Below are positions 1-35,532 of a stretch of DNA of 35,532 nt, one piece after another. The notes beneath the pieces are model-generated. The model was not told the origin of the DNA, made no database searches, and worked only from the letters and a program-made list of their open reading frames with translations. The position numbers and the translations under genes were made by a program. The first letter of the stretch is position 1, and each line of letters opens with the position of its first letter. This DNA comes from a virus: positions 1 to 35,532 of IMG/VR virus record IMGVR_UViG_3300009146_000171, one strand, 5' to 3'.

Positions 1-96
1 CAACTCTCAGACATGGCATCCAAGTTAGATGATAAGTATCGCCACGTTCGTGAGCGAGATACTGTACTGAGTAATCCCGACAAGGAGCAAAGGTAA
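1..96 (+). CDS. C-terminal end of an unidentified protein (partial)
   Basis: The frame is open from base 1 and codes the last 31 residues of a charged, helical-looking protein ending in NPDKEQR, stopping at TAA 94-96. The stop shares bases with the ATG of the next gene (TAATG), the coupled arrangement seen at many junctions in this window. The start lies outside the window, and nothing in this tail identifies the protein. It is probably the preceding gene of the plus-strand replication block. Confidence 0.6.
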   Translation, partial: QLSDMASKLDDKYRHVRERDTVLSNPDKEQR

Positions 97-425
97 TGAA
101 GCATATGTTTAAACCGGGCGAGAAGGAAGCGGTTGCGTCTATCCTTGGTATTCCGGTAGAGGAAATGCCGGACGTTCTTAACCTCGGCGAAGAGGATTCC
201 GACGATGACGAGGATGAGGAATCCGATTCAGAAGATGAAGACGAGGATGAAGACGAAGAAGAAACCGAAGATGAAGATGACGAGGACGACGAGGATTCTG
301 ATGAAGATGAAGATGCAGAAGATTCAGTCGAAAACGTAGAGCTTCTGCAACTCAAGGATGAATGGCAGCGTAGTGCTTCCAGTTCAATCCCGTTCTCAGA
401 GTTCCTGAAGTCGCGCGGCAAGTAA
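96..425 (+). CDS. Very acidic small protein, function unknown
   Basis: This 109-residue protein has an unbroken Asp/Glu/Ser-rich stretch from about residue 32 to 78, flanked by a more ordinary N-terminus (MKHMFKPGEKEAVASILGIP) and a C-terminal segment with LLQLKDEWQRS. AAGGAG lies 8 bases before the ATG, and the start overlaps the upstream stop (TAATG), so translation is probably coupled. An intrinsic terminator follows at 434-467. Long acidic tracts occur in DNA-mimic proteins, in single-stranded-DNA-binding protein tails and in scaffolds. Its place just before the polymerase genes suggests a replication accessory role, but this is only inference. No family is recognised. Confidence 0.8.
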   Translation: MKHMFKPGEKEAVASILGIPVEEMPDVLNLGEEDSDDDEDEESDSEDEDEDEDEEETEDEDDEDDEDSDEDEDAEDSVENVELLQLKDEWQRSASSSIPFSEFLKSRGK

Positions 426-433
426 TAAAGATT

Positions 434-467
434 GGCGGAGGAACTGAATATTCCTCTGCCTTTTCTC
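434..467 (+). terminator. Intrinsic terminator after the acidic-protein gene
   Basis: GGCGGAGGAA (434-443) pairs with TTCCTCTGCC (451-460) over 10 base pairs with one G-U. The loop is 7 nt, followed by TTTTCT. It lies between the acidic gene and the next gene, whose own GGAGG follows immediately. It may be a partial terminator that lowers expression of the downstream replication genes. Confidence 0.6.
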
Positions 468-484
468 GTATCCGGAGGTACGCT

Positions 485-901
485 ATGCTCAAGCTACCGT
501 TAGCTTTGGAGCACGAACTAGAAAAAGAATTCAAGTTCACGCACAAACATTACAACGAAGCCGCACTACTACATACCTGGTCCGAAGGTCGAATCTTAAT
601 CGCTCCCCTCCCACCTTATCGACAAGGTTCCGTCGAACTCTACCTCAACAAAGCATTAAAATCTACAGCAGAATCAATTGTACTCTTACTCCCATGCGAT
701 GTGTCAACCGATTGGTTCAATCGCATTTGGGGCTTAGCCTTGCACGCACCGTGCCGGGTACAGATGAGATTCTTTAACGGACGAATCAAGTATGAAGGGG
801 AAAATAACCAATACCGCATATCGTCGTGTCTTGTCGTTATTCGAAACGCCGCCATCGAATCACAACCCAATCCCTCAGAACAATGTGAACGTACCGCGTA
901 A
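485..901 (+). CDS. Truncated, motif-degenerate Dam-like (phage N6-adenine methyltransferase family) protein
   Basis: This 138-residue protein starts at an ATG with GGAGG 6 bases upstream. The stretch from about residue 30 to 118 resembles the C-terminal half of phage DNA N6-adenine methyltransferases: a TW-(S)-E-GRILIAPLPPY segment where active enzymes have N/D-PPY, then a KA helix, VLLLPCDVSTDWFNRI (family pattern LlPa-tdt-WF), then FFNGRIKYEG (family pattern GR-kF). The first residue of the catalytic tetrad is Leu instead of Asp or Asn. The N-terminal part that would bind S-adenosylmethionine is missing. I therefore infer an inactive or repurposed derivative rather than a working methylase. 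Its last 110 bases overlap the glycosylase-polymerase gene in another frame. Confidence 0.6.
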   Translation: MLKLPLALEHELEKEFKFTHKHYNEAALLHTWSEGRILIAPLPPYRQGSVELYLNKALKSTAESIVLLLPCDVSTDWFNRIWGLALHAPCRVQMRFFNGRIKYEGENNQYRISSCLVVIRNAAIESQPNPSEQCERTA

Positions 902-3290
902 CGAACTACGCATTGATGTGCCGGGTATGGGCAACCCCAATGCGAAGATTGCTATTGTTGGTGAGGCGCCAGGTTATCAAGAGGCATTGAAGGGCGAGCC
1001 TTTCATCGGGCCTTCAGGCCACTTGTTGAATTCAGTTCTTCAAACCGCTGGCATTTCTAGATCGGAATGCTGGATCACTAACGTCTGTAAGATAGAGCCG
1101 CCCAAAGTAATGAAGAACGGGCAGCAAGTCTACGACGTAACCAAGGTACCTAACCTTCAAGCATATAAGGATTATCTAATCAATGAACTACGCACTATCA
1201 ATCCCAATATCATCCTTGCACTCGGCAACGTTGCCTTACAAGCTCTCACTGGAAACACGGGAATTCTCCAATGGCGAGGTTCTATTCTCAATGCACCTCT
1301 CCTCAACAAGAGAGTTATTCCCGCGTATCATCCAGCATATGTTCTCCGAACCGACTCGATTATTGACCGAAGCATCCTTGAGTTCGATGTCAAAAGATTA
1401 GTAGAGGAACAAAGCCTTGCACCCACCCCACATAGAAACCTCGTGGTCATCCGAGATTCCGCTCAACTTTACCGTTACATTGATAGATGGAAAGACAAGC
1501 CACTCACTACGTCCGATATTGAAACTCACAAGTCCATCCCGATTTGTGTTGGCTTTGCGCCTAGCCGCCATGAAGCTATCTCAATTCCTCTCTTCAATGA
1601 ATTATGGGGAGTTAGATTTGGTAATTATGCGGACAGAGAACTTGCTGAATTCTGGAGAGGTGTTGATATCCTACTCCGTAGTAAAAGAATCATCGGACAG
1701 AACTGGAAGTTCGACGAAGCAAAGCTCAGACAACTAGGATTCAGAGTACCGCACTTCCATGCTGATACAATGCACATGGCACACACGCGGTATCCTGAAC
1801 TACCCAAAGGCCAAGCATTCCTCACCTCTATTTGGACACGCGAACCGTATTACAAACTAGAAGGTAAAGAGTTCAATCCCAAGCGTGACTCGGCAGACAG
1901 ACTATTCCTGTACAATGGCAAGGACTGTGCGGTTGACTATGAAATCTTTGAGGTCTTAGAAAAAGAACTAGAAGCATACGGCGTTCGTGACTTCTATTAC
2001 AACTTCGTGCGGCACCTTCATCGTTTGTATTCCGACATCGAAGCTGAAGGAATCCTGTGCGATACAGAGGTAAGACAGTTCCTTAAAGAAAAGTACAACG
2101 CTCTATTAGTAATCAACGACGCAGAACTTGAAGCACTCTGTGGTCATCCAGTAAACGTTGCATCACCTAAACAAATAGGAGAATTATTGTATGGAGAACT
2201 TGGCCTACCAGTTAGAGATGGAACGGGAGAGGAAGTTGTTGTGGCTCTCCAAGCTAATCATGGTGAGAAGTTCCCTAAATGTATTCCAATCATTGATGGA
2301 ATCCTTAGAGGACGAGCCATACGAAAGACAATCGGAACTTACATCAACGCATGTCCGGACTATGATGGAAGATATCGAACCTCATATCAGATTGTTGGAA
2401 CCGAAACTGGACGAACTTCTACGAAAACTCTTAAACCACCTTCTCGTCCTGAACCTATCGGACTCGCCTTCCAAACACTAACAAAGCATTCAGAGTTAGG
2501 TGAGGACGTAATGTCTATGTTCGCACCTGACCCTGGCTATGTTTACTTAGAGTGTGACTTCAGTCAAGCCGAAGCTAGAGTAGTTGATCTATTATCAGAG
2601 GACTACGAAGGACTAGAAGAATACGGTAAGATTGATAAGCATCTCAAGACCGCACGTATAGTTCTTGGCCTTGCACCAGACTTTCCGTTATCGAAGAAGT
2701 CACCCGAAAGATTCTTAGGAAAGACTTCCCGCCACGCCGGTTCGTACGACATGGGTAAGAATCGTGCGATGATTCAGATGAATACCGATGCGAAGAAGTA
2801 CGGTATCAAGTTGCGAATCTCAGAGTACAAGGCAGGGAAAATATTAGAAAACTTCCATGCGGCCTACCCAAAGATTCGGAACGTGTTCCACGTAGAAGTA
2901 CAGAATGCGTTGGCTAAAGGCGGCCGTATTCTATGCAACCCGTTCGGTAGGAAACGTGAGTTCGGTGGGCGGTGGGGTGATAGACTATTCAAGGAAGCGT
3001 ATGCTTTCATTCCTCAGTCTACCGTTGGCGACGCAATCAAACGCGCCATGCTGTACGTTAAGGACCGCATTCCAGAAGCGCGCATCGTTATGGAGAAGCA
3101 TGATTCGATGGGCCTTTTGGTACCAAAGAATGAAGTCGAAGCATACGCACGAGTCATTCGGGAGGGAATGGAGATGGCCATTGACTTTGCCAAGTGTTCG
3201 ATTGTTCGTGGTAGCTTAATCATTCCTGCCGAATTCGAAATCGGTGAGAAGAACTTCAAGGACTTAATTGAATACAAGTTAGCCGCATGA
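792..3290 (+). CDS. Fused uracil-DNA glycosylase-like / family A DNA polymerase with 3'-5' exonuclease
   Basis: This is an 832-residue three-part protein. Residues ~45-205 look like a family 4/5-type uracil-DNA glycosylase: GEAPGYQEA (57-65), PFIGPSG (70-76), ITNVCKIEPP and the second active-site motif HPAYVLR (180-186). The N-terminal cysteines of Fe-S glycosylases are absent. Residues ~215-400 are a DEDDy exonuclease: DIETHK (242-247), NWKFD (304-308) and YNGKD (374-378). Residues ~400-832 are a Pol I-type polymerase: motif A DFSQAEARV (589-597), motif B RFLGKTSRHAGSYDMG (640-655) and motif C KHDSMG (769-774). Motif B has His where Pol I usually has Phe, Tyr or Leu, and YD where YG is usual; motif C has HDS in place of HDE. 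It is probably the replicative polymerase, with the glycosylase-like domain scanning for uracil. The ATG at 792 has a weak ribosome site, so a slightly later start (GTG near 882) is possible. The stop overlaps the next start (ATGA). Confidence 0.9.
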   Translation: MKGKITNTAYRRVLSLFETPPSNHNPIPQNNVNVPRNELRIDVPGMGNPNAKIAIVGEAPGYQEALKGEPFIGPSGHLLNSVLQTAGISRSECWITNVCKIEPPKVMKNGQQVYDVTKVPNLQAYKDYLINELRTINPNIILALGNVALQALTGNTGILQWRGSILNAPLLNKRVIPAYHPAYVLRTDSIIDRSILEFDVKRLVEEQSLAPTPHRNLVVIRDSAQLYRYIDRWKDKPLTTSDIETHKSIPICVGFAPSRHEAISIPLFNELWGVRFGNYADRELAEFWRGVDILLRSKRIIGQNWKFDEAKLRQLGFRVPHFHADTMHMAHTRYPELPKGQAFLTSIWTREPYYKLEGKEFNPKRDSADRLFLYNGKDCAVDYEIFEVLEKELEAYGVRDFYYNFVRHLHRLYSDIEAEGILCDTEVRQFLKEKYNALLVINDAELEALCGHPVNVASPKQIGELLYGELGLPVRDGTGEEVVVALQANHGEKFPKCIPIIDGILRGRAIRKTIGTYINACPDYDGRYRTSYQIVGTETGRTSTKTLKPPSRPEPIGLAFQTLTKHSELGEDVMSMFAPDPGYVYLECDFSQAEARVVDLLSEDYEGLEEYGKIDKHLKTARIVLGLAPDFPLSKKSPERFLGKTSRHAGSYDMGKNRAMIQMNTDAKKYGIKLRISEYKAGKILENFHAAYPKIRNVFHVEVQNALAKGGRILCNPFGRKREFGGRWGDRLFKEAYAFIPQSTVGDAIKRAMLYVKDRIPEARIVMEKHDSMGLLVPKNEVEAYARVIREGMEMAIDFAKCSIVRGSLIIPAEFEIGEKNFKDLIEYKLAA

Positions 3291-4477
3291 CAACATGGCT
3301 CGACGCCTTGATGTCGCAGACGAAAGACTTGGAATCACCACGGCGCTACTTCTATTTCGCTGGTCTTGCAACTCTATCCGCCGCGGCAGGTAGAAAGATA
3401 TGGCTCGATAGAGGTGGCGCGTACAAGTTATATCCGAATCTATTTGTCATGCTCGTCGGTCCCTCCGGCATTAAGAAAGGTTTGCCTGTACGTGTAGCAG
3501 AGAAGTTAGTAACTGAAATGAAATACACAAAGGTGATTGCAGGTAGATCATCAATCCAAGCAATCATCGAACACCTCGGCCATTCAACAATGGACACGAA
3601 CGGAGACGTAAGTAAAGATGCATCAGCCTTCATTGTCTCGGGAGAGTTTAGTCAATCCATCCTTAACGACGAACAAGCCTTTACGATTCTTACAGATCTA
3701 TACGACTCACAGTGGAAGGATGAACACACCAACCTTCTTAAGTCTGGTAAGTCAATACTTAAGAACGTATATCTCGTTATGCTCGGCGCGTCCAACCAAG
3801 TCCATCTACATTCGGTCATTGGACAACGAGACATTCAAGGTGGGTTCATTGCGCGAACGTTAATCGTCAATGAAGAAAAGATAAATAAGAAGAACGCGCT
3901 CGTTCGCAAATCTCCCTCGATGATTGACTACCCGAGTCTGGTAAAAAGGCTCGTTGAGATATCAAACCTCAAAGGAGAATTCGATTACGAACCGGACGCC
4001 GCTGACTTCTATGAACAATGGTATGGTGAATACGAACCAGACAAAGAGGATAACACTGGCACAAACAATCGAATGCCCGACACAATCTTAAAAGTCGCAA
4101 TGCTTCTTTCACTGTCACGAAACGATTCGATGTTGTTGACAGTAGAGGACTTGCACGATTCTATTGCAGTGTGTACTAGTTGTACTGTATCTACCCGACA
4201 GATAACTAGTAACGCCCCAAGCTCTACCACTACCGCGCAATCGAAACAGACGGCGGTTGTATTGGATGCTTTAATCCATTCGCCTATGTTCCGGTTAAGC
4301 CGAGCTGTATTGTTGAAGACACTATGGCGACACATGGATTCCTTTGAGCTAACCCGAGTAGCTGATACATTAAAGGAAGCCAAGGTCATACGAGAGGAAA
4401 CCTTAGGTGCCGAAACAACGTACGTTGTCCAGGAGCATGTGATAGCGGAATACATGCAGCATCAACAAGGTGCATAA
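3287..4477 (+). CDS. DUF3987-like helicase-type ATPase, replication
   Basis: This 396-residue protein overlaps the polymerase by 4 bases (ATGA), so the two are almost certainly co-translated. Around residues 51-66 it has LFVMLVGPSGIKKG, a P-loop-like motif preceded by a hydrophobic strand. It is degenerate because Gly replaces the Ser/Thr after the lysine. The later FIVSGEFSQ resembles the Walker B/catalytic-Glu segment of DUF3987-type primase-helicase proteins. The C-terminal ~80 residues look like a winged-helix domain (ALIHSPMFRLSRAVLLKTLW, TLKEAKVIREETLG). With its polymerase neighbour this suggests a replicative helicase or loader. The family call rests on motif reading only. Confidence 0.65.
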   Translation: MTTWLDALMSQTKDLESPRRYFYFAGLATLSAAAGRKIWLDRGGAYKLYPNLFVMLVGPSGIKKGLPVRVAEKLVTEMKYTKVIAGRSSIQAIIEHLGHSTMDTNGDVSKDASAFIVSGEFSQSILNDEQAFTILTDLYDSQWKDEHTNLLKSGKSILKNVYLVMLGASNQVHLHSVIGQRDIQGGFIARTLIVNEEKINKKNALVRKSPSMIDYPSLVKRLVEISNLKGEFDYEPDAADFYEQWYGEYEPDKEDNTGTNNRMPDTILKVAMLLSLSRNDSMLLTVEDLHDSIAVCTSCTVSTRQITSNAPSSTTTAQSKQTAVVLDALIHSPMFRLSRAVLLKTLWRHMDSFELTRVADTLKEAKVIREETLGAETTYVVQEHVIAEYMQHQQGA

Positions 4478-4483
4478 AAGAAT

Positions 4484-4525
4484 AAGGGCGGCATGAGTTA
4501 ATAGCTCACACCGCCCTTTAGTTTT
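4484..4525. terminator. Bidirectional terminator between converging operons
   Basis: AAGGGCGG (4484-4491) pairs perfectly with CCGCCCTT (4511-4518), with an inner TGAG/CTCA stem. T-rich sequence follows on the plus strand and A-rich sequence precedes it, so it can work in both directions. It lies exactly between the end of the plus-strand replication genes (4477) and the end of the minus-strand virion operon (4530). Confidence 0.85.
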
Positions 4526-4529
4526 GGTG

Positions 4530-7500
4530 CTACCAAGCAGTAGATCTTACGGTAGTCTTTCCCGCGTTTGACCTACCTTCTCTACCCCCACCACCCGCTT
4601 GAAAGTCGGTATCAATTTCTCTAACGATACCACTTCCCACCACAGGAACTCTCCTTATTGCCTGCCGCAAAGGATCTCGCCAATTACCCTGTGCCAAATC
4701 CTGTATGGCTTCCGCTCCCGTTTGCAATTCATCATACGCCCAGAATCCCGAAGCCATAGCATTCAATGGTCGTCTATCATTCGCGGCCTCACTAACCTGT
4801 AGCAGCATATCGCCTGTCATGCCCGAAGCATACGACGCCATTAGGTTAGCAATACCGCGTACGACGTTATCATCCTTCGCGGCTTCTGGACTTATTTCCT
4901 GAATCATCTTTCGGGTGTAACCGAACCTATCGTTGTCGTCGTCCTTTTGTATACCAATGTTCTGTAGGTATTCGTTGTTCTGCCAATCAGTTGTGAATAG
5001 ATCTTTGTTCTCAGTTGTATAGCCCATCATTTGACTTACCGAGTTCGTCCCCACCTCAAGTGCGGTCTTCGGAATCTCTTTCACATCTCCGATAACCTCA
5101 CCCGCTACCAATCCTGTCACTGCTAACGTTCCCAACTTTTTCAATCGGTTGGTGGCATCACCTTCCATCAATCCATCTTTAATCGCTCGGCTTCCTTGGA
5201 ATGCCATGCGCTGAAAGATTTGAGGAATCAACCTTGTTCCATTGCCAACCCAATGATACGGTAGATTCTTAGGGTCAACAGTACCCTGAGAAATCTCCGC
5301 CATTCGGGTCATCGCCCGTTGCAATTGCTTCTCAGTCAATGCGGGCTGCTTTAGAACTTCACCGATATCGGTTAGTGTTAAGTCTTCAAGCTGCTTCCTA
5401 GCTAACTTGTTCGTTGGGTCTACGTTCTTGAGCTTATCGAACAGCGTCTGAGCATGAGCATATCCTGCCTGTCCAGCTACCTTATTCATGTAGTTCTGAA
5501 CACCCGCGATACCGAAGGCGCGATACAATCTATCTCCTTGCGCGCCATCATTCCAATGCGTTGCGAAGTCGCGTGCGTAGTTAACGTTACGCATGAACTT
5601 TGAATTGGGATCTTCTCTAAGCGCCTTGCCCAATCCCATCATAGTATCTTTGATACCAGTTCGCATTGCAATCGGAACCGCACCACCTAGCTGTGAAATG
5701 CTAGCCAAAGATAAGTGTGCAGCAGTGGCATAGTTTCGAATGGCTTTCGAAGCAAGTTGAGATTCAGGACTTACCGCTTTACCACCACGTAAGATTCTCT
5801 CCGCGATGTCCTTCGCTCGTTCAGGATTCTCGGATGCCGAAACGAATCTACTTAATTGCGAGGTAGGATCGGCAATGTCCTTAGCGCCAAAGAGTTTCGC
5901 ATGTTCGATTCTCTTAGACGTTTCCCGTAAGTGATCAATCAGAACGTCCTTATCCTTCCGATACCCTGGAACGTTAAGCTCGTTACGAGAATACTCACCA
6001 CTTATCTTCATCTCACGTGAGGATTGAATCTCATTCAAGGCGGTCTTGATTTGATCTTCACTCATGTTATCCGCACGCATACGCTCGCGGAGTTTCTCGG
6101 TAGGTACACCATCATACCTATGCGGGAAATAGTTAGCTCGCTTACCTTTTTCTAAAAGGCCAAGCTCCTCCATATGCGTACCGGACTGGTCAAGAACTCC
6201 CTGTAATCTATTCTTGAAGTTCTCCAACTCCGGAGTGAGTTCAACTTTCTTACCCTCAATCGCATCGACAACCTTCTCGAAGTCCGCGTGCTTCATCTTT
6301 CTCAGGTCAGTGTCGATACCCTTCATGTACTCGTTGAATCGAATCGGTGCATCCGTAGCGGCGATTTTAAATAGCTTCGCAACTGCCTTACCACCCGGAC
6401 CCATTCGTTCGAGTTCGGTTTCCATTGACATGCCCATACCCTTGGCGGTCTTTTTAAACCAACCATCCTGTTTGGTCTTTACTCTGTCAATGATCTTACC
6501 AAACTCTGAGTCACCAATGATGTTCTTCGCCTTGTCTAACCTAGTACCAATCTCGTCAGTTTTGGTAATCATCTTGAGGAATTCGTTTGATCTATCCTCA
6601 AGAGCTTTCCTAAACTGAATGTCTTCCGGGTTAGCGGACTGCAACAAACCTGCTAATGGTTTAGCACCTTCCTCTGGTGTATCACCACGGTATACACTAC
6701 GTCCTTCGGCGCTAACTCCTTCAACTTGACTACGAGGTGGAACAACCTTATCAAGTAGCCTTGGATTCTCATACACCTTCCGAACAAGTTCATCAGAAGG
6801 ATTAGCCACGCCATTCGCAATCATTTGCTGCCGAACATCGTCCATTGTTCTCACAACAGGACGTGAACTTGGCGGTGGCGCAACCATTGTCTGTTGCGGT
6901 CCCGGTTCCCATCTACCCGTCGGTGGCAATACAGGTCTATTCGGTCCGGTAACATCAGGCGGTATAACTTGACTTCCCGCACGTGCTTTAGTCGCTACGT
7001 CTGGACTAAGGAATCGATTCTGTACCGCAATCTCAATCTCCGAGTCCGACAACTGACGACCAAGGTTAGCGTAGTATTCATCCTTAGTCTTACCCTGCAT
7101 GTTTGTTTCTTTAAAGATTTGCAGGATCTTAGCCTTCACTGCATTCGGACTCGTAGCTTCAGGCTTAACACGATCTACTTCCCGCGCGGCGAGAATAGGT
7201 TTACCGCTTTCATCAACCATTCTTCCGCCAACACGGGGAGGTACACCACCACGTTCAACGGTTTTGGTTCTTGGTAAACCAGATGGATCTACAATCGCAA
7301 ATCCCTCTTGCGGTGCTACACCTGCGATTGATTCATCACCAGAGATACCACGATAGTTCGTAGCAAAGTAGCCACGTTCCTTCATGAAGTCACGGAAACC
7401 AGCGGGTACTTTTGAATCGCGGAATGCCTGTGCGGTTGCTTTAGTTCTTAACTTGTTTAGTTCATCAAGACGCGTTTCATCCGCACCTGTCCAATTATCA

Positions 7501-9449
7501 ATATCATTTCGCCACTTTGCGGCTAATTCATCAAGCTCATCGCTGAGTTCATTAGGGAAATATTTTTCTAACTCGGGATCCTTACTGGTCATGATGTCCG
7601 TAAGAACACCACTTAACCGAGGTCCGGCTTCCGTTTCTAGTACATGTAACTCTGCTAAGTCTATGTAACGACCACGAGATTCAGCGAAGTCAGTAACTTC
7701 TTTAACCTGTTCAGGACTCAAGCCTCGTCTGATATCGAATATCTTTTCGCCTTCGGGTAATTCTCTACGCGTTACGTTCTGACCAAATTCATCAATGAAC
7801 CTATCTTCTGGCGCCATGTGAGTAGTACGCGGGAAGTATCCGCTATTGTTCGGACTATCCGCGACCATCTCATCAATGACATTATGTGATCTTTTGAAGA
7901 GAGTTCTTGACGGTTTCATTGTTGGCGGTGTGCCCGGACGTACCTCACCAACTGTTCCAGTATAGCCACCCGCAGGACTATCCCAAGGAACAGTAGCATT
8001 CATAGGCTGATCAATGGTCATATCCCTACCTTCAGGATCTAACCCAGCCTTATGCATCCGTAACTCCGCTGCTTCTGTTCTACTTACTAACCCTAAGTCC
8101 TGTAACTCGTCAATCTTTTCTGAACTTAGTTTATTAGCTACGTACTTCTTACCTTCTATTTCCGCATTGGTTGGGCTCATCAACCTATCGGCCATAGCAT
8201 CTGTATCGGTAGTAAAGTATTCTTCTTCAAGCTCACGTAACTTCTGGAATTCGGCAGCTTTCTGTTCAGAAGTAAACTCACGCTTTCCAATCGGGCGCAT
8301 GTAATCATCAAGCACATTGTGCTCAATTATCTTTGGAGTTGTACCCGTCTTACCCTGTGCTACGGCAAGTTCAATCTTCTCGCGATACTTAGGATCCTGT
8401 AGATAGCGCAGAACTCTATCGTTCGTCTCAGCAATACCTAATGCATCGAAGTCACGTACCGCTCGCTCGGCAAGATTCTCCTGCGTCATGTCAATGCCAG
8501 CAGTTACCTTACCACCACGATTGACAGGACGATTAGCAACTAAAGCGGTACCCGTAGCGCCACGCGGTCGATTGATTAAAGGAACATCCCCTTGACCAAG
8601 TAGCCTTGATTCATCCGTGATAGCAGTTGGTTTACCATTCTGTGTATAACTTTCACGAACAGTCTTAGCATCCTTCGCAGCACCGGGTAACGGCTGGTCA
8701 ACTACATTACGTTCGTACGCAGCCTGCATTCTAGGATCTCTGAATGGATCCTGTTCTGCTCTTAATGCTTCGTACTCCGCTTTCGTCTTCGCCATTTCCT
8801 CCGGTGAATATACTTTCCGCTGCGCTACTTCAGGTGTCTTTGATTTACCGAGGAACGGAACGTAATCCGCCGCACCGATTCCAGACAATACAGATCCACC
8901 AGCCTGCATTGCGGCAGTGCCATAGTTTCCCTGCTTTGCCTGTTCAACCGCTTCAGTACCCTGATATAAGGATTGAAGCGCATCGCTTGCACGACCCGCG
9001 TAGTTCAATCCTTTCATTACATAAGGCGCAGCTTTACCTACAATGGCGGGTGCCTTAGCTAATAGCTTTGGTCCTACTGTAGGAACTAACGATTGGCCCC
9101 ACGTAGGAATAGCAGCGGCAGTGCCAACCAAATCAGCGGGAGAACCAAAGAACATTTCCGCGCCGAACGATTGAGCACGTGCGGGTAATGATGCAATCCT
9201 TGCACCAGTCTTACCAATGTACGGCTCTAATGTTCTTTCACCGGTTTCGATAGCATCATTAACACCTTGAACCCAACCGAATGGTTTACCCGCCCAAGGT
9301 GTAGTCTTATACCAGTCAGCTATTTTACCCGGTGCATCGTAGAGATAATCCCCCCAACTTCCACCACTACTGGATGGTTCTCGGGATACATTACCTCTAC
9401 CGCCTGTTGCCTGTGCAAAGTAGTCATCAAACGGATCGCTTCCGGCCAT
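4530..9449 (-). CDS. Very large (1639 aa) putative internal virion / DNA ejection protein
   Basis: This is the last gene of the leftward late operon and the largest in the window. The N-terminus is Gly/Pro-rich and disordered-looking (MAGSDPFDDYFAQATGGRG), followed by Ala-rich helical segments. The middle is highly charged. From ~residue 980 onward there is a long helical region with SQLGGAVPIAMRTG and a possible membrane-interacting stretch (LGTLAVTGLVAGEVIG) near residue 1480. No lysozyme or transglycosylase motif is evident. Size, position after the tail genes and composition fit the large ejection proteins of podoviruses (T7 gp16 type) or polyvalent-type phage proteins, but no specific domain is recognised. 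The start has GGAG 6-7 bases upstream. Confidence 0.7.
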   Translation of the reverse strand: MAGSDPFDDYFAQATGGRGNVSREPSSSGGSWGDYLYDAPGKIADWYKTTPWAGKPFGWVQGVNDAIETGERTLEPYIGKTGARIASLPARAQSFGAEMFFGSPADLVGTAAAIPTWGQSLVPTVGPKLLAKAPAIVGKAAPYVMKGLNYAGRASDALQSLYQGTEAVEQAKQGNYGTAAMQAGGSVLSGIGAADYVPFLGKSKTPEVAQRKVYSPEEMAKTKAEYEALRAEQDPFRDPRMQAAYERNVVDQPLPGAAKDAKTVRESYTQNGKPTAITDESRLLGQGDVPLINRPRGATGTALVANRPVNRGGKVTAGIDMTQENLAERAVRDFDALGIAETNDRVLRYLQDPKYREKIELAVAQGKTGTTPKIIEHNVLDDYMRPIGKREFTSEQKAAEFQKLRELEEEYFTTDTDAMADRLMSPTNAEIEGKKYVANKLSSEKIDELQDLGLVSRTEAAELRMHKAGLDPEGRDMTIDQPMNATVPWDSPAGGYTGTVGEVRPGTPPTMKPSRTLFKRSHNVIDEMVADSPNNSGYFPRTTHMAPEDRFIDEFGQNVTRRELPEGEKIFDIRRGLSPEQVKEVTDFAESRGRYIDLAELHVLETEAGPRLSGVLTDIMTSKDPELEKYFPNELSDELDELAAKWRNDIDNWTGADETRLDELNKLRTKATAQAFRDSKVPAGFRDFMKERGYFATNYRGISGDESIAGVAPQEGFAIVDPSGLPRTKTVERGGVPPRVGGRMVDESGKPILAAREVDRVKPEATSPNAVKAKILQIFKETNMQGKTKDEYYANLGRQLSDSEIEIAVQNRFLSPDVATKARAGSQVIPPDVTGPNRPVLPPTGRWEPGPQQTMVAPPPSSRPVVRTMDDVRQQMIANGVANPSDELVRKVYENPRLLDKVVPPRSQVEGVSAEGRSVYRGDTPEEGAKPLAGLLQSANPEDIQFRKALEDRSNEFLKMITKTDEIGTRLDKAKNIIGDSEFGKIIDRVKTKQDGWFKKTAKGMGMSMETELERMGPGGKAVAKLFKIAATDAPIRFNEYMKGIDTDLRKMKHADFEKVVDAIEGKKVELTPELENFKNRLQGVLDQSGTHMEELGLLEKGKRANYFPHRYDGVPTEKLRERMRADNMSEDQIKTALNEIQSSREMKISGEYSRNELNVPGYRKDKDVLIDHLRETSKRIEHAKLFGAKDIADPTSQLSRFVSASENPERAKDIAERILRGGKAVSPESQLASKAIRNYATAAHLSLASISQLGGAVPIAMRTGIKDTMMGLGKALREDPNSKFMRNVNYARDFATHWNDGAQGDRLYRAFGIAGVQNYMNKVAGQAGYAHAQTLFDKLKNVDPTNKLARKQLEDLTLTDIGEVLKQPALTEKQLQRAMTRMAEISQGTVDPKNLPYHWVGNGTRLIPQIFQRMAFQGSRAIKDGLMEGDATNRLKKLGTLAVTGLVAGEVIGDVKEIPKTALEVGTNSVSQMMGYTTENKDLFTTDWQNNEYLQNIGIQKDDDNDRFGYTRKMIQEISPEAAKDDNVVRGIANLMASYASGMTGDMLLQVSEAANDRRPLNAMASGFWAYDELQTGAEAIQDLAQGNWRDPLRQAIRRVPVVGSGIVREIDTDFQAGGGGREGRSNAGKTTVRSTAW

Positions 9450-9462
9450 AGTTAACTCCGCT

Positions 9463-11238
9463 CTATAATCCGTTGGCTCTCCGTAATGCTAGCCAGCGAT
9501 CCGTGTAATGCTTGAACAGTGTAAGATCACCACCGCTCATTCGCTTGATTGCTTCCTTAACAGTGGCATCATTCTGATTAAGGTCAATGATTGATTCGCC
9601 CTTTGGTCCCTTAGAAACCTTCACGAATGATTCATTGTTGAATTCAGGATACGCTTGAGTAATGGTCGTCAACGGTGAAGCTAATGAACTAGCTCTTGGT
9701 CCTCGTGTAGCACCCGGAGGAATAACACCCTGGCTCGGTGCAGTACCCGGAACAGGTGAACTAACTCCCGGTGCTACAGGATACTTAACTTCCGGTGCAG
9801 TTGGATAACCACCCGCAGTTGGCGGTAATCCTGCACCAACGTTTTGACCACGTAACGTTACCGTTCGAGTCGCATCGTTCTGTGCGCCAGTGAAACCAAA
9901 CTGTTCACTCTGTCTTTCACGCGCCGCATCAATCGTTCTACCAGTATTGAAGATTGATGTGTTTGCACTCCGCTGGCTATTTGTATCAGACTGCTGCCGA
10001 CCCAATCGACCCTCTTCTAACTTCTGAATAGCGGTCAATTCAGTTGGCAACATACCAGTTGGAACGTACTGCATCTGTCCGTCCACAACCTTCGACATGT
10101 AAACATTTCCATCTGGCCCAATCATTTCCTTGTAGCCAGCATCCTTCGCTTTCTGGACATCAAGGTAATACTGTGCGCGACGAATGTCTACACCTGCCGC
10201 GGTCAAGTCTGCAAGTCTATCAGCACGAATGTTATCCTGCTGTTTGTTGAATGCCTCGACCTGATTCTTATACCGTGTCTCAGCCATCGTTGCATCAGCG
10301 GCGACACGAGTACCTTTACTCTGCCACTTCTTGAATGCGTTCTCGTATGGCTGCTGATTCAGGTATTCCCCTAACTTAATACCCTGCCCAACGTCACCGG
10401 TATTGTAACCCTGTACACCAGCGGCAGCGGCATTCAATACTCGGCTCCAACCAGTTGGCTTATACTTATCACGGTCCGGTTCAGCTTTCAGGTATTCCTG
10501 ATACCGAGTCATTGGACCGTAATCATACGTGGGCATCTTTGGTTGTGCGGCAATTCTTGCTTCTTCTGCCGCCTTCGCCGCACGTTCTTCCGGTCCAAGC
10601 ATTCCCGCCGCACCGAAATCACCGTATGCACCACCACCTTTGCGCGCGGCACCCGATAACAAACCAGCGAAATCAATCGGTTCCTGTCGCGTATAACTTG
10701 GCTGCGCTGAAACTGGAACAGGTGTACCCGTTTGAGTTACTGGTGATGCTACTCTACGCGGAGCACTTGGAGCAACCCGCGGACGTGGTGCGCTTGCCTG
10801 CTGTGGTGAAACAAACGGTGGAGTTTGATAGTCAGGATTGAAGTTAGCCGCAGGTGCAATAACGTTAGTTAAATCGTTCGGTCGATTCAGTGACTTTCGT
10901 GGACCGAATGTAGTTTGTGGTAAATCAGCAGGTAAAGGAGCTTGAGCATTGATTTGCTGTGCCCGCTGATTCTGCTGCTGTCTCTGTAATTGTTCGTAAG
11001 GATCGAACAGAGTTCCCTGGTTCTCGTTGCCAATAATAAAGGGATCTTTACCAAGAGCCTCACGAAAGCTCGCGTATGGATCTCTATTCGCCGCATTGTA
11101 TATGTTCTGATCCATATCTCCATAAGGATCAAAAGACGTACCGCGGCCTGTACCGCTAGAGATTCCAAGTCTAGGATCCCAAGCGGTATCATCCGTCTGA
11201 TCTGGCATTAAATACTTTGCCCAATTTGATCCGGCCAT
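9463..11238 (-). CDS. Gln/Pro/Ala-rich putative internal virion protein (591 aa)
   Basis: The protein opens with MAGSNWAKYL, sharing the MAGS start with its downstream neighbour. It then has repeated DPYG/DPYE/DPYA-type segments, a Gln-rich stretch (QLQRQQQNQRAQQ) at about residues 83-95 and long Pro/Ser/Ala-rich low-complexity linkers. A helical region lies near residues 215-390, and a short folded-looking C-terminus contains LTTITQAYPEFNNESFVKVS. It lies 13 bases from the 1639-aa gene and 10 bases after the 623-aa gene. No enzymatic motif is seen. I infer one of a trio of internal or ejection proteins from position and low-complexity composition. Confidence 0.65.
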   Translation of the reverse strand: MAGSNWAKYLMPDQTDDTAWDPRLGISSGTGRGTSFDPYGDMDQNIYNAANRDPYASFREALGKDPFIIGNENQGTLFDPYEQLQRQQQNQRAQQINAQAPLPADLPQTTFGPRKSLNRPNDLTNVIAPAANFNPDYQTPPFVSPQQASAPRPRVAPSAPRRVASPVTQTGTPVPVSAQPSYTRQEPIDFAGLLSGAARKGGGAYGDFGAAGMLGPEERAAKAAEEARIAAQPKMPTYDYGPMTRYQEYLKAEPDRDKYKPTGWSRVLNAAAAGVQGYNTGDVGQGIKLGEYLNQQPYENAFKKWQSKGTRVAADATMAETRYKNQVEAFNKQQDNIRADRLADLTAAGVDIRRAQYYLDVQKAKDAGYKEMIGPDGNVYMSKVVDGQMQYVPTGMLPTELTAIQKLEEGRLGRQQSDTNSQRSANTSIFNTGRTIDAARERQSEQFGFTGAQNDATRTVTLRGQNVGAGLPPTAGGYPTAPEVKYPVAPGVSSPVPGTAPSQGVIPPGATRGPRASSLASPLTTITQAYPEFNNESFVKVSKGPKGESIIDLNQNDATVKEAIKRMSGGDLTLFKHYTDRWLALRRANGL

Positions 11239-11248
11239 GTGCTAGCTC

Positions 11249-13120
11249 CTAACCGTACGGGTTGTAATTGGGGCTCTTAGGGTCGTACCTATCATCGATA
11301 TCCTGACGATCTCTAGGCTGGCCGGTATCTGTTTGGTCAGTATTTGAACCGCCCTGCTTATAAACCGCAGCACCCGATAGACCCAATCCTGCCCACTTAC
11401 CCCAATCGATTCCACCGCCGGCATTAGCAGCATCAGTCTGCAATAAGCCGCGATTTGCACCCGCCCAAGAGTTTTCAATATCCAAACCAAAACGGTCACG
11501 GTCAAGAGTTTCATCCGTACCCAACAGAAGTCGCTGCTGATTGGTTGCGAACTGCTGACCACTCTGCTGCTGTTCACCAATCCAACGCTCATTACCCGCT
11601 ACGAAGTTTGCATACCAACGACTATTCGCATCGTCGATAGCGCGAGCCGCATTAGCATTGGATGCAGCGCGTGCAGCTTCTGCCGCTTTCTGTGCAGCAA
11701 TCTCAGTTAAACCTTTTGCACCAGCAATCTTACCTTCCTGCTGTAACTTCTGTGCAACTGATTCAGCCTGAGCCGCGGCAGTCTGTGCGGCAATCTTATT
11801 CTTTCCAATCGCATCAGCAAGGTTGGTTTCTAATGTACCCGCACCCTGCTGTGAACGAATGAATGCATCGTTAATCGAATCCTGCATATCCTTGTTAAGC
11901 CGACCGCTTAACTCAGTAGCAGTAATCTTGTTACCGGAAATATCCTTTTCAAGTTGCGCCTGCTGCTTTGCCGCTTCCGAATATCCGGTGATACGGTTAG
12001 CACCAACGCCTAACTCAAGAACATTCCCCGCATCCGTTCCCGCTTTACGATTCAATCCAAGCTGTTCCTGAATCGCATCTTCCGTACTAGCTAACCCTTC
12101 AATACCCCAACGCCTACCTTCACGAACGTTGGTTCCTAAATCAATCTCAGCGTCACGACGTGCAGTAGCTAAGTCCTGCATACCTCTACGATTTGCTTGT
12201 CCCGCTGCCGCAAGGAATCCCGCACCACCGCCACCCTGAATGTTTCGCAACCGCTGCGCTTCGCCCATTTGCTGAGCGTATGCGGCGGGAATACCCGATG
12301 TGGCCCTATCTCTAAAGTCCGCCCTATCCGCGTCAGACCAACCGCCAGTCTTAGCGAATTCAGAGTAACCCGTACCACGCCAACGAGCTAAATCTTCCTC
12401 AGAGATTCCACCACCCATCATGAAATCTTGAGTACCGCGTAACTGCTTCAACCGTTCAGGATCGATACCACCCGTAGCGGACCAAGCTCTAAGGTTATCA
12501 AGGTCAGAGTTAATCTTTGCTAATCGGTCGGGATCGTATCCACCCGTTCGACCCATCTCCGTAAGGGCATCTATTTGTCCCTGAATCTGAGCCTTAGCAT
12601 TCGGGTCAAACTGGAAATCTTTTAACTTCTGAATCGTGGCGTTAATTGAATCCTTTTGTGCAGGATCAATAGCACCTGATTGCGCCATCTTCTCAAGTTC
12701 TGAAACCTGAGCGCGCATCCGTTCCATATCAACAAGGCCAGTCTTACCAGCCTCTTTAAAGATATCTTCGGGTGCTTTCCACTTATCTTCTACAGGTGCA
12801 GCAGGCGTAGTAGTTCCAGCACCACCACCACCAGAATCACCACCGCCGCCACCACTAGAACCGCTAGAACCACTAGAACCTGGAGCTACGCCCGGATAAA
12901 GATTACGAATGTTATTGACAACGTTCGGATCTAATCCGCCGCCGGTGCCAGACATTCCCTCTAACGTACCCGTAAGCGCAGCTCTATCCCGTTTGGACTG
13001 TTCGTCTTTTTCTTTACGCTTCTGTTCTTGTTCGGCTGCGAACGAACCGAATCGCTCATTAACACGATCCTGCTCTGTGTTAATTTCCTGCTTAACTTCT
13101 GCCTTATCGCCTTTAGCCAT
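11249..13120 (-). CDS. Coiled-coil, Gly-linker putative internal virion protein (623 aa)
   Basis: The N-terminal ~50 residues are highly charged and helical (MAKGDKAEVKQEINTEQDR). A Ser/Gly linker follows at about residues 80-105. The rest is mostly Ala/Gln/Glu-rich and predicted helical, with many TGG-(I/Y/W)DP(E/D)R-like repeats between residues ~190 and 270 (GRTGGYDPDRL, ATGGIDPERL, AKTGGWSDADR). The C-terminus is Gly-rich (WGKWAGLGLSGAAVYKQGGS). GAGG lies 8 bases before the ATG. The repeats suggest a structural protein of the ejection group. No family is recognised. Confidence 0.65.
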   Translation of the reverse strand: MAKGDKAEVKQEINTEQDRVNERFGSFAAEQEQKRKEKDEQSKRDRAALTGTLEGMSGTGGGLDPNVVNNIRNLYPGVAPGSSGSSGSSGGGGGDSGGGGAGTTTPAAPVEDKWKAPEDIFKEAGKTGLVDMERMRAQVSELEKMAQSGAIDPAQKDSINATIQKLKDFQFDPNAKAQIQGQIDALTEMGRTGGYDPDRLAKINSDLDNLRAWSATGGIDPERLKQLRGTQDFMMGGGISEEDLARWRGTGYSEFAKTGGWSDADRADFRDRATSGIPAAYAQQMGEAQRLRNIQGGGGAGFLAAAGQANRRGMQDLATARRDAEIDLGTNVREGRRWGIEGLASTEDAIQEQLGLNRKAGTDAGNVLELGVGANRITGYSEAAKQQAQLEKDISGNKITATELSGRLNKDMQDSINDAFIRSQQGAGTLETNLADAIGKNKIAAQTAAAQAESVAQKLQQEGKIAGAKGLTEIAAQKAAEAARAASNANAARAIDDANSRWYANFVAGNERWIGEQQQSGQQFATNQQRLLLGTDETLDRDRFGLDIENSWAGANRGLLQTDAANAGGGIDWGKWAGLGLSGAAVYKQGGSNTDQTDTGQPRDRQDIDDRYDPKSPNYNPYG

Positions 13121-13121
13121 G

Positions 13122-13526
13122 TCAAATCCTCAGGACTAAGGAAGTACCGCGGGGTTCCTCGTGCCCGTATCTCTTTTTTAAGTACTTGAGAAACTCGGGT
13201 TCTTTCACCCAAGCATGAATCTCATTTAATCCCAAGCCCTTTGAATCGAGAATGGCTTGCTTCATCATTAGGTCCGTGGCCATCACTTTGTTTAATATCG
13301 ATATGTCAGGGTCCAACAACATAATCGATTCAACAATAGGATGTAAGTGACCCGCACCCAACATGACGCCGTTTTGGCGAACAACAATAGTACCGAAATC
13401 TAACCTCGGTTCAACCCAATTGAAATCTCGCTTATCATAGATAGCGCGCATTTCGGGGATGTCCGACGGAGTGATTCGAGCGGTACTTAAACCACCATCC
13501 GGAAGTTCTTTTCCGTTTATTCGCAT
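13122..13526 (-). CDS. GNAT-fold (T7 gp13/DUF2833-like) virion-module protein
   Basis: At 134 residues it is the size expected for the T7 gp13/DUF2833 group, phage proteins with an acetyltransferase-like fold. The order fits GNAT architecture: RITPSDIPEMRAIYD at the start, a strand pair VVRQNGVMLGAGHLHP, a helix (MATDLMMKQAILDSKGLG), then EIHAWVKEPEFLKYLKKRYGHEE before a final strand. The acetyl-CoA binding signature (Q/R-x-x-G-x-G/A) is not convincing, so an enzymatic role is uncertain. In T7 the comparable protein helps assemble the internal virion proteins, which matches the three large proteins encoded immediately downstream. Its stop is 1 base before the next start. Confidence 0.6.
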   Translation of the reverse strand: MRINGKELPDGGLSTARITPSDIPEMRAIYDKRDFNWVEPRLDFGTIVVRQNGVMLGAGHLHPIVESIMLLDPDISILNKVMATDLMMKQAILDSKGLGLNEIHAWVKEPEFLKYLKKRYGHEEPRGTSLVLRI

Positions 13527-13533
13527 CGCAAAC

Positions 13534-13614
13534 TCAAATCAGATGGAAGGCCCTTAGAATCACGAGCAACAGGACGACGAAAATAACAATCACAACGGCT
13601 CGTTCGATTGACAT
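13534..13614 (-). CDS. 26-residue single-span membrane microprotein
   Basis: This short frame reads MSIERAVVIVIFVVLLLVIL followed by RAFHLI and a stop. It has one short charged N-terminus and a continuous hydrophobic span of about 15 residues. GGAG lies 6 bases before the ATG at 13614; an in-frame ATG at 13620 is too close to that site. It exactly fills the gap between two late genes, ending 8 bases before the GNAT-like gene. Composition and fit strongly suggest a real membrane peptide, possibly holin-like or acting at genome delivery, but function is unknown. Confidence 0.6.
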   Translation of the reverse strand: MSIERAVVIVIFVVLLLVILRAFHLI

Positions 13615-13623
13615 GTCCATCTC

Positions 13624-13977
13624 CTAACTCGACGTATTGATACCGGCTAACGAATTCCACAGCGACGTTATCTGTGATTCTAAATCGATATCAGCCATCG
13701 TGTTCGTAGACGTTTTTGTTTCTTCATCGTATGTCGTACCCGCGATAACGTTTACGCCCATGACAACCTGTGCTCCCGCTTGACTCGTTGCCATCTGTGG
13801 CGATTGTACCACAGTCTGAGCGTATCGAGCACGATCTGAGTGATACGGTACATTTCCTGCCTCTGAAAGCACCACACCTGCAACACGCGCAAGCATTGCA
13901 GTAATACGTTCCACGAATCCGCCCGGACCAATATCACGAAGCAATGCCATTTGCTGAGTCGAAACTTCTACGGCCAT
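13624..13977 (-). CDS. Small conserved-looking virion-module protein, unknown
   Basis: This 117-residue protein has an N-terminal helix pair (MAVEVSTQQMALLRDIGPGG, then FVERITAMLARVAGVVLSE), a Tyr/Arg/Gln-rich middle (YHSDRARYAQTVVQSPQ) and a mixed C-terminus. The start overlaps the stop of the tail-fibre gene (TAATG), so translation is coupled to the fibre. It has no membrane span or enzymatic motif. Its place directly after the receptor-binding fibre could fit a fibre assembly factor or a minor structural protein. It is not recognised. Confidence 0.7.
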   Translation of the reverse strand: MAVEVSTQQMALLRDIGPGGFVERITAMLARVAGVVLSEAGNVPYHSDRARYAQTVVQSPQMATSQAGAQVVMGVNVIAGTTYDEETKTSTNTMADIDLESQITSLWNSLAGINTSS

Positions 13978-16013
13978 TAGTTCCCCTCCAATACCCTAAG
14001 TCGAGCGTATAACTCACGAATCGCCTGCCACATAATTGGCATTAGATAATCATTTGTCATGCTTAATGTTTCTAATTCTGCATTCACAATTCGTGTGCCG
14101 AGCTTCCCATCGATTTTGGCTAGAATATCCTGTGCAGAGAAGCTAGGAAATTTCTTATCCCAATAAGGGTATTTGTTTTCTACTGGCTGTAGTTCTTTCT
14201 TAAACGATGCAATGAATGGCTGTATAGAGTCTACCATATCAAGTACATCGGTAATAGGACCATGCTCATTCTTCATCCGAATGTCGGATGTGATTTGTGG
14301 TGCAACCTGTGTATATACCGTATACCACGATAACGTGGGTTCAGCACAATAATATGTATTCGCCGAAGCTGGCGAAACGTGCGCGGCAAATCTAACAGCA
14401 GGGTATGGACCAAATACAGCGATAACGGTATCGCCGGACATGATATCAACTTTACTCGCGCCGTAATGTGCTCGAACACAGGAACGAGCTGACGTTGCAA
14501 GCGTTGTACCCATTTCAAGCGTACCGGCTGCACTGTAATAGAATCCTGTATCCGGATAGCCGGTTAGCTGAATACTCGCATTCTGAGGAGTGCCGGTTGG
14601 AAATGTAAAACCACCATTGGCTGTAAGTTTACCCGGCGACGTAAGCGTCATTAGGTGTGTAGTACCGGGAGCATCATACCATTGTGTCTGACCACCTACT
14701 TGATGCACCGTATAGATAGCACTAAGTCCTGCCTTATACAATCTCATGCCAATGCCGGGAACACCACCAACGGATAATACAGCAGCCGGTTGGTTTAATG
14801 TGAGTCCACTAGCGTCTATATTTGCAAAGGCTACTGAACCATTAAAGGAATAAAAACTATGGGTAGTAGCAAAATATTGATTTGTGCCGTTCAGTAGAAA
14901 AGTTAACGTTGTAACACCATCAAAGTTTCGAAAACTATTGGTTCTAACAGGAACTCTAAAGTTAGCTTCTGTCCCGTTTAGAGAAAGTCGAAGCGTATCG
15001 CCAACTAAATTACGAAATAGATACGTTTCTGAGTCGAAATATATTGCCTGATTATAACCAATAATATTAGCTTGGGAAACATTAGCTTGACGATATGATA
15101 GCGTGGCCCCATTAGCATTTCCAGCGAGTTTTAATTCAGCAACAGCACTAGAGTTGCCAACTTGAAGTATAGGAGCATAAGTATATGTAGCGGCAGGGTC
15201 TAATTTCAATAAAGCAATGTGTATTCCGGCTGCGTCAATTCCATTGATGTCTGCTCCAGCAATCCTCAAACGTAAGTATGTAGCACCTAAATTAGGATTG
15301 ATTCGAACAGTTGTATTAAGTGGGGTAGATAAATAATTATTACCAACAATTACATGATTATTACTAATACCTGCTTCAAACGCAAAGAAAGTTGCAATAG
15401 CAGGAGACGTTGTGGATTCACCAATTGAAATATGGCTTAAATGACTAGCGGCTACACCAACGTTTAATTTAAGTGGTGAATTATTTAAGTACAAACCAGT
15501 GTTATTTACACTAGGTGGAGCAACAAATGACCACGAACCACTAATAGTTTCGTTCGCACCTACACGCGCGAGAATCGTTCCGTCAGCAATTGCAGTCTCA
15601 AGAATTTGTCCAGCAGAATTCGTTAACGTAGTCGGTGCGGAACCAGCAGTAATGATACCTGCGAGATGCGTATTGCCTGCAACGTGAAGCGAGGTTAATC
15701 CTGCAATGGTTCCACCGGTGATGGTTACAAGATTAGAATCCTGTAATGCCATCGAGCCTAGATTAAAGTTATCTAAGAATCCATTGATGTCACTTGCTCC
15801 CGTACCACCACCAGCAATACTCACAACAAGATTCACCCACGCCGTACCATTCCATGACTGGAATATGTTGAGTGAATGGTTGTATCGCTTTGCGCCCACA
15901 GGCGGATTGGTTGGATTCTCGGCAAGAGTATACGCATCGACTTCACGTCCTTTGAGCATGGACATGACATCGACTTTTAAATCTGCTAGTGTCGGGAGTA
16001 ACCAATCCGCCAT
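13977..16013 (-). CDS. Tail fibre/spike with C-terminal S74 self-cleaving chaperone domain
   Basis: This 678-residue protein has an N-terminal virion-attachment-like segment (MADWLLPTLADLKVDVMSML). A long beta-rich, Asn/Thr/Gly-rich shaft follows, with repeated LTLNQPA / SVGGVPGIGMRL-type strands typical of trimeric fibres. The C-terminal ~103 residues form a peptidase S74 intramolecular chaperone: SDIRMKNEHG begins at S576, and the Ser-Lys dyad would be S576/K581 at the expected spacing of five. The domain ends in a helical stalk (MWQAIRELYARLRVLEGN). Known S74 domains trimerise the fibre and then cut themselves off before the catalytic Ser. It probably forms a receptor-binding fibre or spike together with the glycosidase encoded just upstream. 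Confidence 0.9.
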   Translation of the reverse strand: MADWLLPTLADLKVDVMSMLKGREVDAYTLAENPTNPPVGAKRYNHSLNIFQSWNGTAWVNLVVSIAGGGTGASDINGFLDNFNLGSMALQDSNLVTITGGTIAGLTSLHVAGNTHLAGIITAGSAPTTLTNSAGQILETAIADGTILARVGANETISGSWSFVAPPSVNNTGLYLNNSPLKLNVGVAASHLSHISIGESTTSPAIATFFAFEAGISNNHVIVGNNYLSTPLNTTVRINPNLGATYLRLRIAGADINGIDAAGIHIALLKLDPAATYTYAPILQVGNSSAVAELKLAGNANGATLSYRQANVSQANIIGYNQAIYFDSETYLFRNLVGDTLRLSLNGTEANFRVPVRTNSFRNFDGVTTLTFLLNGTNQYFATTHSFYSFNGSVAFANIDASGLTLNQPAAVLSVGGVPGIGMRLYKAGLSAIYTVHQVGGQTQWYDAPGTTHLMTLTSPGKLTANGGFTFPTGTPQNASIQLTGYPDTGFYYSAAGTLEMGTTLATSARSCVRAHYGASKVDIMSGDTVIAVFGPYPAVRFAAHVSPASANTYYCAEPTLSWYTVYTQVAPQITSDIRMKNEHGPITDVLDMVDSIQPFIASFKKELQPVENKYPYWDKKFPSFSAQDILAKIDGKLGTRIVNAELETLSMTNDYLMPIMWQAIRELYARLRVLEGN

Positions 16014-16019
16014 GTGAGT

Positions 16020-17513
16020 TTACCTCAATCGTCCAATTACAAACTGCGCCGTGTAGCCTGGGTTTCCACCTTGCGACCGCACAAAGTTTAGCTTTGCTTC
16101 CGAACCTAAATCATACTGAATCTCAGATTGCTTGACACCATCGAACCCAATGAAGGTCATGAAGCATGCTCGTTTGCATCGTGCTCGCAAGTTTCCTTCA
16201 TCACCGTAGAACACGCCAAAGAATTCATTGCCCCGAATTCGATGGTCAAACCTTAACGTGTCCTCCGCCGTGGGTTCAAAAACTCTATCACCCTGAGACG
16301 AGCCAAAGTGAATCGCTTCGGGCCATGCCATGATATCAATTGGCATCCACTTTGCAACGCGAGCAACCTCGTAAAACCCTGGCCAACGGGTAATGTCTCC
16401 ATCGGACTTTACACCATCGGAGCAGAAGTAATTGAATCCTTGGTTTGAATTCAACGACTGAACGGCTAACGCAACCATATGGTTAGCATCAACATCTCGT
16501 CCTTCATAGCAATGCGAAGGCTTAACGCTTACCTTGTCACCCGGTCCAGTTGGCTCATCCTGAATTCCAAACTTCGAAGGCGGGTGGCCTTCCCATTGAA
16601 CGGAGAAGATGTGACGAATTCTATCATGGTCCTCAGCGCCACGATAGCCATGAATAGCAAAGAAGTTCCCGCCACACCATTCAGCAATCGAATCTTCATG
16701 CTCGTCAGGAGGTGCCGTAGTAGTAACAATAACATGAGGGCATACCTGTTGGAATGCCTGTAACGCCACTTCAATCTCATGTTTGTTATCCGCACCCGTT
16801 TGCCACGCTTCATTCCCACCGAATACATAGCATGCGGTCTTGAATTCCCTACGAGCTAACTGATGTCCAAGTTCGGTAAAGAATGAAACATGATCTTGAC
16901 CCGGCCAAAGCTCATAATCGCCGAGGTTATAACCACCCTTCATTCCGTACGAATCGAGCAAGTCACCTAGTTGTGACAATTTATCCCAGAAGTCTGGATT
17001 GTATCCCGGTCCGCATTCCCTGCCAGACCAGTAATCACCGAGAGTTCCAAGATTCATCCAGAAATGAATGAACGTGTATCCTGCGTCTCGGGCTTGAACA
17101 ATAATACGTTCAGCGTGTGCAGGGTCGCGGGTGAACTTGGAAAACAAATCGCCAACGTGAAGCCCAATCGGAAGGATACGGGTAACATCATCACAGTACC
17201 CCGCATCGTCAAGCCTCAATTGACCCTGAATTCCTACAAAGTTAGGATTCTCTGGCTTATCGGGCGGCTTCTGTGATTCTTCCCACTTCGGCCATTCGGT
17301 GATGTATTCAGGTGTAGACTTCCACCATGCTTCAAGGTTTTCCGAAGATAACGCATCCTGTGAATCTAAGTCTTGGGCAACGTTTAACCACGATGCCATA
17401 AACTCAGGATCTAAACAGGGATCAGTTCCCCGCCAAGGGGCGTACGTTTTCTGCAAGTGATAAATTGTTTCGATCTCGTGAGCCATCCACTGACGATAAG
17501 CCCCTGCTGCCAT
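16020..17513 (-). CDS. TIM-barrel glycoside-hydrolase-like tail protein
   Basis: From the chosen ATG at 17513 the protein has 497 residues. The start is favoured by AAGGAG 10 bases upstream; an ATG at 17543 would add 10 residues but has no proper spacing. The core (residues ~110-400) alternates strands and helices as in clan-A glycosidases. Strand-end FGGNEAWQTG (Glu ~235) resembles the acid/base Asn-Glu pair, and FGIQDEPTGPG (Glu ~320) resembles the nucleophile position. Aromatic and His-rich loops (IHFWMN, AIHGYRG) fit a sugar cleft. The C-terminal ~90 residues look like a beta-sandwich. It sits 6 bases before the S74 fibre gene. I infer a virion-associated depolymerase or glycosidase acting on a cell-surface glycan; substrate unknown. 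Confidence 0.75.
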   Translation of the reverse strand: MAAGAYRQWMAHEIETIYHLQKTYAPWRGTDPCLDPEFMASWLNVAQDLDSQDALSSENLEAWWKSTPEYITEWPKWEESQKPPDKPENPNFVGIQGQLRLDDAGYCDDVTRILPIGLHVGDLFSKFTRDPAHAERIIVQARDAGYTFIHFWMNLGTLGDYWSGRECGPGYNPDFWDKLSQLGDLLDSYGMKGGYNLGDYELWPGQDHVSFFTELGHQLARREFKTACYVFGGNEAWQTGADNKHEIEVALQAFQQVCPHVIVTTTAPPDEHEDSIAEWCGGNFFAIHGYRGAEDHDRIRHIFSVQWEGHPPSKFGIQDEPTGPGDKVSVKPSHCYEGRDVDANHMVALAVQSLNSNQGFNYFCSDGVKSDGDITRWPGFYEVARVAKWMPIDIMAWPEAIHFGSSQGDRVFEPTAEDTLRFDHRIRGNEFFGVFYGDEGNLRARCKRACFMTFIGFDGVKQSEIQYDLGSEAKLNFVRSQGGNPGYTAQFVIGRLR

Positions 17514-17649
17514 TGGATTCCAACTCCTTCTTGAGTTGTTCATTCTCCGCGGTTAATTCCGCGATTTTCTTTTCCTTGATGATTGATTCAATCACCAAGT
17601 TACCCACGACGCCACGAATATCGTCGATTGTTAACTGTACGTCTGCCAT
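17422..17649 (-). CDS. 75-residue coiled-coil protein overlapping the glycosidase gene
   Basis: It starts at ATG 17649, which shares bases with the upstream stop (TGATG). It reads MADVQLTIDDIRGVVGNLV, then a clear coiled coil (KIAELTAENEQLKKELE), then a Ser/Arg/Asn-rich tail. Its last ~92 bases overlap the start of the glycosidase in another frame, and the glycosidase ribosome site lies inside the coiled-coil codons. The coupled start and heptads support a real gene, possibly a trimerisation or tail-assembly factor. The tail after the coiled coil may not be conserved. Confidence 0.6.
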   Translation of the reverse strand: MADVQLTIDDIRGVVGNLVIESIIKEKKIAELTAENEQLKKELESNGSRGLSSVDGSRDRNNLSLAENVRPLAGN

Positions 17650-17948
17650 CAGAGTTTGCCTCTGGCCTTCCATGAAACGGTTCCAGTTACGCGTACGCCT
17701 GAAGTATTGAACACCATCACTTTGAATGATACCGGGTCCGGCACGTCATCAAAGATATAGATAGCATTCAAGCTCACTGGTCCTTCAGCGGTTACGGTAA
17801 TGGAATCAACATCCCTAAACGGCTTGTTAAAAAACACAACGGTGCCATCTGTATCTGTGACTAGTGATTGTACCTTTCCACCGTCTACGGTATGTTTGAT
17901 GTCCAACCTAAGTTGCAGATTGTACATCTGATAAAGTGCTTCAGCCAT
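17649..17948 (-). CDS. Beta-rich small tail protein
   Basis: The ATG at 17948 gives 99 residues; it overlaps the upstream stop by 8 bases and is preferred to a GTG 57 bases earlier that lacks a ribosome site. The sequence MAEALYQMYNLQLRLDIKHT leads into strands such as VTDTDGTVVFFNK, SITVTAEGPVSLNAIYIF and FKVMVFNTSGVRVTGTVSW, which suggests an Ig-like or jelly-roll fold. Position between tail proteins and coupling to both neighbours suggest a minor tail component. No family is recognised. Confidence 0.65.
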   Translation of the reverse strand: MAEALYQMYNLQLRLDIKHTVDGGKVQSLVTDTDGTVVFFNKPFRDVDSITVTAEGPVSLNAIYIFDDVPDPVSFKVMVFNTSGVRVTGTVSWKARGKL

Positions 17949-18303
17949 TGTCAAACATCCAATCGTAGTCGAATTGTAATGACAATCCTTTAGCGTTAGA
18001 GACACGAGCTAACACAACCTCTAGTACACCATCCGTAAGCAATACATTACCGCCAGTAGGTACTGCTTTAAATGGTGTAGTTCCCGGGACCAAAAGTGTT
18101 AACCCTGGCACCGGAGAACCATTGATTCTAATAGTGACGGTGACACTACCAAAATCTAGAGAGTGTATTAGCCCGTTGAATTTCCTCGGCGTTCTTGCTC
18201 GACTGATAAGCTTGACGATACCAACCGTAGGCGAACGTTCAAAGAACACCAATTCCGGTGTGAGTATTTTGGAGAGACTCTCCCAATCAACTGGCTTTGG
18301 CAT
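17941..18303 (-). CDS. Beta-rich small tail protein
   Basis: This 120-residue protein has GGAG 5 bases before the ATG. Strand-forming segments dominate: ELVFFERSPTVGIVKLI, FGSVTVTIRINGSPVPGLTL, VLLTDGVLEVVLARV and a final LSLQFDYDWMFDNG. It resembles a small carbohydrate-binding or beta-sandwich module in composition, but no motif is diagnostic. It lies 8 bases after the fibronectin-like tail gene in the tail cluster, so a minor tail or fibre-connector role is likely. Confidence 0.65.
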   Translation of the reverse strand: MPKPVDWESLSKILTPELVFFERSPTVGIVKLISRARTPRKFNGLIHSLDFGSVTVTIRINGSPVPGLTLLVPGTTPFKAVPTGGNVLLTDGVLEVVLARVSNAKGLSLQFDYDWMFDNG

Positions 18304-18311
18304 ACTCTCTC

Positions 18312-19430
18312 CTAGTTCAACGCGAGGAACTCAAACCGAACCTTAATGTACCGGAACTCGGGGATAAACAATGTTTTTGTTTCAATCTCCGGTTCGTACG
18401 TTACATTGTCTAGCGAGGTCGAAATGAAACATTTGACACTCGTGAACGGTACAATCTCGTGATATCCCCATGTTACATTGCAAATGATACCCTGAAGTAG
18501 AATACCAAAATCTGCAATGCGTTCGTAACTTCCAATGCCAGGACTAGTGGGCTGTAACCAATACGGTAGCCCATCGTTAATTTCATCCTGCATCGTAGCG
18601 TAGCCGTTATCCGCATACTGTTGCCATGTCTCATTTAGATTGAGTGAGGCAAAGATACTTGGTAACGCGGGGTCACGATATACGTTGACCTTCGTTCCAC
18701 TAAAGTCATCTGTGTAGACATCGTAAAGAACGTAGTCTGCGGGTTGACTTACCAACAAGTCAAGAGTAGCATCATTGGAAACATTACCAAAGATATCTAC
18801 CGCTCGCACGCCATATGTATACGTTCCACCCGTATCTTCAAACACCGTGATGAACGTTCCCTGTTGTTCACCAATTTGCGAACCGTTCTTTGTAACAATG
18901 TAGTATTCAATTTGGAATGCTGACGTGGGCTTAGTCCACTGCAACATCACAAAGTTATCAACTACATATCCGCTTAAACTAATCTCACCTAACGGTGGAA
19001 TAACAACATCTAGCGGCGTTGCGGATTCCGATAGCGTACCATCTAAGCCGCTTGCCCGAATCCAGTACTTATGTGTACCAATTGGCTGTCCATCTAAGAT
19101 TGCCGATAACGTGGTCGTTACAATCTGTCTACTTGCTGTCTCCCACGTTTCACCCTTACGAATCTCAAATGAAACAGCATCAGCGGAAGGGCGTTCCCAA
19201 AGAAACTTAATACCTAAAGGAACCAGTTCATACCAGAAGAACTGTACGTTGGGAACGGTAATTTCCTCAACGATGTCTTCGATTACTACTCGTTCCTCAG
19301 GTGGAAAGATTTCTAACGAAACAACCTGAAACCGCTTTACAAACTCGCGTAATAAATCCTTGAGAACAGGGTCTTCCAGCTGAACTGACTGAATCAACTC
19401 AAAGAGTTGTGCCTCATTAAGTTGTGTCAC
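18312..19430 (-). CDS. Tail protein with fibronectin type III-like domains
   Basis: This 372-residue protein starts at GTG 19430 with AGGAG 7 bases upstream; the start overlaps the nozzle gene by 14 bases. A charged helical N-terminus (~60 residues) is followed by two fibronectin III-like repeats at about residues 65-150 (FLWERPSADAVSFEIRKG, IGTHKYWIRASGLDGTLSES) and 150-235 (NFVMLQWTKPTSAFQIEYYI, YTYGVRAVDIFGNVS). The last ~130 residues are beta-rich. Such domains in phage tails usually connect fibres or bind surface sugars. Location between nozzle and fibre genes fits a tail hub or connector. Confidence 0.75.
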   Translation of the reverse strand: MTQLNEAQLFELIQSVQLEDPVLKDLLREFVKRFQVVSLEIFPPEERVVIEDIVEEITVPNVQFFWYELVPLGIKFLWERPSADAVSFEIRKGETWETASRQIVTTTLSAILDGQPIGTHKYWIRASGLDGTLSESATPLDVVIPPLGEISLSGYVVDNFVMLQWTKPTSAFQIEYYIVTKNGSQIGEQQGTFITVFEDTGGTYTYGVRAVDIFGNVSNDATLDLLVSQPADYVLYDVYTDDFSGTKVNVYRDPALPSIFASLNLNETWQQYADNGYATMQDEINDGLPYWLQPTSPGIGSYERIADFGILLQGIICNVTWGYHEIVPFTSVKCFISTSLDNVTYEPEIETKTLFIPEFRYIKVRFEFLALN

Positions 19431-21276
19431 TTGGCCGCTCCTGCCACAGCTCAGACGCGAACAATGAAAGCTCTATCAAATCAATCCACTCGCCCGCGTT
19501 CTCAAGTTCAAGTCTTACTGTGCATTTCTCATTACGCAAATTGCAAAGTCGACTGAGATATTTACCTGGGATGGCAGATAACGATAGAGGACGGAGCACC
19601 ATTGGACTCGCCCCATCAATGCCTTTGACGGTGACGAGTAATGAACCCTCACCAACCGCACGCATCCGCACGTTGTGAAAATGAGAAATAGAACCGTAAT
19701 TCGGAATAGTCTGAGGTGCGTATTCGACGATCGTATTGATGCCATAGTCGCCATCATTCATATCGTCGAACCTGTATTCAATGTTTAACTTCCAAACAAC
19801 CGAATTAGCTCCGAGTAAAACGTTAGTACGATTGTCAGAATCTATGTCAATACCAATGCAAGTGATTGGCCAAGGGAATGTCCAGTGTGCCCAACGAATG
19901 TTTGAGTAAGCTAAACCATTTTGATAGTTAGCGACAAGTAGAGTTCCGTCTGGTAACAAAATATAGATTCTTGAACCAACTACGTCGTTAACAACCTGCA
20001 TCTTATCGAAGTTGGACTGATCAAGATCACCCCAATACCTATCAATCTTCCACGAGAATTCAGGCTGAAGGTACATGCCATTGAAGGTGAATAATCCTGT
20101 TCGTGCGATGGCAATATAAACATCAGTGTTAGGACCAGCGGTGTCTAATACTGTTGCAATTCCAAAGCACTCCGTACCAACACCTTCATCGACTGAGATT
20201 ATTCTCCAGAACAACGCCGAGTCAGAGTACGTAAAGTCACGAGAAGTTGAGTACGTTCTCTGCGACTTGAGCATGTACAGGTTATCGCGAAACTGAATAC
20301 AATTCTTGACCCCGCCGGCTTCGTTTGGTGCAACAGTCATGTATCCGTCAACGCCATTGAACCCTTCGGGGTCACCTTGTTTACTAACTCGAACGACACT
20401 AGGCTCTTTGAATTCACCCCATACGATAAGGCTATCCTGATACACACCAATGCCTACACCAGCAGGAATGAAAGCTAATTGGTCAAAGAGGTAGTCTGCT
20501 TCGAGAACCAAATCAGCATCATAAAAATCCAGAGTAACAGTAGAGTCAACATTATTTGTAATACGCCCGGTCGGGACATAATAGAAAATGTATCCGTCTT
20601 GATTTAGATTGTAGTCAGCTATTCTACGAGTAGCCAATATCCTACGCGCAATAGTGCCCACAGGGCCAATAGGAATACCGCTAATGTCAACAGCATGAGC
20701 GCCATCTGCAACAACGCTGCCATAAATAGCTGGTCCCGGTGTCGTAATGTAACCAGATTCTGTTTCAAACGACACAGCAAATAAGTGTGTGCCCTGCTCA
20801 ACATGCCCGGATAATGACGAATTAACGCAAACCAAACTACCAGCAGGAGCAGGACCACCAGCAGGACGGCATGTCGTTCCATCGTAAACGTATACGGGAA
20901 TGTTTTCTAATCCCTTGTTTCTATCATGCGGTGTGATATAGATTCGATTGTAATACTGAGCGGCGCTAAAATCAACCATCTCAGGAATGTTTAGAATCGG
21001 TGCGGTCAGATTTGTAGAATCGTACAACTGCCCTGTGTCGTTTAGAATGAGCAACCTCGCCACTTCATCTAAACGCTTATAGGATGTGAATCGACGTACA
21101 CCGCCAACGACTTCGTGTAACTTTAACGAACCCGGACGGGTACGATAACCACGCTCCGTATACGAGATATTCTCCGCAATCGATAGATGATCCGCGGGAG
21201 TTGAATCCTTAAGGTCAGCCCTATCAAAGAGGCCCTGAATATCAGCGATAACGATTGGAGCGTGGTCTCGATTCAT
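19417..21276 (-). CDS. Tail nozzle-like protein (P22 gp10 / T7 gp12 functional type)
   Basis: The 619 residues are almost entirely beta-strand, with repeated WD- or blade-like units (LLILNDTGQLYDSTNL, YYNRIYITPHDR, DSLIVWGEFKEPSVVRVS, NTDVYIAIARTGLFTFNG, SRIYILLPDGTLLVANY, NVLLGANSVVWKLN). This fits a beta-propeller-bearing nozzle. N-terminal DIQGLFDRADLKDSTPADH and SIAENISYTERGYRTRPG match the usual opening of these proteins. It follows the adaptor gene, as in podoviruses. It would close the tail tip and hold fibres. The assignment is by architecture and gene order. Confidence 0.75.
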   Translation of the reverse strand: MNRDHAPIVIADIQGLFDRADLKDSTPADHLSIAENISYTERGYRTRPGSLKLHEVVGGVRRFTSYKRLDEVARLLILNDTGQLYDSTNLTAPILNIPEMVDFSAAQYYNRIYITPHDRNKGLENIPVYVYDGTTCRPAGGPAPAGSLVCVNSSLSGHVEQGTHLFAVSFETESGYITTPGPAIYGSVVADGAHAVDISGIPIGPVGTIARRILATRRIADYNLNQDGYIFYYVPTGRITNNVDSTVTLDFYDADLVLEADYLFDQLAFIPAGVGIGVYQDSLIVWGEFKEPSVVRVSKQGDPEGFNGVDGYMTVAPNEAGGVKNCIQFRDNLYMLKSQRTYSTSRDFTYSDSALFWRIISVDEGVGTECFGIATVLDTAGPNTDVYIAIARTGLFTFNGMYLQPEFSWKIDRYWGDLDQSNFDKMQVVNDVVGSRIYILLPDGTLLVANYQNGLAYSNIRWAHWTFPWPITCIGIDIDSDNRTNVLLGANSVVWKLNIEYRFDDMNDGDYGINTIVEYAPQTIPNYGSISHFHNVRMRAVGEGSLLVTVKGIDGASPMVLRPLSLSAIPGKYLSRLCNLRNEKCTVRLELENAGEWIDLIELSLFASELWQERPSDTT

Positions 21277-21282
21277 TTGAAG

Positions 21283-21594
21283 CTACCTGGAGAGAGCGGT
21301 GAATCCGATGCTACTGGCGGCAGGGGAATTACCAGCGGCTAATTCGGTTGGCGTTCCGGCAACGTTACTCCAAATACGAACCTTCTTGGAAACGTCATCG
21401 TATCCAGCCGTCAAGCCTGAGGTAGTTCCAAACTGAATCGAGTCGATTGTGTTGTAGCCTTTCAGCACGGCTAACAATCCGGCGCTTGATTCACCACCAG
21501 CGGTATATGCACCGCTGTAATTCATACGCCCGGTGGTGAACAAACCTACGCCGGGCACCTTTTTCTGATTCAGTACGGTAACAGTGATGACCAT
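21283..21594 (-). CDS. Small beta-rich head/tail-region protein, unknown
   Basis: This 103-residue protein starts MVITVTVLNQKKVPGVGLF and is rich in Gly, Thr and Ser, with segments such as IDSIQFGTTSGLTAGYDDVSKK and VRIWSNVAGTPTEL. The start overlaps the adaptor gene by 25 bases in another frame. It may be a minor capsid or tail decoration protein, but that is inference from composition and place between adaptor and nozzle. Confidence 0.7.
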   Translation of the reverse strand: MVITVTVLNQKKVPGVGLFTTGRMNYSGAYTAGGESSAGLLAVLKGYNTIDSIQFGTTSGLTAGYDDVSKKVRIWSNVAGTPTELAAGNSPAASSIGFTALSR

Positions 21595-22259
21595 CCTCTG
21601 CTCCTTTGCGGGGAATTGTATCCCCTACGCCGAACTGATACATCCTGTTGGAGTTTAACCCGAATCGCAAGGAACCGATTCATTTCAAACTCCGCCTTTG
21701 TCTCTAACCTGTCCGCTTTTGTACGATTCTGCCCAATATCTTCCGCCGCTTCCGCCGCTGTCTTTAATGCAAGATATCTTTTAGCACCAGTAATGGGTAA
21801 GTTTGTGGCTTCTGAGGTAATTTCGGGTAAACCTTTAAGATAGCGAAGTAGAATTTCCCTGTCACCGGTTGCACCAACGAATTTAAAAGAGTCTCCGTCC
21901 CATTCCCACACACCCAATGCGGTTTGCGGATTGTAGTTAATGATTCCATGGGCTTCGGTCATCTCCTCCCACCGCATTGTACCCGGTGCGCGTTCGTAAA
22001 CGGCTTTAGGCTCAATAAAATTCGCCGGTAACGTGGGATATGGTGCAACTGCTGAGGTACCTAAAACAATTCCACCAGCAGGCAGTAGAATCATCGATGA
22101 CGTTTCCGTCATTATCGGTAATCCGTGCGCCTGCATGGTGGATTGAAGTTCCTCCCACGCAGATGTTAAGAATGGAAGGAGCACATCGTTGTTGAATAAA
22201 TCTACACCTACGTCATTCAGGTGTACTCGCGCTCTGTCCATTACTTCTGATGCAAGCAT
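21570..22259 (-). CDS. Head-tail adaptor protein (gp4/gp11 type)
   Basis: This 229-residue protein starts with the typical adaptor N-terminus: MLASEVMDRARVHLNDVGVD, then helix LLPFLTSAWEELQSTMQAHG. A central beta region (EWDGDSFKFVGATGDREILLRY) follows, then a long C-terminal helix (KTAAEAAEDIGQNRTKADRL) and a basic tail (RRRGYNSPQRSRGW). This matches adaptors that dock on the portal and carry the nozzle. Position directly before the nozzle supports it. ATG 22259 is preceded by GAGGA 6-7 bases away, inside the end of the zinc-ribbon gene. Confidence 0.8.
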   Translation of the reverse strand: MLASEVMDRARVHLNDVGVDLFNNDVLLPFLTSAWEELQSTMQAHGLPIMTETSSMILLPAGGIVLGTSAVAPYPTLPANFIEPKAVYERAPGTMRWEEMTEAHGIINYNPQTALGVWEWDGDSFKFVGATGDREILLRYLKGLPEITSEATNLPITGAKRYLALKTAAEAAEDIGQNRTKADRLETKAEFEMNRFLAIRVKLQQDVSVRRRGYNSPQRSRGWSSLLPY

Positions 22260-22270
22260 GGGAGAATCCT

Positions 22271-22450
22271 CTATCGCTTGACTCTACTTGTATCATAGGG
22301 AACGGGCTTATCTAAATTTGTCGGCTCACGAAACGTAGCGGCCGGACAAATAAGAACGCTTATCCCTACATGTGGACCATCAGCATAGTTAACTAATAGA
22401 TGGTCCTTAGATTTCTTTCCACAATTAGCGCAAGTAGAATCGGGAGTCAT
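22271..22450 (-). CDS. 59-residue putative zinc-binding protein
   Basis: A complete frame from ATG 22450 to TAG 22271 reads MTPDSTCANCGKKSKDHLLV through LICPAATFREP to a basic end. C7-x2-C10 is a zinc-knuckle half; C35 with H17 or H27 could complete a site. The start overlaps the stop of the upstream zinc-ribbon protein by 4 bases (ATGA), and it ends 11 bases before the adaptor start, so it fills an otherwise empty gap. Two adjacent zinc-type proteins suggest a shared origin or partnership. Function unknown. Confidence 0.65.
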   Translation of the reverse strand: MTPDSTCANCGKKSKDHLLVNYADGPHVGISVLICPAATFREPTNLDKPVPYDTSRVKR

Positions 22451-23064
22451 TTAGCGAAAGCTAACTTCTCGTAGCGTTCTTTGTCCAAGATACACTGGCA
22501 ATTCGGGCAGATAACTGGTACAGGACGCATCAGAACCGAAGAACATGCGGGGCAACGATCATTACCAATGTCAACGGTAGCGTGTACCCAATCACGTTCA
22601 AGATTGAGGTATCGCGCGGCTAATCTCTGCACATCCGCGATAACGTTATGCTGATGGAACATCTGCCAATCAGTATCTGCCCGACGTACTAACCTCTGAA
22701 ACCACCGCGTCTGATTCTGGATTGCGGTTGCCAACTTTGCTGCGTGATTCTTCTTGATCTCATCACGCGAATGTCGGTTGTACACCCAAAACAACCCAGG
22801 TAAAGCTGATTCCTCCGCGCTGATTTCAATCTGTGCGACGATGAAATCTTGTACAATTGCTTCAGCGAAGATTCCTACTGGCTCAGGAATGATGCGTGAA
22901 CCACGCTCATCGTCTAAGTAAAGCGCGTAAGCATTATCCTGAACGTGAAGCGTAACAAAATCATTCATCGGGGCTGCTGGAATCGTTACGTGCGGTTCCT
23001 GTAGCCCCGGCTTGAACTCCCGAATCTCTCGGGGAACTAACGACACTAACGTCGCGTCTGCCAT
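22447..23064 (-). CDS. Unknown protein with C-terminal zinc ribbon (205 aa)
   Basis: ATG 23064 is chosen because AAGGA lies 9 bases upstream. The N-terminus MADATLVSLVPREIREFKPG leads to a beta region (VTIPAAPMNDFVTLHVQDN), then a helical centre (DEIKKNHAAKLATAIQNQTRWF) and finally a zinc ribbon with C171-x2-C174 and C186-x2-C189 (DRCPACSS, ICPNCQC). About 100 bases of its start overlap the end of the upstream gene in another frame. It lies in the capsid-to-adaptor interval, where few proteins have zinc ribbons. It may be a structural protein or a DNA/RNA-contacting factor. Confidence 0.7.
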   Translation of the reverse strand: MADATLVSLVPREIREFKPGLQEPHVTIPAAPMNDFVTLHVQDNAYALYLDDERGSRIIPEPVGIFAEAIVQDFIVAQIEISAEESALPGLFWVYNRHSRDEIKKNHAAKLATAIQNQTRWFQRLVRRADTDWQMFHQHNVIADVQRLAARYLNLERDWVHATVDIGNDRCPACSSVLMRPVPVICPNCQCILDKERYEKLAFAK

Positions 23065-23581
23065 TTGTATTGTCCTTGGGATTAACGATGGCTTCACCAG
23101 TGTGAAGTTGCATCGACATTACGGAGCATTCGTCCTTCAGGTATTGGTGAATGAAATCAACCTGCCGCTCATAGTGGTCCAGTTCTTCTTGAACCAAATC
23201 GCGCTTTTTCTTTTCACCAAACAACTGTAAGTGTACGAATGAGAGAACCGCATCTTCCGATATAGTCATAGGCGTATCATCTGGCCTACGAAATACGTAG
23301 ATAGGTTCATACGAGACATTGCGTCCCGGTAACATCTCAGCGTTGGGACCGCTGACAGGCATTAACTTCTCAAGTACCCAATAGTGAGTCTTAAGATAGT
23401 TGTACTTCCTTGTCAACCGAACTTCCGTAACCGTTCTCAAGTACATTCCATCTTCTGAGAAATCGGTGAATGTACCTTTGCGGTATTCAGTTTGATCGGT
23501 ACGAGCTAGACGAAAGATTTGCTTTCCGTTTAGTTCACCGAACAACTGCTTGAGCTTTCGGTTAAGATAAACATCGTTCAT
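22961..23581 (-). CDS. Unknown head-region protein (206 aa)
   Basis: Starts MNDVYLNRKLKQLFGELNGK and continues with beta segments (KGTFTDFSEDGMYLRTVTEV, YEPIYVFRRPDDTPMTISED) and a helix (DLVQEELDHYERQVDFIHQY). The C-terminal ~35 residues are Ser/Gly-rich and overlap the next gene out of frame. The start overlaps the metallopeptidase stop by 4 bases. It has no catalytic or membrane motif. Probably a head-tail interface or scaffold-associated protein by position. Confidence 0.65.
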   Translation of the reverse strand: MNDVYLNRKLKQLFGELNGKQIFRLARTDQTEYRKGTFTDFSEDGMYLRTVTEVRLTRKYNYLKTHYWVLEKLMPVSGPNAEMLPGRNVSYEPIYVFRRPDDTPMTISEDAVLSFVHLQLFGEKKKRDLVQEELDHYERQVDFIHQYLKDECSVMSMQLHTGEAIVNPKDNTNGRRDVSVVSSPRDSGVQAGATGTARNDSSSPDE

Positions 23582-24324
23582 TTATCCGCGGCCTCACGCG
23601 CCTTCCGCCGAGCTATCACATCATCATACATAAACCAAGGCTTCGGGCCTTTGCCCGCTTTCCAATCTGCAATCATGCGCGCTTGAGCGTCGTCAAGAAT
23701 TTCTTTGTCTACTTTACTCTGCGCCTGAGTTGCAACCTCTCGGGCTAATTCTTCACCAGGTCGATATTCATACGGCAGTCGCATTCCATAGTGAGCATCG
23801 TTACGTTTGTCATCAGGGAATTGTTTGTACTGTGCAGCGTGGGTTAATTCATGAGTGAGTGTTCTTGGAACTTGGTACGGTTTATCGAAGGGTAAATCAG
23901 CATTTATGAATACAGAGTTGCCAGACTGTGAACCATAAATAGAATCATCCGGAACGATACCAGCCCTTGTTTGACGAGGATACAATTTAGTATCAACATT
24001 CTGTGTTAAGTTCTGTGCAAACGGATACCTCTTTATAATGTCATTCCATGCTGGCTGTAGTATAGGATTAACTTTTGGCGTTTGTGTTAACGGTGGTGTA
24101 TATGTTCCCGTTGGTGGCACTGTGCGCGTGCCTAACATGATTTCATCCATGTTCTTTGGATAAGGATCATTGCCTTCTGGCATTGGCGCACTAACGGTTA
24201 CTTCTTCCTGCGATGTTAACGCTCGTGGTTCAGGATTGCCAAACAACGAGCGCATATTCCACGGTTCGGCATAAGAGTTCTCGCCAACCTGATACAAGTA
24301 ATTATAATCTTTCGGATCAGGCAT
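23578..24324 (-). CDS. HExxH zinc metallopeptidase-like protein beside the capsid gene
   Basis: In this 248-residue protein TLTHELTHAAQYKQ holds a HELTH zinc site (H158, E159, H162). About 30 residues on, GEELAREVATQ supplies a Glu (192 or 196) as a probable third ligand, the gluzincin-like layout also seen in toxin-associated HELTHxxQ domains. The first ~150 residues are Pro-rich, low-complexity and extended (GTYTPPLTQTPKVNPILQPA). The C-terminus is basic and helical. It lies 19 bases downstream of the capsid gene in a locus where prohead proteases are usually of the serine type. It may process head proteins or act on the host; substrate unknown. Confidence 0.75.
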   Translation of the reverse strand: MPDPKDYNYLYQVGENSYAEPWNMRSLFGNPEPRALTSQEEVTVSAPMPEGNDPYPKNMDEIMLGTRTVPPTGTYTPPLTQTPKVNPILQPAWNDIIKRYPFAQNLTQNVDTKLYPRQTRAGIVPDDSIYGSQSGNSVFINADLPFDKPYQVPRTLTHELTHAAQYKQFPDDKRNDAHYGMRLPYEYRPGEELAREVATQAQSKVDKEILDDAQARMIADWKAGKGPKPWFMYDDVIARRKAREAADK

Positions 24325-24343
24325 GGCGAGAACTCTCTAAGAA

Positions 24344-25630
24344 CTAAGCGTATCCGGCAGGAATCGCCAGGTTGTCGATGTATGCGTTCTCCTGTGGATT
24401 GCTGGTGAAAAGATTCCAGCTAGCCACAAGATACAGCAACGTTGACGTTACAACTCCACCGTCTGCACCGCGAACCTCAAACAGCTTACGGCCATCAGAC
24501 GTATAGAATCCCGGCTTCTTGAGTTCAGCGCGTCCCCAAGAATCCATATTCAGGAAATCGATTCGGCGCTTATCCCACTTGTACGACTGCTGAATTGGAA
24601 CACCAGCCATCGTCATCTTTCCGCCGAAATACAGATCGAGTCCCTGACCAGAGTTGGCATCCTTATCAATCGTGGTAACAAGCATACCAAGCGATTCATA
24701 AGCCGCCGCCTGCGCGGGATGCATCCATGCCTTTACGTTCGGCATCTTCATGGTGTTGTTCGAACGATCACCAAGAAGATTCAAAGCCAAACGTGGGAAT
24801 GGTAACGATAACCCACCGCCACCAGCATCAACGCGCGAAGCTCTGATTGCCGGAGTGGATGACCGAGTGAATCCTAACCACGTACCAGTGCTCGAATTGT
24901 TAACGTGGTACGGAACACCAAGCAACGAAACAGGGCTCGGACCAGTAACGCCTTCGATAACGATTTTATCGCCAATAGCCGGAACAGGTGTAACGGCAGC
25001 GAATCGAATCGTCTTGGTCGGAACGTCACGGAAAACAATCTCCGGCTCTTCACCAAGGACCGTCTTCTGTGTGGACAATGCGGAATTGTAGATGTTGATC
25101 TTCTGACCTTCCATCAGAAGCTTAACACCAAAGTCCACATCAAGAACAACCGTATCGAATCCACCCGCGGTCGAATATGCGGTAATGGTTCCGAGTACAC
25201 CGTTACCTCCGGTCATGCACATGGAATCCATATGCGCCCGGAAGTGTGGCATTGCCGCGGCCATGTTCTTGTTGAACGTGTTGATAATGGCCTGCGTCGA
25301 ACCAGACGTTGCCCATTCCGATTTCTTCGTCCATTCCAGTGCGTACCGGAAATCAACGATCGGAATGACCGCGTTCTCGTACCGTGGACCAGAACCACGC
25401 CCAAGGTTTCCGCCGTCGGGATTGTACTGACCGAAGTATCCACCCGGTGCAAACTGAACGGGAATCTTCATGTCCCGAGTGTTTACCTGCACCGCGTCAG
25501 TGGACTTTTCGACCTGAGAATAGAAGGTATCTTCTACCTCATACAACACCGAAATCTTCTTTTCGATACGCTCCAGCTGTACTGCAAGTGTATCGGCTAC
25601 GTTCTGAGGATTCAGAGGCTGAGCTGCCAC
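24344..25630 (-). CDS. Major capsid protein (HK97-like fold, inferred)
   Basis: This 428-residue protein starts at GTG 25630 with GGGAG 7 bases upstream. The N-terminal helix (NVADTLAVQLERIEKKISVL) and the segment VNTRDMKIPVQFAPGGYFGQ look like the N-arm and E-loop. A long beta/alpha middle follows, then MKMPNVKAWMHPAQAAAYES and FYTSDGRKLFEVRGADGG near the end. Length, position after an acidic scaffold-like gene and downstream adaptor/nozzle genes all agree. No cleavage site is obvious, so scaffold is probably removed without N-arm processing, or by the adjacent metallopeptidase. Confidence 0.85.
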   Translation of the reverse strand: MAAQPLNPQNVADTLAVQLERIEKKISVLYEVEDTFYSQVEKSTDAVQVNTRDMKIPVQFAPGGYFGQYNPDGGNLGRGSGPRYENAVIPIVDFRYALEWTKKSEWATSGSTQAIINTFNKNMAAAMPHFRAHMDSMCMTGGNGVLGTITAYSTAGGFDTVVLDVDFGVKLLMEGQKINIYNSALSTQKTVLGEEPEIVFRDVPTKTIRFAAVTPVPAIGDKIVIEGVTGPSPVSLLGVPYHVNNSSTGTWLGFTRSSTPAIRASRVDAGGGGLSLPFPRLALNLLGDRSNNTMKMPNVKAWMHPAQAAAYESLGMLVTTIDKDANSGQGLDLYFGGKMTMAGVPIQQSYKWDKRRIDFLNMDSWGRAELKKPGFYTSDGRKLFEVRGADGGVVTSTLLYLVASWNLFTSNPQENAYIDNLAIPAGYA

Positions 25631-25657
25631 GCGTTTTCTCCCTACTTAACACCAACG

Positions 25658-26905
25658 TTAAGAAGAAAGAAAGTCAATCTCCTTCATCTTTCCAGACTTA
25701 ACGGCGGATTCCTTATCCTTATTCACCGTTACGTTACGGCCAGAGCTGACTTTTGAATCAGAACCGGTCGCACGCTTATGTGTGGAAGGTCTTGGTTTCC
25801 CGTTAGATCCTTTAAGAGCTTGAGATCGAACTTTCTTAATGATTGTGGGGAGTGCTAACTTTGCGCGCGACAGATACGCGAAACGAATCCTGTCTTTCCA
25901 CTCCGTCGAATATCTATTTGCTGCTGCCTGCTTTAAAAGCCGTTCCATATTGGAACGATGTGATGGGTCATCTCGTAGGACGGCCGCGAGTTCGTCCATA
26001 ATATCGCGTGTAATCGAGCGGCCCAAGAACGGACTAACTTCGTCCGGTAGATTCTTTCCAATAATATTTGTAATACTCTTGCTCGACTCCGTAAGAATCG
26101 AATCAACAAAATTCTGATGCTGACCACGAAGGATTTCCTGATTCTCTCGGTAGAGTCTTTCCTTCTCAGGATCATTCTGTGGTTCTTGACGCTGCTGAGA
26201 CTTTAAGGGTTCCTCAACCTTATCGTCACCGAACATCCATTCGTGAACGTTAAGTGCGGAGTTCATAAGGTTGTTGTTCCCATTCCGCTTCGCATCATTG
26301 TAAGCGGACTTGATCATATGCTTGATGACTGGTTCAGTCACCGCCTGGAATGCCGGGCGATTCTTTGCGAGTAGTGCAGGTAGAAAATCGTTTATGAACT
26401 TCCTCTGCTTACCCGCATCGTATTCGCCCAGCAAGTCTAAGAAATCACCGGGATCGGCTTGCGAGATACGCTGTTCGCCTGCCTTGAGATTGTTTAACTG
26501 TTCGTACGATTCACGAGCGTCTTCAACGGTTGGGAAGAGCTTTGAATAATCTCGTTCGCGGAAAAAGGTGTTTCGGAGTCCGGGGAAGTCTTTGAAGATT
26601 TTAGGATATTTGGCGACAAGCTGACGGTATGTAGGCTTTCCGTAGCCAGTGCCAATCTTCTCATCCGATTCTTCGTCTTCCTCGTCTTCCTCTGGTTCCT
26701 TCTCCGTGTCATCCGAATCTTCCTCATCTTCATCTGAATCAGGTTCCGGATCATCATCTAAGATGATATCGTCGTCTTCTTCAGGTTCTGAATCTTCTTC
26801 AACTTCTTCCTCGTCTTTAGCTATGGCCTTTGCGGGTTCGTCATCATCTCCGCGAAGAATAGCTAAATCGTTTCCACGAGTTTCTTCAATAGGCGGTTGT
26901 GCCAT
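25658..26905 (-). CDS. Acidic scaffold-like protein
   Basis: This 415-residue protein has an N-terminal ~90 residues dominated by Asp/Glu/Ser runs (about residues 25-80), followed by GTGYGKPTYRQLVAKYPKIF. The centre is helical and charged, with Asn-rich patches (KRNGNNNLMNSALNVHEW). The C-terminus is basic (KKVRSQALKGSNGKPRPSTH). Located between portal and capsid genes, it fits a scaffolding protein: long, helical, acidic at one end and basic at the other so that it can contact capsid subunits. No sequence family is certain. Confidence 0.75.
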   Translation of the reverse strand: MAQPPIEETRGNDLAILRGDDDEPAKAIAKDEEEVEEDSEPEEDDDIILDDDPEPDSDEDEEDSDDTEKEPEEDEEDEESDEKIGTGYGKPTYRQLVAKYPKIFKDFPGLRNTFFRERDYSKLFPTVEDARESYEQLNNLKAGEQRISQADPGDFLDLLGEYDAGKQRKFINDFLPALLAKNRPAFQAVTEPVIKHMIKSAYNDAKRNGNNNLMNSALNVHEWMFGDDKVEEPLKSQQRQEPQNDPEKERLYRENQEILRGQHQNFVDSILTESSKSITNIIGKNLPDEVSPFLGRSITRDIMDELAAVLRDDPSHRSNMERLLKQAAANRYSTEWKDRIRFAYLSRAKLALPTIIKKVRSQALKGSNGKPRPSTHKRATGSDSKVSSGRNVTVNKDKESAVKSGKMKEIDFLSS

Positions 26906-26908
26906 TTC

Positions 26909-29107
26909 TTACGGCTCCATCGGAGCGGGTTGCGGTGGCGTAGCACTCACAGGTGGACCTTCACTTGGTTGACCTGATTGTGCATTACCTAACGCCGGAG
27001 TCCGCGCTCCGGAATTCATAGCTTGCACATGATCATTGTGATGCGCAAGGATTAACGAATAGGTCTTCGGCTGATTCAGCTTAAGATCCTGGCCTTCTTT
27101 CGACTGTAGGAATGACTTGCAGATTTGAGCTTCAACTGCATGATCATCCACAATCGGGTCAACTTTAATCGGCGAGATTACTTCTCCGGTTTCCGATATC
27201 GGACCCATATCATCGCTATCCTGTGAAAGAGCAATAATCTGGAGAATCTCTCGGAACTGTTTCGTTCTTGCTTCGTCTCCTGGAATCTTCAGATCGGGGA
27301 GACCAGACAATCGAACAAGCATGTGCGTATTTTCTGGCGAGAACAACACAGCGTTAATCTCATCGGAATTCATCTTCAACAATTCCATGATGATGTCACG
27401 CTGCTGACCCCAACTCATTGGTAACGTATTGCCGGCCGAGGGTTCTACGTGTCCAATGTTTCCATTCTGCGCGTCGGACTGAATCGTAAGGTTTAAGAAC
27501 TCACCCGGTCCTACGCTCGCGGTGTATCTTTCGTCTTCAAGTAGTGAATCCACGTAGATTGGTACGCACTTCTGAATCATCTTCGCGTACCATCGCGTTG
27601 CGGCTTTATGAATAAGGCTAAGTCTTTGCAAAGCCTGTTGTCTACTAGCCGCATACTCTGCGTATGTCTTACTGCCACCTTGAATAGTCCCACCGTAAAT
27701 GCTCGGAAACGCTCCGACCAAAAGCTGCGAATACTGCTGGACTTTCGAGTCGAACTTATCAATTTCCTGAGACATCGTAGCCGTGCGAGTGGTAAAGAAT
27801 CCCTCACTCATCGCACGACCCGCTAATGCCTTCGCCTGCGTAACCATTCCTGGCTGGCGGCGAGTCTTACCATACTGTTCGAAATCTAATACCTGAGGAT
27901 CTGCGAACGTCTCAGGAATAGCCTGCCCCATCGTATCGACTGAAAGATTCACGATGTCATTCTGCACTTCTTGCGGATCGAACAGTGGCTGTCCAATCGG
28001 ATTCATGTGCAAGTGTGAGCTAACAGGCGATTCCCACAATGTCCAAACGTCGTCTAGCTTTTCCCCACGTACTTCGATTACATCACTCCCAACGATCTCA
28101 GCATACAGACCATCGGGGTAATCTTTCTCAAGTGCCTTACCGATTTCGACGGAATCGTAATAGTACGCCGCAGGTCGAAGCCAAATGCACTGAGTAGTTA
28201 CTCGGTTAGCATCATCGCCTTCATAACCTTGCGGGTCGCGGGAGAATCTTTCGTAGGAATTGATATCAGAGTGACCTGAGATATTCCTACCAGTTCTCGC
28301 TCGCGCTTCCGAAACGTGCTCATCGAACTCCAGAATAAGATAAGGCGTATCTTTTTGTGTCCTAGCATAAGGCGAGACCTTCACATGGTCTACACCATAA
28401 ATCTTCATCTTGATTCGAGACTTGGGAGTTGGTTCCATCTTATCAAAGACGGATAGCTTTTCCTCAGTCTCGGTTTTCTTCAAACCCGACTGTGAACACT
28501 CGGGGCAGATAGCGTATTCTTCTGTGAGCTTAGCACCGCATCGTTCACAATCCCATGTTACGTGCTTTTCGGTTATTTCTTTGTATTTTGGAATGTCAAC
28601 GGTACCGTACTCTTTATCCGTATCTAAGTAATGATAGGCAGCGACAAGCGGCGAAACCCATGCAAGATATACAGCGTATGAATAAAGAAGCTCAACATCA
28701 TTATGCCGCTGAATAAGTAGAGCAGCAGCACTATAGTTCTTTGCGGTATCGATGTCATTGGCGTTCTTCGCATCATCCGGTAGAAAGTTTACGCCTGGGA
28801 CTTCGATTGTAAGTGCGGCGATAACTGCTTCACCATGTGCTCGATAAACATTAAAAACGCGATTCTGTTCGTCTTCACCCGGTCGGTAGTCTGGGGATTC
28901 GTGGAAGGCCCTATAATCACGGGCTTCGTAATCGTAGTAAAGTCTCTGATGACCACGAAAGAAGTACTCACCTTTCTTCTTCAGTAGAAGATGATCATCA
29001 CGAATCAGTTCATGTTCCCGCTCGAATCCTCGGGCGATGTTCAGGATGTTCTTCCCAAGGGATTCTTCTACTTCATCCTTCACATCGTCCCGAGAATCGT
29101 CGGCCAT
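26909..29107 (-). CDS. Portal protein with inserted zinc ribbon
   Basis: This 732-residue protein is close to the size of P22-type portals. The N-terminal helices (FEREHELIRDDHLLLKKKGE, YFFRGHQRLYYDYEARDYR), the GGSKTYAEYAASRQQAL segment and the C-terminal proline-rich tail are portal-like. The position between terminase-proximal genes and the scaffold supports this. At residues 187-204 there is a four-cysteine zinc ribbon (C187-x2-C190, C201-x2-C204). This is unusual and suggests an extra zinc-stabilised loop in the wing or clip. The start overlaps nothing, and AAGGAT lies a few bases upstream. Confidence 0.85.
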   Translation of the reverse strand: MADDSRDDVKDEVEESLGKNILNIARGFEREHELIRDDHLLLKKKGEYFFRGHQRLYYDYEARDYRAFHESPDYRPGEDEQNRVFNVYRAHGEAVIAALTIEVPGVNFLPDDAKNANDIDTAKNYSAAALLIQRHNDVELLYSYAVYLAWVSPLVAAYHYLDTDKEYGTVDIPKYKEITEKHVTWDCERCGAKLTEEYAICPECSQSGLKKTETEEKLSVFDKMEPTPKSRIKMKIYGVDHVKVSPYARTQKDTPYLILEFDEHVSEARARTGRNISGHSDINSYERFSRDPQGYEGDDANRVTTQCIWLRPAAYYYDSVEIGKALEKDYPDGLYAEIVGSDVIEVRGEKLDDVWTLWESPVSSHLHMNPIGQPLFDPQEVQNDIVNLSVDTMGQAIPETFADPQVLDFEQYGKTRRQPGMVTQAKALAGRAMSEGFFTTRTATMSQEIDKFDSKVQQYSQLLVGAFPSIYGGTIQGGSKTYAEYAASRQQALQRLSLIHKAATRWYAKMIQKCVPIYVDSLLEDERYTASVGPGEFLNLTIQSDAQNGNIGHVEPSAGNTLPMSWGQQRDIIMELLKMNSDEINAVLFSPENTHMLVRLSGLPDLKIPGDEARTKQFREILQIIALSQDSDDMGPISETGEVISPIKVDPIVDDHAVEAQICKSFLQSKEGQDLKLNQPKTYSLILAHHNDHVQAMNSGARTPALGNAQSGQPSEGPPVSATPPQPAPMEP

Positions 29108-29109
29108 GG

Positions 29110-29643
29110 TTACTTATCCTTGTCCTTCACAACGACAACAGGCTGCTGAGTCGGTTTGTTTTCCTTCGCCGCTTCCAACTTCTCTTCCCGTTCCTTTGCC
29201 AAATCACGCTGCTTCTGTTCGTGCTTTGCGGTGGCATCAGCTTCAGGAGTTGAACCCTGAATCGGAGGAACAACGTTACCGGATTCATCAACCTTCGGCT
29301 GTCCGGTAGAAGTTCGCGTTACCTGCAATTCGTGTGCGGCGGATTCAGCGGCGAGTCTATCGATCTCAGCCTGAATCTCTTCCTCGGTTGCAGTCTGTTC
29401 CGGAGAAAGATCCGCAACGTCATGCAACGTAGCGCCGAAGTTATATCCGGGGAACTTTGTCTTCTTCATCAGTTCGCCGAATTCACGGCCAACTTCAAGC
29501 GGGAAGAAAGCTTCAAGCCACTTGACCTGAAGTTCCTTGAACTTGGAAGGTTCGGCTTTAACCTGGCGGATTGAAACTCCCGCACGAACCGCAATTTCCT
29601 GACGCCGATTCTCAGCGGCCATCATATCGTTAACGTCAATCAT
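29110..29643 (-). CDS. Unknown protein between terminase and portal (177 aa)
   Basis: ATG 29643 is preferred because AAAGGAG lies 6-7 bases upstream; a start 60 bases earlier would cross the preceding gene. The N-terminus (MIDVNDMMAAENRRQEIAVR) leads to a helical domain with FKELQVKWLEAFFPLEVGRE, then a Glu/Ala-rich coiled stretch (EEEIQAEIDRLAAESAA) and a Lys/Glu-rich low-complexity tail. The stop lies 2 bases before the portal start. It may be a head-assembly factor. Not recognised. Confidence 0.65.
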   Translation of the reverse strand: MIDVNDMMAAENRRQEIAVRAGVSIRQVKAEPSKFKELQVKWLEAFFPLEVGREFGELMKKTKFPGYNFGATLHDVADLSPEQTATEEEIQAEIDRLAAESAAHELQVTRTSTGQPKVDESGNVVPPIQGSTPEADATAKHEQKQRDLAKEREEKLEAAKENKPTQQPVVVVKDKDK

Positions 29644-29644
29644 C

Positions 29645-29863
29645 CTATGCTCCTTTGGTAAATACTCCGGGCTTACGTAATGATTTCTTGGACGTTCGTC
29701 CAAGGATTGATTCGGTCGGCATCTTGAGTTTCGATAACTCCTTTGTTGCCGCCGAGGTCATTTTTCCTTTACCGGACTTTAATTTAGTCTCGGCATCCTT
29801 GGTACCCTTCTTTTTCTTCTTCGAAGGTTTACCGTTAGGACGATTGTCCACTTGCTGTTTCAT
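29645..29863 (-). CDS. Small basic protein
   Basis: The ATG at 29863 gives 72 residues; AAAGGA lies 8 bases upstream. It is very Lys-rich (NRPNGKPSKKKKKGTKDAE), with a second basic part (KSGKGKMTSAATKELSKLKM). It overlaps the upstream gene by 29 bases in another frame and ends 1 base before the next start. Such small basic proteins in terminase-portal intervals may bind DNA or RNA, but no family is recognised. It would complement the acidic scaffold in charge. Confidence 0.6.
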   Translation of the reverse strand: MKQQVDNRPNGKPSKKKKKGTKDAETKLKSGKGKMTSAATKELSKLKMPTESILGRTSKKSLRKPGVFTKGA

Positions 29864-30221
29864 TACGTGCGTCCTTTGCACGAGCATCATCGAGTTGCAT
29901 TAACTCGGCCGCTCTCTGTTCTTGTCTCGATACGTGTTCCTGCCAACGTAGCTTAGATAAATCAGAGAGCCGTTTACGTTCCATCTGCTCTTTGCTTACG
30001 CTAGGTTCAAGAGTATGTGGACCGCGGTTTGAGTAATCAACTGGCGGGGTATCAGGAAACATTATCCTCTGTGCAAGTTCCTGATACTTTTCCCGTTCGA
30101 TTGAAAGCTGTGCTTCGAGATGCGATACCTGCTGGAATAAGGTTGTCTCAAGCTCACTGAACTTAGGCGGAATGAATACCGCTCTGAGGAACCTCATGAA
30201 TGCCCACCAGATTTGAATCAC
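29835..30221 (-). CDS. Membrane-anchored or coiled-coil protein following terminase
   Basis: This 128-residue protein starts at GTG 30221 with GAGG 8 bases upstream; the start overlaps the terminase stop (GTGA). The N-terminal MIQIWWAFMRFLRAVFIPPK is a hydrophobic, Trp-rich helix that may insert in a membrane. A coiled coil (HLEAQLSIEREKYQELAQRI) and a charged Glu/Arg/Gln helix (ERKRLSDLSKLRWQEHVSRQ) follow. The layout resembles i-spanin-type proteins, but without a partner o-spanin the call stays open. Confidence 0.6.
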   Translation of the reverse strand: MIQIWWAFMRFLRAVFIPPKFSELETTLFQQVSHLEAQLSIEREKYQELAQRIMFPDTPPVDYSNRGPHTLEPSVSKEQMERKRLSDLSKLRWQEHVSRQEQRAAELMQLDDARAKDARNETASGQSS

Positions 30222-31819
30222 CTTGCACGCCTCGGTCGAACGGAGAAGGGAACTACTTTAGAATCCGCATCTTGGGCTTTCATATAGAAGGATGTTAAAT
30301 CCCCCCGCTTCTGCCCGTTAACGAATTCCTTTTCCATCTTTGCCATGTGATCGAACCTGCGACCCGCTCGATACGAGGTATCTTTGTATCGTGAGCAAGC
30401 CTGTAGCAAGTATCGTACACCGTCGTATGGGTCATCACCATCGAACTCTTTAACGTCCTCAGGATTCTCAGGATCGTATACACAGTTCGGAATGGTATCG
30501 ATGACCGCTTGGCAGTTCTCAAATACTTGCAACTTCGGGAGGTTTGTTTCTTCTGGTTCCTCTTCGAAGAACTTTAAGTATTCTTCGTACTTGGTTTGCC
30601 CGTAGTTTCGGAGTATTTTCGAGGCGAGTTCGTTATCAAAAGTTCCAGCAATGTCTTTAGTTCTTGGTTTAGGGGTCCAGCGGAGATAGTCATGAAGGAG
30701 TAGTTTTCCCCCGATTCGGTCGTTAATAGCCCGCTCAGGCGTGTAACCCGAGTACTGGGTAAACTGTTGATCGATAGTTTCAACACCGCGGTTTTGCCAT
30801 GCTGAAGGATCGAGAGCCACTGACTCAAGGTTATCCCCTGAGGATAGCCGTTTGAATTCACTAGCCCACTCCGCAATCATCTTCCGCTTTTGAAAGTACT
30901 CCCGATATAAGTAAACTCTTCCATCGGGAGCAATAGCTGCCCATCCAATCCAAACATGAGCCGCAAATCCCCAGTCAATCGCCGCAACTCTGGGCCACCA
31001 AAAGGGTATTGCAAATGGTTCAATAACGTGACGAGCATTAAGAGGTTCGTCGGGCAGAGGTTCCAGTCTGAAGTTAAAGACTTGTCCTTCGAATGTATAC
31101 CAGTCTCCATACTTTTTGGCTCGTCTCTCTGCCTCTGTTGGTAAAAGTTCAAGCTTCGCTACGTACGTCGGATCGTTCTCTAACAGGTGACGATTGTCTT
31201 CTACTCTAGCCGGTAGATAGAACCGTTTTAATCCGGTTTTTCTATCTACAATTACTTTCATTCCCTCGCGCGCTGGATCAACAAATCTCTGTCTGACCCA
31301 TGTATGACCAATGTTTCCTGGGTTAGAACCTGCGCGAGTAATGGCTGGTAACTGACTGGTAGAAGATCGAACACGCGAAGCCACAAGATACAAGTATTGA
31401 TACTGAGTGAAGTGTGTGAGTTCATCCCAGCCAACGTAGTTGTATTCAACTCCGTCGTACTTGGTAATATCTTTTTCGTGCTCAGCGTGTCCGAAGGCTT
31501 GGTATCCGCCATTAGGGAATGTCCAACGCTTCTTCTGCTGATTGTACGTTGCACCAGTGGACTCATACCATTGATGCGAGCGAACAATAATTTCAGCTTC
31601 TAATTCAGGAAAGGTACGCCGTAGGATTAGACCTTTGTATCTTGGGTGCTGATGCCATCCTCTAATCAATGGCAGCATGTAAAGAATTTCGGTCTTTCCT
31701 GGTCCTGCGGCGCCACCATACAATGCCTCAAATATGGTATCCGGTAACGTAACAAGTGTTTCTTGTTTCCGTGTAGGACTCCATTCGTGAACTTGAGGTT
31801 GGGTTTCGATAGTTTCCAT
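30218..31819 (-). CDS. terL: Terminase large subunit
   Basis: This 533-residue protein holds a packaging ATPase followed by an RNase H-like nuclease. Walker A is GGAAGPGKT (35-43); Walker B plus catalytic Glu is NYVGWDE (127-133, D132/E133). The nuclease acidic residues appear as AIDWG (D282), ALDPSAW (D337) and a late DDPYDGVRYLL segment. It pumps DNA into proheads through the portal. Upstream lies the structured gap that separates it from the small terminase. No good Shine-Dalgarno is visible before ATG 31819, so translation may depend on structure in that gap. Confidence 0.95.
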   Translation of the reverse strand: METIETQPQVHEWSPTRKQETLVTLPDTIFEALYGGAAGPGKTEILYMLPLIRGWHQHPRYKGLILRRTFPELEAEIIVRSHQWYESTGATYNQQKKRWTFPNGGYQAFGHAEHEKDITKYDGVEYNYVGWDELTHFTQYQYLYLVASRVRSSTSQLPAITRAGSNPGNIGHTWVRQRFVDPAREGMKVIVDRKTGLKRFYLPARVEDNRHLLENDPTYVAKLELLPTEAERRAKKYGDWYTFEGQVFNFRLEPLPDEPLNARHVIEPFAIPFWWPRVAAIDWGFAAHVWIGWAAIAPDGRVYLYREYFQKRKMIAEWASEFKRLSSGDNLESVALDPSAWQNRGVETIDQQFTQYSGYTPERAINDRIGGKLLLHDYLRWTPKPRTKDIAGTFDNELASKILRNYGQTKYEEYLKFFEEEPEETNLPKLQVFENCQAVIDTIPNCVYDPENPEDVKEFDGDDPYDGVRYLLQACSRYKDTSYRAGRRFDHMAKMEKEFVNGQKRGDLTSFYMKAQDADSKVVPFSVRPRRAR

Positions 31820-31831
31820 CGAGATTAAAAG

Positions 31832-32076
31832 GGGTTGGAGGTAGCTACCGTGAGACTTGCTTGCCTGCTATTCCAACCCAAACCTAATACGAGCGCGAAG
31901 CGCGAGTAGGTTCGCGCATCTGTACAATACTATCGGTACGTGAATGTCTGTCCGCCACTCTTTCCCGACCATATTCTCCCGAGTACAGATGTGCGAATGT
32001 TGTCGGGTAAAGAACTAAAGTGATCCCGCAGATTGCATGGTGCAAGCATACAAGTAAGCGCAGTAGTTCTTTACCC
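31832..32076. other. Structured non-coding segment between the terminase genes
   Basis: About 250 bases with no credible gene. Four successive inverted repeats are visible: GGGTTGGA/TCCAACCC (31832-31839 with 31872-31879); AACCTA/TAGGTT (31881-31886 with 31907-31912) around GCGC-GAA-GCGC; a 15-base arm pair 31911-31925 with 31983-31997, one mismatch that is G-U on the plus strand; and a perfect 13-base pair 32005-32017 with 32064-32076. The last pair covers the terS stop codon. An RNA made from either strand would fold strongly. Candidate roles are a small RNA, a translation-control element for terL, an RNA-processing site, or a packaging (pac/cos) site. Confidence 0.55.
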
Positions 32077-32625
32077 AACTTCGATCTCAGGATAGTGATA
32101 AGTCTCACGTACCTGAGGTGCATTGATAACCATTTGGATGCGGTTATCGGAGAGGTTTACATTCTTGTCCCGCATGTTAGCGGCGACTTTGGAAAGATTT
32201 CCCGCGACGATTGATTTATCTTTCGCACCAAGCATCATGACATCCTGTTCACCTAATAAATTGAGAGCCATCATGGTTTTCTTGAGTGCTTCGTCTTCGA
32301 TCTTAACACGGTCCGCTTTACCCTTGTTCGCGATTGCGGTTAGAGCTTCGTCAGGTTCGCGGGAGTTATCTAATCCATTCGCGTAGTTTGAGACTGTGCT
32401 CTCTGCTACGTTGAATTCTTTGGCTACGTCTACCTGCTTCACGCCTGGTTCGTTTGCGAGCGCGGCAATCGTATGCTTCACGTATTCAGGAATGGCAACA
32501 GTACCTTGCCCGCGTCCAATGTTTTCCTTTTGTGCTACGACAAGCGTAGGGATTTCAGTCCGAGCGAGATAGTTTCGCTCAGGTGACATATTACGCTCAG
32601 CCGTTTCACGCTTCAAAAACATCAT
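32071..32625 (-). CDS. Probable terminase small subunit (HTH protein)
   Basis: The ATG at 32625 gives 184 residues; another ATG follows at once at 32622. A start at 32673 can be excluded if the promoter at 32664-32693 is real, because transcription would begin near 32657. Residues ~63-84 form a helix-turn-helix (VKQVDVAKEFNVAESTVSNY). A Lys/Asp/Glu-rich helical C-terminal half and a beta-like end (QVRETYHYPEIEVG) follow. Position as first gene of the late operon, before the large terminase, supports DNA recognition for packaging. A transcription regulator is the alternative. Confidence 0.65.
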   Translation of the reverse strand: MMFLKRETAERNMSPERNYLARTEIPTLVVAQKENIGRGQGTVAIPEYVKHTIAALANEPGVKQVDVAKEFNVAESTVSNYANGLDNSREPDEALTAIANKGKADRVKIEDEALKKTMMALNLLGEQDVMMLGAKDKSIVAGNLSKVAANMRDKNVNLSDNRIQMVINAPQVRETYHYPEIEVG

Positions 32626-32663
32626 ATGGCACCAGATCCTATGGGTGGTAGACCCTGGCGCTG

Positions 32664-32693
32664 ATTCTACCATAGGGAGCGGCTAGGTGTCAA
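32664..32693 (-). promoter_or_regulatory. Sigma70-like extended -10 promoter for the late operon
   Basis: On the minus strand, TTGACA (32693-32688) and TAGAAT (32669-32664) are 18 bases apart, with TG-G before the -10 (extended -10). Transcription would start near 32657 and run left into terS and the virion genes. Confidence 0.7.
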
Positions 32694-32855
32694 CATAAGA
32701 GTTGTGTATAGTAGATACGGGTACGGGCTATGGTGCCTATGTTTAAGATGGTACCTATTGGTTATTTTTTGAAAATTGGTACGGGGGAATTCAATTTGGG
32801 GTTCTTATATTTAGTTAATCCATACTGAGCTATCGAGCGCCGTTAACTCTTTTAT

Positions 32856-32870
32856 GGCGGGGGACCCGCC
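32856..32870. repeat. GC hairpin without T-tract
   Basis: GGCGGG/CCCGCC perfect 6-bp stem around a 3-base loop. No T-run follows on either strand, so a terminator is not supported. Confidence 0.5.
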
Positions 32871-32911
32871 GAGACGCCCGTAGGGGGGTGTGTGTTATAA
32901 CATTAATTGTT

Positions 32912-32939
32912 TTGACACGCATAACAATAATGGTATGGC
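32912..32939 (+). promoter_or_regulatory. Possible rightward promoter
   Basis: TTGACA (32912-32917) with TATGGC (32934-32939) at 16-base spacing. The -35 is perfect and the -10 is poor. If used, it would transcribe the structured segment 33241-34020 and the small genes beyond. Confidence 0.3.
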
Positions 32940-32991
32940 ACGAATCCTGCCAGCATTACGCTTTCCGTACTCTAAAATACAAAGTACTTAT

Positions 32992-33063
32992 GGCATTGTA
33001 TTTGCTACGCGCGCGCACACGCACCGACTATCTAAAGATTGGCATGCATTGTGCTACGCGCGC
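32992..33063. repeat. Imperfect ~23-bp direct repeats with alternating CG
   Basis: Copies at 32992-33014 and 33041-33063 both start GGCAT and end TGCTACGCGCGC; 12 bases are identical at the end. A CGCGC-AAT-GCGCG hairpin follows the second copy. Confidence 0.5.
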
Positions 33064-33187
33064 AATGCGCGGGCTCCTCTACTACGCGTGTACACGGACT
33101 ATCGAAGGTATAGTTGGCACGGAAAAGAATCTCGCCGGGAATGGAACGAACCGAACGCCAGTCCCGTCTAAGCAGTGGTAGTCGGTA

Positions 33188-33209
33188 GTACGGTAACGGT
33201 ACGGTAACG
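33188..33209. repeat. Two perfect tandem 11-bp repeats
   Basis: GTACGGTAACG occurs at 33188-33198 and again at 33199-33209. GGTAGTCG also recurs at 33177-33184 and 33219-33226. The 11-bp period matches the tandem repeats at 35394-35459, although the unit sequence differs. Confidence 0.6.
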
Positions 33210-33608
33210 AAGTAGAGGGTAGTCGAGGGTACGGAACAAAAGCCAATCGGCTAACGTCTAATCATTCAGTACCGCGTAATGCGGACTCGGCGCAAACGAC
33301 TGGAGCGTATTCCTCCAAGGTATTACTCGGATGATTCGTCATAGTTGCAGAGCTATCCCGTCTGACGGTAATGTGTCTGCGCGAATCGGTTAGTCCCGAG
33401 GTTCTTTGTAGATATAAGTGTCGCCTTTTGGCGGAGCACTTCATACCTTGACCGTATCGCCGCCGGTGTACGCGTCCCGAGAGTAGCCCGAGAGGTTACA
33501 GCCTGACCGCTAGTAAGGTAGGCAGGGAACGTCAAACCGCAGGAAACACGATACGGTCATGACGGGAACCAAACGCCTAGCAAGCGAATGATTCCCTAGA
33601 AAACAAAA

Positions 33609-33955
33609 GAATCCTAACATTCCAACTCCAATGGAATGATTGAGGGATTCAAAAGAACCCGGCTCTACGGTACACGGAACACGATAGCCCAAAGCGAGCC
33701 CGTATCGACCAGTCGATAGGCTCCCCCATCCTAACGCTACTGTTGCCACTCCGACACTCCGGGTTCTCTTGAATCCCTTAACCATTCCATGTAAAGGAAG
33801 GATTGAGGATTCTACAGTACGCTTGCACTGGACGGCTACCACGGCGGAAAGGCAACATATCCGGCCAACATGGTGCGGCTTTACACTTAGCCTCCGACCG
33901 TACGGTACAATGCCAATTCCTAATCCAAGCGTACTGTTGAATCCTTAATCCTTCT
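33609..33955. repeat. Five alternating inverted copies of a ~17-nt element
   Basis: A GAATCC-TTAA-C-ATTCC-type element occurs at 33609-33624 and 33771-33789, and in a variant form at 33940-33955. Its reverse complement occurs at 33632-33650 and 33796-33812. Each can pair with its left or its right neighbour, so mutually exclusive helices are possible. The direct copies are ~162 and ~169 bases apart. After each inner hairpin there is a different long stem (AAAAGAACCCGG-type, then TACAGTACGCTTG-type) with a ~96-100-nt loop, so the architecture repeats while the stem sequence changes. Confidence 0.6.
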
Positions 33956-33963
33956 GGTTGTTT

Positions 33964-34020
33964 GTTCGTCAGGGTACAGGAAGGGAAACAACATGCTTTC
34001 CTTCCTGTACTCGCACGAAC
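33964..34020 (+). promoter_or_regulatory. Long stem-loop directly before the bL12-like gene
   Basis: GTACAGGAAGG-G-AAA (33974-33988) pairs with TTTCCTTCCTGTAC (33997-34010) with one bulged G, and outer GTTCGT/ACGAAC (33964-33969 with 34015-34020) extends it. The ribosome site AAGGAG begins ~10 bases later. It may protect or regulate the mRNA, or form the end of the structured RNA. Confidence 0.6.
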
Positions 34021-34041
34021 CAATTAACCAAGGAGAAAAGA

Positions 34042-34347
34042 ATGAGCACGATTGTCAAGTTCGCACTGCGCGAGGTTATCACGAACGAAAACCTTAACCT
34101 CTCGGTCAATACGCGGAACGAAGCACTGGACGAATTGATTCAGATGGAACGCAACGAAGCGCGTAACACTGGTGATTCGGACCCGGTTCGTTGGCACGGT
34201 CACATGCAAGAGTTTCGGCAACACCGCGCTAACAACTCCGGCGGTCGAATCGGAACCATCAAGTTGGTCCGGCAGGTTTTGAACTGCGGATTGTCCGAAG
34301 CACTCATCATTGTCAAGGGTATCGAAACCCAAGACGGTATCGTGTAG
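34042..34347 (+). CDS. Small protein with ribosomal bL12 C-terminal-like domain
   Basis: The ATG at 34042 has AAGGAG 6 bases upstream and gives 101 residues. The N-terminal ~65 residues are charged and helical (VNTRNEALDELIQMERNEAR). The last ~30 residues, GRIGTIKLVRQVLNCGLSEA followed by LIIVKGIE, match the bL12 (L7/L12) C-terminal pattern (K-I-x-x-I-K-x-V-R, GL-x-EA-x-x-x-V). That domain of the ribosomal stalk binds translation GTPases. The N-terminal dimer domain of true bL12 is absent. Free bL12-type domains are known in viruses. A role in steering host translation is inferred. The stop overlaps the next GTG (TAGTG). Confidence 0.65.
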   Translation: MSTIVKFALREVITNENLNLSVNTRNEALDELIQMERNEARNTGDSDPVRWHGHMQEFRQHRANNSGGRIGTIKLVRQVLNCGLSEALIIVKGIETQDGIV

Positions 34348-34478
34348 TGCGGAAGTATCTCATCTACAAAGCATTCGTGGCTGTGCTGGTGGCAGGGTTG
34401 TTGTGGCAATACAATAACCTCCCACCGTGCAGCACGGACCAAGCGTGTGAGATAATGCACGGAGAAGATATGCGGTAA
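34347..34478 (+). CDS. 43-residue single-span membrane protein, coupled to the bL12-like gene
   Basis: GTG 34347 overlaps the upstream TAG (TAGTG). It reads MRKYLIYKAFVAVLVAGLLW followed by QYNNLPPCSTDQACEIMHGEDMR: a positively charged start, a ~14-residue hydrophobic span, then a Pro/Cys-containing outside-type tail with two cysteines. No separate ribosome site is visible, so translation relies on coupling. Function unknown. A small inner-membrane anchored early protein is the simplest reading. Confidence 0.55.
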   Translation: MRKYLIYKAFVAVLVAGLLWQYNNLPPCSTDQACEIMHGEDMR

Positions 34479-34502
34479 CGCAGGTACAGTACCTAACGAC
34501 TA

Positions 34503-34576
34503 GGGATATGAAACGGGAAAGGAGGTAAAGCCTATCCCGTAGCCTGAAATGACAGGCTTTGAAGATTACCCTAATC
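34503..34576 (+). promoter_or_regulatory. Leader with an orphan Shine-Dalgarno and competing hairpins
   Basis: AAAGGAGGT (34518-34526) is an excellent ribosome site but has no start codon at a usable distance. It lies in the loop of ACGGGA/TCCCGT (34513-34518 with 34535-34540). GGGATA (34503-34508) can instead take the same 3' partner (TATCCC, 34533-34538). AAAGCCT/AGGCTTT (34527-34533 with 34554-34560) competes with GCCTG/CAGGC (34542-34546 with 34553-34557). GATTA/TAATC (34564-34576) sits just before the real ribosome site of the next gene. This fits a regulatory switch or ribosome standby site. Confidence 0.45.
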
Positions 34577-34595
34577 TTTAAAGGAGGGAATGTTA

Positions 34596-34808
34596 GTGGA
34601 TTGCAGAAAGCGATACAGGTTCTTTAATCACTGTGATAGGCTGCTACTTTGGCAGATTGAAACGGTGGAAAAAGAAAGACACATTGTTAATCGTACGCTG
34701 CGAAAGAATTACAGGAAGTCTCTACTCAATCGTGCAGTCGAACGTGTCGTGAGGCACAATCGAGAGTACATGACGAAGATTTTCCTTGACACCTCTCGCC
34801 GTGTGTGA
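34596..34808 (+). CDS. Small basic protein, unknown
   Basis: GTG 34596 is chosen because AAAGGAGG ends 8 bases upstream; an ATG at 34590 is too close. The 70-residue product is strongly basic and helical (CRKRYRFFNHCDRLLLWQIE, then RTLRKNYRKSLLNRAVERVV) and ends in a tail IFLDTSRRV. It may bind nucleic acid. The last codons contain the -35 of the following promoter, so coding and promoter sequences overlap. It is not recognised. Confidence 0.65.
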   Translation: MDCRKRYRFFNHCDRLLLWQIETVEKERHIVNRTLRKNYRKSLLNRAVERVVRHNREYMTKIFLDTSRRV

Positions 34809-34814
34809 TACAAT
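34786..34814 (+). promoter_or_regulatory. Strong sigma70-type promoter with extended -10
   Basis: TTGACA (34786-34791), 17-base spacer and TACAAT (34809-34814) preceded by TG-A. The -35 is perfect, the spacing optimal and the -10 differs from consensus by one base. Transcription starts near 34821 at a GC-rich hairpin and reads the 34878-35312 gene, stopping at the terminator at 35322. Confidence 0.9.
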
Positions 34815-34820
34815 GTAGTG

Positions 34821-34847
34821 GGGGGCCTCGGATGGTCCGAGCCTCCC
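34821..34847 (+). promoter_or_regulatory. 5' leader hairpin
   Basis: CTCGG/CCGAG (34827-34831 with 34837-34841) with a lower GGGGG/CCTCC-C stem (34821-34825 with 34843-34847), one C-C mismatch. It would sit at the very 5' end of the transcript and may protect it from decay. Confidence 0.6.
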
Positions 34848-34877
34848 GTCCCTTAACCTGCTAGTTAGGAATTAGTT

Positions 34878-35312
34878 ATGCCACGTATTGCTACGAAGTT
34901 CGATGACCACCAGACACTCGGCGCGTTCGAACAGACTCCGATTGTCAACGATTCGCTCACTTCCGAAACGACAACGATTGTTGCTTCGGACAAGGAATCG
35001 GCGAAGTCCGGTGAAGTTTCCGCGATTGTTTACAAGCTCGCGGAGAATGCTTCGGACCCAATCGATGCGGCTTTGGCTTTGTTCGGCGGTTCGCCGGCGG
35101 AGTTGGCGAAGTTCGCAATCGGCGCGTATAACGATGACATTCGTTTGCGTGCGAAGTCTTTCATTGTGACGAGCATCGAAGGTCCGGAGAAGATGGTTGC
35201 TCGTGTTGTTCGTCGGATTGCGAAGGAACTCAATCTTGATGAGGCGAACGTTCTCGCCAAGGTCAAGGCGAATCCGGCGTATCTGGATATGTTGCTTTCG
35301 CTCGCGAAGTAA
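34878..35312 (+). CDS. Highly expressed-looking small helical protein, unknown
   Basis: This 144-residue protein is the only gene between a strong promoter and a strong terminator, so it forms a single-gene transcript. The ribosome site is AGGA ~7 bases before the ATG. The N-terminal ~45 residues are Thr/Ser-rich and extended (MPRIATKFDDHQTLGAFEQT); the rest is helical (SAIVYKLAENASDPIDAALA, EGPEKMVARVVRRIAKELNL, ANPAYLDMLLSLAK). There is no membrane or catalytic motif. An early, abundant host-directed or DNA-associated protein is possible, but nothing identifies it. Codons are richer in GCG/GTT/TTG than in neighbours. Confidence 0.75.
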   Translation: MPRIATKFDDHQTLGAFEQTPIVNDSLTSETTTIVASDKESAKSGEVSAIVYKLAENASDPIDAALALFGGSPAELAKFAIGAYNDDIRLRAKSFIVTSIEGPEKMVARVVRRIAKELNLDEANVLAKVKANPAYLDMLLSLAK

Positions 35313-35321
35313 CATTCACTC

Positions 35322-35360
35322 AATCCCGTATGGTTCTCCTGACCATACGGGATTTTCTTT
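35322..35360 (+). terminator. Strong intrinsic terminator
   Basis: AATCCCGTATGGT (35322-35334) pairs perfectly with ACCATACGGGATT (35342-35354) around a 7-base loop and is followed by TTCTTT. It ends the single-gene transcript. Confidence 0.95.
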
Positions 35361-35393
35361 GCCTGAAAATAAGTTATTCTCGGGGTGTCGTAG

Positions 35394-35459
35394 GATACCA
35401 CTACGATACCACCGGGATGCCACTGTAATGCCACTGCGATACCACTAGCATTCCACTAC
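35394..35459. repeat. Six tandem 11-bp repeats (iteron-like)
   Basis: Units of 11 bases follow without gaps: GATACCACTAC, GATACCACCGG, GATGCCACTGT, AATGCCACTGC, GATACCACTAG and CATTCCACTAC (consensus GATACCACTRC). The strict 11-base period puts each copy on the same face of the helix, as for iterons or operator arrays. They follow a terminator and precede a 73-base stretch (to 35532) with nothing recognisable. A replication origin or regulator-binding array is inferred. Confidence 0.8.
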
Positions 35460-35532
35460 ATTCTCAATAGGTGGGTTGCGTCCTAAGTCCTTGCAGGTCA
35501 AGCACTTGCGAGGATTTAGTAGGCTACCTCCC

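Follow-up and report, generated by a model that had tools for sequence, protein, structure and literature searches.

The early region of T7-type phages begins with tandem promoters near the genome end, followed by hairpins that precede small early genes. In T7 itself simple RNase III hairpins lie between the genes, and we know of no 750-nt conserved structured RNA there. The pRNA of phi29 is a structured phage RNA whose gene is also near the genome end, and it is far shorter than the element described below. Two larger RNAs, GOLLD and ROOL, come closer. GOLLD is a phage-borne noncoding RNA, in many cases longer than 800 nt, with an elaborate fold in which one part is conserved and another is variable; its function is unknown (PMC12286853). 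ROOL, about 660 nt long, occurs in phages and prophages, has a complex fold with pseudoknots, and is without a known protein partner (PMC12286853). Among bacteria and phages, very large structured RNAs form a small set, most of them lacking a function. A covariation-backed family with a predicted promoter would broaden this set.

The DNA considered here is from an uncultured bacterial virus, IMG/VR record IMGVR_UViG_3300009146_000171. The stretch spans all of its 35,532 bases, and we refer to it as the window. The virus is a tailed dsDNA phage, with genes for a terminase large subunit (30218-31819, minus strand), a family A DNA polymerase carrying a uracil-DNA-glycosylase-like domain (792-3290, plus strand) and a DUF3987/primase-helicase-like protein (3287-4477, plus strand). 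Tail-like and adaptor-like proteins are among the products of the leftward gene block. None of its named relatives is close; the top terminase identity in a phage collection is 34%. The element has a leftward regulator-like gene, heading the late side (32071-32673, minus strand), on one side and rightward small genes on the other. This noncoding stretch of about 750 bases (33268 to about 34025, plus strand) very probably gives rise to a large RNA with an intricate fold.

This RNA is a family outside the RNA catalogue Rfam. A cmscan of the window returned nothing at the gathering threshold, nor at E<=10, and two related sequences (L023 and L026, introduced below) gave no match at E<=5. GOLLD, ROOL and pRNA were rejected as its identity on these grounds. 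A DNA similarity search against phage and plasmid collections returned nothing, and searches of the open-licence literature turned up no description of the element.

Folding, homologues and covariation

The plus strand of 33241-34040 folds with an energy of -316.6, against -234.2 +/- 7.1 for shuffled sequences (z -11.7; 0 of 20 shuffles equal it), and the adjoining flank 32674-33260 reaches a z of only -1.45. A first-pass annotation of this DNA had placed the element at 33241-34020. The structured span is real, but we would shift the RNA start to about 33268, as 33233-33261 is promoter-like. Both of the long inverted repeats to which that annotation had drawn attention are present. One is exactly as described, 32 nt with 29 matches (91%; 33631-33662/33759-33790), while the other has the 27 matches reported (93%; 33797-33825/33926-33954) over 29 nt rather than 30. 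A third, at 33961-33990/33994-34023, had not been singled out. The perfect 11-bp helix that was said to close the element is most likely UGACCGUAUCG/CGAUACGGUCA (33449-33459/33549-33559), the sole one found; what it encloses is an inner core rather than the entire element. An outer helix overlapping the -10 (from 33257 on) is unconserved in L023 and was rejected as part of the RNA.

A terminase search gave 16 loci. The 101-aa protein encoded directly downstream of the element recovered this very virus from a different sample (L021/L008/L025, 100%) and L023, which is identical to L006/L022 over the element region; with an alignment as query the search added L026. The conserved 144-aa early protein gained no new genome, and exact RNA motif scans for wider homologues returned only the window and L023, or these two and L026. 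Loci L027-L038 (except the L026 contig) and L039-L048 were rejected as chance matches of motif patterns. The comparison set consists of three distinct sequences from one phage group: the window, L023 and L026. In the core, L023 (1324-1668) is 78% identical to the window (33443-33792). The L026 RNA is much diverged, and its likeness to the other two is patchy. Because MAFFT alignments of L026 with them were poor at the level of structure, its pairs were registered by hand. Its membership is nevertheless supported independently of the hand alignment, since a CM made from the window and L023 only (R1, built on 33447-33562) matches L026 at 1134-1271 with 22 bits (E 0.014), in the strand and place expected. 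Over 173 kb of relatives, the core CM found the window, L023 and L031/L026, and no others.

When the window and L023 cores are folded independently, 84 of 105-108 pairs are common to both. The window fold, projected on L023 through a sequence-only alignment, leaves 93.9% of cells paired, and in 17 pairs both partners have changed with pairing retained. Slid structures give 0-3 such changes, and shuffles give a mean of 8.6 (0 of 500 reach 17). With the hand-registered L026 included, the three-way count has 88 pairs in 12 helices with 16 two-sided changes and 0 broken pairs, a count that hand registration biases toward unbroken pairs; the window-L023 projection is the fairer test. The fold has been kept by evolution, as seen from the paired mutations in the two related viruses. 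The core alignment of the window and L023 also contains several 1-nt gaps, and no ORF is common to both, which argues against protein coding; with the reading frame not conserved, a coding reading was rejected. The original proposal, a large structured RNA in a segment with no credible gene, is thus supported by an energy far below that of shuffles, by compensated changes in both homologues and by unconserved coding.

Predicted anatomy of the RNA

Two copies of GGAAC-N18-GTCTAA, which we take to fit an ECF/sigma-E-type promoter, lie on the plus strand at 33143-33171 and, 90 bp after the first, at 33233-33261. These are the only two sites in the window, with 0.21 expected for a looser pattern. 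A homologous pair is present in L023 at 1068 and 1157, 89 bp apart. L026 has TTGACA elements in place of the GGAAC repeats, read by eye at 672, 854 and 942; a sigma-70-type scan did not return them. Since the repeats end at 33261, the RNA probably starts near 33268, at CAGUACCG, which is conserved in the window and L023.

From this predicted start the RNA would open with a 5' domain (33268-33442) that is poorly conserved but for the hairpin CCGU/ACGG at 33358-33368, whose pairs have both partners altered in L023 as well as in L026. Next comes the conserved core, P1-P5 (33449-33559), closed by the 11-bp helix, and then hairpin P6 (33564-33596). The P5 loop GCUAG (33509-33513) is predicted to kiss CUAGC (33577-33581) in the P6 loop CUAGCAA. 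This pair is the only conserved extra stem of at least 5 bp among all unpaired columns, and 2 of 300 column shuffles reach such a stem. On this model a P5-P6 kissing loop is probable; the pair is not seen in L026, and as it does not vary, covariation has no bearing on it.

Hairpin A (33631-33790) has a lower stem, UUGAGGAUUC/GAAUCCUUAA, that is almost unchanged across all homologues, an inner stem that covaries, and an apical part, UAUCGA-CCAG-UCGAUA, that is identical in the window and L023. A stem so nearly invariant is possibly bound or cut by something, and it may be a binding or cleavage target. Hairpin B (33796-33955) is a partial repeat of the hairpin A lower stem and is missing from L023. 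The terminal hairpin (33955-34030) lies immediately 5' of a ribosome binding site; in L023 and L026 its shape is kept with a largely different sequence and compensation. All these features are on the plus strand. We also note that more hairpins of the GGATTCAA/TTGAATCC type precede other early genes (L026:1997-2035 and 1534-1573). Their stem motif is that of hairpin A, and they could possibly represent a common processing or binding site.

Neighbouring genes and competing explanations

The 101-aa gene (34042-34347, plus strand) is the first after the RNA. The C-terminus of its product, GRIxTIKxVRxxxxCGLxxAxIIVKGIE, bears a weak likeness to the bL12 C-terminal domain at its helical hairpin (Pfam E 0.036, which does not pass the cut-off). 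Its AlphaFold model is all-helical (pLDDT 77, pTM 0.49), and the fold has no match in the PDB. Further rightward are a 72-aa gene (34590-34808), with homologous genes in relatives, and a 144-aa gene (34878-35312), conserved across the phage group, with a sigma-70-like promoter upstream (34786-34814). A terminator-like hairpin (35322-35354, plus strand like both genes) may end the putative early transcription unit; such sites are as frequent in this DNA as chance predicts (4 found, 4.0 expected). In front of the 72-aa gene lies a second intergenic leader that is conserved, GATATGAAACGGGA-hairpin-GCCTGAAATGACAGGC-TATGAAGATTACC (window about 34505-34580, L023 about 2245-2315), and its two hairpins have no Rfam match. 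After the 144-aa gene, at 35385-35460, GATACCACT-like repeats occur in runs that fold strongly; L021 has inverted copies related to them.

The RNA is an optional module. Three relatives, L009, L010 (with the near-identical L011, L013 and L017) and L018, keep this locus intact, with the regulator, the small early genes and the gene for the 144-aa protein, and the CM search over 173 kb finds no RNA in them; nor does a fast genome search, a weaker test that missed L026. The three genomes that have the RNA are also those that have the 101-aa gene, and the others yielded neither. They are not an obligate pair, however. In L023 the 101-aa homologue (1750-2073) adjoins the RNA as it does in the window, but in L026 a different gene comes directly after the RNA and the 101-aa copy (3651-3923) lies some 2.1 kb farther along, so that the RNA is not bound to any single gene.

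We lean slightly towards the view that 33268 to about 34025 on the plus strand is the gene for a stand-alone large structured RNA of a tailed phage. Transcription would be early, from the tandem promoter-like repeats that head the rightward early operon. The RNA would fold into a compact core, P1-P6, with the probable kissing loop, then one or two long hairpins, and last the terminal hairpin, which adjoins the first ribosome binding site. Cleavage at that hairpin would probably release the RNA, which, like GOLLD and ROOL, would then act on its own account in the role of scaffold, decoy or assembly.

No terminator was found between the RNA and the 101-aa gene, so that it may instead be a leader. 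The element would then be a giant untranslated start of the early-operon mRNA, acting in cis, with its fold, chiefly the terminal hairpin, governing how stable the mRNA is, how RNase III processes it or how the first gene is translated. In all three sequences the terminal hairpin sits at the ribosome binding site and its shape is kept through many compensatory changes. The RNA and the 101-aa gene adjoin in two of the three, and in each case the RNA precedes the first early gene. But in L026 this is a different gene, conservation peaks in the core, 400-600 nt before the start codon, and some 540-770 nt would make a very long leader. We regard this explanation, the chief competitor of a stand-alone RNA, as unlikely, though worth keeping in mind.

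A replication origin, or a packaging or recombination site, with a single strand that folds, is a less likely reading, and we think it improbable. Such a DNA-level site would suit the good folds on both strands, the nearby terminase genes and, in L026, a distance of about 0.8 kb to contig ends that share 187 bp. It would not suit promoter-like repeats that point into the element, a plus strand that folds much better than the minus strand in L023, or the missing RNA in L009, L010 and L018. An element that does fit such a site, and that every relative conserves, lies at about 32825-32880 and is not part of the RNA. This GC-rich element, GAGCTATCgAGCGCCgTTAACtt...GGGGGACCCGC..GGACGCCC, is at about 700-765 in L023, at about 12680-12740 in L016 (reverse complement) and upstream of the terminase in L009, L010 and L018. 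It is conserved also in the relatives that have no RNA and is a candidate cos/packaging site, origin or regulatory site. As to the L026 contig (47.2 kb; end in L016), the 187 bp shared by its ends (L026:1-187, one mismatch) are upstream of the RNA and may be a direct terminal repeat or an assembly overlap. If they are a terminal repeat, the RNA would sit at the genome end.

That transcript and function belong to the minus strand we consider quite improbable. The minus strand of the window element does fold with a z of -10.9, and the claim that G-U pairs favour the plus strand is not decisive by itself, as an unbiased count gives the minus strand equally many. Energies discriminate the strands in L023 (z -8.6 plus, -4.6 minus), not in the window or L026 (z -4.7 plus, -4.6 minus). 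An invariant G-U pair of hairpin A, however, would on the minus strand turn into a C-A mismatch in every homologue. A plus-strand RNA is supported by the promoter-like repeats, by the direction of the flanking early operon and by the strand energy difference in L023.

A mobile element remnant, bearing an intron or ribozyme, at the early operon start is very improbable: the RNA is indeed found in some relatives and absent at the same place in others, but no group I or group II intron and no ribozyme family in Rfam scored above threshold in the window, L023 or L026, and no associated mobility gene was seen.

Comparison with known phage RNAs

If the stand-alone RNA reading is correct, one may go further and suggest a new large phage RNA class, separate from GOLLD and ROOL and made very early in infection from tandem promoters heading the early operon, which would take part in host takeover by working as an RNA machine or as a particle that assembles itself. 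This is possible, but we offer it with some doubt.

The first-pass annotation had likened the element to GOLLD and ROOL. The likeness stands for size and kind; it does not extend to family, there being no Rfam match. Any kinship in behaviour would be an analogy drawn from size, phage origin, the complexity of the fold and the kissing loop; homology does not enter into it. Like GOLLD, the element is phage-borne and noncoding, is of similar size and has an elaborate fold with conserved and variable parts. GOLLD is often near tRNAs; our element heads an early operon, and there is no tRNA in the window or in nine related loci. With ROOL it shares large size, noncoding nature and a probable pseudoknot (one kissing loop); here the structure is backed by covariation and the reading frame is not kept. 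It differs from ROOL in lacking an Rfam match and a tRNA island, and in having only one predicted kissing interaction. GOLLD assembles into a homo-oligomeric nanocage, and ROOL is a highly abundant transcript. The phi29 pRNA is another parallel; the window encodes a canonical large terminase and has no Rfam pRNA match. In layout, the T7 early region is similar, with tandem promoters near the genome end, then hairpins, then small early genes. That this one heads an early operon and stands apart from tRNA genes suggests that the ornate RNAs of phages do not occur solely in the company of tRNA islands.
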